Assembly (NCBI GenBank): GCA_031274925.1
Contig: JAISPL010000004.1
Span: forward strand, 1-54,215
DNA from: Syntrophobacterales bacterium
Lineage (GTDB): Bacteria > Desulfobacterota > Syntrophorhabdia > Syntrophorhabdales > Syntrophorhabdaceae
Reading direction: 5' to 3'
DNA length: 54,215 nucleotides
Shown here: in pieces, positions 1 to 54,215 of the stretch
How the letters are laid out: each line of letters begins with the position of its first letter
Numbering within the stretch: the stretch's first letter is position 1
The notes under the pieces: model-generated
Databases searched by the model: none
Seen by the model: the letters and a program-made list of their open reading frames with translations, nothing else
Told to the model about the DNA's origin: nothing
Translations under genes and position numbers: made by a program

Positions 1-101
1 AACTCGTCACCCCCATCGCCCTTGAGAAGGAACTCCGTTTCGCTATCAGGGAAGGTGGAAAGACCGTGGGAGCAGGTGTTGTAACCGAGATTATAGAATA
101 A
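1..101 (+). CDS. tuf: Elongation factor Tu, C-terminal end (partial)
   Basis: Reading from base 3, the sequence gives the last 32 residues of a protein ending in [14 protein letters not shown] and a TAA at 99-101. This is the conserved C-terminus of the third (beta-barrel) domain of EF-Tu, the GTPase that brings aminoacyl-tRNA to the ribosome. The 5' part of the gene lies outside the window. Its place directly before rpmG, tRNA-Trp, secE and nusG is the usual bacterial order and supports the call. Confidence 0.95.
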
Positions 102-111
102 GGGGTAGAAG

Positions 112-261
112 ATGAGGCAATTAGTGATCCTTGCATGTATTGATTGCAAGAACAGGAACTATACAACCACAAAGAACAAGCAGAAGACACCGGACAGGCT
201 GGAACTCAAGAAATACTGTAATACGTGTAAAAAACATACCGCTCATAGGGAGACAAAATAA
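112..261 (+). CDS. rpmG: 50S ribosomal protein L33
   Basis: A 49-residue basic protein starts at an ATG ten bases after the tuf stop, behind a purine-rich GGGGTAGAAG stretch. It has two CxxC pairs (Cys9/Cys12 and Cys36/Cys39), so it is the zinc-binding (C+) form of L33, a small protein of the large subunit near the E site. The gene is short but has the standard position between tuf and tRNA-Trp/secE. Length and Cys spacing are typical. Confidence 0.95.
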
Positions 262-262
262 A

Positions 263-337
263 AGGCCAGTAGCTCTAACGGACTAGAGCACCGGACTCCA
301 AATCCGGGTGTTGGGGGTTCGAATCCCTCCTGGCCTG
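263..337 (+). tRNA. trnW: tRNA-Trp (anticodon CCA)
   Basis: A full cloverleaf can be drawn: acceptor AGGCCAG with CTGGCCT, anticodon stem CCGGA/TCCGG around loop CTCCAAA (anticodon CCA), and a T-loop TTCGAAT closed by GGGGG/CCCTC. The discriminator is G, and the 3' CCA is not encoded. It begins two bases after the rpmG stop and ends 17 bases before secE, so it is probably cut out of the same transcript. A tRNA-Trp at this site is common in many bacteria. Confidence 0.96.
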
Positions 338-354
338 TAAATTACGGAGACATC

Positions 355-564
355 ATGGATTTCAAGTTTAAAGAAAATACTGATAAAGTCAAGGATTACT
401 TCAGAGAAGTATATGCGGAGGCAAAGAAAGTAACCTGGCCGTCAAGAAAAGATGCCCTGAAAGGCACTTATGTGGTCCTTATCACCACCGTGATTGCCGC
501 AACATTCTTGGGAATAGTCGATGTGAGCATTACAAAGTTGATACAACCATTACTGCGTGGATAA
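355..564 (+). CDS. secE: Preprotein translocase subunit SecE
   Basis: This 69-residue protein has the short SecE form: a cytoplasmic amphipathic helix (residues about 10-33, including EVYAEAKKVTWPSRKDA) followed by a single membrane helix (about 40-62). SecE clamps SecY in the inner-membrane protein channel. The ATG has a good ACGGAGA site upstream. The stop overlaps the possible GTG start of nusG, a normal secE-nusG coupling. Confidence 0.96.
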   Translation: MDFKFKENTDKVKDYFREVYAEAKKVTWPSRKDALKGTYVVLITTVIAATFLGIVDVSITKLIQPLLRG

Positions 565-1117
565 AAATATGACTGTGGAAGCAGCAGAAAAGAAATGGTA
601 CGTTGTCCACACCTATTCTGGCTATGAACAGAAAGTGAAAGAGGCCTTGGAAGATGTTATCAAGACGGCCAACATGGATGATTATTTCGGAGAAATAATT
701 GTTCCATCCGAAGTAATTATGGAGAGGGTGAAAGGTAATATCAAGAAATCCCAGAGGACGGTTTTTCCCGGTTATATCATTGTGAACATGCTAATGAACA
801 ACGATACCTGGTATCTGGTCCGGAGCACTCCAAAGGTAACCGGTTTCGTAGGATACGATAAGATGAATCCCCCTCCTTTACCTGATAAAGAAGTGAAGGA
901 TATTATCTATGCAATCCAGGAAGGCAAAGGAAAGATCAGGCCGAAGATACGCTTCGAAAAAGGTGACACCATCAAGGTGACGGAAGGGCCCTTTATGAAT
1001 TTCACCGGCACGGTGGAAGAGATAAAGCCCGAGAAAGGAAAAGTAAAAGTACTCCTCAACATCTTCGGCAGGACCACGCCGGTAGAACTGGATTTTATAC
1101 AGATTGAAAAAACGTAA
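557..1117 (+). CDS. nusG: Transcription termination/antitermination protein NusG
   Basis: The protein carries the NGN domain ([19 protein letters not shown], then [10 protein letters not shown] and TGFVGYD) and a C-terminal KOW domain ([14 protein letters not shown]...[16 protein letters not shown]). NusG binds the RNA polymerase clamp to promote processivity, and couples to Rho or to ribosomal S10. Two starts are possible: GTG at 557, overlapping the secE stop by 8 bases, or ATG at 569. Neither has a strong ribosome site, so translational coupling to secE is likely. Size is normal for the family. Confidence 0.96.
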
Positions 1118-1128
1118 AGGAGTTTGAG

Positions 1129-1557
1129 ATGGCGAAAAAAGTTGTTGCTATGGTGAAATTGCAGTTGCAAGCAGGTCAGGCAACCCCTTCACCGCCTGTT
1201 GGGCCGGCCCTTGGCCAGCACGGTGTTAATATAATGGAATTCTGCAAGGCTTTTAATGAAAAGACGAAAAGCCAGGAAGGTACGGTTATCCCGGCTCACA
1301 TTACCATTTTTTCCGACAGAACCTTCACCTTTGTGACCAAGACGCCTCCCGCGACGTTTCTTATTAAAAGAGAGGCAAAACTGGCGAAAGGCGCGAGCAA
1401 TCCAAAAAAAGAAGTGGCGGGCAGTATCACGAAATCACAGGTAAGAGAGATTGCCCAGTTGAAGATGCAGGATCTCAATGCGAAGGATATGGAGGGAGCC
1501 GTTAAGATTATTGAAGGCTCTGCGAGGAGTATGGGGCTTGAAGTAGTGGAAGGATAA
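1129..1557 (+). CDS. rplK: 50S ribosomal protein L11
   Basis: The 142-residue protein has the L11 hallmarks: the N-terminal [20 protein letters not shown] loop and the C-terminal rRNA-binding domain ending in [11 protein letters not shown]11 forms the GTPase-associated centre with 23S rRNA helices 43/44. An AAAGGAG site precedes the ATG by a few bases. It starts 11 bases after nusG and is followed by a 115-bp gap before rplA. Confidence 0.97.
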
Positions 1558-1605
1558 AAAAATCAGCTATCGTTGAGATGGCTATCAGCATGTAGCAAAA
1601 AGAAG

Positions 1606-1626
1606 CCGTGCCTCTGGTACGGTTTT
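1606..1626 (+). promoter_or_regulatory. Hairpin with short T run between rplK and rplA
   Basis: CCGTGCC (1606-1612) pairs with GGTACGG (1616-1622) through six Watson-Crick pairs and one G-U, with a TCT loop, and is followed by TTTT. It could be a weak attenuator or an mRNA processing point that separates rplK from rplA. No known L1-binding motif was recognised, so its role is inference. Confidence 0.35.
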
Positions 1627-1672
1627 CCGCTTGATTCGCTGACCGATGACCGCTAAGAAAAAGGAGTAATTA

Positions 1673-2377
1673 ATGGCAAAGGAAGCTAAGAAGTATGCGG
1701 AGGCCAAACAGAAAGTAGACAGGGAGAAGAGGTACATGATGGATGAGGCCATGGACCTACTGCCTGGAATCTGCTATGCAAAATTTGATGAGACGGTGGA
1801 GTTGGCGCTGCGTTTGGGAGTTGATCCGCGACACGCCGACCAGATGGTAAGAGGAAGCGTGGTCCTGCCCAACGGTTTGGGCAAGAAAGTGCGGGTCCTT
1901 GTTTTCGCTAAAGGACAAAAAGAAAAGGAAGCCGAAGAAGCCGGTGCGGATTTTATCGGTGCCGAAGATCTGATCGACAAAATTCAAAAAGGTTGGACTG
2001 ATTTTGACAAAACTATCGCTACGCCCGATATGATGGGCCAGGTGAGTAAGCTCGGCAAGATCCTTGGTCCGCGTGGGCTTATGCCGAACCCGAAGGTGGG
2101 CACGGTTACCTTTGAGATAGGCAAAACCGTGAAGGAAATGAAGGCAGGCAGAGTAGAGTTCAGAGTTGACAAGGCCGGCAATCTTCACATTCCTGTGGGA
2201 AAAGTAAGTTTCGGGAAAGAAAAACTGCTAGAGAACGTAAATTCACTTATTGACGCCGTTATTAGGCTCAAGCCTCCTTCCAGCAAAGGAACCTATATAA
2301 AAGGCATTGCCGTCTCCACTACAATGAGTCCCGGAATAAAAGTCGACCCTGCTTATGCGCGGAGTCTGACGAGATAG
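1673..2377 (+). CDS. rplA: 50S ribosomal protein L1
   Basis: The 234-residue protein matches L1 through its whole length, including [14 protein letters not shown], the [14 protein letters not shown] loop and the C-terminal [21 protein letters not shown]1 forms the mobile stalk that guides tRNA out of the E site, and in many bacteria it represses its own operon. The ATG follows AAAAAGGAG. The 115-bp gap upstream and the structured leader downstream suggest that its mRNA is regulated apart from rplJL. Confidence 0.97.
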
Positions 2378-2469
2378 GGAAAAGGTCAGAGAAAGTAGGT
2401 GCTCATATGTCAGTTAAACGATTACGGCCTACTGAGACTTTACACACATTGCCGTCTCCCTGACTTTCC
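2378..2469 (+). promoter_or_regulatory. Ribosomal protein L10 leader (autoregulatory mRNA element)
   Basis: The rplA-rplJ gap folds into a closed element. Outer stem GGAAA(AG)GTCAG (from 2378) pairs with CTGACTTTCC (ending 2469), and inner stem AGTAGG (2394-2399) pairs with CCTACT (2428-2433). The inner part, AGTAGGTGCT...TTAA...CCTACTGAGA, resembles the L10-leader family bound by L10(L12)4 to repress rplJL. The pairing is seen in the sequence; the family assignment is by resemblance. A covariance search against the L10-leader model would settle it. Confidence 0.72.
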
Positions 2470-2504
2470 ATACATATTATATTAGAAAGGAGGGATGAAA
2501 ACCA

Positions 2505-3029
2505 TTGGAAAGACAAAAAAAAGAGCAAGTAGTTGAAGAACTCGGCGCTAAGCTTAAAGAGTTGAACTACATGTTCCTCACGGAGTACAGCGGTATGAAC
2601 GTCGCTCAGTTGACCAAGCTTAGGCGAGAACTGAGGGGCGTGGATGCCGAGTTCAGCGTGGTCAAGAACAGCCTTCTGAGGATCGCGTCGGAAGGTACTA
2701 AGGCCGAAGCCCTGAAGGATCGGTTTGCCGGTCCCAACGCGATTATCTGCATCAATAAGGACCCCACGAGCACCGCAAAAGTGATCGCAGGGTTGTCGAA
2801 AGAGATGCCGAATTTGAAGCTCAAGGCGGGTTACCTTGGAGACAGGGCGATAAGCGTCGAAGAGATCCTGAAGCTCGCGACGCTGCCGTCAAGAGAGGCG
2901 CTTATTGGCCAACTAATGGGACTGTTGCAGGGTATGCCGCAACGGCTCGTTTATGTGCTGTCAGGCAATCTTAATAAGCTTATGTGGACGTTGAATGCGA
3001 TAAAAACCAAAAAAGAAGAAGCAGCGTAA
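2505..3029 (+). CDS. rplJ: 50S ribosomal protein L10
   Basis: The 174-residue protein has the L10 N-terminal rRNA-binding domain (LKELNYMFLTEYSGMNVAQLTKLRREL, then FSVVKNSLLRIA) and a C-terminal helix that binds L7/L12 dimers. The start must be TTG at 2505, after AAAGGAGGG at 2487-2495. An ATG at 2495 sits nearer the Shine-Dalgarno but is in another frame and stops after 13 codons. It is followed by rplL after 12 bases, as expected for the stalk pair. Confidence 0.96.
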   Translation: MERQKKEQVVEELGAKLKELNYMFLTEYSGMNVAQLTKLRRELRGVDAEFSVVKNSLLRIASEGTKAEALKDRFAGPNAIICINKDPTSTAKVIAGLSKEMPNLKLKAGYLGDRAISVEEILKLATLPSREALIGQLMGLLQGMPQRLVYVLSGNLNKLMWTLNAIKTKKEEAA

Positions 3030-3041
3030 AGGAGGAGATGA

Positions 3042-3431
3042 ATGGGCGCTACAAAAGAAGAGGTAATACAGTTTATCGAGAACATGACGGTTCTTGAACT
3101 TTCCGATTTCATAAAGGCGTTGGAGGAGAAGTTTGGGGTATCTGCAGCAATGCCCGTGATGGCCGCTGCAGCAGGAGCGTCGGTAGCCGCCGCCGCAGCC
3201 ACACCGGCAGAAGAACAGACAGAGTTTAACGTGATCCTGACAGGGTATGATGCAGATAAGAAGATCCAGGTGATCAAGGTCGTAAGGCAGATCACAAGCT
3301 TGGGTCTCAAGGAAGCAAAGGACTTGGTCGAGGGCGTGCCCAAACCAGTAAAAGAAGCCGTTTCAAAGGACGAAGCAGCCAATATCAAGAAGATGCTTGA
3401 AGAGGTAAGCGGCCAGATAAAAGTAGAGTAG
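3042..3431 (+). CDS. rplL: 50S ribosomal protein L7/L12
   Basis: The 129-residue acidic protein has the dimerisation helix ([23 protein letters not shown]), an Ala-rich hinge (about residues 38-60) and the globular factor-binding domain ([43 protein letters not shown]). L7/L12 recruits translation GTPases to the ribosome stalk. An AAAGGAGGAG site precedes the ATG. The gene ends 91 bases before rpoB. Confidence 0.97.
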
Positions 3432-3463
3432 AGGGTATCAGTTGTGACAGACAATCGAGATGC

Positions 3464-3498
3464 AGCGTATAACGGTCATTATGGCTGTTATACGCTGA
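3464..3498 (+). promoter_or_regulatory. Long hairpin between rplL and rpoB
   Basis: CAGCGTATAAC (3464-3474) pairs perfectly with GTTATACGCTG (3488-3498). The stem can extend inward by five more pairs (two of them G-U) across the 13-base interval. No T run follows, so it is not a simple terminator. In enterobacteria the same gap holds an attenuator and an RNase III site that lower rpoBC output relative to ribosomal proteins; an analogous role here is inference. Confidence 0.6.
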
Positions 3499-3522
3499 TC
3501 CGTTAAGAGGTGAACAAAAATT

Positions 3523-6500
3523 ATGAGGGAAACCTTTAACAATAGGATCTTTAGAAAAAATTACGGGAAGATAAAGGGAATACTTGATATCCCCAACCTG
3601 ATAGAAATCCAGCTTGATTCCTACGAGAAGTTTCTCCAGACAGATATCCCCTTCGACAGACGGGACAATGTGGGGTTGCAGGCGGTATTCAACAGTGTAT
3701 TTCCCATGAAAGATTCCCACGACACCACTTCCCTTGAATTTGTGAAGTATGAGATAGGTGAACCGAAAAACACGGAAGAAGAGTGCCTCGTAAGAGGACT
3801 CAACTTTGCCGCGCCAATGAAGGTGACGATACGGCTTGTGGTGTGGAATGTGGACCCTGAAAAGACCAGAGACATCAGGGCGATCAAAGAGCAAGATGTA
3901 TATTTCGGAGAGATCCCCCTTATGACTGAAAGGGGTACATTTATCATCAACGGCACTGAAAGGGTTATTGTAAGTCAGCTTCACAGGTCTCCAGGCGTCT
4001 ATTTTGATACCGATCAGTCGAAAGTGCCCTTAAGCGGGACTGTTTCATATACGGCACGGATAATCCCATACCGGGGCTCCTGGCTTGATTTTGAATTTGA
4101 TTCCAAAGAGTTCGTGTATGTGAGAATAGATAAAAAAAAGAAGATACCCGCCACACTGCTCCTAAAATCTTTAGGGTATTCGGAAAAAGAGGTACTTGAT
4201 TACTTCTACGACAAAGAAATTGTACACATAAAGGATAACAAGCTTTTTAAAGAGACACTTCCGGCGCTCCTCGTCGGCCAGAAAGCGCCTTCCGATATCG
4301 TGAATACGGCCACGAAGGAAGTTCTGGTAAAAAAGCACAAGAAAATCACCAAAACGGTACTCAAAAAAATGGAGCACGCCCATATCACCGAGATCCAAGT
4401 GGAAGAAGATGACGTGGTGGGCAGGATCACGGCGGACACGGTTATGGATCCCCATACCAAAGAGATCCTCATTCCCATTAACAGGGAGATCACGAAGGAA
4501 GACCTGGCCAAGGTGATAAGCAAGGGTGTGACTAATTTCGATGTACTCTTCATTGATAATCTCACCGTAAGCTCGTCGCTTCGCAATACACTTCTTACGG
4601 ACAAGACCTCGACGAAAGAGGAATCGCTCCTTGAGATATACAGGAAACTTAGGCCGGGAGACCCACCGACCATAGAGTTCGCAGAAGCCCTCATTCAGAA
4701 CATGTTTTTCAGCCCTGAGAGGTATGATCTATCCAGAGTCGGAAGGCTCAAAATCAACCATAGGCTCGGTCTTGATATCCCTCTTGATGTCTCGGTACTC
4801 AGGAAGGATGATATTATTGAAGTGGTAAAGCAGCTTATTAAGCTGAAAGACGCAAGAGGTCCCGGAGATGACATTGACAATTTGGGAAACAGGCGCGTGA
4901 GGACGGTGGGCGAGCTTCTCGAAAACCAGTTCAGAATGGGCCTCGTGCGGATGGAGAGAGCAATTAAGGAGAGGCTTACGTTTCCCGAGATGGAAACCCT
5001 CATGCCCCACGACCTTGTTAATCCAAAACCCGTGGCCACGGCCGTGAAGGATTTCTTCGCTAGCAGCCAGCTTTCCCAGTTCATGGACCAGACCAATCCG
5101 CTGAGCGAGATAACCCACAAGAGGAGACTCTCCGCCTTAGGGCCCGGTGGTCTCACGAGGGAAAGGGCAGGTTTCGAGGTGAGAGATGTTCACCCCACCC
5201 ACTACGGCAGGATATGCCCGATTGAGACTCCTGAAGGCCCGAACATTGGCTTGATCGCATCTCTTTCTACTTACGCCAAGGTCAACGAATTTGGATTCAT
5301 AGAGGCACCTTACAGGGAAGTGGTGAGCGGAAAGGTTACAGATAACATAAAATATCTCAGTGCCCTTGAGGAAGAGCAGTATTTTATCGCCCAGGCGAAC
5401 GCACCTGTGGACAGGGAAGGTAACTTTCTTGCAGATCTTGTCTCCGCCCAGAAGGGCGGAGGATTCTACCTTATTACGCCCGAGCAAGTCGACTTCATGG
5501 ATGTCTCCCCTAAACAACTTGTCAGTGCTTCGGCGGCGTTGATCCCCTTCTTGGAACATGATGATGCAAACCGCGCCCTCATGGGCTCAAACATGCAGCG
5601 ACAGGCGGTACCTCTGGTGATTACGGAGGCCCCCTATGTCGGTACGGGCATGGAGAAGATTGTTGGAAGGGATTCCAGGGTGACCATCGCGGCTAAACAC
5701 ACCGGAGTGATCAAGAGCGTTGACGCCAACAGGATAATCCTCAAGTATGAGGAGAAGGGTGAGAACGACGATCCTATTACCAAAATAGACGTACACAATC
5801 TTCTGAAATTCAGAAGGTCGAACCAGGATACCTGCATCAATCAGAGGGTTATTGTCAAAGAAGGCGATTACGTAAAGAAAGGCGATGTCCTCGCGGACGG
5901 GCCGTCAACAGAGAGAGGGGAGCTCGCCCTTGGCAAGAATGTGATGGTGGCTTTCATGCCTTGGAGAGGATACAATTACGAGGATTCAGTACTCATAAAC
6001 GAGCGCCTTGTAAAAGAAGATGTGTTGACCTCCATCCATATTGAAGAGTTAGAGTGCGTGCTCCGAGATACAAAGCTCGGCAAGGAAGAGGTGACGAGAG
6101 ATATTCCAAACGTAGGTGAAGAGACACTCAAAGACCTCGACGAGAGCGGTATTGTAATGATAGGCGCTACCGTAAAACCAGGGGACATTCTGGTAGGAAA
6201 GGTGACCCCGAAAGGCGAGACCCAACTTACGCCGGAAGAGAAGCTGCTTCGCGCGATCTTCGGCGAAAAGGCAGGAGACGTGAAGGATACGTCACTACGG
6301 GTACCACATGGAATAGAAGGCATCGTGACGGATGTAAAAGTATTGTCCCGGAGAGGCATAGACAAAGATGACAGAAGTAAAGATATTGAAGACAAAGAGA
6401 TATCCAACATATTGAAAGACCAGGAAGACCAGATAAAGATCATCCTTGAGGGCGCCAGGGACAAAATAAGAAACCTTCTCTTGAGCGAGACCGCTTCCAA

Positions 6501-7635
6501 GGACATCAAGGATGAGAAAGGTAAGGCCTTTATCAGGAAAGGCGAGCCGTTTACAAGAGAGAAGATCGACAGTGTCCGTCTTGACAGGTTCTCGGAGATA
6601 GATTTCGGGAACGACGAGATATCAGCGAAGGTCTCCAAAATTATGGACAGCAAGGGCAACCAGATAGAGGTCATAAGGCTTTATTACGAGGATAAAATAA
6701 ACAAGATCAAGAAGGGTGATGAACTTCCCCCTGGCGTGATTAAGACGATCAAAGTGTATGTGGCCATGAAGAGAAAGATCGCCGTGGGCGACAAGATATC
6801 GGGCCGCCACGGTAACAAGGGAATCGTCTCCGTGATTCTTCCTGAGGAAGATATGCCGTTCATGGAAGATGGAACCCCTATCGACATTGTACTTAATCCT
6901 CTTGGTGTGCCGTCCCGTATGAATGCGGGGCAGATCCTTGAATCCCATCTCGGGTGGGCCGCCAAGGAATTGGGCAAGCGGGTCGGGGAAATGATCGACA
7001 ATTACTACAAGTGCACATGCTCCCCGGACGTGATAAAAGGATACCTCCATAAAATATTCGACAATAATGAGTTGATAGGCTTTGTTGAAAAACTGTCCGA
7101 CGAGGACATAATTAATCTTGGCGAGCAGATGAGAAACGGCGTACACATAGCTGTGCCAGTATTTGACGGCGCCAAGGAAGAGGAAATTCACGAGCTTTTC
7201 AGGGTTGCCGGGATGCCCGACAGCAGGCAGACCACACTCTACGACGGACGTACCGGTGTGCCTTTTCACCATCAGATTACCGTGGGTTTTATGTATTTCC
7301 TGAAACTGCACCACCTCGTCGATGACAAGATCCATGCCCGGTCCATCGGACCGTACTCCCTCGTAACCCAGCAGCCTCTCGGAGGGAAGGCTCAGTTTGG
7401 CGGCCAGAGACTCGGGGAGATGGAAGTGTGGGCCTTAGAAGGGTACGGAGCCGCGTATTCGCTGCAGGAGTTCCTCACCATCAAATCAGATGATGTGAAC
7501 GGGAGAATAAGGGCGTATGAGGCGATCGTAAAGGGAGAGGATGTGCTGGAGCCGAGTTTGCCGGAATCGTTCAATGTTCTGGTAAAGGAACTGCAAAGCT
7601 TATGTATAAATGTGGACCTCATGAAAGAGGAATAG
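3523..7635 (+). CDS. rpoB: DNA-directed RNA polymerase subunit beta
   Basis: The 1370-residue protein is full length. The rifampicin pocket is wild type: [25 protein letters not shown], with Asp522, His532 and Ser537 matching E. coli 516, 526 and 531. The catalytic-side motifs [10 protein letters not shown] and the C-terminal [23 protein letters not shown] are present. Beta forms one half of the active-site cleft. A GTTAAGAGGTG sequence precedes the ATG. rpoC follows after 12 bases, so the two are co-expressed. Confidence 0.98.
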
Positions 7636-7647
7636 GAGGGCATAACA

Positions 7648-10600
7648 TTGGACGACTATTTTAAGGTATTTGACAAACAAAAAGACCCGTTAAGTTATGC
7701 AGCTATTAAGATATCGCTCGCATCTCCGGAACTGATAGAAAAGTGGTCATGCGGAGAGGTAAAAAAGCCGGAAACGATAAACTACCGTACCTTTAAGCCC
7801 GAGCGGGATGGACTTTTCTGCGCCAAGATTTTTGGGCCTGTAAAAGACTATGAGTGCGTTTGTGGAAAATACAAACGGATGAAGCACCGGGGTATAATCT
7901 GCGAGAAGTGCGGTGTGGAAGTAATCCAATCGAAAGTGAGAAGAGAAAGGATGGGCCACATACGGCTAGCCTGTCCCGTAGCCCATATCTGGTTTTTAAA
8001 AAGCATGCCGAGCAAAATCGGGACGCTCCTTGAACTGACCATCAAAGAAGTGGAGAGGGTACTCTATTTCGAACAGTACATCGTCATTGAGCCGGGCGAT
8101 TCTCCCTATGAATTTTGTGAGCTGATAAGTGAGGAGAAGTATCTGGAAGGAAGGGAAAAGTACGGTGTTTCCTTTGTGGGAGGCATCGGAGCCGAGGCGA
8201 TGAGAGAGTGCCTCAAGAAGATTGAGATAGATGACCTTACGACGAAGCTCCGGGAGGAGATGAGGGATACGGCGAGCGATGCAAAGAAGAAGAAGCTTGC
8301 TAGGAGACTGAAGGTAGTCGATGCCTTCAGGGTTTCAGGAGTGAGGCCGGAATGGATGATACTTGATATCATTCCTGTGTTGCCCCCGGAACTGAGACCT
8401 CTCGTGCCACTCGACGGCGGAAGGTTTGCGACTTCGGATTTGAATGATCTTTACAGAAGGGTCATAAACAGGAATAATCGGCTGAAGAGGCTCATGGAAC
8501 TCAATGCGCCGGAGATTATCATCAGAAACGAAAAACGTATGCTCCAGGAAGCCGTGGATGCCCTCTTCGACAACTCGAAGAGGGGCAGAGTCGTGACCGG
8601 TGCGAGCAAGAGGCCGCTTAAATCCTTAAGCGATATGCTAAGAGGAAAACAGGGTAGATTCCGCCAGAATCTCCTCGGAAAAAGGGTGGACTACTCCGGC
8701 AGGTCCGTCATCGTGGTAGGGCCGGAGCTTCGGCTCCATCAGTGTGGCCTTCCCAAATATATGGCCCTTGAGTTATTCAAACCCTTCGTTTACAACGGCC
8801 TTATTCAGAAAGGGTTCGCCACCACGATAAAGAACGCGAAAAAGATCGTGGAGAAGGAGAGACCGGAGGTATGGGACGTGCTTGAAGAAGTGATAAAGGA
8901 ACACCCCGTGCTCCTGAACAGAGCCCCGACGCTTCACCGCCTCGGCATTCAGGCCTTTGAGCCCCAATTGATCGACGGAAAGGCGATACAACTCCACCCT
9001 CTCGTATGTCCAGCCTACAACGCGGATTTTGATGGCGATCAGATGGCAGTCCACGTGCCGCTTTCCATTGAGGCCCAGACTGAAGCGAGAGTTCTCATGA
9101 TGTCGACGAATAATATCCTTTCCCCGGCAAGCGGAAAGCCTATCATCGTACCTACCCAGGACATCGTCCTCGGCCTCTATTATCTGACCATTGATCGGAA
9201 ATACGTAAAGGGCGAGGGCAAAATATTTGCAGACCCAGAGGAAGTGATCATTGCCTATGATGCAGGAGAGGTGGATCTCCATGCGAAGATAAAAGTAAGA
9301 ATAGATGGTGAGATTCTCGATACCACCACAGGCAGGGTAATGCTTCGGGATGTCGTTGAGAACGCCTTCATGGAACTTGAACCGGATCAGCGCTCCGGTA
9401 TCATGAAGGACATGTGGCCCCTTATGAATCAGGTGATGGATAAAAAGACTATCGCAGGGCTCGTGGATAAGTGCTACCGTGAGGGCGGGGAGAAGGTGAC
9501 CGTCATCCTCTCCGACAGGCTTAAAGATCTTGGGTATTACTACGCCACCTTAGGGGGCATCTCCATTAGCGTCGACGATATGAAGATCCCAACAAAGAAG
9601 AAGGACCTCATAGACCAGGCCAATAAAGAGGTCATTGATGTGCAAAGGCAGCATTCCGAAGGTCTTATAACGGACGGTGAACGATACAACAAAGTAATCG
9701 ATATATGGGCGGATGTGACGGAGAGGATCGCCGACGAGCTCATGAAGGAACTCGGATCCGAGAAGGTAAAGAATTTCGAGGGCAAAACGGAATACCAGAA
9801 TAGCTTGAACCCCATATTCATGATGGCCCACTCGGGCGCAAGAGGAAGTGCCCAGCAGATCAGACAGCTTGCAGGTATGAGGGGACTCATGGCCAAACCT
9901 TCCGGTGAGATCATTGAGACTCCGATCACAAGCAACTTCAGAGAAGGCCTTGATGTCCTCCAGTATTTTATATCAACCCATGGCGCCAGGAAAGGTCTTG
10001 CCGACACGGCTCTCAAGACGGCCAACTCGGGATATCTGACGAGGAGACTTGTGGACGCCGCGCAGGATGTGGTCGTATCTGAGACGGACTGTGGCACCTT
10101 TGATGGAATTGAAGTGAGTTCCCTCATTGAGGGAGGCGAAGTAATAGAACATCTCGGCACGAGGATCTTGGGCCGGGTGGTGCTTGAAGATCTCAAGGAT
10201 CCCGACGGAGAGGTCATAGTCGCGAAGAATGAAGAGATACGAGAAGTCCACCTGAAAGCCATTGAGGACGCCGGGTACGAGAAGATAAAGATCCGATCCT
10301 CTCTCACATGTCGGTCCAAGAGAGGGGTATGTGTCCTATGTTATGGGAGAGATCTCTCCAGGGGGCGGCTCGTCAGCATCGGCGAAGCAGTGGGGATAGT
10401 GGCGGCCCAGTCCATCGGCGAGCCGGGAACACAGCTCACCATGAGGACATTCCATATTGGAGGCGCGGCATCACGGCGCGTGGAGCAATCCACTCTTGAG
10501 GCGCGAAATGAGGGACATCTCAAGCTGATAAACGTGAAAGCCGTCGTGAACAGAGATAATGTCACGGTGGTTATGAACAGGAACGGTGAGGTAGCCATCC

Positions 10601-11805
10601 TCGACGAAGCAGGAAGGGAAAGGGAGCGATATCCGGTCATATACGGTGCCAGACTCAAGGCGAATGACGGTGACTTTGTGAGGGAAGGACAGATTTTGGC
10701 GGAATGGGACCCCTATACAATCCCCATTCTCTCTGAGGAATCGGGTAAGATAAAGTTTGGCGATATCTCGGAAGGCGTAACCATGCAGGAGAGCAAGGAC
10801 GAGCTTACGGGCCTTTCGTACAAGGTCATCATTGAACCGAAAGATGCTGACCTCAGGCCGCGCATATCCATAAAGGACGACAAGGGCAAAACAAAGGTCG
10901 TCTCGTCCAGCAACAGCCCCGCACGGTATATGCTGCCTGTGGGTGCACACATAGTGGTCAGCGAAGGAGACATAATTTTTGCCGGTGACGTCATATCGAA
11001 AATGCCTCGCGAGACCACGAAGACAAAAGACATCACTGGTGGTCTCCCAAGGGTTGCGGAACTTTTCGAAGCACGAAGACCGAAGGAAAATGCCATGGTC
11101 AGCGAAGTGAACGGTTTTGTCGAGTTCGGTAAGATGACCAAAGGCAAGAGAGAGATATTTGTGAAGCCCGAGAGGGGGGATGCAAGAAAATACAGCATTC
11201 CGAGAGGAAAACACATCATTGTCCACGAGGGCGATTATGTGAAAGCAGGCGAACCCCTCATGGACGGGCCGGTCAATCCGCACGATGTTTTGCGAATTAA
11301 CGGCATTAAAGCTCTCCAGCGGTACCTGGTTGATGAGATTCAAGAGGTGTACCAGCTTCAGGGCGTGAAGATTAACGACAAGCACATTGAGGTCATCGTT
11401 CGGCAGATGCTGAAGAGGGTGCGAATAAAAGATGTAGGCGATACCAATTTTATTATCGACGAGCCGGTCGAGTGGTGGGTATTCGAGGAAGAAAACAGGC
11501 GAGTCATGGAGCAGGGAGGACGGCGGGCCGAGGCCGAGCCTTTATTCCTTGGCATCACGAAAGCGTCGCTCATTACCGATAGTTTTATATCCGCAGCGAG
11601 TTTCCAGGATACTACAAAGGTGCTGACGCAGGCATCCATTGAGGGACGGGTTGACTACCTGCGCGGTCTTAAAGAGAATGTTATTATGGGAAGAATCATT
11701 CCGGCGGGCACGGGCTACTCAAAGTACAGAAGTTACGAGATGACGTCCTTTGAAAAACCGGAGGAAGCGAAAGAAGGAGAATCTTTAGAGATTCAGGCTT
11801 CGTAG
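7648..11805 (+). CDS. rpoC: DNA-directed RNA polymerase subunit beta'
   Basis: The 1385-residue protein has the N-terminal zinc site (Cys70, Cys72, Cys85, Cys88), the catalytic NADFDGDQM loop at residues 458-466 that holds the active-site Mg2+, and the second zinc site (Cys815, Cys888, Cys895, Cys898). Residue numbers agree almost exactly with E. coli. The start is a TTG with a strong TAGGAGGG site. The last 21 bases overlap, tail to tail, with the end of cpoB on the other strand, and the terminator lies inside cpoB. Confidence 0.98.
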
Positions 11806-12546
11806 CTTCCGCTCCGCGATAGCAGCTTCTTCTGTTTTCGAAAAGAGTTCTATGACCTTCTTCAAGACGGTCATAGAACTCTTTTTATCTTTTGTGGCAG
11901 CGAACGCGTCGGCCTGGGAAAGGAGCGCCTTGGGGGTCATGGCGTTCTTTGGATATTTGTCGAACAGTTCCTGAAAGTAGAGTATTGCCTTGTCGTAATC
12001 CATGAGCACCATGTACGATTCCCCGAGCCAGAAGTAGGCGTTAGCTACGAGTGGCGACTTCGGATAGGTCTCCACGAAGCTCAGGAATTTCTGAGCCGAA
12101 TCGTCGTAACTACCCTTCTGAAACATCTCGAAGGCTTCCATGTAAGGCGCTTCGTTCATCTCTTCCACGGTCTCAGGCGTTCCTTTCGGCATGGCAACAG
12201 TGGGGGCGGCGGAGGCTCCTGCCGGACCGCCTTTTTTCAAAGCCACGATCTCCCTCTTCGTTTCCACCCAATACGTATCAAGCTGGTGCTGCAATTCGTC
12301 CAGTTTTCCCAAGATCATCCTCATCTTATCTTCTCGCTCGTCGTTGGCGGCATTCAAATTGAACAGCTGCTTCCGTATGCTCTCCGCCTCCTTTGATAAC
12401 TCGGCGCTTTTCTGGGCCGACTCAGCCTTGACCTGATTCAGTTCCTGATCGGTGGACGCAATGTTCCGCCTAAGCTGGCTCGTCTCATGGGCTGATGCGC
12501 ACCCTGCTAAGATGAGAGAAAGACAAGTGATCGCGAATAATCTCAT
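11785..12546 (-). CDS. cpoB: Cell division coordinator CpoB (YbgF), lipoprotein with TPR repeats
   Basis: The 253-residue protein begins with a lipoprotein signal ending in LAGC (Cys16). A coiled coil follows (about residues 20-100, the trimerising YbgF_trimer type), then TPR repeats ([41 protein letters not shown] and a second copy). An ordinary YbgF is usually periplasmic; here the Cys suggests lipid anchoring. It works with Tol-Pal to couple peptidoglycan synthesis and outer-membrane constriction. It starts 12 bases after pal behind GAAGGAG. The stop (TAA, 11785-11787) lies inside rpoC, and residues about 220-234 are encoded by the rpoC terminator hairpin. Confidence 0.9.
11841..11889. terminator. 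rpoBC intrinsic terminator inside the cpoB coding sequence
   Basis: AAAAGAGTTCTATGACC (11841-11857) is followed by an 11-base loop and its perfect inverted copy (11869-11885), a 17-bp stem. On the + strand it runs into TTTTTATCTTTT, 36 bases after the rpoC stop. On the - strand only TTTT follows, and cpoB ribosomes would be moving over it, so termination should favour the rpoC direction. The same bases encode [13 protein letters not shown] of cpoB. Confidence 0.85.
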
Positions 12547-12558
12547 ATCTTACTCCTT

Positions 12559-13140
12559 CTAATTGACATTAAAATGAACACGTCTGTTCAAGGCCCATGC
12601 TTCCTCAGTGCGAGTCTGATCAACCGGGACTTCTTTGCCATACGAAACGGCATTGATCTTATTTGTCTCGACTCCTGTTTTGACAAGGTACTCCTTTATT
12701 GCTTCGGAGCGTTTTTGGCCCAACACGAGGTTATACTCTTGGGTGCCTCTCTCGTCGCAATGACCTTCCACTGTGAGCTTCACGTTCCTGGTGCGGTTGA
12801 GCCACGCGCCTATATTTTTAAGCCTTGGGATATCTTCCGTTTTGATGGCGTAGCTGTCATAATCAAAGAGGATGTCTTGAAAGAGGGCTGATTTCTGCTC
12901 TCTTTCTCCGGCCTGGTCATGAACTCCGGCGCCGCGGCGCTGTCCGAGCAGTCGGTCTTTCTCGGCCCTAGCCAACTCTTCCTCTGAAATAACTCCTTCC
13001 CCTTCCTGATTGCTATGGTCCGTGATGACCTCATGACGTTGAGGCTCCTTAATCTCTCCCGACGATATGACCTTAGGGGTACCACATCCATAGACCATCA
13101 GCACCACAAGGAAGATGACCAAACCCGACCAGTATTTCAT
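12559..13140 (-). CDS. pal: Peptidoglycan-associated lipoprotein Pal
   Basis: The 193-residue protein has a lipoprotein signal (VVLMVYGCG, Cys19) and an OmpA-like C-terminal domain, with LTVEGHCDERGTQEYNLVLGQKR carrying the Asp and Arg that hold meso-diaminopimelate. Pal ties the outer membrane to the cell wall and binds TolB. A clear AAGGAGG site precedes the ATG. It sits between tolB (58-base gap) and cpoB (12-base gap), the standard Tol-Pal order. Confidence 0.95.
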   Translation of the reverse strand: MKYWSGLVIFLVVLMVYGCGTPKVISSGEIKEPQRHEVITDHSNQEGEGVISEEELARAEKDRLLGQRRGAGVHDQAGEREQKSALFQDILFDYDSYAIKTEDIPRLKNIGAWLNRTRNVKLTVEGHCDERGTQEYNLVLGQKRSEAIKEYLVKTGVETNKINAVSYGKEVPVDQTRTEEAWALNRRVHFNVN

Positions 13141-13198
13141 ATAAAAACCTCCTTAAAAGTGATAAATGACTGCTCAATCAGGGTGCACCGCGCTGCGG

Positions 13199-14485
13199 CT
13201 ACGGCATGAATTTTGGCTGCTCCCCGCCCCCTTCGATCAACTTCAGTACCCGTCGATTCTCGCCGTTGAAAAGCATCAGATTGATGGTAGACTTGCCCCC
13301 GCTCCTGGATGAGTAAATTATATATCTGCCACATGGAGAAAAGTAAGGCGAATCATTTACGGCGCCGTTTCCGTTGGTCAGCACTATCTGTTCCGAGCCG
13401 TCCGGTCTCATGGTGCATATCTCGAACGAGCCGTCAAGTTTGGACACGAATGCTATGCGATCCCCTTTAGGAGAAAAGGAGGGTGCAGAATTGTAATTTC
13501 CCGAGTAAGTGAGTCTCTTTGTCTCGCCGATACTCATATCCCTTATGAAAATCTGGGCCGAGCCGTACATGTCGGAGACAAAAACCATCTTTGAGCCGTC
13601 AGGCGAAACGGAGGGGGATGCCAGGATACCGTCCTTTTTCATAATGATCTTTTTTTCTCCTGTTTCAACATTGAGCGAGTAAATGGTGGAATACCTCCCA
13701 GATGTGTACGAAAAAACCAGCGTATTCGCGTTGAGCCAGTGGGAGCCAAGTTTCATTCCATCTTCTCTGTCGGCACGGATATCCCTGCTTCCCAACGAAT
13801 CCATGATGAACAGATTCGGTTTTCCTTCTTTATAAGATGTATAAGCCACATATTTTCCTGTAGAAGAGACGGACGGGGAAAGAGTGATGCTCTTGAAGGA
13901 GGTCAGTTTTCTGTGGCTTGCGCCGTCGATATCCGCTGTGTATAGCTCTTTATTGAATCGCGATCCTGAGACGAAGAGGATTCGCGAGCTCATGATCCCT
14001 TTTTCACCGGTAGCCACTTGGATGATCTCGTCAGCGAGTCTGTGGATCACCCTTCTCCAGTCAATCGGCTCAGCTATATATCGTTTCGCAAGCATAAGAG
14101 AACCATCCATAGAGTCATACACCCATGCTTCCAGGGCGACCTTGTCTTCTTTGTTTGCGAGCCTTACCTTGCAGAGAAGCTCGACGCCTATGGACCGCCA
14201 GTTGCCGAAATTAATCTCTTCTTTGTCCACACCCTCATCGGTCAGTTCCTTGTCGAGCAACGATTTAGGCGCCACAATGAAAAACCCTGAAAGCTCAAGG
14301 TCCTTGTTAAGAAGCTCATTCATCTCCGTCTTTATGTTGTCCGGTCTTTCACCCTTGAAAGAAGGCACCGCAATGGTAAGGCGCTTGAATGATTTCCCGT
14401 ATACATCAATTTGGACCTTCGCTTCCGCCAGAGATGCTGTGAAAACGAATGCTATGATTGCAAGAACCCATTTAAGACTTTTCAT
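13199..14485 (-). CDS. tolB: Tol-Pal system beta-propeller protein TolB
   Basis: The 428-residue periplasmic protein has a Sec signal peptide ending near Ala22 (ASLAEA), an N-terminal alpha/beta domain (IAVPSFKGE...), and a C-terminal six-bladed propeller with repeated PSVSPDGSKMVFVSD / PSFSPKGDRIAFVSK / PYFSPCGRYIIYSS blades. TolB binds Pal and TolA. It is the first intact gene of the tolB-pal-cpoB unit. The upstream tolQ and tolR genes that normally precede it are absent, and a decayed LysR gene lies there instead. Confidence 0.95.
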   Translation of the reverse strand: MKSLKWVLAIIAFVFTASLAEAKVQIDVYGKSFKRLTIAVPSFKGERPDNIKTEMNELLNKDLELSGFFIVAPKSLLDKELTDEGVDKEEINFGNWRSIGVELLCKVRLANKEDKVALEAWVYDSMDGSLMLAKRYIAEPIDWRRVIHRLADEIIQVATGEKGIMSSRILFVSGSRFNKELYTADIDGASHRKLTSFKSITLSPSVSSTGKYVAYTSYKEGKPNLFIMDSLGSRDIRADREDGMKLGSHWLNANTLVFSYTSGRYSTIYSLNVETGEKKIIMKKDGILASPSVSPDGSKMVFVSDMYGSAQIFIRDMSIGETKRLTYSGNYNSAPSFSPKGDRIAFVSKLDGSFEICTMRPDGSEQIVLTNGNGAVNDSPYFSPCGRYIIYSSRSGGKSTINLMLFNGENRRVLKLIEGGGEQPKFMP

Positions 14486-15141
14486 TCTTTCTCCATTTGT
14501 CTAGGATATTCAAAGAGGCTCCTCTTTGGTGTGGAGGATGATTTGCCTTTTTTGTAATCGCATAGAAAGACTTTTGCACCTGTCAAACCCTCTATTGCAA
14601 GGAGGCGTTTCAGATCGCCTGAAGCATAATCGTTGGCGGTCGTCGCCCGCGAAATACAGGCAATTCCATCCTGCATTTAACCGTCCCCTTCATGACCTTA
14701 TTTCCCATAAGCTTGGCCACTGTTTTCAAATCCGGGATGGCGAATGATCTTTGCCTCTCAAAGGGCGTCCTCAAAGGTGTTCTTGTGGCTGATTCAGCCT
14801 CCCTGGAGATGAAAGTAGAATCCTTCAATCCTTCCCGGGGATCGTTTTTGCTATATGCACGGCGCTCTTCCTGACCCCCTGCCACGGCAGGGGGCAATGG
14901 CCATAGATGTCTCCTTTCTTGAATAGAGAAACTCTGACTCATATTTTAGAAGGATTGCCTCTGTTTTTGTGAGGGCCACGCTCCTCTTGGTCCGGTCGAT
15001 CAGTCTGACCTGGAAGCATCTCTCAAGGTCTATGATCTGTTTGCTTACCATGGGATGGGCAAGATGCGTGGTCTTATCGGCCTCGGTAAAGCTCTTTAAC
15101 TCATCCGCCTTCACGAATGTTTCCAAGTGATGAAGTTCCAT
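14486..15141 (-). pseudogene. Decayed LysR-type transcriptional regulator
   Basis: The first piece (from 15141) encodes a clear LysR winged-helix start: MELHHLETFVKADELKSFTE..., VSKQIIDLERCFQVRLIDRTKRSVALTK. After about 80 residues the frame is lost. Two later pieces in different frames match the effector domain: STFISREAESATRTPL... (near 14825-14650) and GIACISRATTANDYASGDLKRL (near 14670-14600). About 100 residues of the middle are missing. So there is an internal deletion and at least two frameshifts. It separates the TonB-family gene from tolB. Confidence 0.8.
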
Positions 15142-16040
15142 TTTTAAAACATATTATATCAAACAGACCAATTCAAGTAAAATGAATGATATGTATGTGG
15201 GTGCTTGAGAGTGAGCGAAACCAAAGAGGGGTAAATATTTAAACTTGTTGGCTGATCTTAGGGTATTCTATTCGGTTGCCGATAATTGAAGTACGGTGGC
15301 GCCTATATGCCCTTACCCTTAAAACAGTCGGGACAACTTGTCCGCAGAGAAGGGGTGATACGGGAAGATCATGAGGCGACTGAAGGGAGTCCAGAAAATG
15401 TATTGTTGCGTATAGTCGAAAGAGAAAGAACATGTTTTTAATATAGATACTATTGTCGTTGTTGCCGGAGTGCTGGCAGGCTTAGCCTTGAAAGCGGACC
15501 CTTCCTGATTCTCGTGTAATGTGTGGAATTCATGATATAGGCGCCGTTGCCACTGGAGTCCTTCTTATCTTTTGTCCCGGCCAATCTCCTTAAAGAATAT
15601 CTTGGCAAAAATTCTCACTTCCTCACATAAGATTCCAAGGTGAATAAACAGAATTGCCTTGATTTTTTGAAACTCATGTTTGAGACCTTCCGGGTAAGCA
15701 ATAGAGATGTGCTTATTGCCCTCTGGCTCCCAAGGTTCCGGCATGGTCGGTCTGCCATGAATGAGTGACTCCTCTCCGTTGGCAATATTGGTGGGTATGA
15801 CTTGGCCGGTGCTTGCGGGAAAATCTGCTGGAGGAGGCCAATGATTTGTTTAAGAGAAATCTCAAGAATCTGGAGACTGCCTATGAAAAAGCATTGGAAT
15901 ATTCAAAATATTTTCCCGTAGGGTTCGAAAACTTTTAGACGTTGGTTCCCCGGAGAGTGTACATGAGGATATCTAAAGTCTCCGCAATGTGATCCGCCGG
16001 GATAACCCATACCCCCCCAGAGATCTGAAACAGACACAAG
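15142..16040. other. 899-bp stretch without an intact gene; coding debris
   Basis: No intact gene was found. Short peptides look like remains of coding sequence: + strand 15434-15508 reads IDTIVVVAGVLAGLALKAD (membrane-helix-like), and + strand about 15831-15939 reads EEANDLFKRNLKNLETAYEK and on to a stop (helical, soluble-looking), with a matching lead-in one frame off. I cannot name the parent genes. The debris continues the decay seen in the LysR pseudogene. Confidence 0.5.
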
Positions 16041-16790
16041 CTACTGCAGTTTGTAGACGATGGGCAGGGTGACCGACACCACGTGATGAGCTACTTTCCT
16101 GTGGATTACGGTCTTTTCCACGCCTTCCTTCGCGCTTTGATCAAGGATTCTATGGCCGGAACCGCTTATCACCTTGATTTCCCCGGTGGCACCATTCTCA
16201 AGAACGATAAAAGAGAGGAGTACCTTTCCTTCTATGCCCATTCTCCTTGCCTTTTCAGGGTAGACAATGTTCCTTCTGACCATGTCTCGGATATAGTAAT
16301 AATTGCTTCCTCCTTCAAGTCTTCCGCCCGTACCCTGTCCTGCGGTCCCTTCTGTCCCATAGCCGCCGCCGGTCTCCACGGAGAGGCTTTCACCCTGTTC
16401 CTCACGTCCTCCAGCAGTCTGCCTGTCTCCTGTCTCCTCCGCAGAAGCAGGTATAGACGGGGATTGGTGGGTCAGGACCTTTACACGCCTTTCTGGCTGA
16501 GCAGTCTCTGAAGGCACAGGACCTGCAACCAATGATTTCTGTTCCAACCCGGTCTTAATTGTCTTGCCTGCGAGTCTTGGCTTATCTCCACCTCTTTCTC
16601 TCTTGTCGTTTTGACCGGACAGGTGCTTCCCCACCTCTTCCGGGCCTTCCATGAGCGTAAGGTCAGCCACGATGATTTCCGGAAGTCTGAGTGGGCTGGC
16701 CGACACGTACGCAAAAAACAGCACCATACAGAGGTGCAGGGCAATAGACAATGTGAAAGCGGAATGGAAGCCTCTTATTTTGACTGTCAT
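16041..16790 (-). CDS. TonB/TolA-family energy-transducing protein
   Basis: The 249-residue protein has an N-terminal membrane anchor (about residues 13-32, HSAFTLSIALHLCMVLFFAYV), including the Ser/His face used by TonB. A Gly/Glu-rich disordered spacer follows (about 45-165), then a TonB C-terminal domain (RRNIVYPEKARRMGIEGKVLLSFIVLENG, VISGSGHRILDQSA, ending LPIVYKLQ). It would pass proton-motive energy from an ExbBD or TolQR motor to outer-membrane receptors, possibly the receptor at 26439. No exbBD or tolQR is in the window. The start has TTAAGGAATC upstream. Confidence 0.88.
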   Translation of the reverse strand: MTVKIRGFHSAFTLSIALHLCMVLFFAYVSASPLRLPEIIVADLTLMEGPEEVGKHLSGQNDKRERGGDKPRLAGKTIKTGLEQKSLVAGPVPSETAQPERRVKVLTHQSPSIPASAEETGDRQTAGGREEQGESLSVETGGGYGTEGTAGQGTGGRLEGGSNYYYIRDMVRRNIVYPEKARRMGIEGKVLLSFIVLENGATGEIKVISGSGHRILDQSAKEGVEKTVIHRKVAHHVVSVTLPIVYKLQ

Positions 16791-17287
16791 GATTCCTTAA
16801 AATGTAACATCAACTTTAATCTCTCCGGGTCTAATTCCCCACCTCTTGGGGCGCTTGCCTAATAGTCAGTCTTAACCCGGGATATCCCGCCGCTTGCGGC
16901 GGGGAGGTTCATTTGATAATCTTCGCTAACAAATTTACAGCAAAGACAGAGGCTTGTCAAAGAGCATGGAAGTTTTGAAAAGACAGGTTTAGTTGTATTC
17001 TTACTCATGTGTCAGATTAGTAGACTATTCTGACGGAATTGTATATAATTTCTGACAGTTTCGTCAGGATGGCAAGAGTCACTCCTTGTAACATATTGAT
17101 TTTACTATGATTATATCCAAGGCATAATTCTTGCCTATCATAATTGCCATACCGTAAAGAGCCTGACAGTTAGAAGTTTTGAAAGCGGGGCATGCCGAGG
17201 GATGGTTTGGAGACTGGTCTTCAGGAAACCAGAGACTTGCCTGGTGAAGCATTGCGTATGGCGATCGTATCCTGATGAGGAAGACAA
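16791..17287. other. 497-bp intergenic region with two GTCAG dyads
   Basis: This gap separates the divergent TonB gene (-) and the HdrA fragment (+). No gene was recognised. Two operator-like inverted repeats are visible: GTCAGA (17011-17016) with TCTGAC (17029-17034), and TCTGAC (17051-17056) with GTCAGGA (17063-17069). They share the same half site, which would suit a dimeric repressor. No strong promoter hexamers were assigned. Confidence 0.4.
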
Positions 17288-17977
17288 ATGAGCGAGAGCG
17301 GAAACGTAAGGACATGCAAGATAGGAGTTTACATTTGCAATTGCGGCGCAAATGTTGGACCGGTTGCGGATGTGCATTCTATCTCCGAGTTCGCTTTGAC
17401 TCTCCCCGGAGTGGCACTTGTAAGAGAGCAGCAGTACATATGTGCTGAGGGGGGGCAGCAAATGATCCGCCAGGACATCCCTGTTTTTTTTCTTGACCGG
17501 ATACTTGTTGTGGCGTGTTCTCCACAGACCTACCGGATGGCCATATTGGATGCAACCGGAAGGGCGGGCATGAACCCATTCTATGTTGCCATGGTGAATA
17601 TTTGGGGTCTCAGCACCGAGACAGGAATGCACTTGGTAAAAGCTACAGCCGCGCGCCTGACAAGGATGGAGGACCTTCTGTTGCGCAACAAGCCGGTGAT
17701 ACCGGCTGCCGTGGTGGTAGCTGGCGATGCGGCGGGGATTGAGTCCGCACGGAATATTGCAGATGACGGTTATAAGGTTTATCTGGTGGTGAGGCAGCCC
17801 TGGGTGGCCGGACCCGAGATTCAGACCACCGGAAGCTGTTCTCTCCCTTTCAACCCGGAGTGTACCGAGTGTTGGATAGGTCCGGAGAATGTGATAGACG
17901 CCTGCCGACATCCTAATATCACTCTTCTTACGTGCAATGAGTCAGATTCTAGGGTGGTGCTTATAGAAGATGTGTAA
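17288..17977 (+). pseudogene. Truncated HdrA-like heterodisulfide reductase subunit
   Basis: The 229-residue frame matches the N-terminal third of HdrA-type flavoproteins: KIGVYICNCGANVG, REQQYICAEGGQQMIRQDI, ACSPQTYRMA, GMNPFYVAMVN, and DDGYKVYLVVRQPWVAGPEIQ. HdrA proteins are about 650 or more residues. Here the FAD-binding GxGxxG has become AGDAAG, and the region that normally follows, with FeS clusters and the rest of the flavin domain, is gone after LIEDV. It is most likely non-functional, a relic of an Hdr electron-bifurcation module beside the etf genes. Confidence 0.75.
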
Positions 17978-18118
17978 CGGCCCGAGTTTTTAGTGCTTGG
18001 GTTTTTGTAATAGTAATTATAGTAATGTAATAAAGAAGTGAACGGTGTCAGCTTCGCCATCCCTAAAAGTGGCGGAGAAAAGAGCCGTCTCATATTGGAT
18101 CCAGCAGGAGGCGCTGAC

Positions 18119-18943
18119 ATGTTGCATATCATTGTATGTATTAAAATGGTTCCGGACACGACACAGGTCAAGATTGACCCGGTCACGAACACACTGGTGC
18201 GGGATGGTATCCCGTTCATAACTAATCCTTTTGACACCCCTGCGATTGAGGAGGCCCTGAAAATAAAGGATAAACATGGGGCAAAAGTAACCATTCTCTC
18301 TATGGGACCGCCTACCGCCGACGCCGTCATACGTAAAGCAATCGCCATGGGTGCCGATGAAGGCATTCTCGTGAGTGACAGGGTTTTTGGAGGCGCCGAT
18401 ACGCTCGCTACAAGCAAAGTGCTTGCCCATGCGATAAGCGAGTTATCCAAAACGCACACGGTAGACCTTGTGCTTTGCGGCCGGCAAACCATAGACGGGG
18501 ATACTGCCCAGGTGGGTCCTGGGATTGCAACCAGATTGGGTTTTTCGCAGATTACGCTGGTTGATAAGGTAATTTCAGTGGACACCGTGGGAAAGAAGAT
18601 AGTTGTGAGAAGGAAGACGGACGAGTGGCACGAGATTGTCGAAACCAAATGGCCTGCTCTGATCACTGTAGAAAGGGAAGCGAATACACCTCGATATCCC
18701 TCTACCCCTCGGCGGCTCTATGCTGAAGATGTGGATATTCCCGTATGGAATAATTATTTTTTCAGAATGGATCCAGAAACAATTGGTTTAAAGGGCTCTC
18801 CGACCTACGTAAAGCGCATTTTTGCGCCGGAGGCAAGAAAAGGTGAGATCTTCACAGGAAACGAGGAAAATCCTCAAGGGATGGCCAACGTAATCATGAA
18901 GAAACTTGCCGAATGGAAGGTGATTAATGTCGATCAAAGGTAA
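18119..18943 (+). CDS. etfB: Electron transfer flavoprotein subunit beta
   Basis: The 274-residue protein begins MLHIIVCIKMVPDTTQVKIDP, typical of EtfB, and has the AMP/FAD-binding DLVLCGRQTIDGDTAQVGPG motif. The ATG at 18119 is chosen over an in-frame GTG at 18038 because CAGGAGG lies just upstream and the family starts here. With EtfA it takes electrons from acyl-CoA dehydrogenases. It overlaps etfA by 17 bases. The downstream FeS membrane protein is the likely electron acceptor. Confidence 0.93.
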   Translation: MLHIIVCIKMVPDTTQVKIDPVTNTLVRDGIPFITNPFDTPAIEEALKIKDKHGAKVTILSMGPPTADAVIRKAIAMGADEGILVSDRVFGGADTLATSKVLAHAISELSKTHTVDLVLCGRQTIDGDTAQVGPGIATRLGFSQITLVDKVISVDTVGKKIVVRRKTDEWHEIVETKWPALITVEREANTPRYPSTPRRLYAEDVDIPVWNNYFFRMDPETIGLKGSPTYVKRIFAPEARKGEIFTGNEENPQGMANVIMKKLAEWKVINVDQR

Positions 18944-20231
18944 CAAGAAAAAGGCAAAATGGCAGATCCGTCTTACTCCGGACAAGTGTATTGCCTGTGG
19001 GAAATGTGAGCCCGCCTGCCCAGCAGATGCGGTGGAGTATGACGCAAAAGGTGTGCCGATCATTGATCTGGAAAAGTGTACCGGCTGCAAAAAATGCGTA
19101 AAGATGTGTCCTGCCGAATGTCTTGAGGCATTGCCCATTCAAGGAGAAGAGTCAGCGGCTGCAGCTGCCGAAGAAGAGAGCGAGACCGAGGAGATAGCCG
19201 TATCCGCAAGCGAGTCTTGGAAAGGGGTGTGGGTATTTGTCGAGCTTCAGGACGGACAAGTAAACCAGGTCTCCTGGGAGTTGTTAGGTATAGGAAAGAC
19301 GCTGGCTAATGACTTGGACGTGGATCTCTCGGCTGTTATTCTGGGTGACAAAGTGGAGCACTTTGTCATGACGGCTTTCGGATATGGGGCTGACAAGGTT
19401 TACCTGATTGACAACCCAACTCTGAAGCTCTATCGGACCAAACCTTACCTTGATAGTTTTGTCTATTTAGCCAACAAGTATCGTCCGGAGATTGTCCTTA
19501 TAGGGGCTACACCGCAGGGAAGGGACCTGGCCGGGGCTATTTCGACCGTACTCAACACTGGACTTACCGCCGACTGTACGGGCCTTGGCATAGATAAAGA
19601 CCGAAGGCTCTTGGAGCAGACCCGTCCCGCTTTCGGAGGCAACGTGATGGCCACGATTCTCACGGAGTACGCCCGCCCACAGATGGCGTCGGTCAGGCCG
19701 ATGGTCATGCCCGTGCCGCCATTTCTGGAAGGGAAGGCGGGTGATCTTATCAGAGAATCAATTGTCCTGAATGAGGCAGACATTGCGACCAAAATTCTCG
19801 AAATGGCGCGGATAAATTCTGGAACAGATGGTGTGGATATCAGGACTACGAATATAATAGTGAGCGGCGGAAAAGGCATGTTGGAGAAGAAGAACTTTGC
19901 TTTGCTTGAGGATCTCGCCGGTATGCTGGGCGGGGTGGTAGGAGCGTCCAGGTGTGCGGTGGACGCGGGATGGATGTCGTACGATAGACAGGTAGGCCAG
20001 ACAGGCAAAACGGTGCGTCCTAAGCTGTACATCGCGTGCGGGATTTCGGGAGCTATTCAGCATCTGGTAGGGATGCAAGATGCTGAACACATCATTGCCA
20101 TCAACAAGGACAGGAATGCGCCCATATTTGAAGTCGCCCATGTGGGGATAGTGGGCGATGTATTTGAGATTATACCGAGCCTCCTTGAAGGCCTGAAGCA
20201 CAAGGCTGGAGAGACCGGTCAGAAAATATAA
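18927..20231 (+). CDS. etfA: Electron transfer flavoprotein subunit alpha with N-terminal 2[4Fe-4S] ferredoxin domain
   Basis: The 434-residue protein starts with a bacterial ferredoxin domain: Cys21/24/27/31 and Cys51/54/57/61, two CxxCxxCxxxCP motifs. A Glu/Ala-rich linker follows (about residues 72-95), then EtfA proper, ending in the FAD-binding KLYIACGISGAIQHLVGMQDAEHIIAINKD and VGDVFEIIPSL. Plain EtfA lacks the ferredoxin; fused forms are known in anaerobes and may let the ETF exchange electrons with ferredoxin. It overlaps etfB by 17 bases and is 11 bases before the membrane FeS protein, so the three form one operon. Confidence 0.94.
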   Translation: MSIKGNKKKAKWQIRLTPDKCIACGKCEPACPADAVEYDAKGVPIIDLEKCTGCKKCVKMCPAECLEALPIQGEESAAAAAEEESETEEIAVSASESWKGVWVFVELQDGQVNQVSWELLGIGKTLANDLDVDLSAVILGDKVEHFVMTAFGYGADKVYLIDNPTLKLYRTKPYLDSFVYLANKYRPEIVLIGATPQGRDLAGAISTVLNTGLTADCTGLGIDKDRRLLEQTRPAFGGNVMATILTEYARPQMASVRPMVMPVPPFLEGKAGDLIRESIVLNEADIATKILEMARINSGTDGVDIRTTNIIVSGGKGMLEKKNFALLEDLAGMLGGVVGASRCAVDAGWMSYDRQVGQTGKTVRPKLYIACGISGAIQHLVGMQDAEHIIAINKDRNAPIFEVAHVGIVGDVFEIIPSLLEGLKHKAGETGQKI

Positions 20232-20242
20232 AAGGGGTCTCC

Positions 20243-22258
20243 ATGACAACACTCGAATCAATTATTTTTGCGGTGCTTCTGCTAATCTGCCTTGTCATAT
20301 TTTTCAGGAGGCTTTATACGCTTCTGGCGCTGGTCTCTCTTGGAAAATGGGAAAATAGGTTTGATCATTTATGGCAGAGATTTAAAGGGATGGTCAGCTA
20401 TGGTTTCTTTCAGAAACGTGTTATTGAAAGACCTTTTGGTTTCAACCATTTCTTTCTTTTCTGGGGTTTTGTGGTTTTGTTTCTCATAAACATGGAGTTT
20501 GTCATGACCGGCATATTTCCGAGGTTCTCCTTGGAGTTCATCGGGGACGGAGTTTACATGGCACTCAATTTCCTTGCTGATGTAATGTCGGCGGCGGTGT
20601 TGGTCGCTGTGATAATTGCCATCGCCAGGAGGACATTTTTTAAACCTCCCTATATAGAGGCTACCCCTGAAGCATACGTGATTCTCTCGTCTGTGGGTTT
20701 ACTGATGATAGCCTTTTTTGGGATGAATGCGACGGAGATAGCCATAAATCCAGGGTCGCGCAGTTACATGCCGATCTCTTCGGTTTTGTCGGCTCTTATC
20801 TCCGCGAACATCTACCAGGACAGCTTAGGGCTGTTATCGCGAGTCTTCTGGTGGATACATGCGATCGTGTTTCTATTCTTTCTGGATTTCATTCCTTTCA
20901 GCAAGCATCTCCACATTCTCGCGTCTTTGCCCAACTGTTTTTTCCGGAGCCTATCATTTGTCAGTTCTCTGCCAAAGATGGTCTTCCGGGCAAACTCCAC
21001 CTTCGGTGTCTCGAAGATAAACCAATTTTCTTGGAAAGATCTTCTTGATTTTCTGGCCTGCGCAGAGTGCGGGAGATGTCAGTCAGTCTGTCCCGCCAAT
21101 GCGGTGGGCAAGGCATTGAGCCCCAAGAAAGTAGTTCTCCATGGCAAGAAGAATCTCTTTGAGAACGGTCCGAACATGATGGCGTCAAGACCGTCCGATA
21201 CATTGGGAAGAGTCGAAGAGACTATTGAGGCAGCCGTGCCGATCATCGGAGACGGCGATGCGAGCATCTCTCCCGATGCACTGTGGGCATGTACCACATG
21301 CGGCGCTTGTATGGATGTGTGCCCGGTATTTATCGAGCATATCCCGAAGCTTCTCTGGATGAGAAGGCATCTTGTTATGGAGAAGGTTGAATTTCCTCAT
21401 GAGCTTATCTCTTTCTTTGAAAATATGGAGCAGAGGTCCAACCCATGGGGCCTTGCCCCGTCCGACAGGGCAAAATGGGCGCAAAATCAGGCTGTGCCGC
21501 GCTTCTCCCAAGCGGAAGGGCATGAATACCTTTTGTATACCGGGTGTCTGGGGGCGTATGATTCCCGGGCAAAGAAGATAACCACCTCTCTCGTGGAAAT
21601 TATGCGGGACGCCGGAATATCATTCGGCATCCTCGGCTCCGAAGAGATGTGTTGCGGTGACACCATGAGAAGGTTGGGTAACGAGTACGTCTTCGACAGA
21701 ATGGCCCGTGAAAATGTGAGCCTGCTCAAAAAAATGGGGGTTCGCAAGATCGTTACCGCATGTCCGCATTGCTACAATACCCTCAAAAACGATTACCAGG
21801 AGTACGGAGCCGACTTTGATGTCTTTCACCACAGCGAGATATTAGACATAGTTGCAAAGAAAGGAACGTTCAAGCCTAATGGCGAGTTAAAGGATGAGCG
21901 TATAGTTATCCATGACTCATGCTATCTTGCCCGCTACAACAATATAATAGAGGAGCCGCGGCGCCTTATCCAGAGTTTGGCCGGCAAGCAGCCTATAGAA
22001 ATGCAGAATAACGGACGAGACGGATTCTGCTGCGGCGCCGGTGGAGGGAGAATGTGGCTGGAAGAAACTCCTGACACCAGGGTGAACAGGGAGCGGACGA
22101 GAGAGGCGTTGAAGGAAAAACCCACGATTGTGGCCGTGTCCTGCCCGTTCTGTATGACCATGTTTGAGGATGGCCTGAAAGAAGACGACCCAACAGGGAC
22201 TATAAGAGTAATGGATATCGGAGAACTTTTTCACGAAGGCATGACGAAGAAGACATGA
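20243..22258 (+). CDS. Membrane FeS oxidoreductase, ETF:menaquinone oxidoreductase (EMO)-like
   Basis: The 671-residue protein has an N-terminal membrane part with several helices (about residues 1-235, nitrate-reductase-gamma-like, likely haem b). Two [4Fe-4S] motifs follow (Cys273/276/279/283 and Cys350/353/356/360), then two CCG domains (SEEMCCGDTMRRLG with ACPHCYNT, and GFCCGAGGGRMW with SCPFCMTM). This is the DUF224/HdrD-like layout of the EMO proteins that pass electrons from ETF to menaquinone in syntrophs. Position right after etfBA supports that role. A DsrK/GlpC-type function is the alternative. Confidence 0.85.
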   Translation: MTTLESIIFAVLLLICLVIFFRRLYTLLALVSLGKWENRFDHLWQRFKGMVSYGFFQKRVIERPFGFNHFFLFWGFVVLFLINMEFVMTGIFPRFSLEFIGDGVYMALNFLADVMSAAVLVAVIIAIARRTFFKPPYIEATPEAYVILSSVGLLMIAFFGMNATEIAINPGSRSYMPISSVLSALISANIYQDSLGLLSRVFWWIHAIVFLFFLDFIPFSKHLHILASLPNCFFRSLSFVSSLPKMVFRANSTFGVSKINQFSWKDLLDFLACAECGRCQSVCPANAVGKALSPKKVVLHGKKNLFENGPNMMASRPSDTLGRVEETIEAAVPIIGDGDASISPDALWACTTCGACMDVCPVFIEHIPKLLWMRRHLVMEKVEFPHELISFFENMEQRSNPWGLAPSDRAKWAQNQAVPRFSQAEGHEYLLYTGCLGAYDSRAKKITTSLVEIMRDAGISFGILGSEEMCCGDTMRRLGNEYVFDRMARENVSLLKKMGVRKIVTACPHCYNTLKNDYQEYGADFDVFHHSEILDIVAKKGTFKPNGELKDERIVIHDSCYLARYNNIIEEPRRLIQSLAGKQPIEMQNNGRDGFCCGAGGGRMWLEETPDTRVNRERTREALKEKPTIVAVSCPFCMTMFEDGLKEDDPTGTIRVMDIGELFHEGMTKKT

Positions 22259-22367
22259 CCTGTAATGGTTGCAAGAGAAATGGAAGCAAAAAATGGACCA
22301 GTAAAGAGGTCTACTGGGGAAGTTTAAGCCGGAAGGGCCAGATGTGTGAGACATACGGTGATAGAGG

Positions 22368-23795
22368 ATGCCGTTTCAGGAGGCGGCCAAGATGATGGAG
22401 AGCGCAGGCGTACGCCAACAACTATTCGGGGAACCATCTGGAAAGTATGAGGCGGAAGAGAAAAGAATGCGTTCTCAGTTTGGCGACCACGCCTCCTTAA
22501 GTCGCGGATCGGAAAAGAGTTTTGACCGCAGTTCGGAGACTGTGGCTGCGGTTATTCCTGATGATTTCATGACCCTCGTGAACAGAAACTACACTTATGA
22601 ATTCGTAGGCGATGCCTACTGCAGTGTATTGGGAAGACTCAATCATGATGTAGTCAACAATTCCATTGAAGACGTGTGGGGAGAGGAAATCTTCGCCAAG
22701 GTCATAAAAAAATGTCTGGACAGATGTTTTAGGGGTGAAGAAGTTCACCAAGAAGGTTGGATTAATGTCCCTGGACAGGGACTAAGGTACCACCATGCTT
22801 CATATTACCCCTATTACAATGGCCAGGGCGGCATCACTCATGCGATTGTCGGCTTGTATGACGATACTGAACGCAAGGCCGAAGAAGAAACGCTTAAAAA
22901 AGGCGAAGCACATTTCAGAATGATGCTAAAATATATGCATTTCGGTGTATTTTCGTTTGATGTCGAAGGGCGGTTTACTTTTGTGAATGATGTGGTCGCC
23001 AAAAGAACGGGACGTCCCAGAGAGTGGTTCGCGGTAAGGAGCCTGTTCGATTTCGTGCGGCGCGAGGAAAGAGAGAAGGTGAGGCGCCATTTCGAGGCCT
23101 CCCTGCGAGGAGTCTTCGTGCCGCCATATGAATTTGCTTATTATGATGCCTCGGGAAACATTGTCTGGGTTGAGGTCAATACGACCCCAATTCGAGAATG
23201 GGGCAAGGTAACAGGGGTCTTGGGCGTACTGCTTGATATTACGAGGCGCAAGGAAACGGAACAGGCCCTTAAAGAAAGTGAAGAGAAATTTAGACTGCTC
23301 TTTGAAGATTTGAAGGACGCCATATTTATTGCAAACCAGAAAGGCTTTCTCACTGATGTCAACGGGTCGTTTTTGGATCTCTTCGGATATAAGAGAGAGG
23401 AAGCTATTGGTATGGATGTAGTCAATACATACGCAAACGCCGATGAAAGAAAGATGTGCGTAAGGGCAATCGAAGAAAAAGGTTTTGTGAAGGATTTTGA
23501 ACTGAAACTCAAGAAAAGAGACGGATCCTTCATGAATTGCCTCCTTGCCGGAACAGCCCAACGCGATGCTTACGGAACCATCGTGAGGTATCAGGGTATT
23601 ATAAGGGAAGTGAGTGAGCAGAAAAGAATTGAGTAGGCGTTGTTAGATAGTTAGCAGAAGTTGTCGAATATAGTCCAACGGATTTCCGATTGATCCTCCG
23701 GTTCGTAATCGACAAAATCACATAGTGACTTTATTGAAACAAAACGCTTGAACTGCCTAAACGGGGTCAGGCGAAATGAAGTAGTGGGGACTATA
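22368..23795 (+). pseudogene. Truncated multi-PAS sensor protein (lost its output domain)
   Basis: The readable frame (22368-23636, 422 residues) holds three PAS domains: about residues 65-165 (TLVNRNYTYEFVGDAYCSVLG), 180-295 (FSFDVEGRFTFVNDVVAKRTG) and 305-420 (IFIANQKGFLTDVNGSFLDLFGY). It stops at EQKRIE without a kinase or other output domain. Past the stop, homologous reading continues: ALLDS-stop-QKLSNIVQRISD, then in shifted frames FVIDK and NGVRRNEVVGT of a fourth PAS. So nonsense and frameshift mutations truncated a longer sensor. The short product may still fold. Confidence 0.75.
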
Positions 23796-24012
23796 TAAAG
23801 TCCCAGACAGCAGACGACTCCTTGTGGAGCCACAGACCCATTGTATCAAGGAAAAGATGATCGGATGCGGGAATACGGCACAATAAAGAAGAGAGGCGTC
23901 AGATTAAATCTGGAGAAGACAGATAATTAGGCCTATGGATTGTATTTTTGTTGGAAAAGACAATAAAACGTGCCATATTACCATTAACAATCCGTCCCCT
24001 TGGAGGTGATAC

Positions 24013-25626
24013 GTGGATTACCCTGTGAGCTACGAAGCCTATTCTAGTAGCTTTCAAAATTATATCAGCCTGAGTCAGTTCTTTACCGAGCTGACTATGA
24101 AAATTTGCGGAAGCCTGGATATAGAAAAAGCGCTTTGTGAGTCTCTCCTGTATATCCGCAATGTCATGCCGGCCGATGAGATCGTGCTTACTTCCTATGA
24201 CGCGGAACTTGGGGCCTTGGAGCTTGTTGCGACCGCCACAGTGGGCGGCGGTATCAGCCATTCTGAGAAGATTCATCTGTCGCAAAAGCAGAGAGAAGAA
24301 ATTGAGCAGCCGGAGCGCCTGCCTCGGGTCAGGATTGCGGACTCCCGTCGTGACAGTTTTTTTCAACATGTGGCGAATCGCCTCAACTGGGAGCCTTCAG
24401 AAATTATGATCGGCAGACTCATACTGGAGGGTAAATACATAGGGGCTCTTGCCGTCCGTGCTGCAGGGAAAGAAAAATACAACGAATGGCATAAAGCTCT
24501 TTGGAAGATGCTAAACGAACCGGCTGCGATCGCCCTTGCCAACAGCAAGCGATACAGGGAGTTGGAAAGGCTGAAAGACCGCCTTGCCGGCGACAAACAG
24601 TATCTTCAAGACGAACTCAGGCGGACGTCTGGTGTGCAAGTGGTGGGAGCTTCCTTTGGTTTAAGAAGCGTTATGGAGCAGGTCCGTAAAGTAGCCACCC
24701 TACCCAGCGCCGTACTGTTGCATGGGGAGACAGGGACAGGCAAAGAAGTAATTGCTAATATGATCCATTATCTTTCGCAGCGCGCCGATGGACCTTTTGT
24801 GAAGATAAACTGCGGAGCTATCCCGGACAGCCTTATGGACAGCGAGCTCTTTGGTCACGAAAAAGGTGCGTTTACGGGGGCGCTGGCGCAGAAGCCCGGA
24901 CGCTTCGAAAGGGCCAACGGGGGAACGATCTTCTTGGATGAAGTCAGCGAGTTAACGCTCCAGGCTCAAGTGAGACTCCTCCGGGTGATACAGGAAAAAG
25001 AGATTGAACGTATCGGCGGGACTACCACCATCAAGACCGATGTACGGATAATCTCGGCTACAAACAGAGATTTGGAGAAGCTCACCTTAACCGGAGAGTT
25101 TAGAAAAGATCTTTACTTTCGGCTGAAGGTATTCCCCATTTCTATTCCGCCGCTCCGAGAACGCAAGAATGATATACCGGAGCTGGCAAAATATTTTGTT
25201 TTGAAGAAATCCCAGGAAATGGCGCTTAGCAAGATGCCGACTCTCAGCCCTGGAGCGGTCGACACGCTCATGTCGTACGACTGGCCCGGAAATGTAAGGG
25301 AGCTTGAAAATACGGTGGAGCGGGCTATAATTCTATCCGGCGGTCTCCCGCTCCAGTTTGATGTCGTTCTCGGATCCGTATCAGCCCCGCCGCTTCCCCC
25401 CAGGACTTATCATGACGAGCAAGAGAGGCCGTTGGTTCACAAAGACGTAGAGAGAAGCCTTTTTTACCGTGCCCTGGAATCGTCTCGGGGTAAAATAGAA
25501 GGCCCTGGAGGGGCAGCCGAACTCGTTGGGCTTCCGCCGTGGACTCTTAGGCGTAAACTCAGAAAGTTGGGCATTGATTTTGGAAAAAGAAAGACGCCCT
25601 TCATCGGTGATGATGAAAAAGAATAA
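24013..25626 (+). CDS. Sigma54-dependent transcriptional activator (GAF, AAA+, Fis-type HTH)
   Basis: The 537-residue protein has an N-terminal GAF-like sensor region (about residues 1-180). A short coiled linker follows, then the AAA+ domain with Walker A GETGTGKE at 238-245, the sigma54-contact loop GAFTGA at 285-290, Walker B GGTIFLDEVSEL and the SYDWPGNVRELEN motif. The C-terminal Fis-type HTH is AAELVGLPPWTLRRKLRKLGI. It would open sigma54 promoters in response to a ligand of the GAF domain. The start is GTG behind TTGGAGGTG. The neighbouring PAS sensor is truncated, so this regulator probably senses directly. Targets are unknown. Confidence 0.92.
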   Translation: MDYPVSYEAYSSSFQNYISLSQFFTELTMKICGSLDIEKALCESLLYIRNVMPADEIVLTSYDAELGALELVATATVGGGISHSEKIHLSQKQREEIEQPERLPRVRIADSRRDSFFQHVANRLNWEPSEIMIGRLILEGKYIGALAVRAAGKEKYNEWHKALWKMLNEPAAIALANSKRYRELERLKDRLAGDKQYLQDELRRTSGVQVVGASFGLRSVMEQVRKVATLPSAVLLHGETGTGKEVIANMIHYLSQRADGPFVKINCGAIPDSLMDSELFGHEKGAFTGALAQKPGRFERANGGTIFLDEVSELTLQAQVRLLRVIQEKEIERIGGTTTIKTDVRIISATNRDLEKLTLTGEFRKDLYFRLKVFPISIPPLRERKNDIPELAKYFVLKKSQEMALSKMPTLSPGAVDTLMSYDWPGNVRELENTVERAIILSGGLPLQFDVVLGSVSAPPLPPRTYHDEQERPLVHKDVERSLFYRALESSRGKIEGPGGAAELVGLPPWTLRRKLRKLGIDFGKRKTPFIGDDEKE

Positions 25627-25701
25627 ACTGCCCGGGCCCGGCTTCAGGTGTCTCAAGGGTAATCCGCCTTTCCTCGAAACCCTGCAGGGCCGGGCAGTTT
25701 T
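25625..25701 (+). terminator. Terminator after the sigma54 activator
   Basis: AAACTGCCCGGGCCC, starting within the stop codon, pairs with GGGCCGGGCAGTTTT ending at 25701, with a single-base offset in the G/C run and an interval of about 48 bases that can fold further. The right arm ends in TTTT. It would end the etf/regulator transcription unit before the B12 region. Confidence 0.6.
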
Positions 25702-26150
25702 GCAAGAAGTTGGTCCTGACAAAATATTTACGGACCACACCCCCGGATAAGACATACATTATAAAGCTCTTGCTTATTAAGGATGCAAAAAAGCAGCATA
25801 ACCAGGCAGAGAGAAGAATTTGACGCACTATGCATTCTTGCCTGCCGCCTTTAATTGATGCCTCGTCCGCCTCAAGCCTTTGAGCCTTTCTTATAAGCTA
25901 CCGCCACACCGGAACTTCACCGCTTATCCTCTATCTTTTCACCCATCCTAGCGAAATCTCTTATATCCCGCTTGACGGATACACTTTTAAAATGAAGATG
26001 AACATGTCGTGCGGCCTTCTGGTGGCCTCTGGCCTCCGGAATACGGCAGGACCACGCCATGACGGACTTGAGTGACAGGACCCTCGTCGGCCGGAGCGTC
26101 CGGTAAATTGTGTTGAAGACTGCCTGGAATCCATGCAATAATAAATAACA
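25702..26150. other. 449-bp intergenic region before the cobalamin riboswitch
   Basis: No gene was recognised. The region probably contains the promoter for the riboswitch transcript. TTGAAG near 26114 with AATAAT about 18 bases downstream is a candidate, but it is weak. Confidence 0.4.
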
Positions 26151-26154
26151 AAGC

Positions 26155-26310
26155 GTAGCTGGTCTTCAAGGGAAGGAAGTGAGAATCTTCCGCTGTCCCG
26201 CAACTGTGAAGGTCAAGGCGGCACGCAGGGGCTTTACTGCCCTGCCACTGCCCTTAAAACGGGTGGGAAGGCGCGATAAGCCGCAATACCTGAGCCAGGA
26301 AACCTTGGAT
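26155..26310 (+). promoter_or_regulatory. Cobalamin (AdoCbl-type) riboswitch
   Basis: The conserved core is easy to read: AGGGAAG...GTGAGAATCTTCCGCTGTCCCGCAACTGTGA from 26168, then GCCACTGCCC...GGGTGGGAAGGCG, and the B12 box GAGCCAGGAAACC near 26293-26304. These are the signature blocks of the cobalamin family. It lies 130 bases before a TonB-dependent receptor gene and upstream of btuFCD-type genes, so high B12 should switch off their uptake. The expression platform is discussed as a separate finding. Confidence 0.95.
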
Positions 26311-26354
26311 CGGTCTAAATTCACGTTAATCCTTACGAGGCATAAGGAGGGCAC

Positions 26355-26375
26355 ATGAGAAACGATCCACCTTAA
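26355..26375 (+). CDS. Possible 6-codon leader ORF in the riboswitch expression platform
   Basis: ATG-AGA-AAC-GAT-CCA-CCT-TAA follows a strong TAAGGAGGG site with good spacing. It lies between the B12 box and the receptor gene. The Shine-Dalgarno can pair with CCACCTT just after it, and TTTTTT follows a few bases later. It may be a translated leader, or simply an anti-Shine-Dalgarno platform that happens to include an ATG. Confidence 0.3.
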   Translation: MRNDPP

Positions 26376-26438
26376 ATCCTTTTTTCATCACCAAAGCGAT
26401 TCTGTATTTTACCCGCGTTGCCATGAAAAGGAGAAATT

Positions 26439-28445
26439 ATGCGTACATCTGCTGTAATCGGTCTATCTTTATGTGTTTTGATCTTTTTGCCTTGCCCTGG
26501 TATTGCACAGCAGACCCCTTACAGGCTTGACGACATCGTCGTAACCGCCGCAAGGATGCCACAACCATTAATGGAAGTGCCTGCGAACGTCTCTATCGTC
26601 ACGAAGGAAGACATTGAGGAGATGGGGGCGCTCACCGTTATTGATGTCTTCAAACAGGAACCGGGTGTTTTTACCTCTAACCTTACTAATAACCCTAAGT
26701 CCGCCCAGGTGGATATAAGGGGCTATGGCGAGGCTGCACCCCAGAATGTACTCTTTCTTGTTGACGGGAGGCGTATAAACAGCATAGATCTCTCCGGTAC
26801 CGACCTTGCCCAGATTCCTATTGAGGCGATAGAGCGCGTCGAGATTTACAGAGGACCCGCGACGGTGCTTTACGGCGACAACGCTGTGGCTGGAGTAATA
26901 AACATTATTACAAAAAAGGGGGAGGGTAAGCCCGCATTCAAGGCAGGCGCGACGGCGGGAAGTCATGCCACCTATTCGTCCGCCATGAGCGCTTTCGGAA
27001 AAGAGGGTAAATTCAGCTACTACACCCTTGGATCGTCCTACAATACGGATGGATACAAGCAGAACAATAATCTCCAGATGAAGGATCTCTTTGGGAGCTT
27101 CACATTGGATGCGCTTGAGAACCTTTCTTTTTCCCTGAAAGCAGGATACCACAAAGACAGATATGGCCTGCCAGGGTCTTTGACCTATACAGACCTCGCG
27201 CACGGTCTATATAATCGCCGGAATTCCAAAACGCCTTTTGACCGGGGCTTTACCGAGGACAGCTTTACCGATCTCGGGGCGGATATAAAGCTTACCAGGG
27301 AGATAACCCTTTCGGTTTACGGCTCATACCGGGACCGGCGCAATCCGTATTACTATGAAGCATTCCTCTATGACGGAAGAAACACTACCCAGACATACGC
27401 ATTTACCCCCAAGATAACCGTCAATACTCCGGTCTTCGGCCTCAAGAATTCACTCGTGGCCGGTTTTGACTATTACCATGTGCCTGCCGACATATCGGGT
27501 TTCAGTATCATTCCCTCTTATCGTATCAATTCCACGAGCAGGATCACGAGGACGGATAGAGCTTTCTATGTGAATGACGACTTTACACCAATCAAAGACC
27601 TGACCTTTGGCCTGGGATACCGGCTTCAGAAAGTAACCTATGACTTCGACTATAATGACAGCTGCGGTTTCATCAAACCTATCAATGTCACGGACCATGA
27701 GCAGAAAGACGCATACCGATTTTCTGCAAATTATCTCCTTGGCAAGAAGGGTAATATCTTCGTTACGTGGGCGAAAGGGTTCAGACTGCCCGCCACCGAT
27801 GAGTTTTTTAATCCCTATAACACGCCTCCTGTCAATCCTAATCTCGCTGCCCAGGTCACGAAGGAACTGGATGCTGGCGTCAGGTACAATATTGCGGACT
27901 GGATCGGAGGGGGCGTCACCTATTTTCAGGCGAAAACAGATAACGAAATCTATTACAATCCCTACACCATTTTCAATGGCAACTATGACAAGACAAAACG
28001 ACAGGGTGTAGAGGCCGCCCTGCATCTAACGTTCACGAAGAACCTGACCCTTGACCTGCTTTACTCATATACCGATGCAACATTCGGCGGAAGGGTTTTT
28101 GACGGCAACAGAATCCCGCTTGTGCCCAGAGATAAGTTTTCATCGAAACTTACTTACATATGGAGAGGTCTTACCGCCAACGCCATTTTGACATATTTAG
28201 GCCCTCGGTATCTCATAAGCGACCAGCAGAATCAGCTTCCCATGCTTCCAGGGACGACCCTTATTGACCTTAATGTGAAATACACGTTTAAAGGAACGCA
28301 GGCCTACTTCGGCATAAAGAATGTCACAGGGAAACGGTACAGCGAGTATGGGGCGGCAAGCTATACCTTTGGCGGCCTGCCGGTAAGAAACTTTTATCCC
28401 TCCGCCGAGAGGCAGTTTGTAGCAGGGTTGTCGTATGCTTTTTGA
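26439..28445 (+). CDS. TonB-dependent outer-membrane receptor, BtuB-like
   Basis: The 668-residue protein has a Sec signal ending near Ala23 (CPGIAQQ), a TonB-box-like DDIVVTAAR just after it, and a plug domain (VPANVSIVTKEDIEEMG, VDIRGYGEAAPQNVLFLVDGRRINSID, IERVEIYRGPATVLYGDNAVAGVINIITKKG). A 22-strand barrel follows, ending in a C-terminal aromatic (FVAGLSYAF). The riboswitch upstream and the ABC importer downstream indicate cobalamin or a corrinoid as substrate. It would be powered by a TonB protein such as that at 16041. Confidence 0.92.
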   Translation: MRTSAVIGLSLCVLIFLPCPGIAQQTPYRLDDIVVTAARMPQPLMEVPANVSIVTKEDIEEMGALTVIDVFKQEPGVFTSNLTNNPKSAQVDIRGYGEAAPQNVLFLVDGRRINSIDLSGTDLAQIPIEAIERVEIYRGPATVLYGDNAVAGVINIITKKGEGKPAFKAGATAGSHATYSSAMSAFGKEGKFSYYTLGSSYNTDGYKQNNNLQMKDLFGSFTLDALENLSFSLKAGYHKDRYGLPGSLTYTDLAHGLYNRRNSKTPFDRGFTEDSFTDLGADIKLTREITLSVYGSYRDRRNPYYYEAFLYDGRNTTQTYAFTPKITVNTPVFGLKNSLVAGFDYYHVPADISGFSIIPSYRINSTSRITRTDRAFYVNDDFTPIKDLTFGLGYRLQKVTYDFDYNDSCGFIKPINVTDHEQKDAYRFSANYLLGKKGNIFVTWAKGFRLPATDEFFNPYNTPPVNPNLAAQVTKELDAGVRYNIADWIGGGVTYFQAKTDNEIYYNPYTIFNGNYDKTKRQGVEAALHLTFTKNLTLDLLYSYTDATFGGRVFDGNRIPLVPRDKFSSKLTYIWRGLTANAILTYLGPRYLISDQQNQLPMLPGTTLIDLNVKYTFKGTQAYFGIKNVTGKRYSEYGAASYTFGGLPVRNFYPSAERQFVAGLSYAF

Positions 28446-28702
28446 GAAGGCGGCCCCAATGGGCGCTGGGGCAGTCTCATTTCCCGTTCCGGCCGGGATG
28501 TCCCCGTCGTCGTGAAGGCAAGCCGTACGCCCAAATCCCATATTGACGAAGGTTTTCGGGGGTGGTAAAAATGGGAGTCCTGAGGCTCTGCGTGGGTGTC
28601 GGGCAAAAGGCAATTCATGAGGAGAGAAGAGAGGCGGCGGGGCGGCAGAGCCACTTTAGGGAAGTGTTTAAACAGTTTTCTGATATTTTCAGGAGGGATT
28701 AC

Positions 28703-29590
28703 TTGGGCAGCAAAGCGCATGCGGCAGGTCTTTATGTGATGTTGTCTTTCATTTTCCTTATCATGTGCCTTGTGGCGGCCCTTGCCCGGTTTTCAGGCGC
28801 TTCCTCGCTCCCCCCGCAAAGGATAGTCTCTTTGGGCCCTGCCGTTACGGAAAAGCTGTACCTTCTGGGCCTGGAGAAGAACATCGCAGGTGTTACGGTC
28901 TATTGCCAAAGGCCCAAAGCGGCACTGGAAAAACCCAAGATCGGGACCGTGACCGGGATAAACGTGGAAAAAGTGGCAGCCCTAAAGCCCGATCTCGTTA
29001 TTGCCACCTCCCTTACCGACCCCAGGTCAGTTAAAAAACTTAAAAACCTTGGGATCAAGGTAGCCGTCTTTGAAGAGCCTGAATCTTTCGATGAAATGAA
29101 CGGGCAGTTCATAGAGATGGGCAGGCTCACGGGAAAGGAAAGGGAGGCAACGAAGATTGCCCGGACGAGCCTTGATAAAGTTAAGCGGATGCGAGCCGCG
29201 GCAAAAGAACTCACGAGACCCAAGGTCTTTCTTCAAATAGGAGCAAACCCTCTCTTTGCCGCCGCGAAAGAATCTCTTCTCAATGATTTTATCGAATTTT
29301 CCGATGGCGTCAATATCATTCAGGATGGCAAAGGAGGGCTTTTGAGCAGGGAACGTGTTCTTGCCGTTAATCCTGACGTCATCCTCATAGTCGCCATGGA
29401 AGGTGCTGTCGCAGAAAGCGAGAAAGTAAGGTGGCAGAGATTTGGCACAATGAAGGCTGTGAGGGACGGCGCGGTATACGTGATGGATCCGTACAAGATG
29501 TGCAGCCCCACCCCTGTTACCTTCGTTGAGGCCCTGGAGACCGTAGCGGGGCTACTTCACCCCGGACGCAGGGAAAGAGACAGACAGTAG
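28703..29590 (+). CDS. btuF: Corrinoid ABC transporter substrate-binding protein, BtuF-like
   Basis: This is a class III periplasmic binding protein: PPQRIVSLGPAVTEKLYLLGL, then NVEKVAALKPDLVIAT and VLAVNPDVILIVAMEG. An uncleaved or cleaved N-terminal membrane segment (LSFIFLIMCLVAALARF) delivers it to the periplasm; no lipobox is seen. I chose TTG at 28703 because AGGAGG is six bases upstream. An in-frame ATG at 28571 would add an unusual polar extension with no ribosome site. It ends by sharing a base with the btuC start (TAGTG). Substrate is inferred from the riboswitch; iron-chelate binding is the alternative. Confidence 0.85.
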   Translation: MGSKAHAAGLYVMLSFIFLIMCLVAALARFSGASSLPPQRIVSLGPAVTEKLYLLGLEKNIAGVTVYCQRPKAALEKPKIGTVTGINVEKVAALKPDLVIATSLTDPRSVKKLKNLGIKVAVFEEPESFDEMNGQFIEMGRLTGKEREATKIARTSLDKVKRMRAAAKELTRPKVFLQIGANPLFAAAKESLLNDFIEFSDGVNIIQDGKGGLLSRERVLAVNPDVILIVAMEGAVAESEKVRWQRFGTMKAVRDGAVYVMDPYKMCSPTPVTFVEALETVAGLLHPGRRERDRQ

Positions 29591-30603
29591 TGAAAAGAAA
29601 CATTCGATGGATCTTCGTGATCGCGGTCCTTTTTCTGGCGCTTGCCGGCGTATCTCTTCTCTCTCTGTGTACAGGAGCCGCAGCTATTCCGCCGGGACGG
29701 ATCCTCACTATTCTGTTCACGGACGATGGAAGCACGTTCCGCAGTATTCTTGTCGATATACGCATTCCTCGGCTGATTCTCGGGTTTTCGGTGGGCGGGG
29801 CGCTGAGCCTCGCAGGAGTCATCCTTCAAGGGACGTTTCGGAACAATCTCGTCGAACCTTATACCTTAGGTATATCCGGTGGAGCAGCCTTGGGGGTTTC
29901 GGTGGCTGCCATTATGGGTCTTGGCCATATGTTAGGGGTATATGCCCAACCAGCCGCCGGATTTGCAGGCAGCCTCCTAGTGATCCTTTTTCTCTACCTC
30001 ATGAACGCCAGTAGGGGGGCTTTAAAAGCCCCGAGCCTTCTCCTCACCGGGGTCATGGTGAGCTTCATATCATCTTCTTTTGTTCTCCTCATTATGTCTA
30101 TTTCCAGGACAGAGCAACTCCATGATATCCTTTTCTGGATCATTGGTTCTCTCGGTGAAGCGGATTGGATCCTCGTGAAGTTCTCCCTGTTTGTGACCCT
30201 TTCCGGATTGGCAGTCTCCTATCTTTTCTGTGTTGACCTTAACGCCCTGGCTTTAGGGGAGGATGAGGCGCTACATCTTGGTGTCAACGTGGAGCGCACG
30301 AAACAGTCGGTTCTCGTCGTCGCGTCTCTCCTTGCCGGAGTGTCTGTATCTATTTCCGGGGTCATCGGTTTTGTGGGTCTCGTGGTTCCCCATTTTGTCA
30401 GGATGTGGGTGGGGGTAGACCACAGGATTGTTATGATCGCCTCATTTTTGTCGGGAGCCATCTTTCTGATCCTCTGCGATACTGCGGCCAAGACCCTTGT
30501 CATGCCAATGGAATTGCCGGTGGGGGTAATAACGGGAATCCTGGGCGGGATTCTTTTTATTTATGCCCTTACCAAAAAAGAGCTGTCTCTTGGGAGGCAG
30601 TAG
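29590..30603 (+). CDS. btuC: Corrinoid ABC transporter permease, BtuC/FecCD family
   Basis: The 337-residue integral membrane protein has the FecCD pattern of about ten helices, with IRIPRLILGFSVGGALSLAGVILQGTFRNNLVEPYTLGISGGAALG near the N-terminus and ISGVIGFVGLVVPHFVRMWVGVDHR towards the end. It forms the channel for the substrate delivered by BtuF. GTG at 29590 overlaps the btuF stop by one base, and btuD follows with no gap, so translation is coupled. Confidence 0.92.
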   Translation: MKRNIRWIFVIAVLFLALAGVSLLSLCTGAAAIPPGRILTILFTDDGSTFRSILVDIRIPRLILGFSVGGALSLAGVILQGTFRNNLVEPYTLGISGGAALGVSVAAIMGLGHMLGVYAQPAAGFAGSLLVILFLYLMNASRGALKAPSLLLTGVMVSFISSSFVLLIMSISRTEQLHDILFWIIGSLGEADWILVKFSLFVTLSGLAVSYLFCVDLNALALGEDEALHLGVNVERTKQSVLVVASLLAGVSVSISGVIGFVGLVVPHFVRMWVGVDHRIVMIASFLSGAIFLILCDTAAKTLVMPMELPVGVITGILGGILFIYALTKKELSLGRQ

Positions 30604-31386
30604 ATGCTCGAGATACGAAACCTCACGTGTGGATACGGGTCTGACCCGGTATTGAAGAATATAAGCGTAACGGTTAGGACCGGAGAATTCGTAACAATCA
30701 TCGGACCCAATGGTTCCGGCAAGACCACGTTTATGAGGGCTGTCTCCAGAGTAATAAAGCCCGCCAATGGCCTCATTACTCTGGATGGCAGGAATGTGAG
30801 TGATTTCAGCTTCAAGGAGTTCGCCCGAATGGTCGCCGTTGCGGGCAATCTCCGGGATACGGATCTTCCCATGTCCGTTTTTGAGTTTGTGCTTCTGGGG
30901 AGGATACCTCACCTTAAGGGGTTGTCAGCGCTGGAGAACAGGACGGATTTCGCTCACGCCCATGACGCTATGGCCCTTACCGGGACTCTTGATCTTGGGA
31001 AGAGGTCCGTCAACAGTCTGAGCAGCGGAGAGAGGCAGATAGTTTTTATTGCCAGGGCGCTGGCACAGGAACCGCGCCTCCTTCTGCTTGACGAACCTAC
31101 CAGTTACCTTGATATTACGCACCAGGCGAGAGTCATGGATCTGGTCAAAAAACTGAACAGTGAACAAAATCTGACCATCATTACCATCCTCCATGACCTC
31201 AATCTTGCTTCACATTATTGTGACAGGATTCTGCTCTTTAAGGATGGAACCTTAACCAGGGATGGTTCTCCCGGGGAAGTATTGACGAAGGAGATCTTAG
31301 AAGAGGTCTACAGGACGCCCGTCGTCATCCTCGAAAACCCCGCCACAGGAAGACCCTATGTGTGCCAATTACCCTCACCTCAGTAA
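30604..31386 (+). CDS. btuD: Corrinoid ABC transporter ATP-binding protein, BtuD/FecE family
   Basis: The 260-residue ATPase has Walker A GPNGSGKTT, the signature LSSGERQ, Walker B LLLLDEPTS and the switch His in ILHDLN. It would drive the BtuC channel. The ATG follows the btuC stop directly. Iron-siderophore ATPases look alike, so the vitamin assignment rests on the upstream cobalamin riboswitch. Confidence 0.92.
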   Translation: MLEIRNLTCGYGSDPVLKNISVTVRTGEFVTIIGPNGSGKTTFMRAVSRVIKPANGLITLDGRNVSDFSFKEFARMVAVAGNLRDTDLPMSVFEFVLLGRIPHLKGLSALENRTDFAHAHDAMALTGTLDLGKRSVNSLSSGERQIVFIARALAQEPRLLLLDEPTSYLDITHQARVMDLVKKLNSEQNLTIITILHDLNLASHYCDRILLFKDGTLTRDGSPGEVLTKEILEEVYRTPVVILENPATGRPYVCQLPSPQ

Positions 31387-31505
31387 ATCACCGTTTCCTG
31401 TCAATTATGTCGCTCTTATCCTCCGCGTCCTATTTATCCCTCCCTCCATGGAAGAATTCCAGATATTTTTGCATCCAATATTCTTATGATTTTTGACGTT
31501 ATTCC

Positions 31506-31535
31506 TTGACAATATCCGTCTGTTACAAATATACT
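31506..31535 (+). promoter_or_regulatory. Strong sigma70-type promoter of the structured RNA
   Basis: TTGACA (31506-31511), an 18-base spacer and TATACT (31530-31535). Transcription would begin near 31542. It points at a region with no convincing protein gene but with a strong terminator 280 bases downstream. Confidence 0.75.
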
Positions 31536-31541
31536 AAATTT

Positions 31542-31824
31542 AAATGACAGCACCATAATTTTTCCCTCTGTATGAAACAACACAACATAACGTTCTACCC
31601 ACACTGGCAACAAGGGGAGGCACTTTGCCTCTGAACCTGTCTCCAGGCATGCCCGTTGACGTCTCTTTGCTCCCCTTGCTTCCGGTAATGCGGCTATCTT
31701 CGACCCGCCGGAAGTGGCGTACCCCTATTCCGGGGACCACCGCTTGTCCCCTGAAGGTCGGCCTCTCATTAAGCGCATCAGAACCTTCCCTGGAGAACTT
31801 CTCTCCAGGGAAGGTTCTTTTTTT
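31542..31824 (+). ncRNA. Stand-alone structured RNA of about 280 nt, family unknown
   Basis: The region between a consensus promoter and an ideal terminator is dense in perfect stems. CAAGGGGAG (31610-31618 region) pairs with CTCCCCTTG (31670-31679 region), and there is an alternative GAGGC/GCCTC hairpin inside. Further stems are CCTG/CAGG, CTTCCG/CGGAAG enclosing GCGG/CCGC, and GTGG-CCCC/GGGG-CCAC. No protein frame with recognisable similarity spans it. Size fits a house-keeping RNA such as 6S or a large SRP RNA, but I cannot match conserved sequence of 6S, SRP, tmRNA or RNase P. It is therefore left unassigned. Confidence 0.6.
31780..31824 (+). terminator. Terminator of the structured RNA
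   Basis: AGAACCTTCCCTGGAGA (31780-31796), a 5-base loop ACTTC, and the perfect inverted copy (31802-31818), followed by a run of T up to 31824. This is one of the strongest intrinsic terminators in the window and works only in the + direction. It is too far (about 390 bases, with other stems between) to belong simply to btuD. Confidence 0.9.
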
Positions 31825-32414
31825 ATATATCAAAAACAGGTGTATCGGCACGGTCTATGGCCGGGACGATGAAGATAGAACATTTCTCAAAATTAGCGGA
31901 GGGGCTACGATGGGGCGATGTGTGTCATATAAGCATATAGCCTGCGGCGGTGCTTTGCTGTACAGCGGGAAGTGTCAGAACGGACCCTGCCACGGGTTAT
32001 CGCCGCCATCGGCGGCTATTACAGAGAGCCGGATCCGGTCTTTCCGTATGTCTCGGGCTTAAGGCAGACCGCCCGCCTTTTGCTGGCGGCATGTTTACCA
32101 TTGCCCGTAAAAAGATTGTTGCACCTTTGGGCGATAAAGCAAGATTCATGGTAATACAGCTTCATCTAATTAAAAACTTTCAATAAAGGAAGATGGCGAG
32201 TGTTTGCCGCCAAGATATTTACAAAAGAATGTGAAGGCATCTACGATAGATACATAATGCGATTGATAACCCATTTTGATCTGCGCAATGAGATAACTGA
32301 ATGGGTAAAAAGACGTAGTGGGTATATTGAAGTAGTGTTTCTTTGAAGGGTGATTACAAGAAATCAAAACACACATTATCCGAGACTTGCTTCCCGGAAA
32401 AGGAGATCTTAATT
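31825..32414. other. 590-bp region, no confident gene
   Basis: Only weak frames are present. One of 48 codons (GTG at 32200 to TGA at 32346, + strand) begins VFAAKIFTKECEGIYDRYIMR and has AAAGGAAG upstream, but resembles nothing I know. Another stretch (31972-32070) reads RVIAAIGGYYREPDPVFPYVSGLR and may be coding debris. No promoter for the RCC1 gene was assigned. Confidence 0.4.
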
Positions 32415-33509
32415 ATGAAAAACAGAAAAAACATGTGCTTAGCCATACTCTTATCAGCTGTGCTTATGCTGACGCTGATGCCATTTATGGTAAGCGCAGA
32501 TACAAAGCCGGAGATACAGGTGAGCGGGCCCATGCAGCAGGTAGAGCGGGTGCAACCACTACAACAAACAATACCACAAGTACCACTAACGACGGCGTTC
32601 ACCGCCAAGGCTCTTGCAGGGGGCGTCGGAGGAAGCCACACTTCCCTCGCCCTTAAAGACGACGGTACGGTATGGGCCTGGGGATGGAATGCTTTTGGTC
32701 AGCTTGGCATAGGGACTGCCGTTGACTATCGCCCCACCCCCGTGCAGGTGAAGGGCCCGCTCGGCAAGGGTAATTTAACCGGTATTACGGCCCTGGTTGC
32801 AGGACACTATCATTCCCTCGCCCTTAAAGACGACGGTACGGTATGGGCCTGGGGATGGAACCATTGCGGTGAAATCGGCGACGGGACCAGTGAGTCTTGC
32901 AATTTCAAAATGCCCCTAGACCCGCCGCCCACTATTATTCGCCCCACCCCCGTGCAGGTGAAGGGCCCGCTCGGCAAGGGTAATTTAACCGGTATTACGG
33001 CCATTGCCGGGGGAGGCTGGCGCTCCCTCGCCCTTAAATACGACGGTACGGTGTGGACATGGGGATGGAATGGTTGGAGTACACTGGGCGACGGGACCAA
33101 CGATAGCAAGCCTCACCCCACCCCCGTGCAGGTGAAGAATTTAACCGGTATCAAGGCCATTGCCGGGGGATACAATTATGTCCTTGTCCTTAAATACGAC
33201 GGTACTGTGTGGGCATGGGGGCAGAATGATGGTTCCGGTGAACTGGGCGATGGGACCACTACTAATAGAAATACCCCCGTGCAGGTGAAGGGCAAAGACG
33301 GCGTGGGTTATTTAACTGGTATTACGGCTCTGGCTGCTGGTAGCAATCACTCCCTGGCAATAAAAAGCGACGGCTCGGTATGGGCATGGGGGTATAATCC
33401 TTGGGGTCAATTAGGCGATGGGACCAGTGGGTCCTCTAACAATCGCTCCACCCCCGTTGAGGTGAAGACGACCCTGATCATTCATCCCCTATCCGATAGA
33501 ACTCCTTAA
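32415..33509 (+). CDS. Exported RCC1-repeat protein (3' end probably damaged)
   Basis: The 364-residue protein has a Sec signal peptide (residues about 1-27, LSAVLMLTLMPFMVSA). About five RCC1 repeats follow, each of the form TGITALVAGHYHSLALKDDGTVWAWGWN..GQLGDGT..RPTPVQVKG. They should build a beta-propeller outside the cytoplasm. The ATG at 32415 has AAAGGAG upstream; an in-frame TTG at 32343 was rejected. The protein ends abruptly in LIIHPLSDRTP, and sequence after the stop still spells a worn repeat, so the original was longer. Function unknown; bacterial RCC1-like proteins are often surface or binding proteins. Confidence 0.8.
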   Translation: MKNRKNMCLAILLSAVLMLTLMPFMVSADTKPEIQVSGPMQQVERVQPLQQTIPQVPLTTAFTAKALAGGVGGSHTSLALKDDGTVWAWGWNAFGQLGIGTAVDYRPTPVQVKGPLGKGNLTGITALVAGHYHSLALKDDGTVWAWGWNHCGEIGDGTSESCNFKMPLDPPPTIIRPTPVQVKGPLGKGNLTGITAIAGGGWRSLALKYDGTVWTWGWNGWSTLGDGTNDSKPHPTPVQVKNLTGIKAIAGGYNYVLVLKYDGTVWAWGQNDGSGELGDGTTTNRNTPVQVKGKDGVGYLTGITALAAGSNHSLAIKSDGSVWAWGYNPWGQLGDGTSGSSNNRSTPVEVKTTLIIHPLSDRTP

Positions 33510-33604
33510 GCCTCATAATTGACGGTACGATGTGGACATGGAGGGATATAATGTTCAAGTCAGATAGGCTACGGGACCGCTGCTAATGGAAAAGGAGGTA
33601 AAGA

Positions 33605-34887
33605 ATGAACATTATGCAGGACCTTATACCCGCGGGGCGGAGGAATAGACCCGGCAGGGCTAACCCCATGACGTTTATAACGATTCACAACACGGGCAAC
33701 AGGTCAAAAGGTGCGGACGTGAAAAGCCACGCAGCGTACATCAAAGGCGAAAAAGCCACAAACGGACCCGTATCGTGGCATTACACAATGGACGAAAAGA
33801 ACATATACCAGCACTTGCCCGACAATGAGGACGGCTTCCACGCCGGGGACGGAAACCGTAAAGGCATAGGTATTGAAATTTGCATGAACAGCGACGGCGA
33901 TTTACAAGGCGCGACGGACATGGCGGCGGAGCTTACGGCGTATTTATGTAAGGAGCATAATATCCTTGTTGCAAATGTCGTACAACATAATCAGTGGAAC
34001 AAGACGAAAGATTGTCCGCAGCTTTTACGCAGCGGCAGTTCCTACCCATGGGACGTGTTTATCAACAAAGTCGTGGCATTGTTAGGGATAAGCTCACCTG
34101 CGCGACCACCGCAAACGACAAAACAATATGGGACTTTCTCAAAAGCAAGGGGTTAAACGACTTTGCCGTGGCGGGTCTTATGGACAATCTATACGCCGAA
34201 AGCACGCTTTGTTTGACTTTGCGAAAGCAACGTGCTTGTCAATAGGCGACTTGACCATGCAGCTTGAATTCATGTGAAAGAACTGCAGGGTGGCGTTATG
34301 ACCGCCCTTAGAGGCGCGAAAACTGTTCGTGAAGCGTCAAACGATACTTACGCAATACGAAAAACCAAAAGACAAAGGCGAGGAGGTAAAGAAGCAACGG
34401 GAGAAGTACGGGCAAGGCTACTTTGACAAATTCACGGACAAGCCCTCCGCGCCCACAGCCTTTAAGAAAGGGGACATAGTACAGTTTACGGGCGGCGAGT
34501 ATGTATCAGCAGACGCCGCAAAAGCCGCCAACACGCGCCCCGCAAGCCGTTGCAAGGTAACCCAGACAGCAAGTAGCGGGAAATATCCGCTTCACCTTGT
34601 ATCAGAGGACGGCGGCAAAGTATTTGGGTGGGTTGCCGCCGTGCATGTTTCGGCAATCGAACAAACCCCCACCGGAGCCGGGTCCCATTACGCCGTACAC
34701 GGTCAGGGTAGATAAGGGGACAAGCTACCGCAAAGACGCAGGGGATAGCTTTGCCGTTGCGGGGACGATAAACGACAACGGCGTATATACCATTGTCGAG
34801 GAATTGACCGACACCACCGGGAAAAGGTGGGGTAAACTCAAAAGTGGCGCGGGGTGGTTGCATCTTTCCGCCGTTACGAAAATATAA
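33605..34887 (+). pseudogene. Frameshifted phage-type endolysin (amidase, lysozyme-like, SH3 domains)
   Basis: The first frame (33605-34156, 183 residues) is an intact Amidase_2 domain, with zinc ligands His28 (TIHNTG), His128 and Cys137 (QHNQWNKTKDCP). The frame then breaks. A second frame continues IWDFLKSKGLNDFAVAGLMDNLYAEST, a third GDLTMQLEFM-stop-KELQ...ALRGAKTVREASND, and a fourth EKPKDKGEEVKKQREKYGQGYFDKF with an SH3-like domain. After a slip in a CCCCC run near 34668, a last frame gives a second SH3 domain ending at 34887. The layout is typical of endolysins of clostridial phages, so transfer from Firmicutes is likely. The amidase part alone might still be active. Confidence 0.8.
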
Positions 34888-35131
34888 CTGTGTCCGATCC
34901 TGACACATGAAAACGCAAAAATGCCTGCCGCGGCCCTTGTTTTCGCTATCCCCGTCGGCTTGTGTCCCATTACGTGGTGTGAGAAAATGCCTGCCGAGGC
35001 TTAATCCGTACGGCGCCATATCGGTCCTGAGGCGGTTGACCGTATGCTCGAAAAAATAAGCAAGCCGCGATTAGAATGGGGGTGTTGCTGCACGGAATGA
35101 TACCAAAATAACAATGTCAAGAAAGACAGCA

Positions 35132-35149
35132 GCCCGGGCCGCCCCGGGC
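35132..35149 (-). terminator. GC-rich hairpin after dctM
   Basis: GCCCGGG and CCCGGGC (35132-35149) form a compact hairpin about 20 bases past the dctM stop. On the - strand it is followed by a moderately T-rich stretch (CTGCTGTCTTTCTTG). It probably ends the dctPQM transcript, although the T run is poor. Confidence 0.5.
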
Positions 35150-35168
35150 ATTGCCGGTCAATAAACTT

Positions 35169-36476
35169 CTATTTCACGATGTTCGACAGCACAAGGACTG
35201 TCGCGTACGGAAAAAGCATGAGAAGTATTATGGAAATTATGTAAGACGGGATATAGTAGAGACTCCCTCTGAACACGGTCCCCAAGGGGATGTCTTTTGC
35301 CATCCCCGCCACGACGTAACAGCAGATACCTATTGGGGGCATGATTGATCCCATGGTGGTGACAATACATATTACCTGGCCGAACCATATTGGGTCATAT
35401 CCCATCTGCATGACGATAGGGTAGAATATGGGTAGTGAAACGAGAAGGAACGCGAGGGCATCCATAACACAGCCTCCTATAATGTAGCAGAGTATAATGA
35501 TCCAGAAAAGCGCCCAGCCAGGAAGGGTGAGGCTTGATATCATGGATGCAGCCTCGTAAGGTAGACGTGTCACAGCTAAGAACCTGCCGAAGATGACAGC
35601 ACCCGCCACTATTGTGAATACGAGACAGGAGATGCGGAGTGTATCCACAATTGAGGCGATAAAGCCTTCCCATGTAATTTTTTTCCGCACGAGGCACAGG
35701 ACGAGCGCTATGGCGCAGCTTGCCGCCGCAGCTTCCGTCGCGGTGACCACTCCGGTGAAAAGGGCATACATGATGATTATAAAGAGAATCGTGATATCGA
35801 TGAGGTCTGGAAGGGCTTTCAGTCTTTCCAGCCATGTGCTTTTTGGGCCTTTAGGTCCCCACTCCGGGTTCCGCCGGCATATATAGATCACGGTGGCCGC
35901 GATAAGGATGGTCAATATGGCGCTGGGGATCACATTCCCGAAGAAAAGCTTACCGATGGATTGCCCCGTATAGAGGCCATAGACCACAAGGACGATACTG
36001 GGTGGGATGAGAACGCCCAATGTTGCGCCAGCTGCTACCGAACCAGCGCTCAGTTGGGGATGGTAGTTGTACTTTTTCATCTCCGGTATGGCAATGGTGC
36101 TCATGGTGGCGGCGGTCGCAGTATTGGAGCCGCTGATTGCGGAAAAGATGGCGCATGCCATGATGGTCGTTATGGCAAGGCCGCCTTTATACTGGCCGAA
36201 CCACTTGTAAGTCACCTTGTAGAGGCCGTTGCTATAGCCGCCGTAATGGGCAAACTCGCCTACCAGGATGAACATGGGGATTACGGTGAGACCGTAACTC
36301 GAGAAGATATTCCAGAGCTCCGTTCCTATCATGCCAAGGGCCGCCTTCATGGAGGTGACATACGCTACTCCTAAGAAACCGACAAGGGCCATGGTAAACC
36401 CTGCAGGTATTTTAAACAGGAACAGGATAGCGAACATAATGATGATGCCGTATATACCAACGATAGGTCCGTCCAT
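35169..36476 (-). CDS. dctM: TRAP transporter large permease subunit DctM
   Basis: The 435-residue protein has about twelve membrane helices and DctM-family segments such as AISGSNTATAATMSTIAIPEMKKYNY, AAGATLGVLIPPSIVLVVYGLYTGQSIGKLFFGNVIPSA and PPIGICCYVVAGMAKD. It is the main sodium- or proton-coupled channel of a tripartite periplasmic transporter, working with the binding protein and DctQ. It follows the dctQ stop with no gap. The exact organic-acid substrate cannot be read from the sequence. Confidence 0.95.
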   Translation of the reverse strand: MDGPIVGIYGIIIMFAILFLFKIPAGFTMALVGFLGVAYVTSMKAALGMIGTELWNIFSSYGLTVIPMFILVGEFAHYGGYSNGLYKVTYKWFGQYKGGLAITTIMACAIFSAISGSNTATAATMSTIAIPEMKKYNYHPQLSAGSVAAGATLGVLIPPSIVLVVYGLYTGQSIGKLFFGNVIPSAILTILIAATVIYICRRNPEWGPKGPKSTWLERLKALPDLIDITILFIIIMYALFTGVVTATEAAAASCAIALVLCLVRKKITWEGFIASIVDTLRISCLVFTIVAGAVIFGRFLAVTRLPYEAASMISSLTLPGWALFWIIILCYIIGGCVMDALAFLLVSLPIFYPIVMQMGYDPIWFGQVICIVTTMGSIMPPIGICCYVVAGMAKDIPLGTVFRGSLYYIPSYIISIILLMLFPYATVLVLSNIVK

Positions 36477-36962
36477 CTAATTTTCCTCTTTCTTCTTAAA
36501 TGTTTTAAGCAAATCAATGAGGAGCGTGAGAGACAACGTTCCGAAGCCCAGTGAGACGCAAAAAACAAAAGGATAGTATATGATCTTCATAGTTTCGGAG
36601 ACTTCATGGGATTCCCATATCTTCATACCCCACACAAAGATCTGCCATGTTACAATTGAGAAGAATATGAGGGTCACGAAATAGTTGATGCGGTCAAGGA
36701 ACCGGTTGAGCGGACCAGGAAATTTTTCGGTAAGAATGTCAACGACGATATGGTCTTTCTTTTTCTGGGTGTAACCGAGGGCAAAGGCGATCACCACCGC
36801 TCCCAAGAACGAGACGATCTCGTAAGCCCCCATGTAAGGCATGTGAAAAATACGGAGCACTACGTTGCTGGTGGCAAGGATCATGAGTCCCAGTACCGCG
36901 ACGCCTCCCAGAATTAGAAAGAGCTTGTTGAGAAATATATTCAGCCTGTCAAGATGATTCAT
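36477..36962 (-). CDS. dctQ: TRAP transporter small permease subunit DctQ
   Basis: The 161-residue protein has four membrane helices and the DctQ pattern (LGGVAVLGLMILATSNVVLRIF, EIVSFLGAVVIAFALGYTQKKKDHIVVDIL). It assists DctM. The ATG at 36962 has TTGGAGAAAACG directly upstream, so it is preferred over an in-frame ATG nine codons earlier. It lies between dctP (77-base gap) and dctM (no gap). Confidence 0.92.
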   Translation of the reverse strand: MNHLDRLNIFLNKLFLILGGVAVLGLMILATSNVVLRIFHMPYMGAYEIVSFLGAVVIAFALGYTQKKKDHIVVDILTEKFPGPLNRFLDRINYFVTLIFFSIVTWQIFVWGMKIWESHEVSETMKIIYYPFVFCVSLGFGTLSLTLLIDLLKTFKKKEEN

Positions 36963-37039
36963 CGTTTTCTCCAAGTAAAAGATCGGCAAGGCGGGTGCCT
37001 TGGATAATGTCCGTTATGCCGCCCGTTTTGCCGCGCCTG

Positions 37040-38071
37040 TCATTTATTTACTTTCTCGTATTTTGCTTTCAAGAGATAGGTATCTTTCAATATTTGCTCT
37101 CCCGGAAGCCCCTGGCCCGTCACCCTCTTTGTGTAGTCGTCGACCATGGGTTTTAAGAGTTTCAGCATCTCGGTTCTGTCTGTCTTTGAAAATGTGATTA
37201 CCTGGTGGTTGTACTTCTGCTTAGACCAGGCAAGGGACTCCTTTACATGGTTGTCCACATATTTTCCCGTCCATTCCGCCTGCTCCCTTCGTAAGTCGTC
37301 GATCACTTTCTTTACATCGGAAGGGAGAGAGTTCCATTTATCTTTATTCATCACCACCGCAAAGGAGGCGACAAAGAGGTTTGCCTCCGTGGCAAAGGGG
37401 CAATAAGCGGCAAAGTTGATGTCTTTCAATACCTCCAGGGAGGAGACGATTCCCTTCACCACACCCTTCTGTATCGCCTCAGGGGTCTCGGATTGAGGCA
37501 TGGCGACAGGGATCCCCCCCAATCTTTTGATTACATCGGCGCCGGTACCCGATACCCTGAGTTCCATGCCTTTCAAATCCTTCAAGGACTTTGCCGGCTT
37601 ACTTGTCATGATGTCTGCCGGAGGGCAGGTAAATAAGGTGATAATCTTCACCTTTTCAAATTCCTTGGGTTTATATTTCTCCACGAGATCGTATAATGTA
37701 AGGCTTGCCGCCTTCGCGGAGGCGAATCCCAGTGGAAGGTCAACTGCCTCCGAGATCGGGAAGCGACCCGGCTGGTAGCTCATGGCGAAGTTGCCGATAT
37801 CGGCCATGCCGGTCAATACCCCGTCGAAGATATTCTTCGCAGGCAGGAGCGTGCTGCCGGGGAATGTTTGGACCTTCACCTTTCCGCCCGTTCTCTTTTC
37901 GACTTCTTTTGCCCATCTCTCCATCTGGACGCAGGGGAAGGTAGTGGCGGGAGGGAAGTTCGCATACTTCAGGGTGATGGTTTGGCTTTTCGCGGAAAAA
38001 GGACAGACGAGGAGGGAGACGGTGAAAAAAACAAAGAGAACGATGACAACTGTTAACTTCCTGCTGCTCAT
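37040..38071 (-). CDS. dctP: TRAP transporter substrate-binding protein DctP
   Basis: The 343-residue periplasmic protein has a signal peptide ending near PFSAKSQ. A DctP fold follows: ITLKYANFPPATTFPCVQMERWAKEVEKRTGGKVKVQTFPGSTL, the Arg-containing LKGMELRVSGTGADVIKRLGGIPVAMPQSETPEAIQKGVVKGIV that usually clamps a carboxylate, and a helical C-terminus. It delivers an organic acid to DctQM. The ATG follows AAAGGGGGTACCCC. A switch-like leader with a terminator lies 112 bases upstream, so the operon appears to be controlled by transcription attenuation. Confidence 0.93.
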   Translation of the reverse strand: MSSRKLTVVIVLFVFFTVSLLVCPFSAKSQTITLKYANFPPATTFPCVQMERWAKEVEKRTGGKVKVQTFPGSTLLPAKNIFDGVLTGMADIGNFAMSYQPGRFPISEAVDLPLGFASAKAASLTLYDLVEKYKPKEFEKVKIITLFTCPPADIMTSKPAKSLKDLKGMELRVSGTGADVIKRLGGIPVAMPQSETPEAIQKGVVKGIVSSLEVLKDINFAAYCPFATEANLFVASFAVVMNKDKWNSLPSDVKKVIDDLRREQAEWTGKYVDNHVKESLAWSKQKYNHQVITFSKTDRTEMLKLLKPMVDDYTKRVTGQGLPGEQILKDTYLLKAKYEKVNK

Positions 38072-38182
38072 GGGGTACCCCCTTTAAATGTGATTATGGT
38101 ACTGCTCATACCCTGGCCGCTCATGCACCTTTTCGGGGAATAGGCACGGCAGAGCGGCGAAGGCCTGTAATATAAAAATAAA

Positions 38183-38272
38183 AAAGGCCATGATACGACT
38201 CATGGCCTTTAAACAAAATCGGCCATGAACGGTGTGAAACCGTCCATGGCCAGATAATTACGGTCTCACACC
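38183..38272 (-). promoter_or_regulatory. Candidate attenuator/riboswitch controlling dctPQM
   Basis: Read on the - strand, segment a GGTGTGAGACCGT (38272-38260) can pair over 13 positions with b ACGGTTTCACACC (38243-38231). Instead, GGCCATGGACGGT (38251-38239) can pair over 13 positions with ACCGTTCATGGCC (38233-38221). The two stems exclude each other. Downstream, AAAGGCCATG (38210-38201) and CATGGCCTTT (38192-38183) form a terminator followed by TTTATTTTTATA. If the first stem forms, the freed CATGGCC (38227-38221) can pair with the terminator's left arm and block it. The pairings are seen; the regulatory logic is inferred. Confidence 0.7.
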
Positions 38273-38328
38273 TACAATATTTGCTGCCACCGCCAGCTTA
38301 ATTTGGATATAATTGTTGCGTTGATCAT
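38272..38328 (-). CDS. Possible 18-residue leader peptide with a Trp-Arg-Trp run
   Basis: ATG at 38328 opens a frame MINATIISKLSWRWQQIL ending at TAG 38274-38272, whose last G is the first base of segment a of the dctPQM switch. The two Trp codons lie 18-26 bases before the stop, the right distance for ribosome stalling to free segment a. There is no Shine-Dalgarno; the predicted transcription start lies at or very near the ATG, so it would be leaderless. Translation is unproven. Confidence 0.35.
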   Translation of the reverse strand: MINATIISKLSWRWQQIL

Positions 38329-38334
38329 AGTAGT

Positions 38335-38363
38335 CATATAGCATGTAGGTAGCGCGAAGTCAA
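38335..38363 (-). promoter_or_regulatory. Candidate promoter of the dctPQM leader
   Basis: On the - strand, TTGACT (38363-38358), a 17-base spacer and TATATG (38340-38335). The start would fall near 38328. It is back to back with the tRNA-Leu promoter 40 bases away. Confidence 0.5.
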
Positions 38364-38403
38364 GTTATATAGATCCAAGCGCTTGGTTGAGGGAGTATTT
38401 TCG

Positions 38404-38433
38404 TTGACAATATACGATCTTTCCGCTTATAAC
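38404..38433 (+). promoter_or_regulatory. Promoter of tRNA-Leu
   Basis: TTGACA (38404-38409), an 18-base spacer and TATAAC (38428-38433), ten bases before the tRNA. Near-consensus sigma70 promoter. Confidence 0.8.
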
Positions 38434-38442
38434 AAAGCTCAT

Positions 38443-38527
38443 GCCTGGGTGGCGGAACAGGTAGACGCAAGGGACTTAAAATCCCTCGGTCCTCGCGGCT
38501 GTACGGGTTCGATTCCCGTCCTAGGCA
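38443..38527 (+). tRNA. trnL: tRNA-Leu (anticodon UAA)
   Basis: A class II tRNA with acceptor GCCTGGG/CCTAGGC, anticodon stem AGGGA/TCCCT around CTTAAAA (anticodon TAA at 38477-38479), a long variable arm (CGGTCCTCGCGGCTG) and T-arm ACGGGTTCGATTCCCGT. The discriminator is A and CCA is not encoded. It has its own promoter. No integrase or att repeat was seen next to it. Confidence 0.96.
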
Positions 38528-38878
38528 TTTCAAGAGATAATTAAAAAATGCAATGAAGTTGGACCTTGTAAAATGCTGGTCCTTGTCATTATCTATGGGG
38601 AAGATAACCGTCGGATTATCAGGAGTGACAAATAATCGCCAAGACATAAGTGGTACATAGAAATCTATCCTGAGTTTTTGTTGACTTCTTGGGAATGGCG
38701 CCGCTTTCGCGGTAAACGTCAATTCACCATTGAAAACGGTGCCGCCAGAGGTACCCCCGCCTACTTCGCCAGGAGACGTATTCTATTGAGAGGCCGCGCC
38801 GCGCAAGGCTGGCATTTTGTCCAGTCCTAACACGGGATGTTCTTCTTGATTAGACCCGCAATGGGTATTCTAAAATGG
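38528..38878. other. 351-bp region without a gene
   Basis: I see no gene. The - strand around 38740-38660 spells short fragments (GVPLAAPFSMVN) that may be debris, but nothing can be named. Confidence 0.4.
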
Positions 38879-39427
38879 TTATTGCGCTGAATTTTGGGTA
38901 AGATTTTTAGAGACGTCTTTTTTGCTTCCGCTCATAGTGAAGCGCCACTTGCAGAATAGCTTTTCGGGATGAGGGTCGGGAGGAGCAAAGATACATTCGA
39001 CCTGAACGTTACTGTCAACCTCCTTAACGATACTCTCAAATTCACCCAAGTGCATATCCTTACAGTCATATTCTCCTACACCTTTTTTTAGCCGAGCCTC
39101 CTGAGAACTGCAATGGGGCGCCGACAGTATCACTTCTTCGTCTTTCTCCTCAATGTCAAATCCACTTATCAGCGACCAGGGAGAATACCTGAGGACTTTG
39201 GCGACGGCTTTCAGCCCTTTTTCCTCAATAGAGAACTTCTCTTTGATTTCCCGGGTCATGATCTTGCCCATCCTGTGCCACACTTCTTCGTTCATCCTGA
39301 TTGCTGCATCGTAACCGTATGTATGTTCCACTCCGAGAAACCAGAACCCATCAACCCTTCTGAACGTGTTCAGCATAAACTCGACGTATAGCCACAGTTG
39401 TTCGTTATCAAATTGAAGTGTATTCAT
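38879..39427 (-). CDS. DUF6125-like protein
   Basis: The 182-residue soluble protein begins MNTLQFDNEQLWLYVEFMLN and contains VDGFWFLGVEHTYGYDAAIRMNEEVWHRMGKIMTREIKEKF, a pattern I associate with the DUF6125 / L-2-amino-thiazoline-4-carboxylate-hydrolase-like family common in anaerobes. Later Cys residues (CSSQEARLKKGVGEYDCKDM, VECIFAPPDPHPEKLFCKW) could bind a metal. The ATG has TAAGGAGGG upstream. It stands alone. The biochemical role is unknown, and the family call is from memory of its sequence style. Confidence 0.6.
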   Translation of the reverse strand: MNTLQFDNEQLWLYVEFMLNTFRRVDGFWFLGVEHTYGYDAAIRMNEEVWHRMGKIMTREIKEKFSIEEKGLKAVAKVLRYSPWSLISGFDIEEKDEEVILSAPHCSSQEARLKKGVGEYDCKDMHLGEFESIVKEVDSNVQVECIFAPPDPHPEKLFCKWRFTMSGSKKDVSKNLTQNSAQ

Positions 39428-39892
39428 GGTATTCCCTCCTTATTTTACACATTATCATTGATTTACCTCGAAATGCAAAACTATTTGATGATAAAAAACG
39501 TTTTCACAGGTTGTGTGTCTTTGGTTCTATATGGAATAAAAACGCGAAGCTGCCGGCTTATTTGCTTGACTATTCTTGGTCGAAAAATGACTCCTATACA
39601 CCAAACGGTATAGAAAAAAAGAGAGGAATTGAAAAGATGCAACCAACGTAAAAACGTCTCTTAAAATGTATCATGTTCTAAAAACAGTATCTTTGAAAGA
39701 TTATGGTTTTCCTGGTGCGCGTCAGTCCGGGATCGGAAAGGTTGATATCCGGCCTGCTCAATGGGAGCCTTTAAGCAGTAAGCAACTCCATGGAATGTTA
39801 GAGCCTTGTTGTATGGAGAAATTGTCGGGTATATCAGTAATCCCATGAATAGGGCGCTCAGGGATTTTCTGTTTCACGAATGACGCAGGTGC
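39428..39892. other. 465-bp region without a gene
   Basis: No frame with a ribosome site or recognisable similarity was found. The DNA is AT-rich near 39450-39670. It may hold the promoter of the DUF6125-like gene. Confidence 0.4.
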
Positions 39893-40699
39893 CTATATCG
39901 GTATACCCTTGCTCTCGGGAAGATTGAAGTTCAATTGGGGGAATGGCGCAGGGGTAAAGGAGAGTAGAAATATAAGGAGGATCACAAAGGCAAGGGCCTT
40001 CCTCTGGCTGTCGAGTTCTGTTTCCATATCGGCAGGCTGAGGATGACGTCTGCCGAAGATAATGAGGAGTATGACGAGAAGGAGCCAGCCGGGATTATAA
40101 AAAATCGCGGTGAGTCCGAGGGCTATGACGACTGTTATGAAGATCCATTTGCTTTTTTCACCAAATACGGCGTAAAGCACATGCCCTCCGTCAAGTTGTC
40201 CTACGGGAAGGAGATTTAGGGCTGTGATGAAAAAGCCGACCCATCCCGCATACCCTATCGGGTGGAGTACCAGATCGTAGCCGGTAGGTATCTCGCCCAC
40301 GATGAGATGTTGGAGGATCTGGAATATGAGAGGGTCGCCGAGTCGGACAAAGGGTGCGTCCGGAGCAACGATCTGAATCGTGGACCATTTGATACCCAGC
40401 ATGGCAAAGGGGACTGCCGCGATAAAACCAGCCAGGGGGCCGGCGGCACCGATATCGAATAGAGCTCTTTTGTTTGTGATGGAGCCCTTCACCTTTATTA
40501 TGGCGCCCAAGGTACCGAAGGGCGAGAGAGGGAAAGGGATGAAGTAGGGGAGGGTCGCGGGCATGCCGTAATGCCTGCTCATGAAGTAGTGACCCATCTC
40601 GTGGGAGAGGAGTATGGTCATGAGGGGAATGCTGTATGCGAGACCCTGCACGAAATAGGTGGAAGCTATGGTGAGGATAAAAAGTATGATTTTTACCAT
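39893..40699 (-). CDS. Site-2 protease family (M50) membrane metalloprotease
   Basis: The 268-residue protein has about seven membrane helices, the zinc motif LLSHEMGHY (HExxH at about residues 33-37) and the second motif NLLPVGQLDGGH with the Asp ligand. The AAGPLAGFIAA segment is also typical of S2P homologues. It would cut membrane-spanning substrates within the inner membrane. The ribosome site is weak, and it follows holA after 3 bases, so the two are translationally linked. Substrate unknown. Confidence 0.9.
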   Translation of the reverse strand: MVKIILFILTIASTYFVQGLAYSIPLMTILLSHEMGHYFMSRHYGMPATLPYFIPFPLSPFGTLGAIIKVKGSITNKRALFDIGAAGPLAGFIAAVPFAMLGIKWSTIQIVAPDAPFVRLGDPLIFQILQHLIVGEIPTGYDLVLHPIGYAGWVGFFITALNLLPVGQLDGGHVLYAVFGEKSKWIFITVVIALGLTAIFYNPGWLLLVILLIIFGRRHPQPADMETELDSQRKALAFVILLIFLLSFTPAPFPQLNFNLPESKGIPI

Positions 40700-40702
40700 G
40701 CC

Positions 40703-41683
40703 TTAAGCCTCTATCAGTGCCTCTTCCATGAGGACGCGCTCATGCTTTGTGCCGCTTTTTATGGCCACGTCAAGAGCGGTCAACATATCTAAAAAGGCGA
40801 TGAGGTCCTGTTTCGAGATTTGCTCACTTGTTTTGGAAAGTTTGAACGCATAATAGGGTTTCTGGAAAGGCAGATAGTGCTTCTTCTCCGAGGGCTTGAT
40901 ACCTGAACTGCCTTTCCATTTGGCGAACGTCTTTGAGAAGACCGAATACTCTTGGTTCGCGGTGAACACCTCCTCCATGTCCTTAGCGTGAATGAGAAGC
41001 CTTGTCTGCCTTACGAGGAAGCTGTGAATGGCGAGAACGTGAAGGCCGTTCCCCAGAAGGTTCTCGAATACCGCAAGGGCCTGTTTTTTGTCCTTCCTTG
41101 AGAAAGCGTCGAAAAGGGCAAACATGCTCTCCTCATGGGTCTCGGTTCCTACCGCGAGAATATCTTTCGACTTTATCTCGCCCCGTTCTCCCACATAGGA
41201 GACAAGTTTCATGACTTCCATGTCGATCATTGATTCGTCTTTGATCCTGTTGGTGAGTAGCTGCAGGGCCTGATGGGTCATCTTTTTTTCATATTTCCTG
41301 ATGAGCAGCCGTACGCGCTCTTCAATGCGCCGTTCTTTCTTATGCTCCATGACGACCGTCTTGCCTTCAATAAGCCGATGACCGTCAGAAGGAGGGGAGG
41401 TGAGGTAGATGATGACGTGAACGCGTTCCTTCAGTGAGAGAAGCTGCTTTTTTACGTCGTGGACCAGTTCCTTGTCGGGGTCAATGACGACCAGGACGAA
41501 TTCCGTATTAATGAAGAGAGCGGATGAGCGTTCAATGATGCGGTCGCGGGCATCCTTCCCACCGATTATCTCGACCTCGGGGTGCTCCGAACATTGCCGG
41601 GAAAGAGTATGGATGTCCTCCAGCGCGTTGTCTTTAGATCCGTGAGCGGTGATGATCTCCCGTTTTTGCGTACTGTCCAACAT
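40703..41683 (-). CDS. holA: DNA polymerase III subunit delta
   Basis: The 326-residue protein matches the delta subunit of the clamp loader: a degenerate ATPase-like N-terminal half (SSALFINTEFVLVVIDPD...VIIYLTSPPSDG), then ALQLLTNRIKDESMIDMEVMKLVSYVGERGEIKSKDI. The C-terminal collar follows (FALFDAFSRKDKKQALAVFENLLGNGLHVLAIHSFLVRQTRLLI). Delta opens the beta clamp during replication. It starts behind a TAAGGTATG stretch. HolA diverges strongly, but order and motifs fit. Confidence 0.85.
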   Translation of the reverse strand: MLDSTQKREIITAHGSKDNALEDIHTLSRQCSEHPEVEIIGGKDARDRIIERSSALFINTEFVLVVIDPDKELVHDVKKQLLSLKERVHVIIYLTSPPSDGHRLIEGKTVVMEHKKERRIEERVRLLIRKYEKKMTHQALQLLTNRIKDESMIDMEVMKLVSYVGERGEIKSKDILAVGTETHEESMFALFDAFSRKDKKQALAVFENLLGNGLHVLAIHSFLVRQTRLLIHAKDMEEVFTANQEYSVFSKTFAKWKGSSGIKPSEKKHYLPFQKPYYAFKLSKTSEQISKQDLIAFLDMLTALDVAIKSGTKHERVLMEEALIEA

Positions 41684-41909
41684 ACCTTAAGTTACTATAC
41701 CCCAATGTTTTTTTCAATAAACGACGACCCACGAAGGAGAGGACGGAAGATGTGAGATGGTCTGCAACTTTCGCCAAATGCCCCGGTTCACTCCACCGAT
41801 TAGCTCGGTAAAATGTACCATAAAACGTAAATAATTAAATAGAAAATGCTCTAGAGATGGCTTCAAGAGAGTCCTGATTTGAACAGGACAACTTGACCCT
41901 TCAAAGATT

Positions 41910-41939
41910 TTGTCAACGACAGGTAAACCATATTATACT
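41910..41939 (+). promoter_or_regulatory. Candidate promoter of the radical SAM gene
   Basis: TTGTCA (41910-41915), an 18-base spacer and TATACT (41934-41939). Transcription would begin at or within a base or two of the GTG start at 41947, implying a leaderless mRNA. Confidence 0.55.
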
Positions 41940-41946
41940 CTTTGCC

Positions 41947-43551
41947 GTGAAAGTGCTCCTCATACAACCGCCCATCGAGGATTTCTACGACACGTCCATA
42001 CGGACTTATCCCTTGGCGCTCCTATATCTGGCTGTTAGGATTCGGGATATCTCGGATGTAATAGTGATGGATATGAGGACGGGGCACAGACGCGTGGTCC
42101 CTGGGATGCATCCTTTTCCCGACCTTGCGGACTATTACCGTGACGGGGTGCGTACGCCGTTTTCATTTTTCGGACGGTATTACCGGTTTGGCCTTGATAA
42201 GAACGAGATAAAGAAGGAGATTGCAAAGGAAAAACCTGATGTGGTCTCCATATCTTCCCTGTTTACCACCTACTCTCTTGAAGCCATTGAGGTCGCGAGG
42301 CTTGCCAAAGAGGTGGACCGAGGGATTGTAACGGTCATGGGAGGAATCCACCCTACCCTTTTTCCCCGCCATGTGCTTGAGTCCGCATCGGTTGACTATG
42401 TGATAAGAGGAGAAGGGGAGACCCCGCTTTTTGAGCTGCTAACGGCACTTTCCCGGGGTGTGGCCGGTAAAGATCTCACCATCAATGGCCTTTGCTTCAA
42501 GGAAGGGGGTGGTTTCCGCATTTCCGAACCCAACATTGAAGAGGATATCGACATGATACCGGACCGCGGATTCCTTGATCCTGCCAAATATCGGATTGGC
42601 AGGAAGAATTACTCTTTCCTGTTGACATCAAGAGGCTGTCCGTTTCACTGCTCCTTTTGCGGCCGACCATCCATCCCTTACAGGAAAAGGAGTCTTGGGA
42701 GTATTGAAGAGGAGATCGGGGTTTTCAAGGATCTCGGCATTGGCGCTGTCGATTTCGAGGATGACATGCTGAATCTCGATCCTTACTTTTTCAGGCATGT
42801 TCTGGATCTCCTCAATGGCAAGGGATTTACCCTCTCCGCCATGAATGGAATCTATACCGGAAACTTGGACACGACTGCCTTGAAGAGAATGTACGAGGCG
42901 GGGTTCCGGAGGCTCAATTTTTCCCTCGTGGATATCTCAAAACCGGTCATGGAGAGGCAAAAAAGGCTCTTCCCCTGGAATTTCCTTTCCCTCCTGCCCT
43001 GGCTCGAAGATTCTCCTTATCTCGTTGAGACTCATTTTATCATCGGCCTTCCCGATCAAACGCCAGGGGAAATTCTAGAGACCCTGATCTTCCTCATGGG
43101 CAAGCGGCTCCTTCCGGGGCCCAGCATATTCTATCTCGCGCCTGGGAGTCCTATTTTCGACGAAACCGTAGGGCTTAATTGGGAGGACAGGGTGAGATCC
43201 CTGAGATCAAGTGCAATGTTCCCCGTAAATCCGCTCATTCCGAGGGATACGCTCTTTACCTTTATGAAACTCACAAGATTTATCAACTACGTGAAAAATC
43301 TGGCCGACTTGGAGCCGGGGGTAAAGAGGCTCTCGGATCTTGCAGGGCGCCTGCCGGCGGGAGTGAGTCCTATTGACTGGGAGATCGTATCCACCCTAGT
43401 CAGAGAAAGAAGGTTCGTCTCTTATGATCCTGGACGAAGGCAGTTTCAGGAAGAGCCTCAGGACGCCTCCTTAGTGAAGCGTTTTTTTGAGCAGTCCAAA
43501 GGACTGGCAGTCAGAGGATTTAGAACTTCCCATTCTCTTAAGATGGACTGA
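41947..43551 (+). CDS. B12-binding-domain radical SAM protein
   Basis: The 534-residue protein has an N-terminal cobalamin-binding-like Rossmann domain (MKVLLIQPPIEDFYDTS..., VVSISSLFTTYSLEAIEVARLAKE, VTVMGGIHPTLFP, YVIRGEGETPLFELL). The radical SAM core follows with CxxxCxxC at Cys231, Cys235 and Cys238 (RGCPFHCSFCGRP), then GVDFEDDMLNLDP-type sequence. I chose GTG at 41947, which gives the normal family start; the 18 codons upstream look non-coding. Such enzymes methylate or rearrange diverse substrates. No biosynthetic neighbours indicate the product. Confidence 0.85.
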   Translation: MKVLLIQPPIEDFYDTSIRTYPLALLYLAVRIRDISDVIVMDMRTGHRRVVPGMHPFPDLADYYRDGVRTPFSFFGRYYRFGLDKNEIKKEIAKEKPDVVSISSLFTTYSLEAIEVARLAKEVDRGIVTVMGGIHPTLFPRHVLESASVDYVIRGEGETPLFELLTALSRGVAGKDLTINGLCFKEGGGFRISEPNIEEDIDMIPDRGFLDPAKYRIGRKNYSFLLTSRGCPFHCSFCGRPSIPYRKRSLGSIEEEIGVFKDLGIGAVDFEDDMLNLDPYFFRHVLDLLNGKGFTLSAMNGIYTGNLDTTALKRMYEAGFRRLNFSLVDISKPVMERQKRLFPWNFLSLLPWLEDSPYLVETHFIIGLPDQTPGEILETLIFLMGKRLLPGPSIFYLAPGSPIFDETVGLNWEDRVRSLRSSAMFPVNPLIPRDTLFTFMKLTRFINYVKNLADLEPGVKRLSDLAGRLPAGVSPIDWEIVSTLVRERRFVSYDPGRRQFQEEPQDASLVKRFFEQSKGLAVRGFRTSHSLKMD

Positions 43552-43680
43552 TGGGACCGGGCCGAGTTGGTTATTGACGGGTCAGAAGTCAGACTGTGAT
43601 TATTCTTGAATTTTGGAATAAAAACAAATATAAAGATTTGGTAAGCGCGAAGCAGAAATTGGTGGCTAAAAGGAGAGTGT

Positions 43681-44490
43681 ATGAGGATGAGTAGGCGGAC
43701 CGGAGTCTCGTGGGTAGTTGCCGTGGCCATCGTTATATCGCTCCTATATCTTGCTGGGTGCCAGGGGGGAAAGAACGACTCCCTTGAGAATATAAAAAAG
43801 GCAGGGCATATAAGGATCGCAATGGGCCTTGGTTACCCGCCTTTTTGTTACTACAACGCAAGGCAGGAGCTTGCCGGATTCGACGTGGGCGTGGCCAGAG
43901 AACTGGCTAAGAGAATGGGAGTCGATGCAAAATTAATAGCCGTGGATTCGCGGAATATAATCGGCAGACTGAATACGGGGGACTACGATACGATCTTGGG
44001 CAGTATGGCGATAACAGAGGAAAGGGCGAAACTGGTAGATTTTTCTATTCCCTACTACCATGCCAGGTCCCAGATTATGGTGTCAAAACATTCACCCTTC
44101 AAAACAATTAAAGACCTCAAAGGCAAGACCATCGGTGTAATGGAGGAATCAACCTTTAAGGACGATGCAGAAAAGTTAGGTGCGGGCTGCATCCGGCAAT
44201 ATAGGACCAACAACGACGCTCTCGCGGCTCTGGAGAAAAGAGAGGTCGATGCGGTTGTCACCGACGATGTCGTCGGTATGTACGGAAAAAATAGAATAGG
44301 TTTTAAGATTGAAAACTTGGGCGATACCTTGAGCTATAATCAGATTGCCATAGCGGTGCGTAAAGGGGACGTCTCTCTTCTAAGGAAGATTAACGCCGTA
44401 ATTGGGGAAATGCGAACGGACGGTACCATTGGGCAACTCGTGGAGAGGATCTCCCATAAACATGATGAGCCGACTTTGCCGCTAAAATAG
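43681..44490 (+). CDS. Amino-acid-type ABC transporter substrate-binding lipoprotein
   Basis: The 269-residue protein has a lipobox (LLYLAGC, Cys27) and a complete SBP_bac_3 domain: IRIAMGLGYPPFCYYNARQELAGFDVGVARELAKRMG, DTILGSMAITEERAKLVDFSIPYY, LKGKTIGVMEEST and EKREVDAVVTDD. It would capture a polar amino acid or similar ligand. AAAAGGAGAG precedes the ATG. No permease or ATPase genes follow, so it is either an orphan partner of a distant transporter or a sensor-type binding protein. Confidence 0.88.
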   Translation: MRMSRRTGVSWVVAVAIVISLLYLAGCQGGKNDSLENIKKAGHIRIAMGLGYPPFCYYNARQELAGFDVGVARELAKRMGVDAKLIAVDSRNIIGRLNTGDYDTILGSMAITEERAKLVDFSIPYYHARSQIMVSKHSPFKTIKDLKGKTIGVMEESTFKDDAEKLGAGCIRQYRTNNDALAALEKREVDAVVTDDVVGMYGKNRIGFKIENLGDTLSYNQIAIAVRKGDVSLLRKINAVIGEMRTDGTIGQLVERISHKHDEPTLPLK

Positions 44491-44504
44491 CCCTTGAGAG
44501 ATGA

Positions 44505-45074
44505 CTATAGTTTTTTGCCTATAGAAAATGCCTTTCCGAGGGGCGTGCCGATGCTGTAATACTGCCTTATATTGGGGAAAAAGACGAGAGGCCTCACCTT
44601 TTCTGGATCGGGGACCCCGCGGTCGTTGAGCACCGACTCATCCGCAATGATATCCACAATTTCTCCGATAAACTGGGTATGCAACCCTATCTCAATGGTA
44701 TGGATGAGCCTGCACTGAAGGGCAAAGGGAAGTTCCAGCACATAGGGTGCGTCAACTGCCTCACTCCTCACTGGAGTTAGTCCGGCTGCGGCGAATTTAT
44801 CTGCTTTTTCCCCTGATGCGATGCCGAAATAGTCCGTCTCCTTCACGTAAGCCTCTGAGGCTATATTGACTGTGAATGCTTTCCTCTCGACAATACTGCC
44901 GTAGGTGTACGTTGCTTTCCTCAAAGAGATGCCGATGCACGGCGGGTCGGAGCAGCAGATGCCCGCCCACGCTGCGGTCATGACGTTGGCTTTCCCTTCC
45001 TTATCATAAGTGCCCACCACCACCGATGGAGTAGGGTAGAGTATCGTCTTCGCGCCTATTGATTTCTTCATCAT
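44505..45074 (-). CDS. Flavin reductase family protein (FMN-binding split barrel)
   Basis: The 189-residue protein has the flavin-reductase pattern: [86 protein letters not shown]. The C-terminal part [25 protein letters not shown] also fits. It binds FMN and may reduce flavin or act as a flavoredoxin in anaerobic electron transfer. GAGGCAATG-like spacing precedes the start. It converges with the binding lipoprotein, 14 bases between stops. Confidence 0.88.
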
Positions 45075-46044
45075 TGCCTCCTGTGATTCTCGCGGCGTAC
45101 CACAGACTTTTCACGTTTATTGATTCCGCAACTTGTTCACTATGCAACTGCATTTCCCTGACCCCTCCTGCGGAGAAAACCCATAATAGAAGGAGCCTAA
45201 GACGAAGTTCAACGACACCCTGAGTTTAATGACGGAGCGTCTCCGGCGGGGCCTCTTCTTTCGTCATTCGAATGAATTGTTACCTTTATACAGTTACGCA
45301 AATGATACACCAGGCAAGATAATAGAATGAATCAGTCCGTTAATCAATAAAAAGTATCGGTTAACTGCCTGGGCACGCCCTCTTCACAATATTTTATAAT
45401 CTCTTCGCCGGTATCTCGCGTTCGGTCTTTATAATAGGTATATAAATAATCTTGCGAAAGAAGGAAAAAAGGATGGAAAAGATATGGGCATGACATTGGC
45501 GGCAGTATTGGAACATGCTCTTCTCGGCGCCTTGCATTTGCAGGATGCGGATGGGTTACGGTTATGGCGGCAGAGGGGACCATAAAACTGTTCTAACCGC
45601 AACGAGGACGCACATAGTATACATCCCCCATGCATAAATCTCCTTCATTGATCCGTGCCTCCGCGCCTGATTTCTGCGATTCCGTCTCGTCTTCTATAAT
45701 TCTTGTGCTGTGGAGTCGAACAACTTCTTGTCGTAAGTCATGCGCGTCCCGTTGGCTTGGTTCCCTGCTTGGACGCTCCACGCACGATGCCATTGTGGAC
45801 GAGGATAATTCTCATAGTGTCCGGATTGTGCCTGATTTTTATCTCCCTAACCCATTCATCTCCTATGAAATCTCTTGTGTTTTGTGCAGTATAGCCTTTA
45901 TTTGCGAGAGCGTAGAAAGCCAATGTCAGGGCATTTGCGATACTCACGGGGTTTTGCAGTGAATTTTCGTAGCGGACGTTCGCGTGGTGTGGATTTCTCA
46001 TGTGTTCCGTGACACAAGATAATAACAACTCGAGAACCACGGTC
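45075..46044. other. 970-bp region without a confident gene
   Basis: No recognisable gene. The longest plausible frame is on the - strand (46040-45738, 100 codons), containing NPVSIANALTLAFYALANKGYTAQNTRDFIGDEWVREIKIRHN. I know no family for it and it lacks a clear ribosome site. It could be debris of a larger gene, since related-looking sequence continues in another frame to about 45600. Confidence 0.4.
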
Positions 46045-46074
46045 TTGACACAATTATGAACATATGATTATAAT
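46045..46074 (+). promoter_or_regulatory. Consensus sigma70 promoter of the NifX/NifB-like gene
   Basis: TTGACA (46045-46050), an 18-base spacer and TATAAT (46069-46074), both hexamers perfect. It lies 53 bases before the ATG at 46127. Confidence 0.85.
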
Positions 46075-46126
46075 AATGTGTCAGTGCAGAAACAGAAAAA
46101 ATTGTCTATAAACAGGAGGTTTTTGT

Positions 46127-46501
46127 ATGAAAGTAGCCTTTGCGGTACAGAAAGATGAAGGAATGGAGAGTACGGTTTATAATCACTTCGGCTCGGCTCC
46201 GGCTTTTGTCACGATAGATACGGCGACGGAGCGGGTTGTTACTATCAGTAACGCAGATGTGAATCATGTTCACGGCGCATGCAATCCCATCATGGCAATC
46301 GGCGGCCAGGACGTAGACGCCGTAGTTGTAGGCGGGATCGGCGCAGGAGCAATTCGGGGGCTTAATTCCCGAGGCATCAGGGTATACGGGGCTGTAATGC
46401 CCACAGTGAAAGGCAACATGGAAATGTTGAAGGCGGGAGAACTTCCTGAATTGACCATGCAGCACGCATGTGGCGGGCATGGTGGCGGTTGCGCTCACTG
46501 A
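46127..46501 (+). CDS. NifX/NifB-family iron-molybdenum cofactor-binding protein
   Basis: The 124-residue protein has the dinitrogenase FeMo-cofactor-binding fold: MKVAFAVQKDEGMESTVYNHFGSAPAFVTIDTATERV...NPIMAIGGQDVDAVVVGGIGAGAIRGLNSRGIRVYGA. It ends in a Cys/His/Gly tail (QHACGGHGGGCAH). Such stand-alone proteins bind Fe-S or Mo clusters and are widespread in anaerobes without nitrogenase. GGAGG precedes the ATG, and a perfect promoter lies upstream. No nif genes are nearby. Confidence 0.9.
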   Translation: MKVAFAVQKDEGMESTVYNHFGSAPAFVTIDTATERVVTISNADVNHVHGACNPIMAIGGQDVDAVVVGGIGAGAIRGLNSRGIRVYGAVMPTVKGNMEMLKAGELPELTMQHACGGHGGGCAH

Positions 46502-46958
46502 GAGCCGGCAAAGAACGGACGGTGTTTGCCCGGAGAACTCTTCGTTTAAACCGGGCATAAGCCGCATAACCATCTTAAAACTCCTCAAACGATACAGCAT
46601 CAAACCTAGTATTCATTTAGCGCCCTTCTTTTTTCGGCATTTATTTATCAATGTGTCAAGCGGAATCCAGCTCTTTTGAAGTATCTTGCAGCTTTTTGGC
46701 TGGAATAAGCCTCAAGTTGTCTTGATTTAATCTTTTCCGAATGATACAAATTGAAAAACTTATATACTCTTTATTTGTTGTTTCAACCAAAGTTTACGGG
46801 GGATGATTTGGAGCATTTGTTGGCCCGGAATCCTTATTTGCCTTTCAGAGAGTTCCTTCTTCATATACAAACTGAGTATAAAAATAATAAAGACAGGAAA
46901 GATGAGACGTCCCGCAACTCATGTTTCATTGGCCCGTCGAATAAACGGGTGGTGTCTT
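46502..46958. other. 457-bp region before cas3
   Basis: GCCCGG and CCGGGC near 46530-46556 can form a hairpin after the NifX-like gene, but without a T run. A frame of 71 codons from 46751 reads FTGDDLEHLLARNPYLPFREFLLHI and overlaps the cas3 start; it has no ribosome site and is probably debris. The promoter of cas3 could not be placed with confidence. Confidence 0.4.
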
Positions 46959-49184
46959 ATGGATAGACTGCATGCCCATACCCCGAACGATAAATGCGAA
47001 TGGCATTATCTTGATCAACATCTGAAGGAGGTCGCAGAAAAAGCAAAAGAGTTCGCGGAGAAATTCGGCGCGGGAGAACTCGCGTACAATATTGGGCTGC
47101 TGCATGACCTCGGCAAGATCAATCCATGCTTTCAAGACTATCTTGACGCCTGCGCTAAAAAATTGCAGCACAAAAAGGTACCTCATTCCATATGGGGAGC
47201 CGCCCTAGTCTATCATTTCATCTGGAATATGCAGAAGGACCCCGAGGGATGGAAAGAGTTGTCTCTTGCAATCATGGGGCATCATGCCGGACTGTCCGAC
47301 CTCGGGAATGCTGTAACCAAGCTTAGCGCGTTTCTAAAAGAAAGTCCCTCCTCTCTGGAACAGATGCAAAACGGCATAAAAACTCTAAAATTACCCCTCC
47401 AATCTTTCAGCCTCACCGGTAATGACGTAAACAACGCCTCAACAAGGCGGGAATTGTTTATTCGGATGCTCTTCTCGGCCCTGGTGGACGCAGATTATCT
47501 TAATACAGAGAAACATTTCAATCCCAAGCAGGCAAATATGCGTCAAGGGTGGCAGACACTTGATATGCTGTGGAAGAAACTTGAGACGACGCAACGTAAA
47601 ATCCTTAACGACTCCACCCCGCTCAACCGAATTCGCAAAGAAGTATATGAGGCTTGCCTGAGTTCGGCAACTAGCGAACCAGGCATTTACAGTCTTACCG
47701 TGCCCACCGGCGGAGGAAAAACGCTAAGCGGGCTTGCCTTTGCCCTCAAACATGCCTCAATCCACAAACAAATGACACGAGTAATTGTAGCAATTCCATA
47801 TACAAGTATTATTGACCAGACCGCGCAAGTGTACGGTGAAATTTTCGGGAACGACGCAGTGCTCGAACACCACTCTGCCATGGAAACATCAATAGACTCG
47901 GAAGACCGGAAGAAAGACCGCCAGGATGAACGTCAGGATGAACGTTCGGTCCGCCGCAACCTGGCGACGGAGAATTGGGACGCACATTTGATCGTAACAA
48001 CAACGGTGCAGCTCTTTGAGAGTTTGTTTAGCAACAAGCCGTCCAAGGTACGGAAACTCCATCGCATTACCCGGTCTATCATAATTCTCGATGAGGTACA
48101 GACATTGCCTCTTGAGTTGTTGCGACCTACTCTGGATGTTGTGCGAGCCCTTGCTGCACCTGTTGAGAAAGGCGGATATGGCTCGACCGTAGTCCTTTGT
48201 ACCGCAACGCAGCCTGCTTATGAAGATAGCGCATGGATTGAAGAACTCCATGGTGTGCCGGTTCATGAAATAGTCCCGCAATATCCTGACCATTTTGCAG
48301 TGCTGAAACGAGTTAAGTACGTATATTACCGCAGGCCTCTATCGTGGGGGCGTCTGGCCAGGAAAGTGAGCGGTGCTGCGCAAGCCATGGTGGTGCTCAA
48401 TTCCCGCAAGGACGCCCTTGACCTGATAACCGCAATGAATGGCGTAGCCGATACCTTCCACCTCTCCACCCTTCTCTGTGGGGCCCATCGGAAGAAGACT
48501 CTTGAGGAGATCAAAAAGAGATTAAATCCTGAAGACCCTAAGCCGGTGCGCCTTATAAGTACCCAAGTCGTCGAAGCGGGAGTCAATTTGGATTTTCCTA
48601 TAGTTTGCCGAGCCGTTGGCCCATTGGACCGGATAGTGCAGGCGGCAGGACGATGTAACAGGGAGAACTGCCATAAGAAGGGAAGGGTGTTTATTTTTGA
48701 GCCCAAAGAGGGGAGGGCGCCGAAGGGGCCCTACATGATAGGCATGGAACAAGCCAAATTACTGCTTCGTGAGAATTCCGCTGAACGACTGCATGACCCT
48801 GATCTATACAAACAGTATTTTAGTATGCTTTATAACCATTTCCGGAGAGAGGGATTAGACAAAAATGAGATTCAAAAATTTCGCGAAGACCTCAATTATC
48901 CGAAAACAGCGGAAAAGTACCGTTTAATCCCTAAGGAAACAGTAGCGGTGGTAGTGCCCTATGAAGACGCCATTGACCGGTTTGCAGCATGGGAGGCGGT
49001 TCCTAGTCGTGCTACCTGGAGGGCGCTCCAGCCGTATCTCGTAAACCTATATCGGCATGAAGTGGGGCAGAAGAAGGACTGGCTTGAGCAATGCGCGGAA
49101 GGGCTCTACCTGTGGAAAGGTAAGTACGACAAAAAAATAGGCATAATAGAAGGATATACTGACCCCAGCGACCTTATTGTGTAA
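46959..49184 (+). CDS. cas3: CRISPR-associated nuclease/helicase Cas3 (type I-C)
   Basis: The 741-residue protein has an N-terminal HD nuclease domain (HDLGK with His49-Asp50, plus later IMGHHAG), a superfamily 2 helicase with Walker A PTGGGKT at about 249-255 and DEVQ at 378-381, and ISTQVVEAGVNLDFPIV and GRCNRE in the second RecA lobe. Cas3 unwinds and shreds DNA marked by Cascade. I start at ATG 46959; the open frame extends 52 codons further, but that part is not Cas3-like. The HD and helicase parts are both intact. Confidence 0.95.
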   Translation: MDRLHAHTPNDKCEWHYLDQHLKEVAEKAKEFAEKFGAGELAYNIGLLHDLGKINPCFQDYLDACAKKLQHKKVPHSIWGAALVYHFIWNMQKDPEGWKELSLAIMGHHAGLSDLGNAVTKLSAFLKESPSSLEQMQNGIKTLKLPLQSFSLTGNDVNNASTRRELFIRMLFSALVDADYLNTEKHFNPKQANMRQGWQTLDMLWKKLETTQRKILNDSTPLNRIRKEVYEACLSSATSEPGIYSLTVPTGGGKTLSGLAFALKHASIHKQMTRVIVAIPYTSIIDQTAQVYGEIFGNDAVLEHHSAMETSIDSEDRKKDRQDERQDERSVRRNLATENWDAHLIVTTTVQLFESLFSNKPSKVRKLHRITRSIIILDEVQTLPLELLRPTLDVVRALAAPVEKGGYGSTVVLCTATQPAYEDSAWIEELHGVPVHEIVPQYPDHFAVLKRVKYVYYRRPLSWGRLARKVSGAAQAMVVLNSRKDALDLITAMNGVADTFHLSTLLCGAHRKKTLEEIKKRLNPEDPKPVRLISTQVVEAGVNLDFPIVCRAVGPLDRIVQAAGRCNRENCHKKGRVFIFEPKEGRAPKGPYMIGMEQAKLLLRENSAERLHDPDLYKQYFSMLYNHFRREGLDKNEIQKFREDLNYPKTAEKYRLIPKETVAVVVPYEDAIDRFAAWEAVPSRATWRALQPYLVNLYRHEVGQKKDWLEQCAEGLYLWKGKYDKKIGIIEGYTDPSDLIV

Positions 49185-49186
49185 CG

Positions 49187-49225
49187 GGAGAATGACGTCG
49201 TCAACGTTTCACGACGGCATTCTCC
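49187..49225. terminator. Hairpin just after cas3
   Basis: GGAGAATG-A-CGTCGT (49187-49201) pairs with ACGACG-G-CATTCTCC (49211-49225): 8 and 6 bp around one mismatch. It sits 2 bases after the cas3 stop. There is no T run, so it may stabilise the cas3 3' end. Read on the other strand it becomes the 3' hairpin of the guide-like RNA, overlapping the second half of its spacer. Confidence 0.6.
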
Positions 49226-49272
49226 TGCCCAACAAAAGAAATATTTCAATCCACGGCTGTTTCCGCCGCAAC
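49208..49272 (-). ncRNA. CRISPR-resembling guide RNA (CreR/CreA-like): one degenerate repeat plus spacer
   Basis: On the - strand, 49272-49243 is a 30-nt repeat-like unit that begins GTTGC and ends GTGGATTGAAAT, the two conserved ends of type I-C repeats. Its stem is worn (GGC...GCC). It is followed by a spacer-like stretch from 49242 whose first 16 nt, ATTTCTTTTGTTGGGC, recur exactly at 49343-49328 beside the cas5 promoter. A promoter ends just before the repeat. CRISPR-resembling RNAs of this layout (CreA, CreR) guide Cascade to repress toxin or cas promoters, and a short seed match blocks transcription without cleavage. The role here is inferred. Confidence 0.72.
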
Positions 49273-49279
49273 TTGGAAT

Positions 49280-49308
49280 AGTCTAACCGAGGTAGTATTT
49301 AAAATCAA
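49280..49308 (-). promoter_or_regulatory. Candidate promoter of the guide-like RNA
   Basis: On the - strand, TTGATT (49308-49303), a 17-base spacer and TAGACT (49285-49280), each 4 of 6 to consensus. The start would be near 49273, one base before the degenerate repeat. Confidence 0.5.
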
Positions 49309-49327
49309 GGTTACTAAAAGTAATATA

Positions 49328-49343
49328 GCCCAACAAAAGAAAT
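49328..49343 (-). promoter_or_regulatory. Predicted Cascade target next to the cas5 promoter
   Basis: This 16-nt sequence is identical to the first 16 nt of the guide-like spacer, and identity ends there. On the - strand it is preceded by TTT (49346-49344), close to the type I-C PAM TTC. It lies 5 bases from the -35 box of the cas5-8-7 promoter, where bound Cascade would block RNA polymerase. Confidence 0.65.
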
Positions 49344-49348
49344 AAAGA

Positions 49349-49377
49349 TTGACATTTTTTCACGCCTGTTGTATAGT
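49349..49377 (+). promoter_or_regulatory. Promoter of cas5c-cas8c-cas7c
   Basis: TTGACA (49349-49354), a 17-base spacer and TATAGT (49372-49377). Transcription would start near 49384, leaving a 135-nt leader before cas5c. The strength of this promoter makes a dedicated repressor plausible. Confidence 0.75.
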
Positions 49378-49518
49378 TTTTCAAGAAAGTTGAAGCTAAT
49401 GATTGTTTGTGACACATGGTTATGATGGAGCCTTCTGCATTTGCGAAATTTCGCCAGATCTCTAAGCTCTATCGGAAGTCAAAGTTAGTATGATTCGAAT
49501 GCGCGAGCGGAGGGTCAA

Positions 49519-50211
49519 ATGAGCCAGAACGATGAGCTAATTAAAATCAATGTCAGCGGCGAATATGCGTGTTTTTCCCGTCCGGAATTTAAGGTAGAGC
49601 GAGTTAGTTATCCGGTCATCACGCCAAGTGCGGCGCGTGGTGTTCTTGAAGCCATTTTCTGGAAACCGGAATTCAGATATGAGATCCGTAGGGTTGGCAT
49701 ATTAAAGTTAGGCAGTCAAACGGTAATTTTAAAGAACGAACTGGCGGACCGGCAAGGGAGCAAACCTTTTTATATAGAGGATGGACGTCAGCAACGCTCA
49801 AGCCTTATGTTGAAAAATGTTGCATACAGTATTGAGGCTGAAATACGGCTCCGGCCTCACTGTGTTGATTCGGTTTATAAATATATTGATCAGTTCCGCA
49901 GGCGTGTAGATAAGGGGCAGCATTATCATACACCTTATCTTGGCACACGGGAATGCGCTGCCTGTGTCATGCCTATGAGTAACGAAGAACCACCATATCT
50001 TGATTTGCCAGTTGGCACGATGCTTTTCGACATAGCTTTTGTTAAAAGTGTAGAAAGAGTTGAGATGGAGTTCAAGCGGCCCGGCAAAGAGAGCCCGGTG
50101 GGCGGATATGCTCAGGCGCTTTTCTTCTCAGCGGAGGTCAAGGGAGGGTGGCTTAACGTACCTAAGGACAGATATCGTGAACTTTATCATTTGGAGGGAT
50201 GGAATGTTTAG
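49519..50211 (+). CDS. cas5c: CRISPR-associated protein Cas5 (type I-C, crRNA-processing)
   Basis: The 230-residue protein is a Cas5c/Cas5d: VSGEYACFSRPEFKVERVSYPVITPSAARGVLEAIFWKPEFRYEIRRVGIL near the N-terminus and the C-terminal GWLNVPKDRYRELYHLEGWNV. In type I-C there is no Cas6, and Cas5 itself cuts the repeat RNA and stays on the 5' handle. GCGGAGGG precedes the ATG. It overlaps cas8c by 8 bases. It would also have to process the guide-like RNA encoded upstream. Confidence 0.95.
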   Translation: MSQNDELIKINVSGEYACFSRPEFKVERVSYPVITPSAARGVLEAIFWKPEFRYEIRRVGILKLGSQTVILKNELADRQGSKPFYIEDGRQQRSSLMLKNVAYSIEAEIRLRPHCVDSVYKYIDQFRRRVDKGQHYHTPYLGTRECAACVMPMSNEEPPYLDLPVGTMLFDIAFVKSVERVEMEFKRPGKESPVGGYAQALFFSAEVKGGWLNVPKDRYRELYHLEGWNV

Positions 50212-52015
50212 GGCACTGGTAGACCTTGGGCATGATCTTGAACCGAAAGGCGTATTGCCTCATCCTGGTTTCTATTACTACAAAGAACCTGTCAAGTGGA
50301 TAGTGCACCTATGGGAGGAAAGGGTGTACTTGGAAGAAACCCAGTTAAACCATCCGCGGCCGTTTAGCGGCCGGACTTCCGGGGTGGAGGCTCACCTGCT
50401 GATTGATGAAGCCGGATATGCGTTAGGCGTGAATAAAGATAAGAACGGGTTGGACAAGCGGGCTGATGAAAAGCACAAAGCGTTTTGCAAATTGCTCAGA
50501 AAATTTCAAGCATGGGAGGGTTTGAAAGACCCTGCTCTCAAGGAGGCCATGAACTGGTTGGATGCCGCGTTAAAACAGGGCAGATTGCGCCAGGACCCTC
50601 GATTAGGTGAAATCTTGACTAAGGATTGGCTCTCTTTTGTCCCGGGGGCAGGTCCCTTGTTGGGACAGCATCTGTTCGAACATGACGATGCCCGCCGATT
50701 CTGGACGGTTGAACTGCAGTCAAGAAGCACTCCAGGAGGAAAGAAGGACAAACGGCTGATACGGGGGCAATGCGCCGTATGTGGCAAAGAAGCAGCACTT
50801 TTAGGGAAGATCCCTGTGGGAGTTAAGCTGGTAGGGAATACACCCCTGCATTCGATCAATGCTGACGCCTTTGCATCTTTCATATCGGGGCCTGACGCCT
50901 TCAAAAAGGCTCACATCGGACTTTGTTTTGAATGCGGCGATACGGCCTCCAGAGCTTTCAATTATTTGAGTAATTCTGAACAACACCGACGCGTATTGGT
51001 TTTTGACAAGAAGAAAGATTCTCTGGCCAACCAGATCGCGTTGTTTTGGGTGAAAGATCGAGCCCCGGTTCAAGTTGGAGACAAGGTGTTCGACTTGAGC
51101 AGCCTGTCATCCGTTGACTTCGGAGCAGCGCTTGCCGGGATTCCGAAAGGACCGGCATCGGCGACCGTTTCACAGTTGTTGGAGTTGCTCAGGCTCCCGT
51201 GGTCTTCTGTGGATTCGAGTCTTAGCCTCAATGATTATGGTTTTTATTTGGGCATCCTCTCTCCCAATGTCGGCAGAATTGCCTTACGAGAATGGGTCGC
51301 AGTCTCCCTTGAGAAGGTCAAAAAGAACCTTGCGAAGTTTCTGGAGGCGTCTCGTATTGTTTCCGCTTGGGGAGAAGAAGCGCGGCCTCTTTCGATAGGC
51401 ACATTGCTGCAGGCATTAGAAACAAAGAACCCGAATCTTACCCGGCAGCTTTTGCGGACCGCGTATCTTGGTTACGATCCCCCTGAGGAGTTGTGGGTTG
51501 CAGCTGTCAATCGGTTTCGCATACCAAATATCCTCCAGGACGCACGCGAAACTTGGAGATTACAAGTTTTGGCTTCATCAATCAAGCTTGGACTTTACTA
51601 TAAAAAGGAGGTTGATTGTATGTATGAGTTAAATTCAGATCACCAAAACTCCGCTTATTTATGCGGGTGTCTGCTGGCCATTCTTGAAGAAGCCCAGCAG
51701 GTAGCGACTTTTCTTAAAATTGGAAAGCGTTTGGAAAGGACTGTCGTAAACAATTCTTACGGCGGTGCCTCAACGGCGCCTAAGGCAATCTTTGGACGGC
51801 TCATGAATGTGGCTTCTACAGCCCATCTTCCAGAGGTCGGCAGAAAATTGAATGAGTCGATAGAAAAAGTGATGTCCTCTATGGTTGAGGCTGGAGGTTT
51901 TCCGAAAATCCTGAATCTCGAAGGGCAAGCTGATTTTGCCTTGGGATTCTACCACCGGCGGGCCGCATTTCGGGCTAACCGTGAAAAAGAGAAAGATGAA
52001 GGAGAGAATCAATGA
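50204..52015 (+). CDS. cas8c: CRISPR-associated protein Cas8c/Csd1 (type I-C large subunit)
   Basis: The 603-residue protein starts MFRALVDLGHDLEPKGVLPHPGFYYYKEPVKWIVHL, typical of Csd1. A Cys4 zinc-finger-like pair is present (GQCAVCGKEA and LCFECGDTA). Cas8c recognises the PAM and recruits Cas3. ATG at 50204 has TTGGAGGGATGG upstream; the open frame before it overlaps cas5c and is not used. The last 131 codons also encode Cas11c from an internal start. It overlaps cas7c by 4 bases (ATGA). Confidence 0.95.
   Translation: MFRALVDLGHDLEPKGVLPHPGFYYYKEPVKWIVHLWEERVYLEETQLNHPRPFSGRTSGVEAHLLIDEAGYALGVNKDKNGLDKRADEKHKAFCKLLRKFQAWEGLKDPALKEAMNWLDAALKQGRLRQDPRLGEILTKDWLSFVPGAGPLLGQHLFEHDDARRFWTVELQSRSTPGGKKDKRLIRGQCAVCGKEAALLGKIPVGVKLVGNTPLHSINADAFASFISGPDAFKKAHIGLCFECGDTASRAFNYLSNSEQHRRVLVFDKKKDSLANQIALFWVKDRAPVQVGDKVFDLSSLSSVDFGAALAGIPKGPASATVSQLLELLRLPWSSVDSSLSLNDYGFYLGILSPNVGRIALREWVAVSLEKVKKNLAKFLEASRIVSAWGEEARPLSIGTLLQALETKNPNLTRQLLRTAYLGYDPPEELWVAAVNRFRIPNILQDARETWRLQVLASSIKLGLYYKKEVDCMYELNSDHQNSAYLCGCLLAILEEAQQVATFLKIGKRLERTVVNNSYGGASTAPKAIFGRLMNVASTAHLPEVGRKLNESIEKVMSSMVEAGGFPKILNLEGQADFALGFYHRRAAFRANREKEKDEGENQ
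51620..52015 (+). CDS. cas11c: Cas11c small subunit from an internal start within cas8c
   Basis: Inside cas8c, AAAGGAGG (51604-51611) stands 8 bases before an in-frame ATG at 51620. Translation from there gives a 131-residue, mostly helical protein (MYELNSDHQNSAYLCGCLL...). Type I-C systems are known to make the Cas11 small subunit by internal initiation within cas8. The strong, otherwise unneeded Shine-Dalgarno at the right place supports this here. Confidence 0.8.
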   Translation: MYELNSDHQNSAYLCGCLLAILEEAQQVATFLKIGKRLERTVVNNSYGGASTAPKAIFGRLMNVASTAHLPEVGRKLNESIEKVMSSMVEAGGFPKILNLEGQADFALGFYHRRAAFRANREKEKDEGENQ

Positions 52016-52899
52016 GCTATACTGATCCGACGAAGCGCCATGAGTTTGTTTTGTTGTTTGACGTAACGAACGGAAATCCGAACGGAGATCCTGACGCCGG
52101 AAACTTGCCCCGTGTGGATCCTGAAACCATGCATGGTCTGGTGACCGATGTCGCGCTTAAACGTAAGGTACGTGACTATCTTCAACTTACGCAAAACGTT
52201 TCCATTTTTATCCAAAGCAAAGTAGCGCTCAACACATTAAAAGAACAAGTTGCGGGCAAAGTGGAGCCTCCAATCAGCAAAGAAGAGAAGGAAGGTAAGA
52301 AAGTGATCCCCAGGCTTCAGTCTCAGTTGTGCAAGGAGTATTTCGATATTCGTATGTTCGGGGCTGTCCTCGCGACAGGTGAAAAGGATGCCCGGCTTAA
52401 TGCGGGGCAGGTGCGCGGTCCGGCGCAATTCACTTTCGCACGGTCCATTAATCCGGTTTTACCTCTTGATTTGGCCATTACCAGACAGGCGCGTACTACA
52501 GAGGAAAGGATGGAAACCGGAACGACGGAAATGGGCCGTAAGACCCTAATACCTTACGGCCTTTACCGATCTCACGGTTATTTTAATCCGTTTTTAGCCA
52601 AAAATACCGGTGTGGACACTGATGATTTGATGGCTCTATGGAGTGCCCTTGCAAACCTTTTCGACTTTGATCGTTCGGCAGCGCGGGCAGAAATGGCGGT
52701 GCGAGGTCTTTGGGTCTATACTCACGATAACGAGAAGGGCAATGCTCCCGCTCACAGACTTTTTGAACTGATTAAAACCCCTGCCATTGAGAGATCGCCA
52801 CGGTCTTTTGAAGATTATGCTGAAGTTATTAGGTTTCCTAAGGATGGTCCACTTGATGATCAAGGATTCCCTGGTGTGGCGTTGAAGCGATTGGTTTAG
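52012..52899 (+). CDS. cas7c: CRISPR-associated protein Cas7c/Csd2 (type I-C backbone)
   Basis: The 295-residue protein is a complete Csd2: RHEFVLLFDVTNGNPNGDPDAGNLPRVDPETMHGLVTDVALKRKVRDYL, with later GQVRGPAQFTFARSINPVLPLDLAITRQART and TEMGRKTLIPYGLYRSHGYFNP. Several copies polymerise along the crRNA spacer. Its ATG overlaps the cas8c stop. A 593-bp gap follows before cas4, which is unusual for this locus type. Confidence 0.96.
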   Translation: MSYTDPTKRHEFVLLFDVTNGNPNGDPDAGNLPRVDPETMHGLVTDVALKRKVRDYLQLTQNVSIFIQSKVALNTLKEQVAGKVEPPISKEEKEGKKVIPRLQSQLCKEYFDIRMFGAVLATGEKDARLNAGQVRGPAQFTFARSINPVLPLDLAITRQARTTEERMETGTTEMGRKTLIPYGLYRSHGYFNPFLAKNTGVDTDDLMALWSALANLFDFDRSAARAEMAVRGLWVYTHDNEKGNAPAHRLFELIKTPAIERSPRSFEDYAEVIRFPKDGPLDDQGFPGVALKRLV

Positions 52900-53492
52900 G
52901 GCGGGCGCTAGGGTATTAAGCTTAGAAGGGAATCCTTGTCTCCTCTTACGGAGGTTATTGTGATTACTGTCGCAATAGGATGGCGGAAATTGTCTTCAAC
53001 GCCGTGGTTTTCTTTTGCGACTGGGTTTGTGGGCAGGCGGTTGCGAACTCCATGACCAGATTATATAAGAGGCTTATATCGGCAAGTAGAATATCGTGAG
53101 GGGAGCGTGGCTTCTTGTGTTTCGAAAAAGACGGAATTTAAACTCATCGGAGCGGTCAGGGCGAGTTTGTGATGAATTGTTCCTTGATTTTCAGGATTAT
53201 TTAGGGTAGCGAGGATTCGCTCTTTTGGGAAAAGGTGATGGCAAAGTAAAGGAAAGCAGAAGGGATGAGTGGCGTATAAGGCGGATAAGTCCTATTTGGT
53301 CGAAATGACCTATTTTTAGAGCCAGCTCCCTAAAATCGCCGCAAACATCATAGTCTGTGTGGTATACTAAAAAGACTGTCTTCTTGACCGACAGTTAAAA
53401 ATTTTGAAAAAGGATTTACTGGAAGAGAGCGGTTTCTTCATGGAGATACTCTATTGCATCCACCCACAGGCTCGCGGTGACAGGAGAAGAAA
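52900..53492. other. 593-bp gap between cas7c and cas4
   Basis: In type I-C loci cas4 usually follows cas7 closely. Here the gap has no recognisable gene. Small hairpins are visible: AGCGA/TCGCT followed by CTTTT (about 53208-53226), GGTC/GACC followed by TATTTTT (about 53298-53317), and ACTGTC/GACAGT near 53374-53395. A TATACT at about 53362 may be the -10 of a separate promoter for cas4-cas1-cas2; its -35 is unclear. No repeat-like unit was found. Confidence 0.5.
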
Positions 53493-54131
53493 GTGACCAT
53501 TTACGCCGAAGAAGACCTCATAATGATTTCTGCGTTGCAGCACTATATTTTTTGCCCACGGCAGTGCGCATTGATCCACACGGAGCAGGCGTGGGCGGAG
53601 AATCGATTCACCGCTGAAGGACGGATCATGCATGAGCGCGTCCATGATGAGGGAAGCGAGTCGAGAGGCAGCGTCAGGATTGCGAGAGGGGTTCCGCTTC
53701 GCTCTATGCGTCTCGGGTTGGTCGGCATCGCTGACGTCGTCGAGTTTCACCTCGGATCCGGGGAATATTGGCAACCGTTTCCGGTTGAGTACAAGCGTGG
53801 CAAGCCGAAGATGGACCATTCCGACATAATCCAACTATGCGCCCAGGCGGTATGCCTCGAAGAAATGCTGAACGTAGAGGTCCTGAAAGGTGCGCTGTTC
53901 TACGGCAGGACGAGGCGACGCCATGACGTGGCCTTTGATGATACGTTGCGAGCCGAACTGGAAGAGACAGCCCTACGGGTCCGGGAACTAATTGAAACAA
54001 AGAAGACTCCGGAGCCAATCTATACCAAAAAGTGCGACAACTGTTCACTTCTTGCCGAATGCTTGCCTAAGACACTCACAAGGCGTAAATCCGCAGAGCG
54101 GTATCTGTCCGGAGTTTTGAAAAGTATATGA
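53493..54131 (+). CDS. cas4: CRISPR-associated exonuclease Cas4
   Basis: The 212-residue protein has the Cas4 Fe-S cluster cysteines (Cys21 in YIFCPRQC and Cys181, Cys184, Cys190 in [12 protein letters not shown]) and the RecB-type nuclease motifs IADVVEF and VEYKRGKPK. Cas4 trims prespacers and helps select the PAM during adaptation. The GTG start follows CAGGAGAAG. Its stop overlaps the cas1 start (ATGA), so the adaptation genes form their own unit. Confidence 0.95.
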
Positions 54132-54215
54132 AAAAGCACCTCAACACACTTTTTGTTACGACCCAGGGCGCTTATCTCTCGAAGGAGGGTGAAACCATTG
54201 CGGTGCGGATTGAAG
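54128..54215 (+). CDS. cas1: CRISPR-associated integrase Cas1 (partial, 5' end)
   Basis: The window ends after 29 codons, [29 protein letters not shown], which is the usual beta-strand start of type I-C Cas1 proteins. The ATG overlaps the cas4 stop. cas2 and the CRISPR array are expected just beyond the window. Confidence 0.9.

Follow-up and report, generated by a model that had tools for sequence, protein, structure and literature searches.

A predicted ribosome-mediated tryptophan attenuator upstream of a TRAP transporter operon in the Syntrophorhabdia

The dctPQM leader and its competing helices

The window, that is, the whole stretch of 54,215 nucleotides analyzed from a Syntrophobacterales bacterium (contig JAISPL010000004.1), contains on its minus strand the operon dctPQM, encoding the solute-binding protein and the two permeases of a TRAP transporter. 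This operon is preceded by a leader (38183-38363) with a promoter, a short open reading frame (ORF) and five RNA arms, here named A to E, and a tRNA-Leu(UAA) gene is divergently oriented (Table 1). The window also harbors a cobalamin riboswitch (RF00174, 73.6 bits) at 26169-26305 of the plus strand.

Table 1. Features of the dctPQM locus and its leader (coordinates are those of the window)
Feature	Position	Strand	Remarks
dctM, large permease	35169-36476	-	
dctQ, small permease	36477-36989	-	
dctP, TRAP solute-binding protein	37040-38071	-	Indole/aromatic-acid group, by sequence and structure comparison
Duplicated segment: tRNA-Leu(UAA), promoter, attenuator	38176-38530	.	Shared by contigs C4 (window) and C45; ends just past the terminator; 85% identity, 379-column alignment
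Terminator 2, arms D and E	38183-38210	-	11 bp; U tract TTTATTTTTA on the 3' side
Arm C	38221-38233	-	State 1: hairpin/terminator 1 with B; state 2: 38228-38221 paired with arm D
Arm B	38231-38251	-	State 1: 38251-38239 paired with C; state 2: 38243-38231 paired with A
Arm A, antiterminator strand	38260-38272	-	Overlaps the stop codon by one base (38272); 98.6% paired with B (32 leaders)
Helix A:B	38272-38260 : 38243-38231	-	13/13 pairs, one G-U
Helix B:C	38251-38239 : 38233-38221	-	13/13 pairs, one G-U
Leader peptide ORF MINATIISKLSWRWQQIL	38272-38328	-	AUG 6 nt past the -10 element, no Shine-Dalgarno sequence; stop UAG 38274-38272
Control codons Trp-Arg-Trp	38287-38295	-	Trp 38295-38293, Arg, Trp 38289-38287
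Leader promoter	38335-38363	-	-35 TTGACT (38363-38358), 17-nt spacer, -10 TATATG (38340-38335)
Divergent tRNA-Leu(UAA)	38443-38527	+	Identical second copy beside the trpB2 attenuator

The original prediction had proposed two mutually exclusive helices of 13 positions with one G-U each, and both are present. It had also placed a terminator with a T tract at 38210-38183, which exists but comprises 11 base pairs instead of 10, and had suggested an antiterminator pairing between CATGGCC (38227-38221) and the left arm of this terminator (GGCCATG, 38207-38201). This pairing was confirmed and is extended by the pair 38228:38200, so that helix C:D contains 8 pairs. The terminator stem ends 112 bases before the dctP start codon, the distance initially given. 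The window copy has no mismatch in any of the four helices. In most homologues a U-rich tract follows helix B:C on its 3' side, and the two terminators are thus probably governed by a single decision; the tail of terminator 1 is weaker in the window copy (GATTTTGT).

The precision of this two-state design exceeds chance: the folding z score of the leader is -4.5, and none of 200 shuffled sequences folded equally well. When the folding of the growing chain was simulated with arm A free, A:B formed at -20.0 kcal/mol before C existed, B:C was slightly favored once C was complete (-25.3), and the combination of A:B and C:D became the minimum free energy structure once D was complete (-34.1 kcal/mol). 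With arm A masked, only B:C and subsequently D:E were formed. At equilibrium the full-length RNA favors the terminated state (-41.5 versus -34.9), and antitermination would thus have to be controlled kinetically, during transcription, as it is in other attenuators.

A Trp-codon leader peptide and its conservation

The promoter TTGACT-17-TATATG was not listed by a stricter consensus promoter scan; a promoter scan of the minus strand between the terminator and dctP found none. The gap between the -10 element and the leader AUG amounts to 6 nt in the window copy and to a median of 8 nt at the equivalent position over 47 leaders, so the leader peptide would be read from a nearly leaderless transcript, similar to what has been reported for S. 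meliloti trpL. Two to four Trp codons were present in 47 leaders. Homologues have 3-4 Trp codons at the control-codon position, as compared with two (WRW) in the window copy and four in the paralogue of the same genome, which makes a relaxed control possible. In the leaders measured, the stop codon is located -7 to +5 nt from the beginning of arm A. Given the size of the ribosome footprint, arm A would therefore be covered by a ribosome that has reached the stop, and left exposed by one that has stalled at the Trp codons.

A blastn search detected matches to the leader in 28 of 60 relatives. We built a covariance model, R1, from 32 leaders, and strong matches (E below 1e-11) were obtained in nearly all of the 46 genomes searched from the class. 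Matches with E above about 1e-10 were ignored because they were mostly unrelated CCATGGCC-type hairpins, many of which matched both strands. Almost every strong match has, 5' of the fold, a short ORF containing a Trp-codon run (up to WWWW), for example MTNAQIKNWWWWRKY, MKHPVINSKWAWWWQTLLV and MIKTAKRTNWAWWWLV. In the 32 leaders, state 1 (B:C and D:E) was 95.9% paired, with double-sided changes in 9 pairs, and state 2 (A:B and C:D) was 99.1% paired, with such changes in 7 pairs, as compared with 25-56% in slid controls for both states. None of 500 shuffles scored as high for either state, although these counts are not probabilities since the rows are related. The original prediction had named the loss of either pairing among homologous leaders, or a promoter downstream of the terminator, as observations that would speak against it. 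Because both pairings are retained with compensatory changes and the promoter is upstream of the leader, neither was encountered. The genes 3' of the attenuators were mostly trpB2 (TrpB-like, NF009057/TIGR01415), and otherwise dctP or an aminotransferase gene that opens an aminotransferase/IOR set. In L046 and L047, CCATGGCC-type terminators resembling terminator 2 precede aroF-like genes (upstream of the DAHP synthase gene), and no Trp-run ORF was found there.

The leader has the features of a leader-peptide attenuator. A short translatable ORF with Trp codons is directly 5' of competing RNA arms; the antiterminator and the intrinsic terminator are mutually exclusive and both conserved; and the position of the stop codon would allow a terminating ribosome, and not a stalled one, to mask the antiterminator strand. 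The leader ORF, arms, conservation, covariation, paralogue and regulon members were all read from sequence. We are highly confident that the leader as such is a ribosome-mediated tryptophan attenuator, and it likely governs dctPQM inside the cell. The mechanism that we infer from the sequence, including stalling, termination and the transport substrate, is as follows. With plentiful tryptophan, the leader ribosome would pass the Trp codons and halt at the UAG, covering arm A; B:C and D:E would then form, and transcription would stop before dctP. With tryptophan in short supply, the ribosome would stall at the Trp codons, leaving arm A free to pair with B, which would release C for pairing with D, disarm both terminators and permit dctPQM expression. 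The transporter would import tryptophan or an indole acid (indolepyruvate or indoleacetate), and the imported indole acid could then be converted into tryptophan by the aminotransferase and IOR-like enzymes that are under the same control.

Regulation of dctPQM had been anticipated correctly, but the implied riboswitch with a carboxylate or an amino acid as its ligand has to be abandoned; that reading had overlooked the leader ORF, which contains Trp codons and ends at arm A. The Trp-run leader peptides of almost all homologues, together with the paralogue that stands before trpB2, indicate that the signal would be the ribosome position, reflecting Trp-tRNA charging. A metabolite-binding riboswitch of an undescribed class would agree with the precise two-state fold and with Rfam, in which, at the gathering cut-off and at E values up to 10, only chance-level matches and no described aptamer family were found over the leader, as the initial statement that no known class was recognized had suggested. 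It is nevertheless very improbable, since no aptamer is conserved beyond the competing arms, the conserved 5' part is explained by the conserved Trp-run ORF, and related leaders stand before trpB2. The two hairpins with U-rich tails might also simply be terminators in tandem, which would insulate dctPQM and not switch; this is scarcely credible, given that insulation would not need an A:B and C:D pairing conserved at the level and with the double changes reported above.

The class of mechanism, ribosome-mediated tryptophan attenuation, is already known. As in E. coli trpL (RF00513), there is a Trp-codon leader peptide, a ribosome at its stop would mask the antiterminator strand, and arms A, B and C correspond to segments 2, 3 and 4. 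Unlike E. coli trpL, the leader lacks a strong segment 1, has a nearly leaderless ORF and contains a second terminator, D:E, coupled via C:D; its targets are not trpEDCBA but trpB2, aminotransferase/IOR genes and a TRAP transporter. The leader did not reach the gathering score of RF00513 (Trp_leader), for which the E. coli trpL control scored 93.1 bits. Ribosome-mediated tryptophan attenuation is also shared with trpL/rnTrpL of Sinorhizobium meliloti, whose transcript starts at the leader AUG and which controls trpE(G) (PMC7298713), whereas here an uptake operon and trpB2 would be controlled by a five-arm relay. Similarly, in Streptococcus suis tryptophan starvation induces the uptake operon trpXYZ via premature termination, but its T-box senses uncharged tRNA directly, without a leader peptide, and the transporter is of the ABC type and not a TRAP system (PMC9382623).

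The trpB2 paralogue and recruitment to dctPQM

A DNA search of the same genome revealed a second attenuator copy (80% identity) on contig C45, before trpB2. At this locus, trpB2 is followed by genes for an aminotransferase, an IorA-like protein and an IorB-like protein; the latter two are named as relatives only, because their scores are well below the curated cut-offs of the indolepyruvate oxidoreductase models. Arms B to D are identical in the two copies, whereas the leader peptide, spacer and loop have diverged. The leader ORF aligns in frame with that of the trpB2 copy (MLNGTIISKSNWWWWQRIL), with a coding gap of 3 nt. The trpB2 attenuator adjoins a tRNA-Leu(UAA) gene in each of the two same-genus genomes as well, which identifies the window copy as the derived one. 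A perfect 12-bp palindrome (CCAAGCGCTTGG, 38375-38386) was noticed between the divergent tRNA-Leu and attenuator promoters; it is a possible operator, also found in the C45 copy and absent from the two same-genus trpB2 loci.

The majority of dctP orthologues have no attenuator. Those that carry it are from the window genome and seven genomes of genus g5, several of which are Syntrophorhabdus sp. in GTDB records. It is missing before dctP in the two same-genus genomes (G001 and G002), and the attenuator-dctP link is thus not conserved in the genus. Among the dctP relatives in GTDB, R1 is absent outside the Syntrophorhabdia, and a scan for W-run ORFs upstream of dctP gave no convincing leader outside Syntrophorhabdus. 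Two g4 genomes have attenuator-like remnants some 210 nt 5' of dctP. That of G005 (L135, 1466-1557) is a clearly decayed copy, in which the Trp frame has no start; that of G016 (L136, 1616-1709 in reverse-strand coordinates) has an open leader ORF and an A:B pairing that looks intact, but terminator 2 is missing, and it is probably decayed. On a DctP tree of 53 rows, the attenuator label needs two changes, or three with the g4 remnants, and a single clade of all carriers was rejected (p-AU 0.011). We conclude that dctPQM acquired the attenuator on at least two occasions, in the window lineage and in Syntrophorhabdus. In G006, a g5 genome with TrpA and TrpC, an attenuator is directly 5' of dctQM without dctP (L042, 5653-6400). 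Attenuator-free dctP orthologues (L058, L061, L062, L066 and others) often have a GTATACAAT-type palindromic stretch, perhaps a repressor site, near a TTGACA promoter, and are often downstream of pdxA.

Transport substrate and tryptophan supply

The predicted DctP structure (pLDDT 91) superimposes on that of Dde_0634 (4nap) with a Z score of 42.8 and an rmsd of 1.6 Å over 308 residues at 46-47% identity. The nearest proteins are 4n6d and Dde_0634 (4nap, 4pgn/4pgp), followed by aromatic-acid binding proteins; the ligands of 4pgn/4nap are presumably indolepyruvate and D-Trp. In fold and sequence, DctP is thus closest to TRAP binding proteins for which aromatic ligands have been resolved. Published TRAP ligands include indole acids, and Dde_0634 (PDB 4nap, 4pgn, 4pgp; Vetting et al. 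2015), a homologue of the window DctP, is reported to bind IAA in two papers citing that study. TrpA and TrpC were not detected in the own genome (97.4% complete), while 14 of 14 control genomes scored, and TrpA/TrpC are absent from most attenuator carriers. Among the g5 genomes examined for these genes, TrpC is lacking in 6 of 6 with the attenuator before dctP and present in 3 of the 4 others (hypergeometric about 0.03, kinship ignored). The substrate is fairly probably tryptophan or an indole compound.

The attenuator might function while the transporter carries a compound that has no connection with tryptophan, such as a different aromatic acid or a C4 acid. The substrate assignment depends solely on about 46-55% identity, and PDB neighbors also bind coumarate, cinnamate and 4-hydroxyphenylacetate, so this reading keeps some weight; it appears unlikely because the same operon acquired a Trp attenuator repeatedly, because most of the genomes concerned lack TrpA/TrpC, and because of the reported indole acid binding by the close relative Dde_0634. 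It is improbable that the leader is a by-product of the tRNA-Leu/attenuator duplication that provides dctPQM with a promoter and terminators and has lost Trp sensing. The reduced number of Trp codons, the attenuator-free dctP of G001 and G002, and the decayed copies would fit such a loss, but two Trp codons are sufficient in E. coli trpL. Furthermore, the intact helices, the frame-preserving gap, the lack of substitutions in arms B to D despite diverging flanks, and the independent recruitment and retention in Syntrophorhabdus argue against it. Taken as a whole, the locus is very likely best explained by a Trp attenuator that was copied from the trpB2 operon together with the tRNA-Leu gene and that controls dctPQM.

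A literature search of open-access papers found none that joins TRAP transporters with Trp attenuation. The TRAP target, the coupled second terminator in a five-arm relay, and the recruitment by duplication together with a tRNA appear to be new. With about even chances, we propose a relay attenuator of five arms in which one ribosome position sets two coupled terminators (A:B/C:D versus B:C/D:E). It would have originated in the Syntrophorhabdia, upstream of trpB2 and IOR genes, and been copied on two occasions to a TRAP operon; the outcome would be a regulon for tryptophan salvage, through import and re-amination of indole acids, in bacteria that lack de novo Trp synthesis. The locus offers a clear example of an attenuator that spread to a new operon by duplication, with the same operon recruited at least twice. 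TRAP transporters are usually annotated merely as C4-dicarboxylate carriers, and here a regulatory RNA hints at the substrate, tryptophan or an indole acid. For largely uncultured syntrophs that apparently lack tryptophan synthesis, these data point to a possible Trp-salvage regulon.
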